This document shows positions 1 through 43,557 of a stretch of DNA of 43,557 nt, piece after piece. A model generated the notes under the pieces. That model searched no databases and was not told the origin of the DNA. It saw nothing but the letters and a program-made list of their open reading frames with translations. The stretch comes from a virus, in the IMG/VR virus record IMGVR_UViG_3300010373_000017, positions 1-43,557 of that record. The stretch is one strand, 5' to 3'. The translations under genes were made by a program, and so were the position numbers. The first letter of the stretch is position 1. Each line of letters begins with the position of its first letter.

Positions 1-123
1 AAACGAACAGCCACAAAAACAACCCAATGCAGCAGCATAGTATAGATACAAGAAAAGAAAGGCCATATGTCATAAAGTCTATGGATGCTAATATTCAGGA
101 TGTGGATATGACTAAGCGCATTG
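1..123. repeat. Left copy of 123-bp terminal direct repeat
   Basis: Bases 1-123 are identical to 43435-43557. The repeat holds the last 14 codons of the portal gene (its stop is at 38-40) and the first 32 codons of the prohead protease. Because it lies inside coding sequence and restores an intact portal-protease junction, it most likely reflects assembly of a circular or circularly permuted molecule rather than a physical end. A true short terminal redundancy cannot be excluded from sequence alone. Confidence 0.95.
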
Positions 124-857
124 TAACCGGTTTTTTCAACAGCTACAATTATCTAGATAGCGACGCTGATGTAATACTAATGGGCGCAAATGCTAAGTCT
201 ATAGCAGAACGTGGCCCCGACAGTTCAGCAGTGCAAAAGATAAAACATCTTGTAGATCACGATTGGTCTAAGTTACCTGGTAAACTACAAGTATTAGAAG
301 AAAAAAGTGTAGGCGGTATTACTGGGATCTACTTTGAAACAAAGATGTCCAATACCACTTTGGGAAATGACACTCTGATAAACTACCATGAAAAAGTTTA
401 CGACAACCATAGTTATGGTTTTAAATATGTAGATGGAAAGTTTGTAGAGAATGGCACGCAGGATTTTGACAAGATGCTAAATACAATAGTAAATCCTAAA
501 GATGCAAGCCAGTTAGATGGGATATTTGTATGGAAGGAAACAAAGATGTATGAGGGCTCAACAGTTGCATTCGGTGCAAATGCCCTTACTCCATACTTGG
601 GAGTTAAATCTAACAATAAAGAATCACTGGTACTTAAAGTAAGTGAAAAGATATCATTGCTTGAAAAGCAGATAAAAAGCGGCACTCAATCAGATGAAAT
701 GTTGCAATCTTTTGAGATGCAATTAAAGCAATTGAATCAAATTATAACAGAACTATTTTCATTAGAGCCATCAGCTAAAGACACCTTGCTACAAGGCCGT
801 GCGCAGACTGATACTTTAGATTTCAAACAACTAACAAAATTAATTAAACCAAAATGA
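27..857 (+). CDS. HK97-type prohead maturation protease
   Basis: Predicted capsid maturation protease of the HK97/S78 family, which cleaves the scaffold-like N-terminus of the capsid protein inside the prohead. The start of the fold is visible as TGFFNSYNYLDSDADVI (about residues 34-50), matching the family's pattern of a strand followed by D-x-D. Likely catalytic residues are H78 in the VDHDW stretch and S129 in HSYGF. A conserved block EGSTVAFGANALTPY lies near residue 180. The C-terminal 80 residues are charged and probably coiled, as in protease-scaffold proteins. The ATG at 27 overlaps the end of the portal gene by 14 bases; an alternative ATG is at 81. The order portal, protease, capsid is standard. 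Confidence in the family is high; the catalytic residue assignment is by motif spacing. Confidence 0.88.
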   Translation: MQQHSIDTRKERPYVIKSMDANIQDVDMTKRIVTGFFNSYNYLDSDADVILMGANAKSIAERGPDSSAVQKIKHLVDHDWSKLPGKLQVLEEKSVGGITGIYFETKMSNTTLGNDTLINYHEKVYDNHSYGFKYVDGKFVENGTQDFDKMLNTIVNPKDASQLDGIFVWKETKMYEGSTVAFGANALTPYLGVKSNNKESLVLKVSEKISLLEKQIKSGTQSDEMLQSFEMQLKQLNQIITELFSLEPSAKDTLLQGRAQTDTLDFKQLTKLIKPK

Positions 858-858
858 C

Positions 859-2175
859 ATGGCAGAAGTAAAAGAAAAATCAAGCCTTGTAGCATCCATT
901 GAAAAGAAAGGGACGAAACTTGACGAAGGTCAGAAAGCGTTTTTATCAGCGTTGGATGAAGTTATAGAAAAGGCTATTGGTGATAATGTATCAGGCGTTA
1001 TCACTGAAGAAGATTTTACCAAAAAGTTCAATGAAGAACTTGCTAAGGTAAAAGGGGATTTGCACGCAGAAACAAAAATTACTGTTCTGGAAGAAGCATT
1101 GCGTAAACAAGGTATCGCGATAACAGGACTAAAGGAAATGGCTCGCACTAAGGGTTCAGAAGTTAGGAATCTATCTATAAAAGAACAGATGGCCGAACAA
1201 ATGAAAGACCCAAAAGTCAAAGCGTCATTTGATAACTGGCGAGAAAAAGGCGAAGGCTGGTTTAAGCTTGAATTGAAGGCTGCTACTACTATGACAATAG
1301 CGCAGACCAATACTGACTATTCAGTAAATACAACTTACGTTCCAAATCCGCAGTTTGTTCCTGGATTAGTAAACCTTGTCCGTAATAGGCCGTTCATTAA
1401 GCAATTCGCTAACTACGGAGCAACCAGTTCACCTGTTATTGTATGGGTTGAAAAGATAAACCCGCAGGGTACAGCGCAGTTTATAGGTGAAGGTGCAGCT
1501 AAGCCATTAGGCTCTTTTGAATATCAGGCACATCGTTCAGATGCTAAGAAAGTAGCTGAAAAAATGAAGGTTTCTACTGAAATGATAACAGATGTTGATT
1601 TTATGTCTGCGGAAATTCAGAATGAACTTTTATATCAGGTTGCTATCGCAACTGATAATGCCCTGTTATCAGGAAATGGTACAGGAACCAACCTCGCAGG
1701 TATCACATCTTTCGTAGGTGGTTATACTAATACGTCAATAAAGACAACTGCGCCAAATGACATGGATGCTATTCGTGCAGCCATTGGGCAGATTGCAAGT
1801 TTTAACTTTTATCCAAACTACGCATTCATCAATCCTATAGATGCTGCAAATATGGACTTGGTTAAGACAACGCAGAATGCTTATGTCATACCGCCATTTA
1901 TGAGTTCTACTGGTATGATGATAAAAGGCGTGCAGGTTATTGAATCAAACCAGATACCGCAGGGATCTTTTCTGTGTGGTGATATGACAAGGTTTATTAT
2001 AAGAGACTACATAGCCTTCTTTGTTCAATATGGTTGGGAAAACGATGATTTCACAAAGAACCTTGTTACGGTAATCGGTGAAGAAAGGTTGCATAGCTAT
2101 TTAGCTACAAACCATATCCACGCATTCGTTTATGACACATTTGCTAACGTAATAGCTGCAATCACAACACCATAA
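859..2175 (+). CDS. HK97-fold major capsid protein
   Basis: Predicted major capsid protein (438 aa) that forms the icosahedral shell. Residues 1 to about 135 are highly charged and helical, like the delta domain that acts as internal scaffold and is removed by the protease encoded just upstream. The mature shell domain probably begins near residue 140 (AATTMTIAQTN). Further landmarks are VPGLVNLVRNRPFI (167-180), the E-loop-like stretch NPQGTAQFIGEGAAKP (201-216) and the LLSGNGTGTNLAGI motif (269-282), a recurrent signature of HK97-type capsid proteins. The gene starts one base after the protease stop, so the two are probably translationally coupled. The cleavage site is inferred, not seen. 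Confidence 0.92.
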   Translation: MAEVKEKSSLVASIEKKGTKLDEGQKAFLSALDEVIEKAIGDNVSGVITEEDFTKKFNEELAKVKGDLHAETKITVLEEALRKQGIAITGLKEMARTKGSEVRNLSIKEQMAEQMKDPKVKASFDNWREKGEGWFKLELKAATTMTIAQTNTDYSVNTTYVPNPQFVPGLVNLVRNRPFIKQFANYGATSSPVIVWVEKINPQGTAQFIGEGAAKPLGSFEYQAHRSDAKKVAEKMKVSTEMITDVDFMSAEIQNELLYQVAIATDNALLSGNGTGTNLAGITSFVGGYTNTSIKTTAPNDMDAIRAAIGQIASFNFYPNYAFINPIDAANMDLVKTTQNAYVIPPFMSSTGMMIKGVQVIESNQIPQGSFLCGDMTRFIIRDYIAFFVQYGWENDDFTKNLVTVIGEERLHSYLATNHIHAFVYDTFANVIAAITTP

Positions 2176-2187
2176 AATATAGATAAT

Positions 2188-2529
2188 ATGCCAGCATTAA
2201 CAGCATCAAAATCGACACTAACAAATGCAGATACAGCCACATTAAGTACAGGTAATATTGGTGGCCTGTCATTTTGCAAAGCGTTCCAGGTAAACTATAC
2301 ACTGAATTCAGGTACAGGAGCAGGTACATCGCAACTGCAACAGTCATTAGACGGAGTGAACTTTATAAATGTAGGTAGTGCTTACACTATCACAAATACA
2401 GCTTCTCAGTCCAATATATTCACTGTAGCGGTGGATAACGTAGCGGCTTACTACCAGGTATTAGTTACAACCACTGGTACGCAATCCTTATCGGTAGCGG
2501 GATTTTATGAAATAGGAAGAAAAAATTAG
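2188..2529 (+). CDS. Small beta-rich protein after capsid gene, possible decoration protein
   Basis: A 113-aa protein with low charge, rich in Ser, Thr, Gly and Asn, and with alternating hydrophobic strands, so probably an all-beta sandwich. The segment QQSLDGVNFINVGS resembles repeated motifs of phage surface and fibre proteins in which a comparison of measured value and strand is seen. It directly follows the capsid gene, a usual place for capsid cement or decoration proteins, and no signal peptide is present. The role as a decoration protein is an inference from position and composition; a neck or fibre component is possible. Confidence 0.55.
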   Translation: MPALTASKSTLTNADTATLSTGNIGGLSFCKAFQVNYTLNSGTGAGTSQLQQSLDGVNFINVGSAYTITNTASQSNIFTVAVDNVAAYYQVLVTTTGTQSLSVAGFYEIGRKN

Positions 2530-2553
2530 TAAATAATTATAAATACATCAAAA

Positions 2554-2823
2554 ATGGCAGAAAAAGATACGGGAAAGCCTTACGATGGTAGAGCTAAAAT
2601 GAAAATGATAGCAACATCAAAGTTTCCTAAAAATATGAATGAGCATCATTTTGAAGAAGGAGAAGAATTCGAAACACATCCAAATCTTGCTCATAATGTG
2701 TACAAGAAAAATGGATGGGCAACATTCGCCAACCCAGAAGATGAGCAAGACCTTTCTAATGTGGATACTTCCATATTGCCAAAGGGCAAAGCAGGAACAA
2801 TGACAAAAGAAGGTGTTAAATAG
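2554..2823 (+). CDS. Small structural-region protein of unknown function
   Basis: An 89-aa charged protein. The middle section FEEGEEFETHPNLAHNVYKKNGWAT resembles the short domain found between capsid and connector genes in many tailed phages, where a 'G-x-x-F' strand is followed by 'A-x-x-L/V-x-x-x-G-W/A'. I cannot name a family. An A-rich leader precedes the ATG. It lies between the putative decoration protein and the first connector protein, so a virion or head-assembly role is likely but unproven. Confidence 0.55.
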   Translation: MAEKDTGKPYDGRAKMKMIATSKFPKNMNEHHFEEGEEFETHPNLAHNVYKKNGWATFANPEDEQDLSNVDTSILPKGKAGTMTKEGVK

Positions 2824-2828
2824 ATCAA

Positions 2829-3377
2829 ATGGCACTAATAGACCAGACCTATTTTAAGGACGAGATATTTATTCCAAATACTGTTAGGGACAACAGTCAG
2901 GAAGATGAGGATATTCGTTTTATTAATAATTACGAAAACATCTTCCTACAAAAATGTTTGGGATATACATTCTATACTCTTTTCAGGGATGGTCTATTAG
3001 CTACGCCTGTTGCTCAACGATGGATAGACTTACGAGATGGTGTTGAATGGGTAGACAAGTGGGGTAAACTTCATGGCTGGCAGACAATAAGAAATGCTGA
3101 TGCGAACTATGTGTATTACTATATCATGCGTAATAAGATAACAAATACTGCAATGATAGGTGAGACATCAGTAAATACTGAAAATAGCGCAAGGACTTCG
3201 CCTGGCAGTAAAATGTCTAAAGCGTGGTCTGCTATGCAACAGCAGCTTAAACAAATGTGGAATATGCTGAAATATCGTGTTACAAGTTCGTCTGACGATA
3301 CGCTGGTATATCCTGAATTTTTGATAGAAGATGTTTGCTGGTCGGAGTTTAAAGGTGTAAACATATTTGGTATATGA
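2829..3377 (+). CDS. Putative head-tail connector protein
   Basis: A 182-aa, mainly helical protein with many aromatic residues. Helices around FLQKCLGYTFYTLF (38-51) and WQTIRNADANYVYYYIMRN (83-101), and a Gly-Glu-Thr turn (IGETSVNTENSA), resemble the connector (gp6/gp15-like) proteins that sit below the portal ring. It follows the capsid block and precedes the tail terminator candidate, the usual place for the first connector. Its stop overlaps the next start (ATGA at 3374-3377), suggesting translational coupling. The assignment is by position and general fold character, not by a diagnostic motif. Confidence 0.55.
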   Translation: MALIDQTYFKDEIFIPNTVRDNSQEDEDIRFINNYENIFLQKCLGYTFYTLFRDGLLATPVAQRWIDLRDGVEWVDKWGKLHGWQTIRNADANYVYYYIMRNKITNTAMIGETSVNTENSARTSPGSKMSKAWSAMQQQLKQMWNMLKYRVTSSSDDTLVYPEFLIEDVCWSEFKGVNIFGI

Positions 3378-3937
3378 TAAGCATACAACAACAGTTTAAG
3401 TACTTAGTAAGCAATGTAGAAACAAAACTACTTGACAAGCTACAGTTATTTAATCCTAAGATATGCAGAATCAATTACCAGTATGGACGGCTTATAGAGA
3501 TAATACAGACATTGCAGACGTGGTCACAGAATCCATCTAAGCAATTTCATACGTTCCCTCTTATAGCGTTAGGTGAGGACTTCCTTGTAAGAAACAACAA
3601 CAACCCATATGCGTCATGTACGCTCAACATATTTATCATGTACCCCACTGACAGGAATTATAAAAGTGAGGATAGGCAAACAAATACTTTTTTACCAATT
3701 CTTGATCCATTGTACGATGAGTTAATAGATCAGATTTATAAGTGTGGCTACTTCGCTATATATAATCCTTTAAAGGAAATGTTACATGATAAGATAGAAC
3801 ATGGTAATTGGGCACCGCAAGGTCTCTACAGCTCAACAGGAGGCAAAACAACCAACACAATTGACGAATGGGTGGACTGTATAGAGATTAAAAATTTAAC
3901 GTTAAAAATTGAAAATGTTTATTGTAAACCAAATTAA
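3374..3937 (+). CDS. Putative tail completion/terminator protein
   Basis: A 187-aa protein with the layout of tail terminator proteins: a central FPLIALGEDF segment (about residues 61-70), beta strands (YASCTLNIFIMYPT), a helix over ILDPLYDELIDQIYK, and a final strand pair DEWVDCIEIKNLTLKI. In siphophages this protein caps the growing tail tube and joins tail to head. The gene starts with ATGA overlap with the connector and lies directly before the probable major tail protein, which fits. Function is inferred from context and this strand/helix pattern. Confidence 0.5.
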   Translation: MISIQQQFKYLVSNVETKLLDKLQLFNPKICRINYQYGRLIEIIQTLQTWSQNPSKQFHTFPLIALGEDFLVRNNNNPYASCTLNIFIMYPTDRNYKSEDRQTNTFLPILDPLYDELIDQIYKCGYFAIYNPLKEMLHDKIEHGNWAPQGLYSSTGGKTTNTIDEWVDCIEIKNLTLKIENVYCKPN

Positions 3938-3947
3938 TAATTAAAAA

Positions 3948-4943
3948 ATGTCAGTATTTGCAGCAGGTTTAAATTTCCTGTCATGTCTCACTAATGCCAA
4001 AAACGTAGGTCTCGGGTCTTGCCCGATAGACATGAAACGTATGATAGGCGTTATCGGAATACCGAAGGGCAAAACCTTTGGCTTATCTGATATAGGTGTA
4101 AACGGTACGACATGGCAGACAACAATAACTGGTCTTACTTCATCTGATAGTCCTGTAACAAGATGTTACTCATTAGGGCGCTTCGTTGGAGTAAAGAAAA
4201 ACAGCCAGTCAGCACAGGAATATACAATACCATATATCGGCAAGGTAACATTGCAGCCAGCAGTACCTATTATAGGTTTCCAATGGCTCAACGGCGGGAT
4301 ATGCGATTATTACAACTTCTTACAGTTTCACGGGACGCAAGGTCAGTATGACTGGATTTTTGTGGATGCCAATCAGGTATGTTGGGGGCGCAGGCTATAT
4401 GCAAGCGATGGGGTAACTCAATTATTCGGTGGCTTTACCATGTCAGATGTCGCTGTCGATACAGTGGATATACCAGACCAGTCTAACCCAGCATTGATGT
4501 ATATCAACTTCGCCATGGATAACGCAGATCAGTTCAGACAATATCTGTCTTTTATTCCTTGCAATTTTGATGTATTAGCGCAAACGCCAGGTTTCCAGAC
4601 CGCAACATTAACTGGAGCATCGCAAGGTGGCGGCACGCACGGTGTTTACAACATGGCAGCAACATTCGGTTGTACCAAGCAGGACTTGTATTCATACTAT
4701 GCCACAGCATTAGCAGCCACCTCAGCATGGGTTGTTTTGAATGCAACTACTGGTCTTGCAATACCCGTAACAGGTGTTACACAAAATCCGGATGGATGGC
4801 AATTAACACTAAATACAGGATCTGCCAACTATCCTACAGTAGGACAGGGATTAACTACAAATCTTGCAGCACCGTCAGTACTTACAGGGCTTGGCGTTAC
4901 AGGTATTGAATCAGCAGGTACAGTAACATTATTAGCAACATAG
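3948..4943 (+). CDS. Probable major tail (tube) protein
   Basis: A 331-aa, mostly beta protein with low charge and many Gly, Thr and Ala residues. Its place between the tail terminator candidate and the chaperone/tape-measure genes, its A-rich translation start, and a strong hairpin terminator right after its stop all fit the abundant tail tube protein. The last about 110 residues after a glycine-rich linker (GASQGGGTHG, near 224-233) look like an added surface domain, perhaps Ig-like, as found on some tube proteins. No enzyme motif is present. A decorated tube protein is my best reading; a minor tail protein remains possible. Confidence 0.6.
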   Translation: MSVFAAGLNFLSCLTNAKNVGLGSCPIDMKRMIGVIGIPKGKTFGLSDIGVNGTTWQTTITGLTSSDSPVTRCYSLGRFVGVKKNSQSAQEYTIPYIGKVTLQPAVPIIGFQWLNGGICDYYNFLQFHGTQGQYDWIFVDANQVCWGRRLYASDGVTQLFGGFTMSDVAVDTVDIPDQSNPALMYINFAMDNADQFRQYLSFIPCNFDVLAQTPGFQTATLTGASQGGGTHGVYNMAATFGCTKQDLYSYYATALAATSAWVVLNATTGLAIPVTGVTQNPDGWQLTLNTGSANYPTVGQGLTTNLAAPSVLTGLGVTGIESAGTVTLLAT

Positions 4944-4955
4944 TTTTTTAATCAC

Positions 4956-4989
4956 AGGGGCACATTATGCAGGTGGTGTGTCCCTTTTT
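4956..4989 (+). terminator. Rho-independent terminator after major tail gene
   Basis: An 8-bp stem (GGGGCACA at 957-964 with TGTGTCCC at 977-984, one G-U pair) is followed by TTTTTAATATTTTTT. It sits 13 bases after the stop of the tail tube gene. Partial termination here would give more tube protein than downstream chaperones and tape measure. The stem overlaps the in-frame ATG at 4967, arguing that the next gene starts further on. Confidence 0.75.
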
Positions 4990-5011
4990 AATATTTTTTA
5001 TGATAATAAAA

Positions 5012-5230
5012 ATGAATGTTGAAAGCAGGGTTGCAGCGTTCGATAGCGAACAGGTTGCTGCCTATGGCAGTAAGGAAAAGTTTGTTTCTGCTATGAGCCA
5101 TATGTTTTCTCACATATCAGACAACGACAGGAATGAGGCGTTAGGAAGTGTATATGACAAAGCGGTGTCTGAGGAATACAAAGACCATGAAGCAGAAGAA
5201 ACTGCGCTTGAAGAATTAGACGGAGAATAG
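5012..5230 (+). CDS. Small acidic protein before chaperone region
   Basis: A 72-aa acidic helical protein ending in repeated Glu/Asp (EAEETALEELDGE). I place the start at ATG 5012, which has an A-rich leader; ATGs at 5000 and 4967 are in frame, but the latter lies within a terminator hairpin. It lies between the tail tube and tape measure genes, where helper proteins of tail assembly are usually encoded, and its stop abuts the next start (TAG then ATG). I do not recognise a family. Confidence 0.5.
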   Translation: MNVESRVAAFDSEQVAAYGSKEKFVSAMSHMFSHISDNDRNEALGSVYDKAVSEEYKDHEAEETALEELDGE

Positions 5231-5689
5231 ATGTGTACGGCGGCTGAAATGTTGAGACGTGCCAATACTATAGATATTGAGCAGCAGGCTGGTGAAGTAG
5301 TTGACGAGCATCAGCAGGAGTATTTACAGCTAATAAAAGAGCAACTGCATGAAGGTAAAAGCAAGGAAGGAACGACAATTAATCCGGCTTACAAAGCTGA
5401 CAACTACTCCAATAGAAGATATGCTATTAAAAAGTATGTTGAAAACAGCACTCCTGGTTACGGTAATCCAGATTTGTATTTGTCTGGCAACTTATATAAC
5501 GCTTTGAAGATGGCACGCAGTAAAAATGAATTGGTAATAACATCTGGTGTGGATTACTTCCAGTTTATTGATAAAAGGTACGGAGATACGCCATTTGGGC
5601 TTGATAATGATAGCAAAGAAATATACAGAGATACCGTGCTATATCCGGCATTACAGCGTAGGGTGAATTTGATACTAACAGGTTTTTAA
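5231..5689 (+). CDS. Structural-module protein, putative minor tail or neck protein
   Basis: A 152-aa protein with a helical, acidic N-terminal half and a C-terminal part with a recurring pattern: NPDLYLSGNLYNALKMA (about 79-95), then a strand with a surface Ser (ELVITSGVDYF), and YGDTPFGLD. Proteins with this 'PDLYLTG' layout occur in tail modules of Bacteroidota prophages, from general knowledge; their exact role is not settled. It directly follows the acidic protein without spacing and is followed one base later by the next ATG, so it is part of one translation unit. Confidence 0.5.
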   Translation: MCTAAEMLRRANTIDIEQQAGEVVDEHQQEYLQLIKEQLHEGKSKEGTTINPAYKADNYSNRRYAIKKYVENSTPGYGNPDLYLSGNLYNALKMARSKNELVITSGVDYFQFIDKRYGDTPFGLDNDSKEIYRDTVLYPALQRRVNLILTGF

Positions 5690-5690
5690 T

Positions 5691-5903
5691 ATGGTAGGAT
5701 GTGCGCCTTGTGAGGCTCAGAAAAATAAAGAGAAAGAATTAAAAAAACAAGATGTCATTAACGAAGCAGTCAAAAGAGCAAAAACTACAGGGCAAAAAGA
5801 AGTGGCCATCGTTAAGAATGCCAACGGGTCTTTTTGGTTTGAAGTTGCCATTACGGACGCAAGATGTAAACGCCTCGAATGCGAATACATACGAGTGTTG
5901 TGA
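5691..5903 (+). CDS. Small cysteine-containing protein, possible first half of tail chaperone pair
   Basis: A 70-aa protein: a short N-terminal CAPC motif (residues 4-7), a Lys/Glu-rich helix, then strands ending in the family-like C-terminus LECEYIRVL. The gene starts one base after the previous stop. Its reading frame ends at TGA 5901-5903, and the following long open frame lies in the +1 frame without a nearby ATG. It may therefore be the first half of a frameshifted tail assembly chaperone, or simply an independent small protein. Confidence 0.5.
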   Translation: MVGCAPCEAQKNKEKELKKQDVINEAVKRAKTTGQKEVAIVKNANGSFWFEVAITDARCKRLECEYIRVL

Positions 5904-5913
5904 TACGCTTCCT

Positions 5914-6453
5914 TTGACAATATTCATAGAATGCTTATTGCATCAGAGGTATCATTTATTAGGTTCAGCTAATAATGATGAACTGTGGTTACGCATATAT
6001 TCAGAATATCTGGAACTTCTTAACGATGCCACAAGTATAAACTCACTCTACCAGATAGTACAATATACATTACTTGACGTCAAGATATATAAGGTGAGGC
6101 TATTGGTGAAAATGCTTCATATCTATTATGATGAAAGGTTGTCTCTATTGTTAAAGAACGAAGGTTACAACTTTGATTTCACTAAGTCAGATATGCTCGA
6201 GCGTGTACTTAACCTATTAAAACAGGATGAGATAAAACGGGATGGCCTAAAGATAGCTATAGAAGCATCACAGGGGGAATCAGAAGAAAAGCAACCACTA
6301 ACATCCAAATACTTCGACGAGATGCTTATCTCTTATGAACAGGCTTTTAAGGTGCCTTGCAATAAGAGCGATATGACAGTGCAGGAATATTGCATAAGAG
6401 TGAACAGATTGAAAGATTTTATTGCAAATAATCAACCTAAAAATGATTATTAA
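5914..6453 (+). CDS. Putative tail assembly chaperone (start unclear)
   Basis: A helical protein read from LPLTIFIECLLH onward, with further helices over ELWLRIYSEYLELL and RLLVKMLHIYYDERLSLLLK. The open frame extends back to an ATG at 5752, but the first 48 codons lie over the preceding gene in another frame and look like its shadow. No ATG exists near the junction; TTG at 5914 is the first start after the upstream stop. Entry by +1 shifting at TTG-TGA (5898-5903) is an alternative. It ends by TAATG overlap with the tape measure gene, which is where tail chaperones sit in siphophages. Function rests on position and helical character. Confidence 0.5.
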   Translation: MTIFIECLLHQRYHLLGSANNDELWLRIYSEYLELLNDATSINSLYQIVQYTLLDVKIYKVRLLVKMLHIYYDERLSLLLKNEGYNFDFTKSDMLERVLNLLKQDEIKRDGLKIAIEASQGESEEKQPLTSKYFDEMLISYEQAFKVPCNKSDMTVQEYCIRVNRLKDFIANNQPKNDY

Positions 6454-9155
6454 TGGCAGATAATATTAATGATATAGTCGGTAAACAGGCGTTTGAGCAG
6501 GTGGCCACACTAAAGGCCGAACTGACAGATGTTGTTGAGACTATTGAAACTATTAATGCCACTCAAATAAATCTTACAAAGGGATTATCAAGTCAATCTG
6601 GAACAGCAAATTTACAGGCTGTAAATAATCTTCTAAAAGATTTACAGACAAATGTTACTTCCTTATCGGGTGCTTATGAAAAATATAATATAGTAGCCCA
6701 GCAGGTAATAACTAAGAATGCGGATATAGCAGCGTCATTTAATTTAATGCGGTCGGCGTTGTCAGGTAATACAACTGCATTCAATCAATTGACAGCTGCA
6801 CAGAACGCATATGCAGAAAGTTCAGTTAAGGCAAATATAGCTACTAAGTCAACCACAGAAACTACAGGTTTACTTGAAAGGATAGTGGGCCGTATGATAG
6901 TTCGTATCGCTGCTATGGCTGCTATATTCGGAACTACCAAACTTGCTATAGAAGAAGTAGGAAAGGAAGTTGATAAGATCAATTACAAACAAAAAGCTGC
7001 TTTAGATATAGCGCAGGCATCAACTAATAAATATTCCCAGGAAGCAGCAGCATTAGTTGAATTAAAGGCCCGTTTCAATGATGCCGGTACTACTATGGCT
7101 GATAAGCAGGAAATAATAAAACAGCTAAATACACTTTTGGACGGACAATATAAATCAATAAACAATGTGTCAGATGCTGAAAAACTATTTGTCGAGGCCA
7201 CACCTAAAATTATTGAGGCGCTTGAATTAAGGGCTAAAGCAGAAGCGGCATTAAATGCAATAACAAAAGAACAGCAGGAATTATTAGAAAAACAGGCTGA
7301 CCCATCGCAAGTTATTGGTACGTGGCAAAAGATACTTATCGGGCTTGGTTCAGTAGGTCAAACATTAAATAGTGGAAACCATCCGGGCGGCATATCTATA
7401 CCAGGATTTTTTAAAGAAATAGCTCAAAACTATTCAGCTGCTGCCAATGCAGCTGGGAAACATGAGCTACCAGACGAAATAGAAAATACAAAAAAGAAGG
7501 TAGATTTTTTATCGCAATCTTTTATAGATGCTGCTAATGCAAGTAAAAAACTTGCTGATTCAGTAGGTTTTACTGTTGATCCTGACAAAAAAGGAAAAGC
7601 ACCGCATGAATTTACTGAATCACAGCTTAAAGACGAGCAAAAATACACACTCGAACTCGCTCAGGAACAATCTAAACGCCTTCAGACAGAAGCTGATTAT
7701 CTAAAACTTGCTTCAGAAGATGAAACACAATCTTTAGGAGATAGGATATTAGCATATAGAAACTATGTAAATGTAGAGAAAGATGCGCAAAAAGTGCTTA
7801 TAGACGCGCAAATAGAGGAACAAAAAGAAGCACTCGCAACTATAGAAAAATTACAAGGTGGTAAAGGCAAACTTTCAGTTGCAGACCAAAATCTCATCAA
7901 CAGCAAACAAGTTGTGCTTGAAAAGATACAGGTTCTTACAGCTCAATATGGTCTTATAGAAGCTAATGAAACTAAAAAAAGTCAGGATGGCATAAAGAAA
8001 ATTTATAATCAGGATATACAGGTCAGGCTAAAAAACCTGTCTGACATAACAGATAATGTTCGTATCCAGGCAGATCAACAGAAAGAAATAGAAGAAAAAA
8101 AGTATCAGGATGGATTAATAACATACAAACAGTTTAAGGATAAAGAAAAGCAGATAGACGACCAATCTAAGATAACTGGACTTGACTTATCAAAACAATA
8201 CCTAAAGCAGCAAATAGATGATAGCAGTCTATCCGATGCTGACAAAAGCAACTTACAGGCTAAGCTGAATGATGTAATGAAGGCTTTATATGATGCAGAT
8301 GTGAAAAACTTTGATGATGCAGCCAAGAAAAAAGAAGAACGAGCTCAATTATTACAAGATAAAATATTTGAACTATTAAATGAAGGGTTAAATGCAATAT
8401 CAACTATAAATGATAACAATTTTGCACATTGGGATGAATTAAATCAATTAAAGCTACAATCTACAGAGTTAACCTCACAGCAGGAGGTATTGGCAGTAAA
8501 TGCTTCTATTGGAAGCCAAATACAGAAACAGCAACAACTAAACCAAATAAATGCTCAATCTGCTGCACAGGAAAACCAAATAGCACAGGAAAAGAAATTA
8601 CAGGATATAGCGGAGGCTAAATTTAAGCGAGAAGCTGGCATAGCTGCCGTCATCCTGCATACGGCAGAGGCTATCGCCAAGGATACAACAAAAGGTTGGC
8701 CGGAAGATTTGATACCTATAGCTTTTGATTCTGCTATAGGCATAGCGCAACTTGCGGCAGCTTCATCGGCTCCTATACCCCAATATTTTGTCGGGAAGAA
8801 AAAGGGAGAAGGCGGTGGCGTATCACTTGTTGGCGAAAAGGGTGCTGAGTTGATAGTGCATGATGGTAAAATGTGGATTACTCCCCCTACACCAACTTTA
8901 ATGAATGTGCCTAAAGACGCAGAAATATTTACAGCAGAAAAGACCATGCAGATAATGAAGAACACTACATCAAATAGCGCTTCATTCAACGCTTACGCAA
9001 ACAGTCATATAGACAAATATTTAGATAAGCAAACAAGCGAATTAGGTAAAAAAATAGAACAATTAACAATGGTTACTGCCTCAAAAAAGGCAGTTATAAT
9101 AAAAGGTTTTTCAAAAGAACAGGCAGAATACGAACGAATATCATTAGGTAGATAA
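6453..9155 (+). CDS. Tail tape measure protein
   Basis: A 900-aa protein of long alpha-helical, coiled-coil type, the longest helical product of the tail module, which sets tail length and occupies the tube lumen. A hydrophobic helix lies at about residues 147-166 (GRMIVRIAAMAAIFGTTKLA), as in most tape measures. The C-terminal part carries LVGEKGAELIVHDG and PPTPTLMNVPKDAEIFTAE (about 790-830), a pattern common to tape measures of Bacteroidota phages. At about 1.5 angstrom per residue a tail near 130 nm would be expected. It starts in a TAATG overlap with the chaperone candidate and ends in another with the tail-tip gene. Confidence 0.9.
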   Translation: MADNINDIVGKQAFEQVATLKAELTDVVETIETINATQINLTKGLSSQSGTANLQAVNNLLKDLQTNVTSLSGAYEKYNIVAQQVITKNADIAASFNLMRSALSGNTTAFNQLTAAQNAYAESSVKANIATKSTTETTGLLERIVGRMIVRIAAMAAIFGTTKLAIEEVGKEVDKINYKQKAALDIAQASTNKYSQEAAALVELKARFNDAGTTMADKQEIIKQLNTLLDGQYKSINNVSDAEKLFVEATPKIIEALELRAKAEAALNAITKEQQELLEKQADPSQVIGTWQKILIGLGSVGQTLNSGNHPGGISIPGFFKEIAQNYSAAANAAGKHELPDEIENTKKKVDFLSQSFIDAANASKKLADSVGFTVDPDKKGKAPHEFTESQLKDEQKYTLELAQEQSKRLQTEADYLKLASEDETQSLGDRILAYRNYVNVEKDAQKVLIDAQIEEQKEALATIEKLQGGKGKLSVADQNLINSKQVVLEKIQVLTAQYGLIEANETKKSQDGIKKIYNQDIQVRLKNLSDITDNVRIQADQQKEIEEKKYQDGLITYKQFKDKEKQIDDQSKITGLDLSKQYLKQQIDDSSLSDADKSNLQAKLNDVMKALYDADVKNFDDAAKKKEERAQLLQDKIFELLNEGLNAISTINDNNFAHWDELNQLKLQSTELTSQQEVLAVNASIGSQIQKQQQLNQINAQSAAQENQIAQEKKLQDIAEAKFKREAGIAAVILHTAEAIAKDTTKGWPEDLIPIAFDSAIGIAQLAAASSAPIPQYFVGKKKGEGGGVSLVGEKGAELIVHDGKMWITPPTPTLMNVPKDAEIFTAEKTMQIMKNTTSNSASFNAYANSHIDKYLDKQTSELGKKIEQLTMVTASKKAVIIKGFSKEQAEYERISLGR

Positions 9156-11686
9156 TGTCGGCTGGTAAAAAAATACGGTTTTTCCTCATGCAGGACTTTG
9201 ACAATAGCATTTATTACTATTGGGATGGCACGGCTGTTGCAACGTTAACAGATACAACTATTGCCACAAATCCTGCGCCGTCTCAATGTGAAGTTGCCAC
9301 CCCTATAAACTGGACGGACACAGAAATAAAATGGGCGAGAAATGCTACCTATTATGGTGTATTCAGATCGTTATCTACTCAGTTTAAGTTTGTAAAAGAT
9401 GCTGCAGCAATTCTGAGTGATATCTACATAACACAGGGTATTCAGGGAGTTTGCATATTGCGCATACAGATAAGGGACGACATAAACGATTGGTCATATT
9501 CCGATTTGTATGTTTCTAATATAGACTTCTCAAAATATAGCTCAGGATGGTATAATGATAACAGCCCTGATAAATCATCTCCAACAGGATATATATCTTT
9601 AAACACTTTGGATAGTCAACTATCAGAATTACTGAATGCTTATGCCAATACAACATATAATGTTGGAATGACAATAAATAATGTAGATGATGCTGATACT
9701 GAATACATATATACGGATGGTACATTTTTAACTTCTCAATATAATTTCACCTCTGCACAGGGTGGTGATACTGCGGGAGGAAATACATCAAATTCCATTG
9801 GAACGCCACCTTCTGTTACTTTGTCATGGCAAGTGCCTGTAATGTCAAATGTTGCGCCACAGTCGCCATATTTTGGCAATGAGGTAATGCAGAATAATAT
9901 AGTTATCGGAGAACAGATAGGAGATGGCGGAACAGGTACATCTCAGATATTCACAAAGAAGAACTATTTAATTGAATGTCTTGACATATCACCTACAAAC
10001 TTAAAAGCATGGTTATCTGGTAATGTGATAATAGATGTGTTTACCTCGGTAAGCTCAAGCGCCATCTTTAGCGCTGCGATCCTTGGGGTATCAAACGATA
10101 ATATAGTACGCTCTGTACAGATAATATATCAAAAAACATTGGCAACAACATCTGATTTGAGTTTTGCATTTGATGATCCAACTGCTGGCGGTGGTACAAC
10201 TGCGCCAAACATATTCCATAATGCAGCAAATCCGGCATCAATAAGCGTCACAAGTCAGCATGGGATATCTGGTGTGCCTGATGGGTTAGTTTATGCATTG
10301 GCTTTTAATATATCATGCCCCGGAATAGCTCAGCCTTATTCAGTTGCATGCTATACATCTACATCTCCTTATCCATTTACAGGTTCTACCCCCTCGTTTG
10401 TTACCTTAAATATGGGTGGTGGTGTATTGTATCAGCCATCAGCTACTCCTGCATTCAGATATCATAAAGTATGGGAAAAACTTGTACCCTTAATGGCAAG
10501 TACGCAAGGGAACTTTGGTTTTCCAGTCCCACCAATAATCACCTCGTTCACAGGTAGAAGCGATTACCTTTCCAATAGCGCTATAACAAGATCAGCAACA
10601 TACGATAACATACCGTACCAGACATTTATCACTTCCGGAAATGCATTAAGAAATTTCCCCAACTACAGGTATATATCTACTTCCATATCAGATTATTTTA
10701 ATGATGCTTCTCGCAGATGGGCTATGGGTATGGGTATAGAAGGAAATGTTTTAAGACTGGAACCACTCTCCTATTTCTTTGATACAACAACTGAAATAAT
10801 TGACCTTTCAGATGTTGAAATAACTAATTTAACTATAGAGCCATTTACTCAATTTGCTGGAAATAATATAAACGTTGGATATACAGGTCAGGCATTTAAT
10901 GAGTATGGCACTTTAGATGATTATAACCTTACATTGCTATTTCGCACTCCTATTACAAGGATTTTAAAGCAAATTGACTGGACCTGTCCTTATAACGCCT
11001 CTATTTATGAGATAGAAAAAGCTCGTGCAGATCAGCAGGCAAATAATATTGAGGTTGACCCAACTGATACTGTAATAACAGACAGCCAACAGGACAATGC
11101 AGTGTACTTACTAGAGGGCTCATCAGGTATTATATCTTTCGATGGGAAAGCTTGCTGGGAACTTAATAGATACGCATGGGTTACCACAAATACAAAGCCT
11201 CCTGTTACAAACCCAAGCGTTTATGGACTACAGTATCCATCTACGGCTTTTAACTTAGGTCTTACGCCTAAACGTAATCTACTTCGCAATGGCGCTCTAT
11301 TGCATACAATATGCCATAATCTTGACAGCAGCAGTATATTATTTCAATCTGCATCACCTACAGGAAGGCTGTTAACAGATACCCTACAGTCAAAAATGGA
11401 TGCAGGATTGGTAGATGAATATGCAGATATACTTATAAGTTCACTGCCTACACCTTTATTCATCCCTATACTTGTAAAATTTGATAGCCCACAACCTACA
11501 AACCTATGGAGTTTACTAAATACCAATCCACGCGGATATATAAAATTTGTGTGGCAGGGAATTACATATAAAGGCTTCGTTTGGGAGGCGGGCATACATC
11601 CAGGTAATGATTCATTATTCTCTTTCCAACTCCTTCTTACTCCTGATACTGATCTGTCAACTCTTAAATTCTTAGCTGCCGCATGA
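9155..11686 (+). CDS. Large tail-tip protein
   Basis: An 843-aa, mostly beta protein encoded right after the tape measure, where distal tail and tip proteins are found. The N-terminus contains W-T-D-T-E-I-K-W-A-R-N and YYGVFRSLSTQFKFVKDA, the latter resembling baseplate or distal tail proteins of Bacteroidota siphophages that begin with a short region binding the tail hub. The rest lacks catalytic motifs that I recognise. It shares a TAATG junction with the tape measure and an ATGA overlap with the next gene. It probably builds the tip together with the 595-aa protein downstream. Confidence 0.65.
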   Translation: MSAGKKIRFFLMQDFDNSIYYYWDGTAVATLTDTTIATNPAPSQCEVATPINWTDTEIKWARNATYYGVFRSLSTQFKFVKDAAAILSDIYITQGIQGVCILRIQIRDDINDWSYSDLYVSNIDFSKYSSGWYNDNSPDKSSPTGYISLNTLDSQLSELLNAYANTTYNVGMTINNVDDADTEYIYTDGTFLTSQYNFTSAQGGDTAGGNTSNSIGTPPSVTLSWQVPVMSNVAPQSPYFGNEVMQNNIVIGEQIGDGGTGTSQIFTKKNYLIECLDISPTNLKAWLSGNVIIDVFTSVSSSAIFSAAILGVSNDNIVRSVQIIYQKTLATTSDLSFAFDDPTAGGGTTAPNIFHNAANPASISVTSQHGISGVPDGLVYALAFNISCPGIAQPYSVACYTSTSPYPFTGSTPSFVTLNMGGGVLYQPSATPAFRYHKVWEKLVPLMASTQGNFGFPVPPIITSFTGRSDYLSNSAITRSATYDNIPYQTFITSGNALRNFPNYRYISTSISDYFNDASRRWAMGMGIEGNVLRLEPLSYFFDTTTEIIDLSDVEITNLTIEPFTQFAGNNINVGYTGQAFNEYGTLDDYNLTLLFRTPITRILKQIDWTCPYNASIYEIEKARADQQANNIEVDPTDTVITDSQQDNAVYLLEGSSGIISFDGKACWELNRYAWVTTNTKPPVTNPSVYGLQYPSTAFNLGLTPKRNLLRNGALLHTICHNLDSSSILFQSASPTGRLLTDTLQSKMDAGLVDEYADILISSLPTPLFIPILVKFDSPQPTNLWSLLNTNPRGYIKFVWQGITYKGFVWEAGIHPGNDSLFSFQLLLTPDTDLSTLKFLAAA

Positions 11687-13470
11687 GTGCTACATTAAAC
11701 TATATCGGTATTCCTAAAGCATTACCTATAAGGTTTGTGCAATTAGGTGGAATTTACGCACCGCAATACCATTTCCCTCAATTTGATGCTACGTGGTTTC
11801 AAAATACGATACAGTCATGGCAGAATAAGGTGACATACAATCAGAAGATACAATTTAATGACCAGCAGCAATTGCAGTTTCACGCTACAAATGCAAGCAA
11901 TGGGGCAACAATACAGCTTATAGACTGTTCAGGTAAAACGCTATTTACATGGAACCCTGTTTATACACACGCTTTTGCCGGTAATTTAGCTACCATTACT
12001 TTTCCTGCCGCTTCTGGTTCATCGACATATACCATACCATTAACTACCTATCATTTTAAATTCTCGCTATTAGATGTTCCTATGTTGAACCCTGGTAATT
12101 ACCTGTTTTTATTTACTGCTCCTTATGTTGACGGGTCACAGGCCCAGGCTGTTAGTGAACCGCTAACAATAGCTGCAGATTTTCCAGGCACAATAAAGTT
12201 TGAGTATTTTAATAGCACTAATGACCGTGATCTTTTTTTTATTCAGACTAATGCATTATTTGGTTTCCGGACTGAAGGATGGATGGACAGTTTTGTCCCG
12301 ATGACATACGACACGCAATATAATGATTTAGGTTATGATACAAGATTGATAAATGCAGTTCCATACAGGAAACTAAAATTGAATATTGCAGGCACTCGTG
12401 GCGCTCCGGATTGGATATTTGATAAGGTAAATAGAGCTTTTGCCTGTGATAATTGTTTTTTAGATCAATTCCAATATAGTTTGGATGATAGTGGTCAATG
12501 GTCAATGAATCCTTTTCCGCTATATCCTATGCAGGCAGGAAGTATTATTATACGTGAAAGTAATAATAGCGAATCGTCAGTATCAGCAAATATCAACCCC
12601 ATTGCAATATTTACTTATACATCGTTCCCGTATCTTATTATAAGCTTTTCACTGAAAGATATATTTGGGAATATAGTTCCAATAATATCTACACTTACAA
12701 CCATAAAAAACAGCACAGACCAGCTAAATAATCTTAATCAGCTTAATGGCAGTATATCGGTATTAAACAATCTTAAAGGTATTTTTTACTATTCAGGTAA
12801 TACTTTATACTATCAAAATGGTGTTGGTGAGTATTATACTGATATAAATAATGTGCAGGTTTATTCAGGTATGACAATGCAGTTTGCCAATACAGGAACG
12901 ACACTCACATTTACTGCAACATCTGCGTTTTTTAGCAGCTACGTAGATTGGGGGGACGGCACTATAAACACATACGCTACAGGTTCGCATGTGAGAACTC
13001 ATACGTATGCTGGATTACCGGTTGGATCCCCATTCACAATATATGTTTATTATAAAGACATTACATCTATAAGCGTATCGGATGGAAAATTCAATGGCAT
13101 TGGTGGACTTACGCCAAACTCTATGACCTCTTTCGTTGCCGCCGGTTCAGCATTTACAACACTAGACGCTTCTCTATTTGTTGGCAGTCTGGGACTACAT
13201 ACACTTGAATTTAGTGCAGGAGTATTAGCATCTGTTGTAAATCTCAATCAAGCGTGGACACAACTAAGCAGCATTAATTTCTTTAATAACAAAATAAATG
13301 TTTTAGGTGTAGATAAAGTATTTAATGATTATGTAACAGGAGCGGCTACCATACCATCTAGTGGTACATTTCATACAGATGGACAGTCTCCGGCGGCACC
13401 GCCTTCATCGGTAAGTTTAACAGCTAGAAATACATTAATAGCGGATTCATGGACACTAATAACAGATTAA
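11683..13470 (+). CDS. Tail protein with PKD-like domain
   Basis: A 595-aa, beta-rich protein. The N-terminal about 300 residues resemble a tail-tip component with aromatic-rich strands. A PKD-like domain, a small Ig-type fold used for adhesion, is shown by SSYVDWGDGT (about residues 418-427) followed by THTYAGL. After it comes a leucine-rich stretch (SMTSFVAAGSAFTTLDASLF, then LSSINFFNNKI) that resembles repeats of surface proteins. The gene overlaps the tip gene by four bases. A role in host contact is likely; the receptor is unknown. Confidence 0.6.
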   Translation: MSATLNYIGIPKALPIRFVQLGGIYAPQYHFPQFDATWFQNTIQSWQNKVTYNQKIQFNDQQQLQFHATNASNGATIQLIDCSGKTLFTWNPVYTHAFAGNLATITFPAASGSSTYTIPLTTYHFKFSLLDVPMLNPGNYLFLFTAPYVDGSQAQAVSEPLTIAADFPGTIKFEYFNSTNDRDLFFIQTNALFGFRTEGWMDSFVPMTYDTQYNDLGYDTRLINAVPYRKLKLNIAGTRGAPDWIFDKVNRAFACDNCFLDQFQYSLDDSGQWSMNPFPLYPMQAGSIIIRESNNSESSVSANINPIAIFTYTSFPYLIISFSLKDIFGNIVPIISTLTTIKNSTDQLNNLNQLNGSISVLNNLKGIFYYSGNTLYYQNGVGEYYTDINNVQVYSGMTMQFANTGTTLTFTATSAFFSSYVDWGDGTINTYATGSHVRTHTYAGLPVGSPFTIYVYYKDITSISVSDGKFNGIGGLTPNSMTSFVAAGSAFTTLDASLFVGSLGLHTLEFSAGVLASVVNLNQAWTQLSSINFFNNKINVLGVDKVFNDYVTGAATIPSSGTFHTDGQSPAAPPSSVSLTARNTLIADSWTLITD

Positions 13471-13471
13471 A

Positions 13472-14119
13472 ATGGGAAATGATTTAAATCCGGGAGCTTT
13501 ATCAATATCTACTTGCGGACAGGTAACGCCTCCTGTGAATTGGCAACCTGAGAGTATAGCTATATTCAGTGCGTTTTTTAATGCTGGATGCCCATTAACT
13601 TATGCAGAAAAGAGCGCAATAGATGCCGTTGTTATTATTGCAAAATCTTATCATACTGTTCAGATTTACGCATTGCCAATACTTACTCTTGATAGCACAG
13701 GCACAGTAAGCAGGAGTGAATTGCAGGGAGCGATAAGCATTACGCTTGCACTGTTGGAAGGAGAGCCGCTTAATGTAATTGTAGACAGTGGAACGCCTGA
13801 TATTACCCTTAATGCAACTGCGGGAACGGCAACAATCAATATAGGATCACATGATTATTCGGGTCAGCGGTTATTCATGCAATATAAAAAAGGGCAAGTA
13901 CCAACCCCATCAGGGCAAATAACCACTACAGAGCCAATAACATTCACTTCAACACAAGGCCAAACATCATTTACGAATGATGCCTTGGTAAGTGCTATTA
14001 GTGTGATGTTTTTTGTAGAGGGCTCTTTATATCCAGCAACATTAACGCCAACAAACGGGACTATAATATTCAATTCACTTGATGCAGGGCAACTATGCGT
14101 CTTACAAATATTCAAATAA
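13472..14119 (+). CDS. Tail-module protein of unknown function
   Basis: A 215-aa protein with a hydrophobic N-terminal segment without signal features, a central helix (YAEKSAIDAVVIIAKSY), and a beta-rich C-terminal half ending in strands (NGTIIFNSLDAGQLCVLQIF). It is encoded between the PKD protein and the first secreted fibre-like protein and shares a TAATG junction with the latter. I recognise no family. A baseplate or fibre-attachment role is a guess from position. Confidence 0.45.
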   Translation: MGNDLNPGALSISTCGQVTPPVNWQPESIAIFSAFFNAGCPLTYAEKSAIDAVVIIAKSYHTVQIYALPILTLDSTGTVSRSELQGAISITLALLEGEPLNVIVDSGTPDITLNATAGTATINIGSHDYSGQRLFMQYKKGQVPTPSGQITTTEPITFTSTQGQTSFTNDALVSAISVMFFVEGSLYPATLTPTNGTIIFNSLDAGQLCVLQIFK

Positions 14120-15168
14120 TGAAAAGGTTAATTTTTATATCAGTATTATTTCTTGTTGCATCACAGGCGGTTGCGCAATCACAGAATGGGCAGCAATGGG
14201 ATCAGTATTACTTCACTGGCTCTATGGCTATTGGCAAAGGCACCCGTACTTATGCCAATGGTGCTGCTGTCATGGAATTGGGCAACGACAACGCAAAATT
14301 GGGGCTATTGGGTGCAAGAGGTTATAAAGATAGCATACAGAACCCTGTTAGAGGGCTACAGATATATGATATACCTACACTGCATGAGTATGTATATAAT
14401 GGCACAAAATGGGTTATCCAGCTTGACAGCACTAATAATACTGGAGATACCACAAACACAATAGCAACAAAATACTATGTTGATAGTGTGGCAAACTCTA
14501 TCGCTTTTCCTTCATTGGTTCCGACAAGCGGCTTAACAATAACATATAATAGCACAACATCAAACGCTATACAACTGGAAAAAGGCTCAGCCGGAACCAT
14601 AAGCCTAACTTTTAATTGGTCAGGTGGTAGGCAAAAAACAAGTTCTCAGGCAACAAATACACTTTCAACAATAAATGTTAATAGTGTAAATCAGTCATTT
14701 AGCCAACCTGGTTCACCTGGCACAGCTTCTGGTACGTCAGGTACAACGCTTGCAATAAATACAAATGGTTCGTATCAGAATATTGTTACAACTACTGATA
14801 ATAAAACAGCTACCTCAACTGCTACTGTAACATGGTATAATAAATGGTATTATGGGTTTGTAACAGCTGGAGACAATAGCCCATCAGATGCAGATATCAA
14901 AGGCTTGGCAGGGCAAGCGTTCAACACGTCAAGAACACAGCCAAATACTATTGTTTCAAATAGTACTCCTTCTTTATTGGTGATAGCATTTTTAGCGTCT
15001 TTAGATCCTGGTAATATTTCACAGATATATATAAATGGGTTTAATAGTACAGGGGCATTTACAAGGACTGTAAGAAATTTTACTAATGCATCGGGAGACA
15101 TTGAAAGTTATATCATATACGTACAAAATACACCAACATCAGCAGGACTAACATTTAATATTCAATAA
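14119..15168 (+). CDS. Fibre-like protein with Sec signal peptide
   Basis: A 349-aa protein starting at ATG 14119 (TAATG overlap); an upstream ATG at 14095 would mask the signal. The N-terminus MKRLIFISVLFLVASQAVAQ is a clear Sec signal peptide with predicted cleavage after AVA. The mature part starts with repeats like those of phage fibres (GTRTYANGAAVMELGNDNAK, then GLQIYDIPTLHEYVYNGTKW), and the rest is low-complexity Thr/Ser/Asn-rich beta sequence. A signal peptide on a product of the tail module is odd, since virions assemble in the cytoplasm. It may be exported to the cell surface instead of, or before, binding virions. Confidence 0.6.
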   Translation: MKRLIFISVLFLVASQAVAQSQNGQQWDQYYFTGSMAIGKGTRTYANGAAVMELGNDNAKLGLLGARGYKDSIQNPVRGLQIYDIPTLHEYVYNGTKWVIQLDSTNNTGDTTNTIATKYYVDSVANSIAFPSLVPTSGLTITYNSTTSNAIQLEKGSAGTISLTFNWSGGRQKTSSQATNTLSTINVNSVNQSFSQPGSPGTASGTSGTTLAINTNGSYQNIVTTTDNKTATSTATVTWYNKWYYGFVTAGDNSPSDADIKGLAGQAFNTSRTQPNTIVSNSTPSLLVIAFLASLDPGNISQIYINGFNSTGAFTRTVRNFTNASGDIESYIIYVQNTPTSAGLTFNIQ

Positions 15169-15171
15169 GAA

Positions 15172-18100
15172 ATGAGAAAGATATTTTTACTCTTAGCTAT
15201 AGTTTCGGCATCTGTTTACTCTTATGCTCAATCAGGCATAAAGATTATCGCGCCTATTATTCCAAACTCTACAACAGATACTGGATATGGAACTCATGAT
15301 GATACTTTGGGCGTGGGCGGATATATGTGCGTAACAAGCATAGCCTCGCGTAATGCTATACCAATGGCACGTAGAAAGCAGGATATGTTGGTTGCTGTAG
15401 GTACCCCTATAACAGACACTGTTTATCAGCTCAAAGGTGGATTAACTAATGCAAATTGGACAGTTTTCGCAAGTGGGGGTGTTCAAACCGTAAACGGGCA
15501 ATCTCCTGTCGGAGGGGCTATAACCCTAACTACAACTAATGTAGCTGAAGGTTCAAATCAATATTACACAAACACAAGGGTACAGGGGGTGATTGGAGGC
15601 GATACAGCATCTAACGCTTTGCTTACTCCGTATGTTGCTGGCAATACGTATACCAACCAGTCAATTTATTACGCATCTATACAAAAAAGCGGCACAGATA
15701 ACACCAACTTTTATAATATAAATACACAAAAGGCAGTTGTTACGGATACTAATAATATAAGCGAGGGCTTGCTTGTATGGTGGAGCAATGATACAGGAGA
15801 ATATATTGTAAGATTCGATAGTACAAAATGGGAAATAACGCCATATGGGCAAGCTGTAGCTTACTGGACTTATGACGGTGGTGTAACATGGCAACCCAGG
15901 GTTTATCTATATAGCAGTTCAACGACAGACGTACGCAATTATGGTGGTGGTATATGGCATGGCAACCTATATTGGTTCTTCCGTACTTATGATCCAGTAG
16001 GATTGGTTACAAAGAGATTTGTAGGCGTGTCAACAGATAGGGGGCACACTTTCACATATACGGAAATAACAGGACTTTCAGGGTGGGATAATGCCAGCAT
16101 GACACCATTCAGCCATATGGTAATAGGTCGTGGTGACACGGCATTGCAGGGGTTTTATACAACAGGAAGGCTTAACGTGCTGCAAATAATTAATCCTACT
16201 ACGTTCCAGGTATTAACATCGGATAGAATAGCGACGGGAGTAGCCCTTACTGAACCTTCATGGGACTATATGCCATCTACGCAAACCTATTTACTATTAG
16301 GACGTAATGATGGGGGTCAATTGCCCGTAGAACAGTTTCAGGGTGTTTATAGCGGCTCTAATATTACATGGACTGACGCGGGGGCTACTAATACGAGTAT
16401 TACAGGAGTAAAGGGTGTTTCACCATGGGTTTATGCAGATTCCACAAGAAGTAATTGGATAGGTGTTATACCACAGCGTAATGTAGTTAATACTTCAGGC
16501 TCTGCTGGTGCAGAAAAGGATAGTTTACTTGTATTTGTCAATAGTGCCGCATCTGTAAATGGAACACCCACTGGATGGGTTGAGAAAGCCTCCATACAGA
16601 GACCTCTTCCGAATAATATAAATGCATTAAACGGTTACCCTACGGGTGGTAAATGTAATGATAGCACTATAAAACTCATATTCAGTGATCGCACTCAACC
16701 ACTACAGAGTGTAACCATAACAGGACAGCAAAATAGTAGCTGGAATACGCCGTATGAGTTTTCTATAAATTACAGAACAAGTAAGATAGCGAACAATAGT
16801 AAAACTGCGCAGGGCTCGCAATTCCTTAATCCTTTTACCCAAAACTATGACGTACGAAGCTCTGTTGTATCTGGAACAAGTTATGACCCAATCCGTAAAG
16901 AAACCCATAGTGCTGGCAGATCCAAACAGTATATAAACTATACTACTGATTATTCAGATAATCCCGGTGACACTTATTGCAAGGATAGTGATCAGTCAAT
17001 AAGACGAATACCACATGGTGCGATTGGGCAATTCTGGAAGGAAGTAGCTTATGGAAGTGTCTATACGACACCTGCATGGTCTAATATCGATCAATTGCAG
17101 GGAAGGGCCATTGATATAACTACACCGAATACATTCAGTGTCTATATGTGGAACTTTGGGAGTTCTGGCGATTGGTATCCAGTAACATTGACACAGTGGG
17201 CGTATAGCCATACGGAGCAAAACACCGTAGATACAAACACCGTTGGTATAAGCACCCCCAACCTTTACACTACCGGGGCGGCTGGTGTATTAAAGATACA
17301 AGCGCAGATATCGGCAAATACATCAACGACAGTGGATGTTATCCCTAACGGGGCAGGAACGCAGGCACAGGTAACGGTTGGCAACTCAAGCGACATTAAT
17401 AACATGGGAGAGGATAAGCTTAATGTGAATGGAGCGACAGTAACAGAAACAATGGATGCTACAGGTGCAGGTACTGCACCTACTGCCAAATTAATTAAAA
17501 TAGGTGCTACGCAGGTTGCGAAAATTGCCACTGCAAACTTTACGATAAATGAACCTATAATAAGCAGTCCCGCCGCCTACCCAGGTTCAGGAGGATTTTT
17601 AATTTTAGGACATAATACTTCGAATTCTAATGACCAGACGCTTACCACGGCACAGGCGCTTGCCCTTACCAATGTTACCAATACCGATGCCACTACCATT
17701 ATTGCCGCAGGCAATACTATAGAGACACTCGTAACCATTACAGCCAATAGGGCGATCAATTTACCTACACCGTCAACAAATACTGGTGATGAACTTGTTC
17801 TGATCGATCAAAATACTGGGTCATTTGTATACAATTTCAACACAAATAAACCTATAGACGAAAATGGGGCAACCATAAACAATATCCCAAATAATAGTGT
17901 CGAAGTATTTAAAGACAATGGCACTGCATGGGTATTAAGCAATACTCCTTTACAATCAGGTACATCGACACAATCCGGTACCGGATCAGCAACCACTTTT
18001 ACAATTGCTCACAATCTCGGGCTGATACCAACCTATTTTAATGTGATAGCAGGAAATTCGGCAACAACAGGCATAAGTTACATAACTGCAGATGCTACAA

Positions 18101-18177
18101 ACATAACAGTACACTATACATCAGCACCAGCAAGCGGTACAAATAATCTGACATTTTATTGGGAGGCAAAATATTAA
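15172..18177 (+). CDS. Large fibre-like protein with signal peptide and Asp-box propeller
   Basis: A 1001-aa protein starting with the signal peptide MRKIFLLLAIVSASVYSYAQ. Residues 57-75 (IASRNAIPMARRKQDMLVA) match a recurrent N-terminal motif of phage receptor-binding proteins, followed by YQLKGGLTNANW. Residues about 200-480 carry Asp-box motifs (TYDGGVTW near 233, STDRGHTF near 287), the turn signature of sialidase-type six-bladed propellers, so it may bind or cleave a glycan. The C-terminal domain ATTFTIAHNLGLIPTYF is a typical fibre end. It lies directly after the other secreted fibre-like protein and before the lysis cassette. Whether it is a virion fibre or a secreted glycan-active enzyme is open. 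Confidence 0.6.
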   Translation: MRKIFLLLAIVSASVYSYAQSGIKIIAPIIPNSTTDTGYGTHDDTLGVGGYMCVTSIASRNAIPMARRKQDMLVAVGTPITDTVYQLKGGLTNANWTVFASGGVQTVNGQSPVGGAITLTTTNVAEGSNQYYTNTRVQGVIGGDTASNALLTPYVAGNTYTNQSIYYASIQKSGTDNTNFYNINTQKAVVTDTNNISEGLLVWWSNDTGEYIVRFDSTKWEITPYGQAVAYWTYDGGVTWQPRVYLYSSSTTDVRNYGGGIWHGNLYWFFRTYDPVGLVTKRFVGVSTDRGHTFTYTEITGLSGWDNASMTPFSHMVIGRGDTALQGFYTTGRLNVLQIINPTTFQVLTSDRIATGVALTEPSWDYMPSTQTYLLLGRNDGGQLPVEQFQGVYSGSNITWTDAGATNTSITGVKGVSPWVYADSTRSNWIGVIPQRNVVNTSGSAGAEKDSLLVFVNSAASVNGTPTGWVEKASIQRPLPNNINALNGYPTGGKCNDSTIKLIFSDRTQPLQSVTITGQQNSSWNTPYEFSINYRTSKIANNSKTAQGSQFLNPFTQNYDVRSSVVSGTSYDPIRKETHSAGRSKQYINYTTDYSDNPGDTYCKDSDQSIRRIPHGAIGQFWKEVAYGSVYTTPAWSNIDQLQGRAIDITTPNTFSVYMWNFGSSGDWYPVTLTQWAYSHTEQNTVDTNTVGISTPNLYTTGAAGVLKIQAQISANTSTTVDVIPNGAGTQAQVTVGNSSDINNMGEDKLNVNGATVTETMDATGAGTAPTAKLIKIGATQVAKIATANFTINEPIISSPAAYPGSGGFLILGHNTSNSNDQTLTTAQALALTNVTNTDATTIIAAGNTIETLVTITANRAINLPTPSTNTGDELVLIDQNTGSFVYNFNTNKPIDENGATINNIPNNSVEVFKDNGTAWVLSNTPLQSGTSTQSGTGSATTFTIAHNLGLIPTYFNVIAGNSATTGISYITADATNITVHYTSAPASGTNNLTFYWEAKY

Positions 18178-18180
18178 ACT

Positions 18181-18444
18181 ATGGCACAACTTACAGATCA
18201 ACAACAGGCAGATGCGGGGAAGGTTATAAAGGTAGGATTGGGACAGCTTAACCACCCTACCCCAAACTGGATAAACTGGATATTCAGAGGCATACTGTAT
18301 GCTTCAGGGTTATTTGCATTGATAAGCACACAATTGCCGTTGTCGCAAATACAGGTTGGCGAAATAGACAAATGGCTGCTTATCGGCAATACTCTTGTAC
18401 ACTTCAGTACAAAGTTTTTCGGATGGGATTTTAAAGATAACTAA
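18181..18444 (+). CDS. Small membrane protein of lysis region
   Basis: An 87-aa protein with an amphipathic, polar N-terminus, one hydrophobic segment at about residues 34-50 (IFRGILYASGLFALIST) and a shorter second one near 60-75. It shares an ATGA overlap with the next membrane protein gene and precedes the candidate holins. It may be a holin partner or antiholin; the sequence gives no decisive motif. Confidence 0.5.
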   Translation: MAQLTDQQQADAGKVIKVGLGQLNHPTPNWINWIFRGILYASGLFALISTQLPLSQIQVGEIDKWLLIGNTLVHFSTKFFGWDFKDN

Positions 18445-18734
18445 TGAGCGACAAAGGGACATTGCTATCACAGATCGCGAAGGCAGCTATAGTTATACTG
18501 TTCGGCAGTACAACGACAGCATTGCTCAATAATGAGGATATAAAGTTTTGGAAGCTACTGCGTAATTGGATGGCTGGCATAACTGGCGGCTGTGTGGTGC
18601 TTATCATTGTTTCGTTTTCGTCTTTAGATGCATTTTGGCAACTTCTTATAGTCGGTGTGTTCTCATCGTTTATAAGTACTGTGTGGCCTCTGATAAAGAA
18701 GAAAGCAATAAAAAGGATAGACAGTGATTTATAG
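18444..18734 (+). CDS. Putative holin (three membrane helices)
   Basis: A 96-aa protein with three predicted membrane helices at about residues 12-28, 42-58 and 65-83, and a positively charged C-terminus (IKKKAIKRIDSDL). Size and topology match class I holins, which open the inner membrane at a set time and let the endolysin out. It is encoded upstream of the spanin-like pair and the peptidase endolysin, which has no signal peptide and therefore needs a holin. It overlaps the previous gene by one base. The holin function is inferred from topology and context. Confidence 0.55.
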   Translation: MSDKGTLLSQIAKAAIVILFGSTTTALLNNEDIKFWKLLRNWMAGITGGCVVLIIVSFSSLDAFWQLLIVGVFSSFISTVWPLIKKKAIKRIDSDL

Positions 18735-19002
18735 TACTATAGTTATATCGACAATGGTTGCAAGCCTGATTATCGGGCTCATGCTACTGCATCAGATGCT
18801 TGTACGGATCATCCCTGACAGACAGTTTAAGCGGTATATATCTCTATTGTGTTGTGTGAGCATCACGTTTTGGAGTTGTGTAATAAGGATAGTAAGACCT
18901 ACAGACCATACGGCATTTTTATTACTGGCAAGCATCATGGTCTGTATTCATTGTTATGTAGTGATATTTAATATAAAGCGGGATCATCCAAAGAAAAACT
19001 AA
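18724..19002 (+). CDS. Second small three-helix membrane protein, holin/antiholin candidate
   Basis: A 92-aa protein starting at GTG 18724 (a later ATG is at 18754) and overlapping the holin candidate by 11 bases. Three hydrophobic segments lie at about residues 6-26, 38-57 and 64-82, with Lys/Arg-rich ends. Two adjacent small membrane proteins in a lysis cassette are often holin and antiholin. Which one forms holes cannot be told from sequence. Confidence 0.5.
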   Translation: MIYSTIVISTMVASLIIGLMLLHQMLVRIIPDRQFKRYISLLCCVSITFWSCVIRIVRPTDHTAFLLLASIMVCIHCYVVIFNIKRDHPKKN

Positions 19003-19013
19003 AATGATAAGAG

Positions 19014-19283
19014 GTGGCTATATGGGACAAAGAAACTTTAGAGGCGTTACAGAAGTACACGAAAGAGATAATTATTGTTGGCTTGGCGTGGGCTGTATTT
19101 GAACTATACCAGGATAATGTAAAACTACGTGATGAACGGTATGAGACTACTAAACAAGACAGGGATTATTGGCGGGAATCGGATGCGCGTACTGAAAGGG
19201 ATGCCATTATTATCAGCCAAAGGTTACCTACTATTATTCACGACACTTTGTATCTCCCCGACACAAACAAGAAGCGGAAGTAA
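19014..19283 (+). CDS. Rz-like inner-membrane spanin candidate
   Basis: An 89-aa protein starting at GTG 19014. One N-terminal membrane helix spans about residues 18-33 (KEIIIVGLAWAVFELY) and is followed by a highly charged, probably coiled-coil periplasmic part (NVKLRDERYETTKQDRDYW). This is the layout of i-spanins, which join an outer-membrane partner to fuse the two membranes at the end of lysis. A second frame within its 3' half encodes a possible partner, the nested arrangement known from Rz/Rz1. Family identity is inferred from layout only. Confidence 0.5.
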   Translation: MAIWDKETLEALQKYTKEIIIVGLAWAVFELYQDNVKLRDERYETTKQDRDYWRESDARTERDAIIISQRLPTIIHDTLYLPDTNKKRK

Positions 19284-19395
19284 GGAAGTGTACAAAGACC
19301 TTAACTATTATAAGGAACAAACGAGAATAGCTAAGGATTTATTTCACTATAGGGTAATAAAGTTAGTTACCTATATAGACAAAAATAACCGTTAA
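19201..19395 (+). CDS. Embedded out-of-frame small protein, possible o-spanin
   Basis: Beginning at ATG 19201 inside the spanin candidate and running 112 bases past its end, this frame encodes 64 aa. The N-terminus MPLLSAKGYLLLFTTLC has a basic then hydrophobic stretch ending in Cys17, like a lipoprotein signal, but the residue before the Cys is Leu rather than Gly, Ala or Ser, so lipidation is doubtful. The rest is charged and helical (YKDLNYYKEQTRIAKDLF). Nested coding supports an Rz1-like role; the poor lipobox argues against it. Confidence 0.4.
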   Translation: MPLLSAKGYLLLFTTLCISPTQTRSGSKEVYKDLNYYKEQTRIAKDLFHYRVIKLVTYIDKNNR

Positions 19396-19597
19396 TATGT
19401 ATTTCAAGGTGTCTTTACACCACTGTATAATAGCTGTGAGTAGTTTATATCCGCTTGGTGTGGTGGTTGAAGATGCTGCAGAACATGCAGAACTATAATC
19501 AGAATAATCTGTAGTTGTGCAAATTTCGGGGGCAGGAGTTGACATACATTAAATTTTTATAAAAGTATAATTTTTTAACCAATAAAAACAAAAAACA
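19396..19597. other. 202-bp intergenic stretch in the lysis region
   Basis: No rightward gene is seen here. The right part is very AT-rich (19550-19597) and may hold a promoter for the 159-aa gene. On the minus strand an open frame of 60 codons runs from ATG 19545 to 19363, rich in Ser and Thr at its N-terminus and hydrophobic at its C-terminus. It would be the only leftward gene in this rightward operon, so I treat it as unproven. Confidence 0.35.
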
Positions 19598-20077
19598 ATG
19601 AGTGCAACAACTTTTTTTCATGAGATTGGCGACGAGATCGCTTTGGCTTTTGGACACATGCCAAAAGATTTTGACAATGCTACTGATACAACAAATGCAT
19701 TGGTCAAAGATTTGAATAATGCAAAGGCTTTTCTAAGCAATCCAACTACAGCTACAATAGCTGCAATGTTCCCTAAAGGAATTGGTACAGCAGTAGACAG
19801 TGAATTGGATAAACTTGTTACAGAAGGTCTTGCTACTATCGAAATAGCGCAAGGTGCTGAACAGGCAACATCTACCATCACTGACCCAACTGCTAAGGCT
19901 GATGCTATTATCCAGTACATCCTTGCAAACATTGCTAAGTTACCGGCTGAATGGCAGGGAAAACATTGGCTGAATATTGCTGAGAAGATATTGGAAAGTG
20001 TATTGAATATTACTACCACAGAAGCAAACGCCCTTGTCAATACTCAATTGGGATTAATAAAGGCAGGAAAGGCATAA
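19598..20077 (+). CDS. Helical protein of unknown function in lysis region
   Basis: A 159-aa protein that is almost wholly alpha-helical and Ala/Thr-rich with no signal peptide or membrane segment. It begins after an A-rich leader (AAAAACAAAAAACAATG). The pattern of helices separated by Asp-Pro or Asn-Pro turns suggests a compact bundle. It lies between the spanin candidates and the methyltransferase. I cannot assign a family; proteins of this type occur near lysis genes of Bacteroidota prophages, but their role is not known to me. Confidence 0.5.
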   Translation: MSATTFFHEIGDEIALAFGHMPKDFDNATDTTNALVKDLNNAKAFLSNPTTATIAAMFPKGIGTAVDSELDKLVTEGLATIEIAQGAEQATSTITDPTAKADAIIQYILANIAKLPAEWQGKHWLNIAEKILESVLNITTTEANALVNTQLGLIKAGKA

Positions 20078-20086
20078 TGGTATAAA

Positions 20087-20110
20087 ATAAAAAGGGCACT
20101 TGCGATGCCC
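20087..20110 (-). terminator. Leftward Rho-independent terminator
   Basis: Read on the minus strand, a 5-bp stem GGGCA (110-106) / TGCCC (98-94) with a 7-base loop is followed by TTTTTATT. No leftward gene precedes it closely, so it could end early leftward transcripts that run past 21572 antisense to the endolysin and methyltransferase genes. The stem is short. Confidence 0.5.
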
Positions 20111-20185
20111 CGGAGGAATCCTACTTACTTATTGGCTATAGACCAGCGGCATTGCGCGTTTCAGATTCATTTCAAATTTACAAAA

Positions 20186-20971
20186 ATGGATTTAATTACC
20201 AAAATGGAAACAAATATTATTTATAATGAAGATTGCCTGATAGGCATGTCAAAGATTGATAATAAATCAATAGACATGGTATTATGTGATTTGCCCTATG
20301 GAACCACAAATTGTGAGTGGGATAAAGTAATTCCATTAGAAAAACTATGGGCTGAATATCGGAGAGTAATAAAAGATAACGGGGCTATTGTGCTCACTTC
20401 ACAACAGCCATTTACTACTGACTTAATAAATAGCGCAAGAGATATTTTCCGATATGAAATAATATGGGATAAAATATCAAAAATGGGCTTTTTAAGCGCT
20501 AATAAACGTCCATTACGCAGACATGAAAATATTATTATCTTCTATAAAAAACTTCCCGTTTATAATGTCCAAAAAGAGAAGATAGACGTAAAAGATATGG
20601 GTAGGGCGAGAAAAACAAGAAGCGGCTTATATGAAGGTTATTCAACCGCTCGTAGCAACAGTTGGGTAGAAACTGGATATAGATTTCCATCCTCCATACT
20701 TAAAATAACAAACTGGAATGGTGCAATATTTGGCAAAACAGAAAACGCAGTAAAGCACCCCACACAAAAACCTGTACCATTGTTTTCGTGGCTCATTCGC
20801 ACATATACAAATGAAGATGATGTTATTTTAGACAACTGCATGGGAAGCGGCACTACTGCAATTTCTTGTTTGCAAGAGAACAGAAAATATATAGGATTTG
20901 AAACAAATGAGAAGTATTACAATGATTCAATAAATAGAATAGAGAAGTGTAAACTCGAGCTTACAAAGTAA
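20186..20971 (+). CDS. Beta-class DNA (adenine-N6) methyltransferase
   Basis: A 261-aa AdoMet-dependent DNA methyltransferase. The catalytic motif DLPYGT is at residues 35-40, the HPTQKP motif at 191-196 and the AdoMet-binding motif CMGSGTT at 218-224. The order catalytic motif first, AdoMet motif last defines the beta class; D-x-P-Y favours N6-adenine as target, although N4-cytosine is not excluded. I use ATG 20186; the open frame extends to 20105, but that start lies in a hairpin. No restriction enzyme is encoded nearby, so it is probably a solitary methylase protecting phage DNA or marking it. The target sequence cannot be read from the protein. Confidence 0.85.
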   Translation: MDLITKMETNIIYNEDCLIGMSKIDNKSIDMVLCDLPYGTTNCEWDKVIPLEKLWAEYRRVIKDNGAIVLTSQQPFTTDLINSARDIFRYEIIWDKISKMGFLSANKRPLRRHENIIIFYKKLPVYNVQKEKIDVKDMGRARKTRSGLYEGYSTARSNSWVETGYRFPSSILKITNWNGAIFGKTENAVKHPTQKPVPLFSWLIRTYTNEDDVILDNCMGSGTTAISCLQENRKYIGFETNEKYYNDSINRIEKCKLELTK

Positions 20972-20986
20972 CTTAAATTTCATTAA

Positions 20987-21421
20987 TTGGACTCAATTAC
21001 CCAAAAAAGAATTGCGCTCACCCATCCGAAGCTGAGAGATACTTTTACTGCATTCGTTAGCGAGTGTAATAATGCTTTTGGTATCAACCTAAGAGTAACG
21101 CAGGGGCTCAGGACTTTCGGGGAACAGGATGCTTTATATGCACAGGGAAGGACAACGCCGGAGAAGATAGTAACAAACGCCAAAGGTGGGCAATCTTATC
21201 ATAATTACGGCCTTGCAATCGACTTGGCGGTACTTACTGATAGCGGCATTGACTGGAGCTTTGATATGAGTAGACTTGTACCTATTGCCACTAAATACAA
21301 TCTTGAATGGGGCGGTACATTTCCTGTGCCCGATCATCCGCATTTTGAGAACAGGTTTGGCTACACATGGGAACAGTTATTGACAATGGAGAAAGATAGC
21401 GAGGGGTATGTGGTATTGTAG
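20987..21421 (+). CDS. Peptidase M15-type endolysin
   Basis: A 144-aa zinc peptidase of the M15 (VanY/L-alanyl-D-glutamate peptidase) family that cuts the peptide stems of peptidoglycan. The zinc-binding motif is SYHNYGLAIDLAV with H72 and D79, and the third ligand lies in DHPHF (H119). The upstream RVTQGLRTFGEQDALYAQGR motif (residues 36-55) is typical of the family. There is no signal peptide, so export depends on the holin. The first possible start is TTG 20987, directly after an in-frame TAA; no ATG exists before residue 94, so a weak TTG start is required. It is the last gene of the late operon. Confidence 0.9.
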   Translation: MDSITQKRIALTHPKLRDTFTAFVSECNNAFGINLRVTQGLRTFGEQDALYAQGRTTPEKIVTNAKGGQSYHNYGLAIDLAVLTDSGIDWSFDMSRLVPIATKYNLEWGGTFPVPDHPHFENRFGYTWEQLLTMEKDSEGYVVL

Positions 21422-21571
21422 ATAGTTTTAAAACAACTGCAAACTAACCTGTGCTTTATTTGCACATGTTGACTTTCCTGCACATAAAAGTAAATTTCGA
21501 AGTTTAGTTTCAGAAGGTAAAACCCACCCTATCCGTCACAGGTGTAGTGCATTGTGCACTACAAACAAGGT
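21422..21571. other. Non-coding region between converging operons
   Basis: The late rightward and early leftward operons meet here. No open frame of use is seen. A small hairpin TGTGC/GCACA (21450-21466) and the palindrome at 21544-21562 are present, but neither is followed by a clear T run, so an efficient bidirectional terminator is not evident. Confidence 0.5.
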
Positions 21572-21615
21572 TTATTTTGTTATTGCAATGTAAATTGCAC
21601 TACATTTTGGTAGTG
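21544..21615. repeat. Cluster of GTAGTGCA inverted repeats
   Basis: The palindrome GTAGTGCATTGTGCACTAC occupies 21544-21562. A further TGCACTAC lies at 21596-21603 and GTAGTG at 21610-21615, giving four half-sites in 72 bases. The spacing suggests a protein-binding cluster or RNA hairpins at the end of the early operon; the last two overlap the small gene at 21572-21676. Confidence 0.6.
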
Positions 21616-21676
21616 TATCCGTTTGTGCCTTCGCCATTTCCTCGGCTCTCTTTTGTAAGCTTTCTGAGTATGTCAT
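21572..21676 (-). CDS. 34-aa peptide at the end of the early operon
   Basis: A very short frame that starts at ATG 21676 in ATGA overlap with the preceding gene and ends at 21572. The product begins MTYSESLQKRAEEMAKAQ, a helical, charged stretch. The overlap is the main support; the function is unknown and the call is tentative. Confidence 0.35.
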   Translation of the reverse strand: MTYSESLQKRAEEMAKAQTDTLPKCSAIYIAITK

Positions 21677-21828
21677 CGTTTACGTTTTTGCAGTCTAATA
21701 ATCATGTTATTATAGTCTACCCACACATGCGTATTGTAGATTAACATCCCATCCTTCCATATCTCGTATATGACAACTCCGTTTATCCTTTTCTCTTTCA
21801 GGTCGTAGCCCTTTAGGTTGTACTCCAT
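21673..21828 (-). CDS. 51-aa protein of unknown function
   Basis: This frame runs from ATG 21828 to TGA 21673 and encodes 51 aa beginning MEYNLKGYDLKEKRINGVVI, with WKDGMLIYNTHVWVDYN in the middle. The alternation of strands and turns resembles small beta-hairpin proteins. It is coupled to the 34-aa frame by ATGA overlap. I recognise no family. Confidence 0.5.
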   Translation of the reverse strand: MEYNLKGYDLKEKRINGVVIYEIWKDGMLIYNTHVWVDYNNMIIRLQKRKR

Positions 21829-21860
21829 ACGCGAAAGTAAGGACGCGTAATGTTACAGGG

Positions 21861-21879
21861 TTATGGTGTGGATATGTTA
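21861..21879. repeat. 19-bp direct repeat, copy 1
   Basis: TTATGGTGTGGATATGTTA occurs here and again, identical, at 22122-22140. In this copy the last three bases are the stop codon of the 73-aa gene. On the minus strand the repeat contains ATATCCACA, one mismatch from the DnaA-box consensus TTATCCACA. Confidence 0.85.
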
Positions 21880-22098
21880 ATCCGGGCTATACCTTAATCG
21901 TTCTTCTTCGTCTGCAATAGCCTGTTCATCTATTTGCAGTTGCAATGCATCTATTTTATCTTTCATTATTTTGTACATAAATAAAGCACCTTTTCTAAAA
22001 GCTTTGTGCTTAAGTAAATCCATTTCATGTGAATAGACGCTATTGGCTTCTTGTTCAATTTTAATTTCTATGTCTTTGGGTATTTTATTATTTTTCAT
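21877..22098 (-). CDS. 73-aa helical protein of unknown function
   Basis: A charged, fully helical protein (about 73 aa) with the central pattern HKAFRKGALFMYKIMKDKID, similar to small phage proteins that carry 'A-x-x-x-G-A' helices and often a Tyr-rich segment. No catalytic motif is seen. It ends at the first copy of the 19-bp repeat. It belongs to the distal part of the early operon, which carries accessory genes. Confidence 0.5.
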   Translation of the reverse strand: MKNNKIPKDIEIKIEQEANSVYSHEMDLLKHKAFRKGALFMYKIMKDKIDALQLQIDEQAIADEEERLRYSPD

Positions 22099-22121
22099 AA
22101 ATAATAAGTTGAATAATCATA

Positions 22122-22140
22122 TTATGGTGTGGATATGTTA
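22122..22140. repeat. 19-bp direct repeat, copy 2
   Basis: Identical to 21861-21879. Here it encodes the C-terminus of the DUF551-like protein (NISTP and stop), whereas in copy 1 it follows the stop codon. This points to duplication of a gene end or to a shared regulatory sequence. Confidence 0.85.
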
Positions 22141-22322
22141 GGTTTTGGAGGTATTGTCATCCAATGGGTGATGTACTTAGTAAAATCCGATAATTCTCCA
22201 TTATAACAATAAATAAATTTACTGTTCGCAAAAGTTGCTAAATACGGCAGATTCATTTCATTATCGCAACATAAATAGACCCCATCATTATTCGGCAATC
22301 TATCCTTAACGCTAATCCACAT
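22122..22322 (-). CDS. DUF551-like small protein
   Basis: A 66-aa protein with the clear DUF551 signature: MWISVKDRLPNNDGVYL at the N-terminus and THWMTIPPKP at the C-terminus. This family is frequent in phages and prophages of many bacteria; its biochemical role is unknown. Its C-terminal codons are part of the 19-bp repeat. It sits among other small accessory genes in the leftward operon. Confidence 0.8.
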   Translation of the reverse strand: MWISVKDRLPNNDGVYLCCDNEMNLPYLATFANSKFIYCYNGELSDFTKYITHWMTIPPKPNISTP

Positions 22323-22349
22323 TGTAGGTTGGTTTTAAAGTTTTATTTA

Positions 22350-22553
22350 TTAGTAACATCCTATTTGATAAAATATGCCCTTTTCAAAACCTGAAATAAT
22401 ATCCATATTTTTCATAGTGGTTTGGAAAGAATATGGAATATTTTTAGAATGATAACTAATTATTGAGGCTATTTCTCCAATTTCTAATAATGTATAAAAC
22501 ATTCCAGCACTTGATTTCCACATTAAACCTTCTTTTAGTTCATTTATTGTCAT
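22350..22553 (-). CDS. 67-aa protein of unknown function
   Basis: A small protein with a helix then strands (MTINELKEGLMWKSSAGMFY). No motif recognised. It starts eight bases after the stop of the beta-helix gene, so it is in the same transcription unit. Confidence 0.45.
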   Translation of the reverse strand: MTINELKEGLMWKSSAGMFYTLLEIGEIASIISYHSKNIPYSFQTTMKNMDIISGFEKGIFYQIGCY

Positions 22554-22561
22554 GTACTTTC

Positions 22562-23842
22562 CTATTTTACGATGTAATATTTAATTATTTTATTGCTGTC
22601 AACTTCATAGACTGTACCCCTTGCGATAGTGTCCCAAACAGGAACTGAAACAGGCGGAGGCGGTATAGTAAGACATATACTCCTATAAGTAAACGGTACA
22701 TTGTTTTGGTTGTAAGTAATATTTGGAGGGTCAACTTTTGGCGTATTACCACATATGACATTTCCCTTTCCATAACAACAGTAGTCATTCATAATATGTA
22801 TAGGCACATCTGTATTAGCCCCAATGCTATTCCCTATAATAGAAACAAAAGCGCTATCTACTGGATTTGTCGTTGGTCGGGTATCAACCATTATCCCAGC
22901 CATACCATTTGCCTTAACGGTTCCTAATATGCCACTACTGTCTATAGTGTTGCTATCTATGTACTGCCAACCTGCACCAAGACAGAAGATGCCGCCTAAA
23001 TACGTAGATGAAACAGTATTGTGATCTACTCTTGCCGTTGTAAACCCTCCCAGCCATATACCGGGTCCTTGTTGTGTATTCAGTTCTAACCCCACGTGAG
23101 TAATATGATTATTATTAAGCCTGTTATTACCTGCATTAGCACCTGATAATTGCATCCCAGAACGGTTACAACTATCTATTATCATGTTGTACACATGTAT
23201 ATTGGACAAGCGCATTGCAGTTGGATATATAGTTTTGCCGTTGCAGGATACACCTCTTATGCCATTAGGGTCGGTAGAGCCCATATACATTCCCTCCTGG
23301 TTCATTTTTACAATCCGGCAATCATGGACGCTAATATTATCTATAGTCCAGCCTAATGGGTTTGCAGGGGTTAAAGCGTTCAGGCTATCAGTACATTGCT
23401 GTTCCTCCTTTATCCAAAAGCCATACAGGTTTTTGTAAATATCAATATTGCTTACTTCAACATTTGAGGAGCGACCGAATATATCTACGCTTACGCCGTT
23501 AAATAGTGGGTTTGACACGTAGAATCCATATTTATCAGTACTGCCTATGCCCAATACCTTTATGTAGGTGCAATTCTGTATGGCAAACCCGTTTGATAGT
23601 TGCACCTGTCCCCCATAGTTCATAAACACTATAGGTTGTAATGCTGTGCCATGTATATTTGTTAGCGAGAAGTAAGTCCATTTTACAGATGAAGATATTA
23701 GAACTGTGTCCCCTGGTAAGAATGGTGATGGATGTGTAGCGTCAACACTCACAGCATAGCCATTACCTGAGATAAGCGTTATTTTCCGTGCATCGGCCGT
23801 AAATGATGCGATAATAAGTAATAGTAAAAGCGTGTGTTTCAT
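22562..23842 (-). CDS. Secreted right-handed beta-helix protein
   Basis: A 426-aa protein with a Sec signal peptide (MKHTLLLLLIIASFTADA) and repeated strands with Asn-ladder turns, for example NVEVSNIDIYKNLYGFWI, NISVHDCRIVKMNQEGMYM and RLNNNHITHVGLELN. These are the PbH1-type repeats of pectin-lyase-like parallel beta-helices, a fold used by polysaccharide lyases and by phage depolymerases. No single catalytic residue set is evident. It lies on the early strand, far from the tail genes, and is exported by its signal, so it could be a secreted polysaccharide-active protein or a lysogenic-conversion factor rather than a tailspike. Confidence 0.7.
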   Translation of the reverse strand: MKHTLLLLLIIASFTADARKITLISGNGYAVSVDATHPSPFLPGDTVLISSSVKWTYFSLTNIHGTALQPIVFMNYGGQVQLSNGFAIQNCTYIKVLGIGSTDKYGFYVSNPLFNGVSVDIFGRSSNVEVSNIDIYKNLYGFWIKEEQQCTDSLNALTPANPLGWTIDNISVHDCRIVKMNQEGMYMGSTDPNGIRGVSCNGKTIYPTAMRLSNIHVYNMIIDSCNRSGMQLSGANAGNNRLNNNHITHVGLELNTQQGPGIWLGGFTTARVDHNTVSSTYLGGIFCLGAGWQYIDSNTIDSSGILGTVKANGMAGIMVDTRPTTNPVDSAFVSIIGNSIGANTDVPIHIMNDYCCYGKGNVICGNTPKVDPPNITYNQNNVPFTYRSICLTIPPPPVSVPVWDTIARGTVYEVDSNKIIKYYIVK

Positions 23843-23843
23843 T

Positions 23844-23948
23844 TTATTGTTTTTTATTTTTTATTTTTTTTAATTCGAAAAACTCATAAGTTATTGTTAC
23901 CACCATAAAGACAATAGACAAGGCAGGTAAAAATAAAATTGCTATCAT
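23844..23948 (-). CDS. 34-aa single-span membrane peptide
   Basis: A short frame from ATG 23948 to TAA 23844, directly upstream of the beta-helix gene with a 1-base gap. The product begins MIAILFLPALSIVFMVVTIT, one membrane helix, and ends in a Lys-rich tail. Tight spacing between two genes and a signal-like helix support it being real; function unknown. Confidence 0.45.
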   Translation of the reverse strand: MIAILFLPALSIVFMVVTITYEFFELKKIKNKKQ

Positions 23949-23956
23949 GTTTTTTA

Positions 23957-24307
23957 TTATTTTTTTATTTGGTTAATGATTTCCTGTGAGCGGGCTTCAA
24001 TGGCGTGGAGAGTAGAGATGGCGGATTGTCTACAATATTCAAATTGTTCTTCACTATCTTCAAAAGGATAGCACATTGCATTTATACACACAAAGAGTTC
24101 ACGTCCTAATTTTTTTAGGCGACGATCTAACGGTTTTCCGTCATAACCTCTTGGAATTACATCACACTGATTACCGCAAGCGCAGGTAACCCAATTTTTT
24201 GCCAATTCTTTAGCGTAAAATAATTCATCCTTTGTATAGCTCTCCTTCTCCAAAAACGCTTTCCAGTCGAATGGTGCCTTACCTTTTGTTTCTGCGTATG
24301 TTTTCAT
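23957..24307 (-). CDS. Cysteine-containing protein of unknown function
   Basis: A 116-aa, charged and helical protein. Cysteines 42, 44 and 48 (WVTCACGNQC) and later 74 and 79 could bind a metal ion. The C-terminal helix QEIINQIKK is amphipathic. It shares an ATGA overlap with the 151-aa zinc-finger-like gene upstream and is part of the early operon. Confidence 0.5.
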   Translation of the reverse strand: MKTYAETKGKAPFDWKAFLEKESYTKDELFYAKELAKNWVTCACGNQCDVIPRGYDGKPLDRRLKKLGRELFVCINAMCYPFEDSEEQFEYCRQSAISTLHAIEARSQEIINQIKK

Positions 24308-24759
24308 TTTCTTGTGATTGTGAAGTGTTTTTTGAGATAGCTTTTGAATCCTATTACGTTGTTAGCTTCTAATGCGGCTTCTGCAAATGCATTCTCCCAC
24401 AAATCCTCTTGACTTTCCTGTTTGGGAATGACGTAAGCAGAGTGGTTTTGACACAAGAACCAAAATTTATCTGTACCTGAAAATTCTTTTTTACATATAC
24501 TACATGTATTATGATAACTGCCTTTCACAAAGAAATCTTTCTTCTCAAACTCTTTTTCCTCAATAACTTTCCCTTCCAGTTTAGCCCAATAATCTGAGTG
24601 CTCAGGGAGTGTTGGCAGTCGGCTTGTGACTGCATCTTTATAATTACTTATATAACGAAACCATTTATTTTCATCTGTAATTTTTTCCTCTATTGGTGGT
24701 TTTCCGAGATACTCCATGACCCACCATTTACCTTCTGATTTTATAACTCCGTATTGCAT
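24304..24759 (-). CDS. Protein with C2-CH zinc-knuckle motif
   Basis: A 151-aa protein whose middle part contains CSICKKEFSGTDKFWFLCQNH: C86, C89, C103 and H106 form a likely zinc site. The G-T-D-K pattern between the cysteine pairs recurs in small Bacteroidota phage proteins, from general knowledge. N-terminal W/Y-rich strands precede it. A nucleic-acid-binding or structural zinc role is possible. It overlaps the downstream gene by ATGA. Confidence 0.5.
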   Translation of the reverse strand: MQYGVIKSEGKWWVMEYLGKPPIEEKITDENKWFRYISNYKDAVTSRLPTLPEHSDYWAKLEGKVIEEKEFEKKDFFVKGSYHNTCSICKKEFSGTDKFWFLCQNHSAYVIPKQESQEDLWENAFAEAALEANNVIGFKSYLKKHFTITRK

Positions 24760-24762
24760 AGG

Positions 24763-25131
24763 TTAACTTTTAAAACTCATTTCAATAACTTGTTTTGCTT
24801 CATCAAATCCCCTGCATATAAAGGCTGCATGACCACTTTCTTTGAACCTTGTCTGCCATACGATCTGCTCAGGCTTCACTTTTCCTTTATCGCTTTTCAG
24901 TTCGATAGCAATAGACTTGCCGTTAAAGAATATCAGTAAGTCGCTTGCCCCTTTCTGCATACCCATTTTTTTAGCCTTCCATACTTCGAACCTGCTGCGT
25001 TTGCCTTCATTGTGTATGTGCAGTACAACTGCTTTGGGATACTGGTAGGTTATCCATCTTATCAATGCTATCTGGATGTTATCTTCCTGCGTAAGGTATT
25101 TGTCAAAGCCTTTATTTTGTAGGTAGGGCAT
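24763..25131 (-). CDS. VRR-NUC domain nuclease
   Basis: A 122-aa protein of the VRR-NUC group of PD-(D/E)xK nucleases. It contains HIHNEGKRS (H40-N41-E42-G43), GASDLLIFF with D64, and IAIELKSDKG with E77 and K79, then PEQIVWQTRFKESGHAAFIC, the final conserved block. Free-standing phage VRR-NUC proteins are thought to process branched DNA. It overlaps the ASCH gene by 20 bases and lies near the helicase and recombination genes, so a role in resolving replication or packaging intermediates is plausible. Confidence 0.82.
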   Translation of the reverse strand: MPYLQNKGFDKYLTQEDNIQIALIRWITYQYPKAVVLHIHNEGKRSRFEVWKAKKMGMQKGASDLLIFFNGKSIAIELKSDKGKVKPEQIVWQTRFKESGHAAFICRGFDEAKQVIEMSFKS

Positions 25132-25447
25132 AATTAGATGTTGAAATTATTTTACCAAGTTTTATTATAATGTGATTGCCTTTTGCATTATCAGACCACT
25201 CAGGGCGTGGCAACCCTGTTATTATACCTAAACATTCTACATCAATAATTGGCGCTTCGTTTGAGTATCCATTTCTAAACCTTATTACATCATATTCATG
25301 AAACGAGAAGCTAAAAGGTGAAGACGTAAAGAAATCGCTAAGTCTTTTTAACCAATAATCTTTAAACTCCCTATATTCTTCCTTCTTTTCACCAGAAGCA
25401 ATCATATCAAACCATTTCCGCCTTAGTGTTAGATGCAATATTTTCAT
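25112..25447 (-). CDS. ASCH-domain protein
   Basis: The protein starts at ATG 25447, giving MKILHLTLRRKWFDMIASGE, the hallmark N-terminus of the ASCH (PUA-like) family; the longer open frame to 25504 adds 19 basic residues that do not fit. The KKEEYREFKDYW stretch and the beta strand YDVIRFRNGY complete the fold. ASCH proteins bind RNA or modified bases, and small forms are common in phages of Bacteroidota. It ends in overlap with the VRR-NUC gene. Exact substrate unknown. Confidence 0.8.
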   Translation of the reverse strand: MKILHLTLRRKWFDMIASGEKKEEYREFKDYWLKRLSDFFTSSPFSFSFHEYDVIRFRNGYSNEAPIIDVECLGIITGLPRPEWSDNAKGNHIIIKLGKIISTSNYALPTK

Positions 25448-25515
25448 AACTTTTCTTCTTTTGGTAAAAATTGTTGCAGCTGATGCGGTTGTTCTTTTTG
25501 TCATGATTAATATAT

Positions 25516-25857
25516 TTAATTTTTGTTTTTAATGTATTTGTAAATAATGTGGTCGGCTGGTAAATAGTTTGTGTCCAGCATTTTTTGAACGGCTTGCAAA
25601 CTGTGTATAACTGTAGTATGATCTTTGTTGAAAAGCTTACCTATATCCGTTAATACAAATTTCAATCTCAACCTTATAATGAACATGATAACCTGCCTTG
25701 CCTCGCATACTACTTTTTTCCGTGAAACCTCCATGACCTTTTCAACTGTTATTTTATACCACAAGCAAACACTTTCTATAATATCATTTGCTGTTATGTA
25801 GTTTGCAATCATACCAGGGTAGATGTATGGACTTATAAAATATCTATTTTCAATCAT
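25516..25857 (-). CDS. Stand-alone DnaA domain IV (DnaA-box binding) protein
   Basis: A 113-aa protein that matches only the C-terminal DNA-binding domain of the initiator DnaA. The diagnostic motif is FNKDHTTVIHSLQAV (residues 76-90), with the recognition helix H80-T81-T82, preceded by ARQVIMFIIR (53-62). The AAA+ ATPase and other domains are absent. Such a protein could bind the phage origin, compete with host DnaA, or recruit the helicase encoded next to it. An extra DnaA-box-like TGTGTATAA lies inside its own gene at 25602-25610. Confidence 0.85.
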   Translation of the reverse strand: MIENRYFISPYIYPGMIANYITANDIIESVCLWYKITVEKVMEVSRKKVVCEARQVIMFIIRLRLKFVLTDIGKLFNKDHTTVIHSLQAVQKMLDTNYLPADHIIYKYIKNKN

Positions 25858-25884
25858 CTTTTCAGTTTTTAAAATGGGTTATTG

Positions 25885-27321
25885 TTAAAATGGCAAGTCT
25901 TTTTCACCTATTATCCTATTAGTTATTTTTTGCTGTGTTTCTGTAGGCATTTTTGTTGGCAGCCTTAAAGAATTATCAAATTCATCTTTCTCATAGAACT
26001 TCATTTTATCAGGGTCAAAACACAAGTCAACTTCTCTGCATTCACCATTTCTATTTTTCTCGATAATGCATGTAGCTTTAAATTCTGTGCTTTCCCCATT
26101 TTCATCAGTTAAAATCCCGCTTTTCCAGTCCCTGTGAAGTATCATTACCAAATCAGCATCCTGCTCTAACGCGCCACTTTCCCTCAAATCGCTCATTCGT
26201 GGTTTTTTATTAGTGCGCTCATCTGATTTTCTGTTTAACTGGCAAAGGACTATAACGGGTATTTTAAGGCTCATGCCGAGCAATTTAAGCGCCCGTGATA
26301 GTTTGGCTACCTCACGCTCTCTTGTGTCATTCTTGCCACTCTCTGTTTCCACTAATTGCAGGTAATCTATCATTAGCATATCGAGCTTACCGCGTTTATT
26401 CAGATTATATGCTTTACCTCGTATATCAGATGCGCCAACATTGGTGGTATCTGATATACTTATCGGCAAAAGCGCCATTTCTGATAAAGCTTTTGCCACA
26501 TACATTTCCTGTTCATCACTTTCAAACTTATTTCTGTATATCCTCCAAAACTCCACATCACTGTAAAACGAGGCCATACGTGATCCTATTTGCTTTTCAG
26601 GCATTTCAAGCGATATAATACCTACCTTATGTCCTTTCTTTGCTACATTGACAGCCATAGAGCCGACAAATGCGCTTTTACCTACAGATGGCCTCGCGCC
26701 AATTATTATTAAATCCCCTGGTTGAAATCCGTAAGTAAGTTTATCCAAAGTCGGGTAGCCAGACGGCAAGCCCAATAAATCTTTACCCTTAACGTTTTCC
26801 ATGTGTTTTGAAACTTCATACATCACCTGGCTCATGTCTTTCCAGTCGTCCGTTGTCTGTAGTGTTAATGCTTGCTGTATCTGCTCCTGCATATCCTGCA
26901 TTTTAGCAATAGCATCCCCGCCTGTGTTATCAGCATCCGCCTGAATTCTGACGCATTCCCTTTCGGCAAATAATTCGCGAAGTATAACAGCGTGAGATTC
27001 CAGATGCCCTGTACTTACCACATTTGCCATTACACCCGACATGTATGAAGCAGCATTGCCATACTCGTTAAATTCTTTATCCAGTTTTTCTTTGTAAAGG
27101 GAATGCGTCACAGTTATCAGGTCTATTTGCTCACCGTTATTCCACATTTCGCAAAGCGTTTTGTATATAACCTGGTTGATCTTAAAGAAAAAATGAATAG
27201 GTTCTAAAAAGTTTCTAACCCTGAACAATGCGTCATTTTCCAAAAGGCAAGCGCCGAGTATAGCATCTTCCAGATCGCCATTGTAATGCTTGTAAGCCTG
27301 ATAGTTTATATTTTTATCCAT
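25885..27321 (-). CDS. dnaB: Replicative DnaB-type helicase
   Basis: A 478-aa helicase with an N-terminal DnaB-type domain (ILGACLLENDALF) and a RecA-like ATPase domain. Walker A is GARPSVGKSA (208-217), Walker B LMIDYLQL (316-323), and the GALEQDADLVMILHRD motif is the conserved block with the arginine-bearing loop. It unwinds DNA ahead of the replication fork. Its start overlaps the end of the Lin1244-like gene by eight bases, so both are co-translated. The phage therefore brings its own helicase but presumably borrows the host polymerase. Confidence 0.92.
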   Translation of the reverse strand: MDKNINYQAYKHYNGDLEDAILGACLLENDALFRVRNFLEPIHFFFKINQVIYKTLCEMWNNGEQIDLITVTHSLYKEKLDKEFNEYGNAASYMSGVMANVVSTGHLESHAVILRELFAERECVRIQADADNTGGDAIAKMQDMQEQIQQALTLQTTDDWKDMSQVMYEVSKHMENVKGKDLLGLPSGYPTLDKLTYGFQPGDLIIIGARPSVGKSAFVGSMAVNVAKKGHKVGIISLEMPEKQIGSRMASFYSDVEFWRIYRNKFESDEQEMYVAKALSEMALLPISISDTTNVGASDIRGKAYNLNKRGKLDMLMIDYLQLVETESGKNDTREREVAKLSRALKLLGMSLKIPVIVLCQLNRKSDERTNKKPRMSDLRESGALEQDADLVMILHRDWKSGILTDENGESTEFKATCIIEKNRNGECREVDLCFDPDKMKFYEKDEFDNSLRLPTKMPTETQQKITNRIIGEKDLPF

Positions 27322-28135
27322 ACTTTTTTAAACTTTCCTTTGTTGCCTTTGGGATGTGTGATACCGGTTGAGCAGGTGTTTTTGGAGGTCTTTTTTTTAT
27401 CCAGTTCTGGAAGTGCGTTCTGAAATCCGAAACTGATTTTTGTAAAATGCTAACGGATTTTAGGTGACTGACGAAATCTGCCATGTGCTTAGCAACTTCG
27501 GGTGGCGATAGATTGTTATTTCGGCAGACGTGTTGTAAAAAATAAATTTCGTCTTCAAGGGCATCAGAGGCTAAAGTTTCTATCGGTTTAAAAACCATGT
27601 CTCCAAAAACAGTTTTCGGTGATGGCGATTTTTCTTCTTTATTTTCTTCTTTACTATCTTGTATTGTATTGTATTGTATTATGCTACGTTTTTGCTTAGC
27701 ACAAGCACCGTTTTTGTCTACTTGTGCTAAGGTATTTTCTACTTGTGCTACAATTTTTGCCTGTTTTGCCTGTCCACCCCTCCTTCCGCGCTCTCTTAAT
27801 TCTTCCCTTTTTTTATCAAAACCTTGCATCCTGTCTACCAAACTTTCACTCCACAAAAAGCTGCCATCTGTCTTAATAAGCTCGAAATCTTCTATAAGGG
27901 ATGTGATAAATTTTTTACATTCATCAAGCGATATTTTCAATGTGTCTGCCAAAGAGGCATAAGCATATTTTGACTTTATAGAATATTTATATGAATTTTC
28001 AGACCGTAGCAATTCACAAAACCTCCAGAACATCCCATATCCGGCCCAACCATAAACTGATATAAGCGCTACCATCTTAGGGTCATTGGCAGCATCGCTA
28101 TCGTGTGTGAACCAGAAACTATCTTTTTTCCCCAT
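27314..28135 (-). CDS. Lin1244/Lin1753-like replication protein
   Basis: A 273-aa protein with the Lin1244/Lin1753 (DUF4373) N-terminal domain, seen as FWFTHDSDAANDPKMVALI and YGWAGYGMFWRFCELL in the first 45 residues. The middle is a Lys/Glu-rich linker with a coding pentanucleotide repeat. The C-terminal part (about 195-273, EDEIYFLQHVCRNNNLSPPE) may form a DnaD-like helical bundle ending in RPPKTPAQ. Proteins of this type stand upstream of DnaB in phages and probably help load helicase at the origin. Exact role is inferred from synteny. Confidence 0.75.
   Translation of the reverse strand: MGKKDSFWFTHDSDAANDPKMVALISVYGWAGYGMFWRFCELLRSENSYKYSIKSKYAYASLADTLKISLDECKKFITSLIEDFELIKTDGSFLWSESLVDRMQGFDKKREELRERGRRGGQAKQAKIVAQVENTLAQVDKNGACAKQKRSIIQYNTIQDSKEENKEEKSPSPKTVFGDMVFKPIETLASDALEDEIYFLQHVCRNNNLSPPEVAKHMADFVSHLKSVSILQKSVSDFRTHFQNWIKKRPPKTPAQPVSHIPKATKESLKKYG
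27661..27680. repeat. Pentanucleotide repeat GTATT x4 inside a coding region
   Basis: Four tandem GTATT units lie in the linker of the Lin1244-like gene. Because five is not a multiple of three, slipping by one unit would shift the frame and remove the C-terminal part. The repeat encodes IIQYNTIQ on the minus strand. Confidence 0.7.
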
Positions 28136-28189
28136 TACTTCTATTTTCTCGTGTGTTGTAAAAATTGTTATCTCAGATATAAAGTACTG

Positions 28190-28306
28190 CTATGATGTGT
28201 CGGTGTGCATGGTTGATTCAATTGCTTTAAAAATGTTATATGCTATTTGGGGTACTATTGCGTTTCCATATCCTTTGATGCTTTCTGTTCTTCCATCATT
28301 TTTACG
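28190..28306 (-). pseudogene. C-terminal remnant of a C5-cytosine DNA methyltransferase
   Basis: In the gap between the exonuclease and the Lin1244-like gene, one minus-strand frame from 28306 to TAG 28190 reads RKNDGRTESIKGYGNAIVPQ and continues IAYNIFKAIE. This is the conserved C-terminal block (motif X region) of phage Dcm-like cytosine methyltransferases. Only 38 codons remain, an in-frame TAG lies directly upstream, and no start codon serves this frame, so it is a broken remnant. It implies that an ancestor carried a full gene here, later lost by deletion during the exchange of neighbours. Confidence 0.75.
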
Positions 28307-28311
28307 CTACA

Positions 28312-29115
28312 CTATGCAGTAGCCGCTTTAAAATCGTGAGTATAAACCAAGTCTTTAAAATCAATAAGCTGTTCGGATGCTAACTGCACCTTACTTGTAA
28401 GCAAGTCTTTATCTGCCTGTGGAACCTGGAACCTTATAATATTGATGTTCTTTAGAAATCCCCCGTCTTGAATCGAGGGCAATTCGTTATCTTCCGCAGA
28501 CCAAATGAAGTATGCGTTTCTGTCACCTTCTGCCATACTTTTAATGTCCTTAATCTGCGATAGATAAGGCATAAAAACAATCAGTTCAGCCCAATCGGTA
28601 TTATTTATACAGGCGTTAGAAACAAGCTGCCAGTAATATTGTTCTGCTGATTTATGAGCTGGATATTCTTTTCCATCCAAAACGAAACCATGACGCAAGG
28701 CATCCATTATTAAACTTTCTTCTAAACCCAAATAAAGTGGAAGAACCAATTGAATAAAGGACTTTAGTGTATATGGGCATTTAATATCAATTACTGCCCT
28801 ATCCTTGTCTTCTCTGGTGCCATCTGCCGAGCCATACCAATTAGCTATAGTCGGATGCTTAAGCGTCTCCTTTGACGTGAGAGTATATTCTATACCCAGC
28901 ATGTCGAACAATATCCCTTCAAGCGTATTGCCCCAAACCAATGGCCTTGCATTGCTTTCCTCTGAGATATGTTTTCCAGCAATTCTTTCAAAGTTCTTTT
29001 CAAGAATATAGTTTTTTGCAGGAGCGCCAAACCCTTTACCTGACCTATCTGTGGTCATTAGGTTATATATTTCAGACGACGTGAAGTTGCCGATGCGCTC
29101 AATGTTGTTTATCAT
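28312..29115 (-). CDS. YqaJ-type phage exonuclease
   Basis: A 267-aa nuclease of the YqaJ/lambda-exonuclease group (PD-(D/E)xK fold). Landmarks are the FTSSEI helix (11-16), WGNTLEG with E66 (61-67), YGSADGT with D98 and VIDIKCP with D110 and K112, followed by YYWQLVSNACI. Such enzymes degrade one strand from duplex ends and act with an annealing protein. The gene upstream encodes the likely partner with a 6-base gap. Together they would form a phage recombination unit used in replication, concatemer formation or genome circularisation. Confidence 0.85.
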   Translation of the reverse strand: MINNIERIGNFTSSEIYNLMTTDRSGKGFGAPAKNYILEKNFERIAGKHISEESNARPLVWGNTLEGILFDMLGIEYTLTSKETLKHPTIANWYGSADGTREDKDRAVIDIKCPYTLKSFIQLVLPLYLGLEESLIMDALRHGFVLDGKEYPAHKSAEQYYWQLVSNACINNTDWAELIVFMPYLSQIKDIKSMAEGDRNAYFIWSAEDNELPSIQDGGFLKNINIIRFQVPQADKDLLTSKVQLASEQLIDFKDLVYTHDFKAATA

Positions 29116-29121
29116 ATCGGT

Positions 29122-30015
29122 TTATTTAGAGAGTAAAAGTTTGTGTAGTTTGTTATAGCTTTTTTCTTCTTTGTTTTCTAAAATCCTGTCTGCATTCTTT
29201 TTTTCATCTTCTGATAATGTGTCCTTTTTGAAGTCGTACAACATTTGCAGGTCTTCAAGTGATATGATTTGATTATCCTTTTCAAAAACATCTTTTACAG
29301 TTGTTTCCCCGTTCTTAATGGCCGATTTTATACCTGTAAGCGTTTCCAGCTTGTCGAGGTCAATATCACCCATCTTCTGTATTTCCAATACGTCGCAAAT
29401 CTGCTTTTCGGTAACACTCAATGATTTGAAATAGGATATAGCCTTATCCCTACGTGTTACTATTGTTTCTGCTGTTCCCCTTGCCACTTCCTTGGCCTTA
29501 TCGTGTATGGGCTGGATTAGCGCTGCTGGAATAACTTTGAATATCGCATTGCGGACGGCAATAGCTATAGCTGCGTTTCCTGTCATTACCTGCATATCCT
29601 GATTGTATATCTTGCCGTTCTTATCGGTAATCTTGCGGCTAACTTCAACAGTTCCCTTTACGTTGTTTTCAAGATCTATACATACCCCCTGCGCTGTTAT
29701 CATTTTGCCGTCATTGGCTATAACCCTGCCGCCATATTGGATATTAGTATAAGATGCGGCTACTATTTCAGCAAGGCGGATACTTGGCCCTTCTAGCTTC
29801 CCGCCGGCACGAGGTAAAGCGTATGTGCATGCTGCGGCTATATCTTCGCTAAGCGTTGCCATGCTTAATGCTTTGTCCCTGAACTTTTGTAATGAACGAG
29901 GGAATGCCTTTGCGGTTGCGATCTGCGTATCAATTTCGGCCTTAGTAAGCAGGTACAATGCTGTGTCTTTGCTTTCAGTTGATATTAATTCGACTTGCTG
30001 GGATTGTGTTTCCAT
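29122..30015 (-). CDS. Putative single-strand annealing protein
   Basis: A 297-aa protein encoded directly upstream of the YqaJ exonuclease. Conserved-looking parts are YALPRAGGKLEGPSIRLAEI (66-85), the strands GVCIDLENNVKGTVEVSRKI, and the helix AIAIAVRNAIFKVIPAAL. The C-terminal region is charged and helical. It does not show clear RecT, Erf or Sak signatures that I can verify, but paired exonuclease and annealing genes are the rule in phages, so an annealing role is likely. The name is based on context. Confidence 0.55.
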   Translation of the reverse strand: METQSQQVELISTESKDTALYLLTKAEIDTQIATAKAFPRSLQKFRDKALSMATLSEDIAAACTYALPRAGGKLEGPSIRLAEIVAASYTNIQYGGRVIANDGKMITAQGVCIDLENNVKGTVEVSRKITDKNGKIYNQDMQVMTGNAAIAIAVRNAIFKVIPAALIQPIHDKAKEVARGTAETIVTRRDKAISYFKSLSVTEKQICDVLEIQKMGDIDLDKLETLTGIKSAIKNGETTVKDVFEKDNQIISLEDLQMLYDFKKDTLSEDEKKNADRILENKEEKSYNKLHKLLLSK

Positions 30016-30171
30016 TTATAAAGTTTTAATCTTATTAAGAATGTGAGCTTGCATTTTGCTTATCATGGTGCCAATATCATTGAGTATCAATTGTGCCTTT
30101 TCATCGTTAACATGGAAATCAATAAGGCTACCCAATTTGTGAGAAAATGATATAAGCTTTTCTTGCTTCAT
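30016..30171 (-). CDS. 51-aa helical protein
   Basis: This frame runs from ATG 30171 to TAA 30016, directly abutting the annealing-protein start. It begins MKQEKLISFSHKLGSLIDFH and ends in a Lys-rich helix. It overlaps the 3' end of the previous gene by 44 bases in another frame. It fills a gap with no other gene, and the stop/start junction is tight, so I think it is real. No family recognised. Confidence 0.5.
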   Translation of the reverse strand: MKQEKLISFSHKLGSLIDFHVNDEKAQLILNDIGTMISKMQAHILNKIKTL

Positions 30172-30325
30172 CTACTTCGTTGTAGCCCTTTCTATCAGCA
30201 ATGCCGTTTATTGTTAAAGGCAAATACTTATTGGCTAATTCATTTATAGCAGCATCTGTAACATTGAACTTTTTTAGTTCTTGTTCAATGAATGTTGGCT
30301 CCTTTGTTAGTGTTAAACTTTCCAT
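30128..30325 (-). CDS. Small protein, possibly truncated family member
   Basis: A 65-aa protein from ATG 30325, which has the usual A-rich leader; an in-frame ATG at 30382 overlaps the upstream stop. The sequence EPTFIEQELKKFNVTDAAINE followed by YLPLTINGIADRKGYNEVDEA resembles the N-terminal part of longer Bacteroidota phage proteins that continue as a coiled coil, by my recollection. Here the frame stops shortly after, so a truncation is suspected. Function unknown. Confidence 0.5.
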   Translation of the reverse strand: MESLTLTKEPTFIEQELKKFNVTDAAINELANKYLPLTINGIADRKGYNEVDEARKAYIIFSQIG

Positions 30326-30378
30326 TTTATTTAAAGTTTTTAAGAGTGTTTTTAAAAAGTCCCCGTCTTTCCGAGGTG

Positions 30379-30572
30379 TCATAATTGCTTTTGAAGGGTT
30401 GCATTTGCCATGTTTCTTTTTACCTGGTTATAAGCCCAGCCCCTTCGAGAACACCTACCTTGCATTAATATCGGTGCAAACCTGTTTGTAGTGCAATCAT
30501 TACTCCATGTATATCTTTTTATTCAGGTTCTGTTATTGCTAAGCCGATGTAGTCGATAAATATGTCTTCCAT
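30379..30572 (-). pseudogene. Frameshifted small gene
   Basis: Two frames that together look like one protein. ATG 30572 opens MEDIFIDYIGLAITEPE and stops at TAA 30519-30521. The -1 frame then continues without a start as IKRYTWSNDCTTNRFAPILM and QGRCSRRGWAYNQVKRNMAN to TGA 30379. The A-run beside the TAA (minus strand TAAAAAG) is a plausible indel site. The second half has a strongly protein-like composition with Cys, Trp and Arg. A simple one-base loss or a sequencing error explains it; a short start at ATG 30465 could express only the last 28 residues. Confidence 0.5.
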
Positions 30573-30581
30573 TATCTTTTA

Positions 30582-30857
30582 TTATTTTTTACTATCAATA
30601 GAACGGTTAGGAAAAAGTCGTGTATCTTCTGTTTGCGTGTCATATATTTTACGTTGATTTTTCTTTGTATGCCTCAAATCATCTGTTTTGGCTTTAATCT
30701 GCTTCTTTGTTGAAGGTGTTTCTAATACACAATTTCCGTCTTCTGATAATTGTTTTAATATCCACCAGCAACCAGTATTTGCCCACGCCAAATGATATGC
30801 ACACCCTATCCTGGGATTATTAACTTTTATTCTTCCAGCCTGTTCAGACGTAGTCAT
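30582..30857 (-). CDS. Basic protein of unknown function
   Basis: A 91-aa protein. The N-terminal half (GCAYHLAWANTGCWWILKQL, about 18-37) is rich in Cys, Trp and His; the C-terminal half is very basic (KKQIKAKTDDLRHTKKNQRK). It could bind nucleic acid, but there is no recognised motif. It lies in the early operon between two broken genes. Confidence 0.45.
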   Translation of the reverse strand: MTTSEQAGRIKVNNPRIGCAYHLAWANTGCWWILKQLSEDGNCVLETPSTKKQIKAKTDDLRHTKKNQRKIYDTQTEDTRLFPNRSIDSKK

Positions 30858-30879
30858 AATATTTAATTAAAGCACATTT

Positions 30880-31158
30880 TTAAGCTGTTACAGTTTCGGT
30901 GAATAATTCTGATAAGTCCATAGGAGATTGCAGTTCACGGAAGCATTCAATAAGAAAAATACATTCAGTGAATCCTTGTATATATAATTGATTAGGGTTT
31001 ATTATTTCTTCTAAGTAAATCCCAGTGTCGCCATCACTTTTATCAAACCCTCTGATTGTATATATCTCCCCGACTTAGGGTATTATATTTCCATATTCTT
31101 TCAAAGAATCAAATTCAGCGCAATGTTTTATACATTCAACCAATGATCCTACCTTCAT
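30880..31158 (-). pseudogene. Small early gene interrupted by an in-frame TAA
   Basis: From ATG 31158 the frame reads MKVGSLVECIKHCAEFDSLK and on to IIP at residue 27, then meets TAA at 31075-31077, and continues unbroken for 64 codons (VGEIYTIRGFDKSDGD, later LEEIINPNQLYIQGF and FRELQSPMDLSEL) to TAA 30880. The whole resembles small Bacteroidota phage proteins of the pattern 'MKVG...GEIYTIRGF...LEEIIN...FRELQ'. A nonsense mutation, a sequencing error, or stop-codon readthrough could explain it. Without readthrough only a 27-residue peptide is made. Confidence 0.65.
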
Positions 31159-31159
31159 A

Positions 31160-31438
31160 TCAGTTCATTTGAAATGAGTAATCAATAATAAGTTGCCATT
31201 CACGGCGTTTAACCCTGCTCCTAAGACCTGTAGCTATTGTGTCAGTCGCAAATTGTATATCCTTATGCTTATCCTCAAGCGTTGTTATCATTCGCTCACA
31301 GTTCATTAGGTCTGCATATGTAGTGCTTGCTGCTATATTGCGCTTTATAAGCCTGTCCTCAGCGAGTAAGGACATATAGCTTACTTGTGGTTCCGGCTCA
31401 AGGAACATGCGATGGATGGATTGAATAATGCGTTTCAT
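31160..31438 (-). CDS. Helical protein of unknown function
   Basis: A 92-aa, charged, helical protein. It starts in ATGA overlap with the small membrane peptide gene upstream and ends two bases before the next ATG. The heptad-like spacing in ADLMNCERMITTLEDKHKDI suggests a coiled coil. No family recognised. Confidence 0.5.
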   Translation of the reverse strand: MKRIIQSIHRMFLEPEPQVSYMSLLAEDRLIKRNIAASTTYADLMNCERMITTLEDKHKDIQFATDTIATGLRSRVKRREWQLIIDYSFQMN

Positions 31439-31551
31439 AAGTTCTTATTGATGTGATGAATGAGATAGTTACAGATTGGCCTGCTTATCAGCATGACAAA
31501 GCCAAAGAATAGCATAGCGTAAATGAGTGCAGCAAAAGGTATCTTTTCCAT
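31435..31551 (-). CDS. 38-aa single-span membrane peptide
   Basis: The frame from ATG 31551 to TGA 31435 encodes MEKIPFAALIYAMLFFGFVM plus a short tail, so one membrane helix. It is linked by TAATG to the YopX-like gene upstream and by ATGA to the gene downstream, both signs of real coding. Function unknown. Confidence 0.5.
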   Translation of the reverse strand: MEKIPFAALIYAMLFFGFVMLISRPICNYLIHHINKNL

Positions 31552-31943
31552 TATGTGGTTTGTTTTAAATGGTGAGGATGCTCATAAACATTCCCAACTA
31601 CTTCTAATATTGAACCCCAACCTTCATCTAACAGAAATGAATTAGATATTCCATCCAGGCAAATAGTAAAGCCCGATTTATTCCATGCAATCAAATAAAA
31701 TTTTTCTGGAGATATAAAAGTTCCATCTGGACATGTTGAATGCTTCACAATATCTCCTTCGTAAATGTCTATGCCGTTCTTATCTTGTAGGCCAGTGAAT
31801 TGCTGAAGTATATACGATTCATCGAGCGGACACGATCTGTCATTGTCATCATACCAAGCTGTTCCGTCCATTGCAATGCTAAAGCCATCATTATAAAAGT
31901 GCTTATCAATAACATCCCACATTCTGAATTTTATCTGTCTCAT
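31551..31943 (-). CDS. YopX-family protein
   Basis: A 130-aa protein with the YopX signature: MRQIKFRMWDVIDKHFY at the N-terminus, LQQFTGLQDKNGIDIYEGDI in the middle (about 46-65) and LEVVGNVYEHPHHL at the C-terminus. YopX proteins are widespread in phages of Firmicutes and Bacteroidota; their function is not known. Both ends join neighbours in TAATG overlaps. It belongs to the accessory part of the early operon. Confidence 0.85.
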   Translation of the reverse strand: MRQIKFRMWDVIDKHFYNDGFSIAMDGTAWYDDNDRSCPLDESYILQQFTGLQDKNGIDIYEGDIVKHSTCPDGTFISPEKFYLIAWNKSGFTICLDGISNSFLLDEGWGSILEVVGNVYEHPHHLKQTT

Positions 31944-32155
31944 TATGCCCTGTTTAAAAGTGATATTGAATTAGGATTGAATAATTCTTTCAATTTTCCC
32001 ATCTGAATAAACAATCTCATAAAACATCCTGTCAGATTGGTGGCAGAAAGTATCTTAATGACATTGTTTAATCCCACTTTTCTATTGTCAAATTCTTCGC
32101 CATTCTCATTTGAAAACCGCCAATTAAAATTTATTTCAATGCACTCAGTTATCAT
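31943..32155 (-). CDS. 70-aa protein of unknown function
   Basis: I choose ATG 32155, two bases after the previous stop, giving MITECIEINFNWRFSNENGE; the longer frame to 32197 would overlap the upstream gene by 40 bases. The protein is mixed strand and helix. No motif recognised. Confidence 0.5.
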   Translation of the reverse strand: MITECIEINFNWRFSNENGEEFDNRKVGLNNVIKILSATNLTGCFMRLFIQMGKLKELFNPNSISLLNRA

Positions 32156-32157
32156 AT

Positions 32158-32556
32158 TTATGCTGTTTTTGTAATAGGTGGGAAAAATGAGTTGCAAATG
32201 TTTTGAAAAACTGGATGCAGGTGTTGTGTTTGTGGTTCATCATACTCTGGCTCAAATCCCGCAAACTGCCATTCTACATTAGACTTAATTGCATCCTGTA
32301 TAAAGTCAATATCGAGATCATCATAATTGCACATTGAGATAAGGTGCAGGACGCTTTGCTTAACCTGCTTGCCTGTGCTATCCTCTGTGATATAAAGCAA
32401 ATCGGTTATGCAGGTTTCTATTTCGTCTTTGCTGAACCATACAGCTTCATAATGCACTTCCAGGTCTCCATGATGAAATAGCTTGGTTTTGTCAACCGTA
32501 CTCTTTTCAGAGATTGGTATTTGGAATTCGAAATATTTCTTTACTTTTGTGTTCAT
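32158..32556 (-). CDS. Acidic protein of unknown function
   Basis: A 132-aa acidic protein. The N-terminus is strand-forming (VKKYFEFQIPISE), the middle helical (DEIETCITDLLYITEDSTG), and the C-terminal tail is proline- and histidine-containing (DEPQTQHLHPVFQN). It is followed by two bases and the next start. No family recognised. Confidence 0.5.
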   Translation of the reverse strand: MNTKVKKYFEFQIPISEKSTVDKTKLFHHGDLEVHYEAVWFSKDEIETCITDLLYITEDSTGKQVKQSVLHLISMCNYDDLDIDFIQDAIKSNVEWQFAGFEPEYDEPQTQHLHPVFQNICNSFFPPITKTA

Positions 32557-32583
32557 ACTTTTATATTTTATTTGTTAAGAGAT

Positions 32584-32603
32584 AGCCTCGTGATCGCGGG
32601 GCT
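32584..32603. other. Intercistronic hairpin
   Basis: AGCCTCG (584-590) pairs with CGGGGCT (597-603) with one G-U pair around a 6-base loop, in the 50-base gap between two early genes. A T run follows only on the plus strand (GTTTTATTTT). In the leftward mRNA it would be a stable hairpin without terminator features, possibly affecting mRNA stability. Confidence 0.45.
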
Positions 32604-32606
32604 GTT

Positions 32607-32813
32607 TTATTTTAATGGGGAGCAAATTTTTTTTATTTTATGGTATATTAAAGTGGCCTTGTGATCTATATGTTCGTCAGTGATATAGCAACCCCAACCA
32701 TTAATTGAATAGGCTATATAATTTTCATTGATAATTTCATGTATTTTAACTTTTTCATCTCCATCTGAACAGGAAGTCTTAATTATCACTTCTTCACCTA
32801 TTTGGTATTTCAT
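32607..32813 (-). CDS. Small beta-barrel-like protein
   Basis: A 68-aa protein, MKYQIGEEVIIKTSCSDGDE at the start, with strands and short turns like small SH3-type barrels (a 'Y-x-x-G-x-x-V' opening and G-W-G-C-Y-I-T). It overlaps the upstream gene by four bases. Function unknown. Confidence 0.5.
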   Translation of the reverse strand: MKYQIGEEVIIKTSCSDGDEKVKIHEIINENYIAYSINGWGCYITDEHIDHKATLIYHKIKKICSPLK

Positions 32814-33064
32814 AAAGCTGTTTTTATTGGCTGAGGTAAATAATGTTTCCTGTTGTTACGGATAGTGTAAAGGCCATGTGTGTCGTGATGTATAGCTACA
32901 AGCCCCCTGTAGTATAGGCTGTCGATAGCTCGCAAGCCTTTTACTGTATCATTCAGGTATCTTGCCTTAGCGTCTCTTATTTCAGCTTTACTTTGCCCGC
33001 TACATTTAACTGCTGCTATTGTTGTGCAGAATGCGAATGCTAAGAGTATTTTTGAGACATGCAT
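32810..33064 (-). CDS. Small exported protein
   Basis: The start at ATG 33064 gives MHVSKILLAFAFCTTIAAVK, a signal peptide; an in-frame ATG at 33070 adds two residues. A Cys after AVK could be a lipoprotein site, but Lys just before it is unusual, so plain cleavage is as likely. The mature part is about 60 residues, charged, with RAIDSLYYRGLVAIHHDTHG. It overlaps the next gene by ATGA. A cell-envelope role is suggested by export only. Confidence 0.5.
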   Translation of the reverse strand: MHVSKILLAFAFCTTIAAVKCSGQSKAEIRDAKARYLNDTVKGLRAIDSLYYRGLVAIHHDTHGLYTIRNNRKHYLPQPIKTAL

Positions 33065-33072
33065 TTCCATGA

Positions 33073-33285
33073 TTAGATATTTTCATGTATTTTATCCCAA
33101 GTAGCATCTCTAACAAAATCATTGTCATTAAATTCATGAACTGATATTACCGTGTGGGGATCATCTGGGTAGTTACCTTCAGATAGAAATTGTTCTTTAT
33201 CTGTATTAGCCCATTCAAGTGTGTTGTAATTAACACTATTCAAATAGTTCTTTTCTTTGTTATCGTATAATCTGAAATTTTTCAT
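33073..33285 (-). CDS. Acidic protein of unknown function
   Basis: A 70-aa acidic protein (MKNFRLYDNKEKNYLNSVNY at the start, VHEFNDNDFVRDATWDK later). It starts 25 bases after the alanine-rich frame and ends two bases before the next open frame. No family recognised. Confidence 0.45.
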   Translation of the reverse strand: MKNFRLYDNKEKNYLNSVNYNTLEWANTDKEQFLSEGNYPDDPHTVISVHEFNDNDFVRDATWDKIHENI

Positions 33286-33310
33286 TTGTATATTTTTGAT
33301 TGCAGCAGTG

Positions 33311-33499
33311 TCATGATGCTGTTTTTAGTAGTTCTATCAATTTTTCTCGCATAGATTCATACTTAAGATGCTTGGCATCAGCAGCATAAGCAGCAGCAGC
33401 ATCAGCAGCAACATAAGCAGCAGCATAAGCAGCAGCATCAGCAGCAACAGCATCAGCAGCAGCAACAGCAGCAGCATATATTTTTCTCAGCTCTGCCAA
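33311..33499 (-). pseudogene. Alanine-rich C-terminal part of a split gene
   Basis: A 62-codon frame that begins with TTG and encodes an Ala-rich helix (VAAADAVAADAAAYAAAYVA and similar) made of GCA/GCT repeats at 33377-33475, followed by MREKLIELLKTAS. In phages, this kind of Ala-rich helix normally forms the C-terminus of the protein encoded just upstream. Here it lies in the -1 frame, overlapping by 13 bases. No ATG is available. I read it as the separated end of the upstream gene, caused by mutation, sequencing error or programmed shifting. Confidence 0.6.
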
Positions 33500-33921
33500 T
33501 TCTTGGTAATACTATCAGCTACTTTTTTGATAACATCCTTTGTCTCCTGATTTTTAGCATACAGGATCACCCCTTCTTTTGCATCCACCAATAGCCAAAC
33601 AAGAAAATTTCTCCAAACAGGTTCTAAATCCACACCAACCGGAATAGCCTCCAAAAATTCAAGCGGAAAAGTTTTTGCTCCTTCATTGGTAAGCCCTTCA
33701 AATATTCTATCTTCAAGCCTCGCTATAATTCTTGGGATGCCTAATTCATCCACGTAGGCACTATGATTATCTGAATGAACAGTGCATCCAACGGCACATC
33801 CTTTTCCGTTTTCCCAATATTTACCTTGAACAATCTCGTCGGCCATTGAGTGTGCCTTTACACGGGCGACATACTTGTCTTTGATTTCCTGCTTCCCGTG
33901 GAAGCTGATTAGTTTATTCAT
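33487..33921 (-). CDS. Conserved phage protein, N-terminal part of split gene
   Basis: A 144-aa protein with stretches common in phage proteins of many hosts: ISFHGKQEIKDKYVARVKAH (5-24), GCAVGCTVHSDNHSAYVDEL and FPLEFLEAIPVGVDLEPVW, then RNFLVWLLVDAKEGV. From my knowledge of such proteins, the usual product ends in an Ala-rich helical repeat and LIELL, which here lies in the next frame. The family is widespread, but its function is not established. The gene overlaps the excisionase-like gene by ATGA. Confidence 0.65.
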   Translation of the reverse strand: MNKLISFHGKQEIKDKYVARVKAHSMADEIVQGKYWENGKGCAVGCTVHSDNHSAYVDELGIPRIIARLEDRIFEGLTNEGAKTFPLEFLEAIPVGVDLEPVWRNFLVWLLVDAKEGVILYAKNQETKDVIKKVADSITKNWQS

Positions 33922-34175
33922 TTTATTAAGTCGGTTTTCTTATACATGTTTCCCTTGCCGGTGCGCATAGATTTTATCTTATGCTGTTTACGGTAAGAGA
34001 TAAAACGTTTAGCTGTTTTAATACCCAATAATGCCATTGCTTCTTTTGCTGATAATAGTTCTTCCTCAACCACATTATTATTAATAGGAACAGGTAGTTT
34101 GCTCATTGCATGTTCAACGGCGGCAAAAACCAGCTTGTTTATTTGTTCCTCTGTGAATATTGCTACTGCTTCCAT
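33918..34175 (-). CDS. Excisionase/MerR-type helix-turn-helix protein
   Basis: An 85-aa protein whose C-terminal half is a winged helix: LLSAKEAMALLGIKTAKRFI (about 40-59), then YRKQHKIKSMRTGKGNMYKK, the wing and end pattern of excisionase-type DNA-binding proteins. The N-terminal 35 residues are helical. In the early operon it could be a recombination directionality factor or regulator. It ends in ATGA overlap with the next gene. Confidence 0.65.
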   Translation of the reverse strand: MEAVAIFTEEQINKLVFAAVEHAMSKLPVPINNNVVEEELLSAKEAMALLGIKTAKRFISYRKQHKIKSMRTGKGNMYKKTDLIK

Positions 34176-34190
34176 TTTGTTATTCGTTTC

Positions 34191-34295
34191 TTAATTAGCT
34201 GTTAACAATGCAAGTCCATAACCTGTGATTATCAAAGCCAGTAATATCATTTCCATTACGTAGTCAAATGATATTTTGTTAATGAACTTGCGCAT
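34191..34295 (-). CDS. 34-aa single-span membrane peptide
   Basis: ATG 34295 to TAA 34191 encodes MRKFINKISFDYVMEMILLA plus LIITGYGLALLTAN, one membrane helix with a basic N-terminus. It lies between the Cro-like and excisionase-like genes with small gaps. Function unknown. Confidence 0.45.
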   Translation of the reverse strand: MRKFINKISFDYVMEMILLALIITGYGLALLTAN

Positions 34296-34313
34296 TGGAA
34301 TGTCGTTTGATGG

Positions 34314-34538
34314 TTAAGCAGCGTGAGTTTGTTTCTTTTTTAAAATTTCACGACCACGGTCTAAAATGGCTTTACCAATAGGAAGTGTTTTAACGTTTCC
34401 ATTTAAGTATTTGCCAACCGTGTTATAGTGTAATTTTTCAAGTGCGCAGATCTCTATTATATCTGATGGTTCGAGCTGATGCTTTAACTCCTGTAACCCA
34501 GCTATTAAATTTTTGATATTGTACTCTGATGTGTACAT
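34314..34538 (-). CDS. Cro-like DNA-binding protein
   Basis: A 74-aa protein with a helix-turn-helix at about residues 25-50: DIIEICALEKLHYNTVGKYL followed by NGNVKTLPIGKAIL. It is the first gene of the leftward early operon and is divergent from the CI-like repressor, the classical place of Cro. It probably binds the same operator between the two genes and turns down the repressor during lytic growth. It begins about 20 bases after the predicted transcription start. Confidence 0.65.
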   Translation of the reverse strand: MYTSEYNIKNLIAGLQELKHQLEPSDIIEICALEKLHYNTVGKYLNGNVKTLPIGKAILDRGREILKKKQTHAA

Positions 34539-34563
34539 TTGATACTAACTTTTAATGTTGATA

Positions 34564-34605
34564 CAAAGATAGCGACAATTGTAGGAATTATGCAACAATT
34601 TGTCG
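34564..34605 (-). promoter_or_regulatory. Early leftward promoter with operator
   Basis: On the minus strand, TATCTTTG (34571-34564) matches the Bacteroidota -7 element TAnnTTTG exactly, with GTTG (34596-34593) 21 bases upstream as -33. Inside and beside the spacer is the inverted repeat CGACAA (34573-34578) and TTGTCG (34600-34605), plus palindromes ACAATTGT and ACAATTTGT. A repressor bound here would block both the early promoter and the divergent repressor gene start. Confidence 0.65.
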
Positions 34606-34632
34606 AAATATTTTTAAATATTTTTATTTATA

Positions 34633-35415
34633 ATGGCTAAAGCAAACATTTTAAAGCCTTTATTGGAAAAAATGCGCTACTCAATTCATGAGTTTGAAAA
34701 GGAAATTGGTGTAAAAAGATCGAGATTAGATAATGCAATTCGTAGAAATAGCGACTTGAATTCAGAGATAATCAATCTGATTGTAGCAAAATTTCCTACA
34801 ATTAGTAGGAATTATCTTCTCACAGAAGAAGGTGAAATGTTTATTACTAATACAAATAAAATTCCACAAAGTCAAGTACAAAAAGATAAAAATCAATCAT
34901 TAGATTTACATGTTGACGATTATCGAAATGCATTTAGAACACTTCTCCCGACACCTGACCACAGAAATAGCTGGATACCGTCCTACCCAAGCGTATCTTT
35001 TATAAAGGATAATTATCCCGCGATTGTTAATGACCTTCAAGAGGGAGGTGAAAATATATTAATAATGACAGAGGATAAACCGGGCCAACTATACCGCATT
35101 CCAGACACAGTAGTTAATAACCAAACGATAATGGTAACTGTAAGAGAGGAAAATTGCAGTCCAGAATATAAGCCTGGAGAAAACATTTTAATCACCAAGA
35201 TAGATATTGAAGATATTGATTTTGGTCGCTCTTATTATGTAGTTTTTAAAAGCAAATCAGAGCGTATATATGTAGTAGAAAAGATCGAGGGTGATTTGAT
35301 TACTCTTTCAAATAGCAACCCAGACGAACGGTATATGGGGAAAAAGACAATAAAAATTGATAAGATAGATATGATCTTTGTAATAACTTATGGACTAAGA
35401 AAAAAAATTCAATAA
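34633..35415 (+). CDS. CI-like repressor with LexA/S24-type C-terminal domain
   Basis: A 260-aa regulator. Residues 1-65 form a helix-turn-helix (MRYSIHEFEKEIGVKRSRLD, then LDNAIRRNSDLNSEIINLIV). Residues about 150-260 resemble the S24 fold (GQLYRIPDTV, PGENILITKI, SYYVVFKSKSERIYVVEKIE). The usual catalytic Ser position is occupied by the segment NCSPEYKPGE (174-183) and the Lys position by VVEKI (214-218), so the Ser-Lys dyad appears missing. Such a protein would repress but not cleave itself on DNA damage. It starts 94 bases from the divergent Cro-like gene and is followed three bases later by the barrel gene. Confidence 0.7.
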   Translation: MAKANILKPLLEKMRYSIHEFEKEIGVKRSRLDNAIRRNSDLNSEIINLIVAKFPTISRNYLLTEEGEMFITNTNKIPQSQVQKDKNQSLDLHVDDYRNAFRTLLPTPDHRNSWIPSYPSVSFIKDNYPAIVNDLQEGGENILIMTEDKPGQLYRIPDTVVNNQTIMVTVREENCSPEYKPGENILITKIDIEDIDFGRSYYVVFKSKSERIYVVEKIEGDLITLSNSNPDERYMGKKTIKIDKIDMIFVITYGLRKKIQ

Positions 35416-35418
35416 AAT

Positions 35419-36012
35419 ATGCGAAATCTATTATTTACATTATTATTACTTCCAGCAATTTGTCATGCCCAAATAGAGATAGGTGTAGGAGGTGGGATTT
35501 GTAAGACGAATATAAAACCAGTACTTGGAATGTCTGCACTAACATATTCTTTAGTATATGGGAACCCTACGCAACCTACAAACATCAATTTGGATATTAG
35601 GTTATCCTACATACTAAAGAAACATTACCAATTTGGCGTCGATGTAAATGCTTATGAAGTATCTGTAAACTACCACAATCCATATAATTACGAGCCCCAC
35701 ACCGTTATTTACAGTACCCTGTATACTCCAAAAGTTTTTGCTAACTATATTGTAAAAATTAAAAGGTTTGACATTTATGGCGGATTTGATGGTGGTTTTG
35801 CATTCGCTACTGAAAAACAACGAGGCTATTGCATAGGTGGTAATATTGGCAGTAATTTCAAATTAAGCAAGCATTTATTGATTTATATCAATGGAGAATA
35901 TGATTATCTTTCAGTGAAAAATAAAAACTCCGATTATTATGTGAGCTCTTCTTACCTAAATCACACCTTCAATGCTATGCAGTTAATAATAGGGATAAAA
36001 TATAGGATATAG
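35419..36012 (+). CDS. Outer-membrane beta-barrel protein (probable lysogenic conversion)
   Basis: A 197-aa protein with signal peptide MRNLLFTLLLLPAICHA and alternating strands with glycine-rich turns typical of small porin-like barrels. The last strand, AMQLIIGIKYRI, ends in an aromatic/basic residue pattern of an outer-membrane insertion signal. It begins three bases after the repressor stop, so it is expressed in the lysogen together with the repressor. It may alter receptors or block superinfection, as many prophage outer-membrane proteins do. It ends six bases before the convergent integrase gene. Confidence 0.7.
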   Translation: MRNLLFTLLLLPAICHAQIEIGVGGGICKTNIKPVLGMSALTYSLVYGNPTQPTNINLDIRLSYILKKHYQFGVDVNAYEVSVNYHNPYNYEPHTVIYSTLYTPKVFANYIVKIKRFDIYGGFDGGFAFATEKQRGYCIGGNIGSNFKLSKHLLIYINGEYDYLSVKNKNSDYYVSSSYLNHTFNAMQLIIGIKYRI

Positions 36013-36018
36013 GGACTA

Positions 36019-37200
36019 CTAATTATAAATACTTTTCAATAACTCATCCATTCCGCGCTTATCTTTTCCGAGGTATATTTCAGTAGTTGCTACTTTATCA
36101 TGTCCCATTAAATGGCTGGTCATATAGATATTCTTACCTATTTCCTGTGCGTGGTTGGAAAATGCCCTGCGCATGTCGTGAAACGACAGGTTTTTAGAAA
36201 TATGGCATTCTAACAGGACCGTTTTAAACGTTTTGTTTATTTGTGCTTGCACCTTTGACAACTCCCTGTGCAGCATTTCAGGGTTAAGAGAAGGATTAAT
36301 CAGACCGCTTATCGTTTGCGTGTCGTTTTTTAGTTCTGTTATTATAGTCTGCAGTCTGTGAGAAATGGGGATATCCATTATTTCACTTGTTGTATGCAAT
36401 GTTTTAAATGGGTGCCATCGCAAACGCTTTATCTTATCTTCGGTATATATCGCTGATTTCTTTATTAGCAATACATCTTTAAACCTCGCACCAACCGCAT
36501 AATAACTAAATAATGCTGTGAGTTTTGCAATACGTTTCCAATAACTGTCTGGCTGATAGTAAAATAAAGCGTCGATCTCCTTAAATGTCATTAATTGCTT
36601 TTGCGGCGGCTTAAATGAGCCTTTTTTTGCAGTAGCCATAGGATTGTAAGGGTAAAGGTTATCGGCAACTGCCTTGTTTATTATAGCATTCACAAAGCGC
36701 AGTTTTGACACAATAGTATTTGCAGCGTACTTCTTTTCTAATCGTTTTCTAAAAGTGGCAACCCATTGGTTATTTAGAGAACCAATTTTTATACCCGGGT
36801 ACATCTGCTCTATCATGGCAATATTGGACTTATATCTATTTGCTGTACCTATTTGCCCATTATCGCGAAATGCACTCTCATAATGCTCTGCTATGCCTTT
36901 AAATGTATCGCCAAGCATAATAGCATTGGAAACAGCCTTAACGGTCGGTTTCGATGTTTTATCAAGACTGCTGTAAAATGCTCGCGCTTCATTTAGTTTC
37001 TGCTCAATGACCTCATTCCATTCAACGCTATTGGGATGGGAGGGTTTTATACGCTTTTTTATATTGTCCCATTGGGTAGCCTTTACGCTATATCCGGTAG
37101 ATTTATAGCTCACCCTGCGATCAATGATAATAACAAGACAAACAGGTTGCTCACCACGTTTGTTTACATACTTTCGGAGATCGAAGTAGAAGGATGCCAT
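36019..37200 (-). CDS. int: Tyrosine integrase
   Basis: A 393-aa tyrosine recombinase of the kind common in Bacteroidota prophages. Residues 1-100 form an arm-binding domain (FYFDLRKYVNKRGEQPVCLV), 100-195 the core-binding SAM-like domain, and the rest the catalytic domain. Catalytic residues are R239 (GARFKD), K266, H341-x-x-R344 (SFHDMRRAF), H367 (LMGHDKVAT) and Y376 (TEIYLG). All six are present, so the enzyme is probably active. It carries out integration and, with a helper, excision. It follows the small basic gene by two bases. Confidence 0.92.
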   Translation of the reverse strand: MASFYFDLRKYVNKRGEQPVCLVIIIDRRVSYKSTGYSVKATQWDNIKKRIKPSHPNSVEWNEVIEQKLNEARAFYSSLDKTSKPTVKAVSNAIMLGDTFKGIAEHYESAFRDNGQIGTANRYKSNIAMIEQMYPGIKIGSLNNQWVATFRKRLEKKYAANTIVSKLRFVNAIINKAVADNLYPYNPMATAKKGSFKPPQKQLMTFKEIDALFYYQPDSYWKRIAKLTALFSYYAVGARFKDVLLIKKSAIYTEDKIKRLRWHPFKTLHTTSEIMDIPISHRLQTIITELKNDTQTISGLINPSLNPEMLHRELSKVQAQINKTFKTVLLECHISKNLSFHDMRRAFSNHAQEIGKNIYMTSHLMGHDKVATTEIYLGKDKRGMDELLKSIYN

Positions 37201-37202
37201 AG

Positions 37203-37379
37203 TTATAAACTATCAATTGCTTTTTGAATAGATCCGAATGTTTTTACAAGTCGTCCGGCTTGGGTAGCATATAAGCGAATAGTGAAGCGTTTTTTCACTT
37301 CACCCTCTATCTTGTTTTCTGATTTACGCCCAGCGCCTTTGCGAGCGCCCCCGTGCGTTGATTTTGGTTTAGGCTTCAT
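37203..37379 (-). CDS. Small basic protein co-transcribed with integrase
   Basis: A 58-aa protein from ATG 37379 to TAA 37203. It begins with KSTHGGARKGAGRKSENKI (6-24), a Gly/Arg-rich motif of small DNA-binding proteins, then strand and helix (VKKRFTIRLYATQAGRLVKT) resembling a ribbon-helix-helix. A good Shine-Dalgarno sequence AGGAGGTG lies seven bases upstream, unusual for this phylum. Its stop is two bases from the integrase start, so it may be an excision or integration helper or a regulator. Confidence 0.6.
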   Translation of the reverse strand: MKPKPKSTHGGARKGAGRKSENKIEGEVKKRFTIRLYATQAGRLVKTFGSIQKAIDSL

Positions 37380-37416
37380 AAGACTGCACCTCCTGAACCG
37401 GGCTTGCGTTGTTTGC

Positions 37417-37749
37417 TCATTTACCCTTATTTTTGTTAGTAGTACTGTTTATTAATATATTGCCTTTTGCCTCAACGATAGTAAAAGCAGGAGAAACAAT
37501 AATGTTTCTATTATCAACCTGGACATTTGCCCAACCAAAACATGTTTCTTTATCTCCAAACGTCTTTTCCCAACGAGGAATATTTTTTGCAGATCCCTTG
37601 TATGACACCTTTAAGATCCATGTATTAGCGTCTTTCAACACTAGAACTCGCCGATATTTAGAAGTATATTCAAAATATATTGGTAAACCATTAATTGGAA
37701 ATTTAAGTGCTGTTAACTCATTCCATGTCTGCATTATTGATTGGCGCAT
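37417..37749 (-). CDS. Protein of unknown function in integrase operon
   Basis: A 110-aa protein with strands and short helices (WNELTALKFPINGLPIYF, then KYRRVLVLKDANTWILKVSY). The C-terminus is Lys/Asn-rich. Its TGA overlaps an ATG (37420) that opens only 14 codons. It belongs to the leftward operon that ends with integrase. No family recognised. Confidence 0.5.
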   Translation of the reverse strand: MRQSIMQTWNELTALKFPINGLPIYFEYTSKYRRVLVLKDANTWILKVSYKGSAKNIPRWEKTFGDKETCFGWANVQVDNRNIIVSPAFTIVEAKGNILINSTTNKNKGK

Positions 37750-37778
37750 ATTTTATTAATCTATTTTACTTGGTTAAT

Positions 37779-37792
37779 ACGGCTTTCGCCGT
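37779..37792. other. Short GNRA-type hairpin in a gap between genes
   Basis: On the minus strand ACGGC-GAAA-GCCGT forms a five-base-pair stem with a GAAA tetraloop, 33 bases after the stop of the 151-aa gene. No T run follows it. It may stabilise the mRNA. Confidence 0.4.
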
Positions 37793-37824
37793 TTCGGCTA
37801 TTAAAGCCTCGTCAGTTAACCTTC

Positions 37825-38280
37825 TCAGGAAGCTCTTTTACGACTCACATAGGTGTTATATCTCGTTTCAAATACTGTCAATATTTCATCGTGTTTTTGC
37901 TTAGCCCATATTTCATTGCAGTTATCATTCACAATACCAGCCTCACGGCATGCGTTGTTAAATTCACTTAATATCTCTAATCTTTTTTGTAATACTAGCG
38001 CCTTTTCGGCACGTTGTTTATCGGCTTCAATTCTTTTTTTAATTGCAATCTGGCTTTTTATGTCTCTATCAATCTCATTATTAATCTCAGAACTAAATAA
38101 TGTCTTTGCGCAATCTTGTCCAATCATATATTGGGTATTAGTATCCTCGTTTTTTACGGTAACTATATTAGCAATTAAGCGCCCGCAATTTTCGCAGCAT
38201 GTTCCGTAGCTCTCAATCAATGGTACATAAACTGCACTGATTTTAGTATAATTGCCAGATGGTATGTTTTTCAGTTTCAT
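37825..38280 (-). CDS. Small zinc-site protein
   Basis: A 151-aa protein with a predicted zinc site formed by C28, C29, C32 and C57 (GTCCENCGR and IGQDCAK) in the first 60 residues. The rest is a long charged helix, probably a coiled coil (KQRAEKALVLQKRLEILSEF). It is the first gene of the leftward integrase operon, behind a good Bacteroidota promoter. A regulatory or nucleic-acid-binding role is possible; no family is recognised. Confidence 0.55.
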   Translation of the reverse strand: MKLKNIPSGNYTKISAVYVPLIESYGTCCENCGRLIANIVTVKNEDTNTQYMIGQDCAKTLFSSEINNEIDRDIKSQIAIKKRIEADKQRAEKALVLQKRLEILSEFNNACREAGIVNDNCNEIWAKQKHDEILTVFETRYNTYVSRKRAS

Positions 38281-38303
38281 AACGTTTGTTTTTAATTATG
38301 ATA

Positions 38304-38333
38304 TAAAGATACAACTTATTTTGATTTGTCAAT
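38304..38333 (-). promoter_or_regulatory. Leftward promoter of integrase operon
   Basis: On the minus strand TATCTTTA (38311-38304) fits TAnnTTTG with one mismatch, and ATTG (38333-38330) lies 18 bases upstream as -33 element. The ATG of the first gene is 24 bases further. Confidence 0.55.
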
Positions 38334-38375
38334 ACCTTTCATGTTAATGATATGTTATTGTATTGTTAATGGAAT

Positions 38376-38426
38376 TTGTTTAACAATTTTACACAAGATA
38401 AACAATGTTGAGCATTTGTTAAACAA
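38376..38426. repeat. Pair of 11-bp palindromes
   Basis: TTGTTTAACAA at 38376-38386 and its reverse complement TTGTTAAACAA at 38416-38426 have centres 40 bases apart, close to four helical turns. AACAATGTT, also palindromic, lies between them (38401-38409). The arrangement looks like binding sites for a dimeric regulator or integrase arm sites. Confidence 0.55.
38405..38425 (+). repeat. 21-base direct repeat, copy 1
   Basis: The element begins ATGTTGAGC and ends TAAACA. A second copy (18 of 21 identical) is at 38625-38645, where its GTTG forms the -33 element of the terminase promoter. Copy 1 is 220 bases upstream. Confidence 0.6.
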
Positions 38427-38520
38427 TATGGGAATATCAAAGGCTATTCAACTACCATTGAAGTACTATAGCTGTTATTGCAAAACCTACTGCATAGTGC
38501 TTTGATACGGCTTTTGACAG

Positions 38521-38543
38521 TAAAAAAGGGGCAATTAAGCCCC
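38521..38543 (-). terminator. Leftward Rho-independent terminator
   Basis: Read on the minus strand, GGGGC (543-539) and GCCCC (532-528) enclose the loop TTAATT, followed by TTTTTT. It would stop transcripts entering the integrase operon from the right, for example antisense transcripts from the terminase side or host flank. Confidence 0.65.
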
Positions 38544-38547
38544 TAAA

Positions 38548-38572
38548 TCAGTGATCCCGTTGGGATTACTGA
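38548..38572. other. Perfect-looking 11-bp hairpin with 3-base loop
   Basis: TCAGTGATCCC (548-558) pairs with GGGATTACTGA (562-572) with one G-U pair around GTT. It is not followed by T. It may be part of an attachment core, a protein site, or an RNA structure. Confidence 0.5.
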
Positions 38573-38600
38573 CACTATACTAAAATGCTCTATTACCAAT

Positions 38601-38616
38601 AGTTTCACGTGGAACA
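38601..38616. promoter_or_regulatory. parS-like ParB binding site
   Basis: AGTTTCACGTGGAACA; its reverse complement TGTTCCACGTGAAACT matches the bacterial parS consensus TGTTNCACGTGAAACA in 15 of 16 positions, with the inner 14 bases perfect. No parA or parB gene was found in the window, so host ParB is the likely binder. It lies directly upstream of the terminase promoter. Confidence 0.75.
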
Positions 38617-38624
38617 AAAAATAA

Positions 38625-38645
38625 ATGTTGAGCTATTGATAAACA
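38625..38645 (+). repeat. 21-base direct repeat, copy 2
   Basis: Second copy of the element at 38405-38425 (18 of 21 identical). It overlaps the -33 region of the terminase promoter, so a late activator or repressor might bind it. Confidence 0.6.
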
Positions 38646-38658
38646 GTACGTAACTTTA
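38627..38658 (+). promoter_or_regulatory. Late promoter of terminase operon
   Basis: GTTG (38627-38630) and TAACTTTA (38651-38658), 20 bases apart, fit the Bacteroidota promoter pattern with one mismatch in each element. Transcription would begin near 38665, about 20 bases before the small terminase ATG. Confidence 0.6.
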
Positions 38659-38686
38659 TAAGAAGTTATAGAAACTTATAGATAGA

Positions 38687-39169
38687 ATGCCAGCACCAAA
38701 AGGAAATAAGTTCGGATATAATGGAGGTAGGCCAAATGCATTCACATCCCCCAAAGATTTAACCAAAGAAATAGAAGAGTATTTTAATTGGTGTGATACC
38801 AATCCCTTACAAATATGGCATACCCAGTTAGATAAGAGTAGCGGTCAACCGGTACAAATAACACAGCAACGCCCATACACAATTGAGGGCTTATCGCTTT
38901 GGTTAAATGTGGATTCAAGAACATTACTGAACTACCAACGGGCTGAGGGGTACGAAGATTTTTTTCCAATAATTATACATGCGAAACAGCGAATTGCTAA
39001 CCAGAGGATTGAATTAGCTACTGCTGGCGTATTTAAAGAAGGTTTTACAAAGTTTTTATTAATTAATAACAGTGCATTGGATTATCAGGATAAGATTGTT
39101 CAACAAACTACTATAGATATTAATTCTACTCCCGACTGGCTAACCAAACCAATAGAAGATACTGAATAG
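38687..39169 (+). CDS. Terminase small subunit
   Basis: A 160-aa protein with the N-terminus MPAPKGNKFGYNGGRP, typical of small terminases of Bacteroidota phages, a helix-turn-helix (YTIEGLSLWLNVDSRTLLNY, about 64-83) for recognition of the packaging site, and a helical C-terminal region for oligomerisation and contact with the large subunit. It abuts the large subunit gene without a gap (TAG then ATG). It selects phage DNA for packaging. Confidence 0.82.
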   Translation: MPAPKGNKFGYNGGRPNAFTSPKDLTKEIEEYFNWCDTNPLQIWHTQLDKSSGQPVQITQQRPYTIEGLSLWLNVDSRTLLNYQRAEGYEDFFPIIIHAKQRIANQRIELATAGVFKEGFTKFLLINNSALDYQDKIVQQTTIDINSTPDWLTKPIEDTE

Positions 39170-40438
39170 ATGCACGATCTTACTACAAAATATGTAGGCA
39201 AATCAACAAAATATAATCCTAACCTTGTCTTTTTAGAGAGCGAGTTTAAAAATTATCGAATATTTGCAATGCCAGGAGGAACACGCTCTGGCAAAACATA
39301 CTCAGTTATTCAGTTCCTTTGGCGCAACCTCTATAAATATCATGGGATACAATACAGTATAGTCAGGCAGACATTGCCAGCGCTAAAGGCTACAGTCATG
39401 CGCGATTTTGAGGAAATAGGAAGAGAAGCTAAATTATATAATGGCAATCTACACAATCTTACCGATAAAGAATACAGATACAACAATAATCTTGTTGATT
39501 ATTTTAGCGGCGACGATAATGAGAAGATAAGAGGCCGCAAACGGCACGTCTTGTACATGAACGAAGGGCCGGAATTACCATGGGATGTTGTACAGCAGCT
39601 ATTATTTAGGACCTCTGACAAGGTAATACTCGATTATAATCCGTCTTATCCTGAATCATGGGTATATGACAAAATACTTACCAGAAGTGATTGCGCTTAC
39701 ATTACTACTACATATAGAGATAATCCGTTTCTTACTGCCGGGCAACTCTCTGAAATTGAATGGCTACAACTCAATGATCCGGAAGGGTATAAAGTATATG
39801 GCTTAGGCCAACGTGGTGAACTGCGTGGGCAAATCTATACAAACTGGAAACCTATAAAATCAATGCCTGTTGATTACCCGATCATTACCGTAATTGATTT
39901 TGGGTTTAGTAATGATCCTACAGCTATTAGTCAATTCAGCACTCATAATAGAGCTATTTATGGGTGTGAAAAACTATATAAGAAGGAACAAAACAATCTA
40001 CAGATTGCCTGTCATTTATTCTTTATTGGTTGTGATAGTAGTAGTATGATAATTGCAGATAGTGCAGAGCCCAAAAGTATTGTTGAATTGCGTATCGGTT
40101 GGGATTTGACATCGGAAGCCGTTAAACTACTTGCTTTCCAATGTGGTTATGAATGTAGCGAAGAAACTATAGTTAAGTTGCAAAAGCAATTAAAAAAAGG
40201 ATTTACAGTCTTGGCAGCAAGCAAAGGACAAGACAGTATAGACGCTGGCATACAGAAGCTAAAACAATATGAAGTATTTATCACAGAAGATAGTCATAAT
40301 GCATGGATGGAATACCGTAAATATCGTTGGGCAGAAGATAAAAAGACTGGTAAACTATTAAACGTTCCGGTTGATGAGAGTAATCACTTTATGGACACAT
40401 TACGTTATTTCTGTTTATGCGCCGGTAGATTATTTTAA
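39170..40438 (+). CDS. Terminase large subunit (packaging motor)
   Basis: A 422-aa protein with ATPase and nuclease domains. Walker A is GGTRSGKT (36-43), Walker B VLYMNEGPE (127-135) with catalytic Glu132, and the coupling motif LDYNP (154-158). The RNase H-like nuclease domain is shown by VIDFGFSNDPT (D243), IIADSAEPKS (D297) and HFMDTLRYF (D409). It drives DNA into the prohead and cuts the concatemer. Its length fits PBSX/T4-like siphophage terminases. Located directly after the small subunit. Confidence 0.92.
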   Translation: MHDLTTKYVGKSTKYNPNLVFLESEFKNYRIFAMPGGTRSGKTYSVIQFLWRNLYKYHGIQYSIVRQTLPALKATVMRDFEEIGREAKLYNGNLHNLTDKEYRYNNNLVDYFSGDDNEKIRGRKRHVLYMNEGPELPWDVVQQLLFRTSDKVILDYNPSYPESWVYDKILTRSDCAYITTTYRDNPFLTAGQLSEIEWLQLNDPEGYKVYGLGQRGELRGQIYTNWKPIKSMPVDYPIITVIDFGFSNDPTAISQFSTHNRAIYGCEKLYKKEQNNLQIACHLFFIGCDSSSMIIADSAEPKSIVELRIGWDLTSEAVKLLAFQCGYECSEETIVKLQKQLKKGFTVLAASKGQDSIDAGIQKLKQYEVFITEDSHNAWMEYRKYRWAEDKKTGKLLNVPVDESNHFMDTLRYFCLCAGRLF

Positions 40439-40447
40439 ATTATTTAT

Positions 40448-40765
40448 ATGGTATTCAATATAAAAAAACAGTATGAATTAGATGTAAAGTATAGGCGATG
40501 TTTTGCTTTTATACCAATTAGAATAGAGGGAAACAGAAAAATATGGCTTCGTCGGTATGAGAGAAAATATCGTTTTGAATCAGATAAGTATAATGAAAAC
40601 TATTTTAAAGATATAAACTATCCAAAATATAACTTCATATCATTTGGCAGTGATTTAATGCGTTCTGATTGGCATTTGAAAGAAAAATATCTATCTAATG
40701 AACGAGATAATTATAAATCTGATTGGGATAATTATATAAAAATAAATGGTCATTTACCTAAATAA
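40448..40765 (+). CDS. Basic, aromatic-rich protein of unknown function
   Basis: A 105-aa protein rich in Tyr, Lys, Arg and Asn (RKIWLRRYERKYRF). It is between the terminase and the zinc-ribbon gene and is not recognised. The base composition is more AT-rich than the terminase genes, which fits a recent insertion (moron) but proves nothing. Confidence 0.5.
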   Translation: MVFNIKKQYELDVKYRRCFAFIPIRIEGNRKIWLRRYERKYRFESDKYNENYFKDINYPKYNFISFGSDLMRSDWHLKEKYLSNERDNYKSDWDNYIKINGHLPK

Positions 40766-40771
40766 GCAATC

Positions 40772-40975
40772 ATGTTACATACACAACTACAAAACAAGGA
40801 ACTGAAAAAGGCAATTATTAAGCAAAAAGTAGGCGCTATAAACGAGGGCAACAGCGCAAGGTGTGGTGGTACAAGAAATGGAAAGGCTTGTAATCATAAG
40901 TTGGGAGAATTTGAAATGGCATCAGGGACTATTAAGTGCATTAGATGTGGTGCGATAAACGTTGTTAAGAGGTAG
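40772..40975 (+). CDS. Com-like zinc-ribbon protein
   Basis: A 67-aa protein with four cysteines (C31, C40, C56, C59), ending IKCIRCGAINVVKR. The last part is the pattern of Com-type zinc ribbons, small RNA-binding proteins such as phage Mu Com, which activates translation of a methylase. A role in mRNA or DNA binding is likely; the target is unknown. A longer spacing between the first cysteines differs from Mu Com. Confidence 0.55.
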   Translation: MLHTQLQNKELKKAIIKQKVGAINEGNSARCGGTRNGKACNHKLGEFEMASGTIKCIRCGAINVVKR

Positions 40976-41027
40976 TTATTACTACTTTATTACTTGATTT
41001 TGGTATATCATTTGTTGAAGATTATGT

Positions 41028-41234
41028 ATGAATTACCATCTCTGGGACAGAGGGAAAAAGAAGTTAGATAAAGACGGTTTTTGGTTCAGACAGGACAGGT
41101 GTGTACGTTGTGGCTGTGTGCGTGAAATGATGCATAAGATGTATAATGGCTCATTAACAGAAATGGTCTATGTTTATAAATATTTTGGATTTACCTTTAT
41201 CAGCGAAAACCGACCTAACTGCAAAAGGATATGA
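41028..41234 (+). CDS. Small cysteine-rich protein
   Basis: A 68-aa protein with CVRCGC (C25, C28, C30) and C65, a possible zinc site, and a Trp/Tyr-rich sequence (MNYHLWDRGKKKLDKDGFWF). It overlaps the lipoprotein gene by ATGA. No family recognised. Confidence 0.5.
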   Translation: MNYHLWDRGKKKLDKDGFWFRQDRCVRCGCVREMMHKMYNGSLTEMVYVYKYFGFTFISENRPNCKRI

Positions 41235-41665
41235 AAAAACTACTACCACTACTTATCTTATTCACCGCATGCCATAAGACAGACATACCAACTCCAACCG
41301 GTACAACAAAAGTTGACACTATTCACCATTTCATACGTAATTGGGATAATATATCTATTTGGAATGAGTTCGATAAAGGAGACACAATACATTGCTTTAC
41401 CTCACATGATACGAGCTTTGTTGTTTACAAAGGCCAAAAGTTATTTGTATGGACGTTTCAGAAAAACGATAGCGCAGAGGTTATCTATAACTGTTTTATC
41501 ACGCCACAATGTTTTGATACCACAATGATTTACTCCAGGTGCCAGGTAAGCGGGTCGAGATACTATGATACTTCAGCAGGATGGCTAAATGAATATCAAA
41601 CTATATGGCTTGCTGATAAATCGCATTTCGACACAACCGGAGAAGGCATTTACTCAAATTTTTAA
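41231..41665 (+). CDS. Lipoprotein
   Basis: A 144-aa protein starting MKKLLPLLILFTACHK, a lipoprotein signal with lipobox FTAC and Cys14. The mature protein is beta-rich with scattered Cys residues. It is encoded between terminase and portal, a strange place for an envelope protein. Possible roles are superinfection exclusion, as known for phage-encoded lipoproteins such as that of T5, or envelope modification during infection. It is followed by an AT-rich region with a promoter. Confidence 0.6.
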   Translation: MKKLLPLLILFTACHKTDIPTPTGTTKVDTIHHFIRNWDNISIWNEFDKGDTIHCFTSHDTSFVVYKGQKLFVWTFQKNDSAEVIYNCFITPQCFDTTMIYSRCQVSGSRYYDTSAGWLNEYQTIWLADKSHFDTTGEGIYSNF

Positions 41666-41672
41666 ATATTTT

Positions 41673-41702
41673 TTTGTTTATTAAATAAATTATATAATTT
41701 TA
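41673..41702 (+). promoter_or_regulatory. Candidate promoter upstream of portal operon
   Basis: TTTG (41673-41676) and TAATTTTA (41695-41702), 18 bases apart, resemble the Bacteroidota pattern with one mismatch in the -7 element. Transcription would start near 41708 and run through two hairpin terminators. Confidence 0.4.
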
Positions 41703-41786
41703 CTTAGTAGTAAGTAGAATTTACCAATTAGTAAGTAAATAATTAAGTTTTAGTAACATTTAAGTTTTAGTTAGAGCGACTTCGAT

Positions 41787-41819
41787 CGCCAATTGTCTTA
41801 GGATAGTTGGCGGTTTTTT
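41787..41819 (+). terminator. Hairpin terminator 1 in portal leader
   Basis: CGCCAATTGTC (787-797) pairs with GATAGTTGGCG (802-812) with two G-U pairs around TTAG, followed by GTTTTTT. It has all features of a Rho-independent terminator. Confidence 0.8.
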
Positions 41820-41846
41820 ATAACGTGGGGTTAATAGAGTGTTTTC

Positions 41847-41888
41847 AAAGCACCATATGCGGTAACGCGTGTGGTGCTTTTTCTTTTT
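41847..41888 (+). terminator. Hairpin terminator 2 with GNRA loop in portal leader
   Basis: AAAGCACCATATGCG (847-861) pairs with CGCGTGTGGTGCTTT (866-880), 15 pairs with two G-U, around the tetraloop GTAA, then TTCTTTTT. It lies directly upstream of the 78-aa gene and the portal. Confidence 0.85.
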
Positions 41889-41892
41889 AAAT

Positions 41893-42129
41893 ATGATCTG
41901 GAAAGCTAAAGAAGTACACAACCTGAAGAATGGCGATACAAAAACAGTATCACATTTTGCTTGGCTTCCGAAACGTGTGGGAAATAATATTGTATGGCTT
42001 GGTGAATATGAGTATTTGTACGCATGGATTATAACAACAAGGCTTATACTTATTGACGATAAAACTGTTGAGTTCAAATATGGTGATTGGGAAAAAATAT
42101 CAGAACGGGTTATAAATGAATCTGACTGA
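41893..42129 (+). CDS. Small protein upstream of portal
   Basis: A 78-aa protein starting at ATG 41893 (an upstream GTG at 41869 lies within the terminator stem). The sequence is beta-rich with tryptophans (HFAWLPKRVGNNIVWLGEYE). It overlaps the portal gene by 14 bases, so the two are coupled. No family recognised; a portal-assembly or head role is possible. Confidence 0.5.
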   Translation: MIWKAKEVHNLKNGDTKTVSHFAWLPKRVGNNIVWLGEYEYLYAWIITTRLILIDDKTVEFKYGDWEKISERVINESD

Positions 42130-43474
42130 TTGGGGTAACGCGCAGCAGCTTGATGTAAGCTCTATGGTCCCACAAGGGATTTCGTTCTTCAGCTACAACA
42201 ATGAAGTGCAGTGGGAACGTGTCGCAACAGCAATGGACTATAAGCGCATATTTGAACTATGTTCTCCGTTAGCTGCGATAGTTTCTAAAAAAGCTGCTGC
42301 ATTCGCGAATGGTGAGCTGCAATTTATAAAATCAACAACAGGCGGTGAGATTCGTGGTTTGGATAAACAATGGAAAAAGCTCTTTGACAGGCCAAATTTA
42401 ATGCAGACAGGTACAGAGTTTTTAACACAGTTGTACATATTTATGGCGATGAGGGGGTATTGTTATGGATACCCTATTTATGCAGAAGGATTTGCAGATA
42501 TACCATCATCTATATGGTTATTGCCTCCATGGTATGTATCTGTGTCACCTATAAATAATCCATTTTTTCAGTTTACAAACGGTTTGGTTGAAAGGAAAGT
42601 AATATTCAATTGGAATGGAGAAGCAACTGAGATACCAGAAAATGAATTAATATTGTTCAAAGACCCTGGATCTACGCTCATTAATCAATATACATGGCTT
42701 CCTGAAAGCAGGATAATGTCTTTACAGCGTCCAATCTCAACATTGATAGCAGCAATAGAAAGCAGGAATGTACTCGTAACAAGACGTGGTGCTTTAGGTT
42801 TATTATCAAACGATACAGGAAAGGGAGATGTCAACTATGTGCCACTAAAGCCAGATGAGAAAGAAGAACTGCAACGTGATTATAGACAATACGGACTTAC
42901 CAATAACCAATGGCAGTTGCTTATAACAAATGCAAATCTGAAGTATCAGCAAATGGCTATGAACGTAAAAGAATTAGGTCTGTTTGAAGAACATGAGCGC
43001 GATATAATGGATATATGTGATGTGTTTGGTTATCCTTACGAATTACTTTCCAATACAAAGGGACAGACTTACGCAAATAAAAATGAGGCAGGTAAAAAAT
43101 TATATCAGGACACTATAATACCTGAATCAAAGGTAATAACAGAACAATTTGAAATTGGTTTAAATCTATCTGATGTGAATATAGAATTAGAATTAGTATA
43201 TGATGATGTTGAATCACTACAGGAATCTATGAGAGATACTGGACAGGGAAGGCTTGCTATGAATAATGCTCTTGCTGTGCAATGGGAGAATAATCTTATA
43301 ACACTTGATGATTGGCGTGAACAGATAGGTGATGAAAGATTAGGGACAGACCCTAATATGTTTTATAAGTATGAGTTTGATCAATGGATGCAGACAAATG
43401 GTTATGCACCACAAATAGAATTGCAGATACCGGGAAACGAACAGCCACAAAAACAACCCAATGCAGCAGCATAG
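42116..43474 (+). CDS. Portal protein (HK97-type)
   Basis: A 452-aa portal protein forming the dodecameric ring for DNA passage at one capsid vertex. Family features are ELCSPLAAIVSKKAAAFANG (about 44-63), IFMAMRGYCYGYPIYAEGF, LLPPWYVSV and the downstream GFEEHERDIMDICDVFGYPY-like region with KGQTYANKNEAGK. The C-terminus is disordered and Gln/Pro-rich (IELQIPGNEQPQKQPNAAA). The last 40 bases fall in the right terminal repeat, so the stop is repeated at 38-40. On the circle it overlaps the protease gene by 14 bases. Confidence 0.9.
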   Translation: MNLTDWGNAQQLDVSSMVPQGISFFSYNNEVQWERVATAMDYKRIFELCSPLAAIVSKKAAAFANGELQFIKSTTGGEIRGLDKQWKKLFDRPNLMQTGTEFLTQLYIFMAMRGYCYGYPIYAEGFADIPSSIWLLPPWYVSVSPINNPFFQFTNGLVERKVIFNWNGEATEIPENELILFKDPGSTLINQYTWLPESRIMSLQRPISTLIAAIESRNVLVTRRGALGLLSNDTGKGDVNYVPLKPDEKEELQRDYRQYGLTNNQWQLLITNANLKYQQMAMNVKELGLFEEHERDIMDICDVFGYPYELLSNTKGQTYANKNEAGKKLYQDTIIPESKVITEQFEIGLNLSDVNIELELVYDDVESLQESMRDTGQGRLAMNNALAVQWENNLITLDDWREQIGDERLGTDPNMFYKYEFDQWMQTNGYAPQIELQIPGNEQPQKQPNAAA

Positions 43475-43557
43475 TATAGATACAAGAAAAGAAAGGCCAT
43501 ATGTCATAAAGTCTATGGATGCTAATATTCAGGATGTGGATATGACTAAGCGCATTG
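43435..43557. repeat. Right copy of 123-bp terminal direct repeat
   Basis: Identical to 1-123. It carries the end of the portal gene and the start of the protease gene, so the sequence can be closed without loss into a circle of 43,434 bases. Confidence 0.95.

Follow-up and report, generated by a model that had tools for sequence, protein, structure and literature searches.

The leader in front of the portal operon in the viral DNA analysed here (the window, 43,557 nucleotides, positions 1 to 43,557 of IMG/VR record IMGVR_UViG_3300010373_000017) may be a gate of the Com type, in which a small zinc-ribbon protein, here the 67-aa product of a gene located upstream, would let expression pass two tandem terminator hairpins. 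We give this reading of the window about an even chance, while the link between Com genes and such leaders across phages as a class is much firmer. To our knowledge, the only role described so far for the Com family is the activation of a DNA-modification gene in phage Mu, and we know of little exploration of late-gene control in Bacteroidota phages.

A 123-bp terminal repeat in the window points to a circular viral contig of ~43.4 kb. The window is a temperate tailed phage, and its relatives infect Bacteroidota. The terminase genes are followed, in this order, by the Com-like gene, a 68-aa gene, a lipoprotein-like gene, the leader, a 78-aa gene and the portal gene (Table 1). The 68-aa gene and its counterpart in the relative L002 (positions 1356-1562) are identical at all but 1 of 207 bases, with neighbouring genes 78-83% identical; this near-identity would reflect recent exchange or very strong constraint. 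Elsewhere in the window, tandem repeats rich in GCA/GCT are found at 33375-33478, where they encode a small alanine-rich ORF on the minus strand.

Table 1. Features of the window discussed in the text.
Feature	Position	Strand	Remarks
Integrase gene	36019-37200
Small and large terminase genes	38687-40438
Com-like zinc-ribbon gene, 67 aa	40772-40975	+	proposed factor; assigned by PHROG 6417, Pfam and custom HMM
68-aa gene	41028-41234		between Com-like and lipoprotein-like genes
Lipoprotein-like gene	ends at 41665		directly 5' of leader
Bacteroidota-type promoter	41673-41702	+	TTTG at 41673-41676, 18 nt, TAATTTTA at 41695-41702; predicted start ~41707
Two 18-nt repeats	41699-41737 (41699-41716, 41720-41737)		possible operator; kept in L002
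Alternative hairpin 1	41773-41791	+	AGA-GCGA-CUUCGA-UCGC-CA; would share bases with T1 5' arm
Terminator hairpin T1	41784-41815	+	U-tract to ~41820
Alternative hairpin 2	41836-41855	+	degenerate element AGAGUGUUUUCAAAGCACCA; would share bases with T2 5' arm
Terminator hairpin T2	41847-41880	+	U-tract to 41888
78-aa gene	41893-42129	+	first gene of proposed gated operon; PHROG 11031
Portal protein gene	42116-43474	+

Promoter, repeats and tandem hairpins of the leader

Two strong hairpins with T runs lie in tandem before the 78-aa/portal operon, as the preliminary description had stated. T1 has 14 pairs and a TTAG loop and is followed by TTTTAT; T2 has 15 pairs, the GTAA tetraloop already reported for it, and then TTCTTTTT. 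With their flanks they reach -19.7 and -25.0 kcal/mol, respectively, and for each of them none of 200 shuffled sequences was equally stable. Both hairpins have the stable stem and U-tract, above chance, of intrinsic terminators. When hairpins with a good T-run were ranked across the whole window, T2 was the strongest terminator-like hairpin, and both T1 and T2 were among the most stable. T2 ends 12 nt 5' of the ATG of the 78-aa gene and its T-run ends four bases before that ATG; T1 is located ~80 nt from the start codon, which lies outside both hairpins. A third strong terminator-like hairpin with a U-tract (4956-4985 on the plus strand, -18.4 kcal/mol) is present within the late operon; it separates the gene at 3948-4943 from the one that follows and ends ~15 nt before the ATG at 5001.

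The promoter-like sequence that had been placed before the hairpins is present, and its type is Bacteroidota-like rather than sigma-70-like. The block TAATTTTA matches TAnnTTTG at 7/8 positions, and the promoter is close to the Bacteroidota consensus TTTG/TANNTTTG (PMC6847099; a further source of this consensus is PMC9723704). A further promoter, located between the terminators or 3' of them, was rejected because no TAnnTTTG occurs in 41703-42120. Leader-peptide attenuation was rejected because there is neither an ATG nor a GTG from the promoter to T1, and no ORF was found in the leader.

The two 18-nt repeats, each with a TTAC-N6-GTAA dyad, are spaced 21 bp and lie over and just 3' of the predicted start. 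Two kinds of upstream repeats had been suggested as binding sites of a factor. The AGTAAGTA repeats belong to the 18-nt repeats and are kept in L002; the 18-nt repeats resemble an operator in DNA rather than a signal in RNA. The TTAAGTTTTAGT repeats were rejected for this role, as their stretch is deleted in L002.

L002 is the only close relative of the window, with a portal that is 93% identical. Identity is 94.7% in the promoter block, 87.5% in T1 and 94.1% in T2, compared to 78-83% in most flanking genes, so that both hairpins, whose conservation the preliminary description proposed to look for, are kept. The ATG of the 78-aa gene is kept as well, but not the leader body from the repeats to T1.

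Com genes, terminators and a shared leader element at portal loci

Using a portal alignment we collected 187 loci (viral contigs and a few prophages), of which 116 were nonredundant. Of 114 nonredundant loci, 31 have a strong hairpin that ends 4-25 nt 5' of the portal start, compared to 18 of 399 starts of other genes at these loci. A U-tract (at least 5 T of 8) follows 26/34 leader hairpins, versus 19/399 at the corresponding place 5' of other genes. Some leaders carry textbook-like terminators directly 5' of the start codon (L101, L176, L111, L205 and L150). U-tracts are poor in five related leaders (L117, L130, L138, L154 and L157).

We then built an HMM from nine small zinc-ribbon genes located upstream of portal genes, which yielded ~34 loci. 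The stop codon of the Com-like gene is mostly located 73-104 nt before the portal gene. Nearly all of these portal-adjacent proteins match PHROG 6417 (translational regulator), several match PHROG 13819 (gpCom), and 5 of the 10 relatives tested pass the cut-off of the Pfam family Zn_ribbon_Com (PF10122, 22.9 bits), with scores of up to 38 bits. The leader hairpin is present in 23/29 loci with Com and in 6/72 without it (Fisher p=4e-12; p-values here overstate independence because related loci share ancestry). In the apparent exceptions among loci with Com that we inspected (L105, L195, L199, L209 and L163) a hairpin does follow Com, before a small pre-portal gene or a later start codon. An own promoter precedes the portal gene in 1/32 loci with Com, in 42/80 loci without it, and 37/397 other genes have one. 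The hairpin and promoter comparisons lend good support to the earlier suggestion that structural genes in this position need conditional passage of hairpins. A search for Com in Bacteroidota host genomes yielded zinc ribbons, none of them near a portal gene.

Two loci have a tRNA-Met (CAT) gene between the zinc-ribbon gene and the portal terminator leader (L031, 5585-5658; L039, 5752-5824). In the Polaribacter phages Freya and Danklef (L008, 3581-3693; L009, 1215-1327) a terminator is followed by the promoter TATATTTG, an element-like hairpin and the portal gene; the order of terminator and promoter is the reverse of that in the window.

The leaders share a short element, which we defined by eye as AGA, a 4-bp stem, the loop C-NNN-GA and CA, and which forms the 5' foot of the leader hairpin. 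It was defined from the first set of loci, and further loci were fetched afterwards. In the first 45 loci the element occurs nine times upstream of the portal gene and once elsewhere. The 116 nonredundant loci contain 11 copies near the portal gene (58 kb), compared to 0.22 expected, three in 789 kb elsewhere and none on the opposite strand. The later-fetched loci contain the element with new stem sequences (ACUC/GGGU and AUCC/GGAU). A gap-free alignment of 13 copies has two-sided changes at all four stem pairs, and shifted structures collapse in it; 97.7% of its cells pair, a figure that is biased because pairing was itself a condition for including most of the copies. The positions of the element and the variety of its stems are not subject to this bias. 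In L072, L008 and L016 the element is present without any terminator. A DNA direct repeat with a 10-bp period was rejected as a description of the element, since the repeats fail in the window, L031 and L008, where the stem pairing holds.

The alternative hairpins of the window are weak when taken alone (-3.4 to -3.9 kcal/mol), and their energies are not unusual relative to shuffled upstream sequence. Across all leaders the same test gave a mean z of -1, with 7/34 at the 5% level and 1.7 expected. Because the energy test is weak overall, the case for the element rests on motif, position and covariation.

In-vitro selection for the Com zinc finger produced NGAGNNCC(N)2-3GAGNNCCNN, with the motif GAGNNCC(N)2-3GAGNNCC; Com was bound to CC(N)2-3GAG in a hairpin loop, where GA and the first loop C were protected, and Mu Com acts on translation (PMC6483171). 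In its sequence the leader element is this published selection motif, a match that was recognised after the element had been defined. The published motif occurs six times near the portal gene versus 0.07 expected, and the core CC(N)2-3GAG is found at the 5' foot of the hairpin in 16/32 loci with Com versus 0/169 other terminators in the same loci. L101 and L130 are among the leaders with the exact core, and L024 has a tandem GCGC form.

The exact core is absent from the window, where the T1 element reads AC-UUC-GAU and the T2 element has none. The six-base loop C...GA, which is the geometry of the Com target, is present in the T1 element (CUUCGA) and not in the T2 element. Element 2 of the window and element 1 of L002 deviate further from the core than element 1 of the window. 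The 67-aa protein matches PHROG 6417 with an E-value of 2.4e-4 and scores 21 bits against our HMM of Com-like portal neighbours; its Pfam Zn_ribbon_Com score is 12.8 bits, and that of the L002 protein 16.1 bits, both below the cut-off.

Additionally, we scanned all viral contigs with AGAGYGCCNNAGAGYGCCA and obtained 53 loci, including some within genes that are chance matches. Com is encoded in 17/49 contigs searched versus 0/31 contigs with a shuffled motif (p=1e-4), and 13/54 sites have a terminator-like hairpin that begins with the second GAG, versus 0/31 for the shuffled motif. An alternative control (0/50 contigs) was set aside in favour of the shuffled motif because it was biased, its contigs having been chosen as lacking Com near the portal gene. 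Genes located right after the motif encode terminase, portal, head protease, scaffold, major tail and DNA methyltransferase. At L288, L292, L295 and L318, in Com-encoding contigs, the motif stands directly 5' of DNA methyltransferase genes (N6_N4, C5 and D12), which would suggest mom-like use with other modification enzymes. One 51-kb contig, IMGVR_UViG_3300031650_000002 (L291, L307 and L320), has three Com motifs with a terminator hairpin from each second GAG, possibly a phage-wide regulon; no Com gene was found in this contig at threshold.

A proposed Com-type gate and its alternatives

In the gate that we propose, RNA polymerase would start at ~41707, although it could also arrive from the terminase operon, and in the default state T1 and T2 would halt it and would also leave little room around the start of the 78-aa gene. 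A short alternative hairpin immediately 5' of each terminator would use bases of the terminator 5' arm; with bases common to the Com site and the terminator, both cannot form together. A Com-type zinc ribbon, most likely the product of 40772-40975, would bind the alternative hairpin in nascent RNA and keep the large hairpin from forming, which would allow polymerase (and ribosomes) to pass, and the 78-aa, portal, head and tail genes would be expressed only after the factor had built up. In the model for the class, the terminase operon would supply Com, and the synthesis of head and tail proteins would follow the accumulation of Com. We infer that the Com-like protein of the window is the factor, that its binding opens the gate and that termination, beyond translation alone, is affected. 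The reading stands at about one half because the window has no exact core, a protein below the cut-off, a degenerate T2 element, its own promoter in the leader and two extra genes that separate the leader from the Com-like gene; in the last two features it is unlike most leaders with Com.

The alternative that survives best, unlikely as it is, takes T1 and T2 as leaky terminators that end the terminase/lipoprotein transcript and weaken the leader promoter, with a fixed readthrough setting the dose of portal and head proteins and no factor involved. The window elements without the exact core and the additional terminator-like hairpin in the late operon agree with this. However, readthrough past two consecutive stems of 14-15 pairs should be low, and in relatives the hairpins are tightly linked with Com genes and Com sites.

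It is quite improbable that the leader is a translational gate as in Mu mom, where a hairpin by the start codon would block ribosome loading until opened by Com and the U-tracts would matter little. The action of Mu Com on translation is consistent with such a gate, as are the short distance from T2 to the ATG, the elements without a terminator and the poor U-tracts of the L117 group, and start-proximal structure lowers translation in Flavobacterium (PMC6847099). Yet the start codon is contained in neither hairpin, T1 is distant from it, and U-tracts follow most leader hairpins. The frequency of U-tracts favours termination as the controlled step; given the three leaders without a terminator and the five with poor U-tracts, the control may, as in Mu, lie in translation, either in place of termination or alongside it. 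The window resembles Mu com-mom in the small CCCC zinc ribbon encoded just upstream, and relatives also have a GAGNNCC / CC(N)2-3GAG hairpin by a larger inhibitory hairpin before the start codon, of which the window keeps the geometry only. In contrast to Mu, the target here is the portal/head operon and not a DNA-modification gene, and the large hairpin is a U-tract terminator, present in the window as a tandem pair with its own promoter. The inhibitory hairpin of Mu contains the start codon, whereas T2 does not.

Processive antitermination of the lambda Q or HK022 put type, in which a polymerase modified by a factor or by the leader RNA would pass later terminators, is very doubtful. The order of promoter, short leader, terminators and late operon is that of lambda PR'-tR', and the terminator at 4956-4985 would also need to be passed. 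However, no Q-, N- or LoaP-like gene was found when 30 window proteins were scanned with PHROGs, nor was there a Q-like Pfam match among the window proteins scanned, and a search against Rfam, which may hold no put family, gave no match near threshold. The leader body is not conserved in L002, most relatives with Com have no promoter in the leader, and the element here lies in RNA at the terminator foot and not between promoter hexamers as for Q. The mechanisms named in the preliminary description, a repeat-binding factor and a put-like leader, find no backing in these searches or in the fate of TTAAGTTTTAGT. HK022 put is also a leader RNA structure before terminators, but it acts processively and without a phage protein; here each terminator has an element of its own, and the elements go together with a protein family. 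Readthrough local to the leader and encoded by it would therefore be the best reading, and not one of the put or Q type. In antiterminators of the RAT type (BglG/LicT/SacY) an RNA hairpin that is stabilised by a protein has bases in common with the terminator 5' arm, as would the alternative hairpin proposed here. The differences are a zinc ribbon in place of a CAT/PRD protein, a much shorter stem and a viral late operon; PHROG and Pfam scans of the window proteins revealed no CAT/PRD regulator gene.

Finally, a small-RNA gene, with RNAs of ~115 and ~180 nt running from the promoter to T1 and T2 and the portal operon started elsewhere, is hardly credible: a promoter and terminators alone would suffice for it, as in lambda 6S RNA, and the leader has no ORF, but the body of such an RNA is not conserved in L002, there is no TAnnTTTG between T1 and the portal gene, and relatives keep the hairpins without the promoter.

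A possible wider role of Com zinc ribbons

It is conceivable, with somewhat less than an even chance, that Com zinc ribbons are widespread phage RNA-binding antitermination factors at intrinsic terminators. Their targets would be late structural operons (portal, terminase, scaffold and protease) and DNA-methyltransferase genes, and a short RNA hairpin held by Com would exclude the terminator. The mom gene would then be one translational special case and the window a tandem, sequence-diverged version. We found no paper linking Com to portal genes or terminators in a literature search that most subscription papers lay outside. If true, this reading would turn Com, known from one anti-restriction gene of Mu, into a general timing switch for capsid genes. 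It provides a concrete RNA target that is testable in vitro, and it offers possible functions for many small zinc-ribbon genes that adjoin portal genes and have no annotation.
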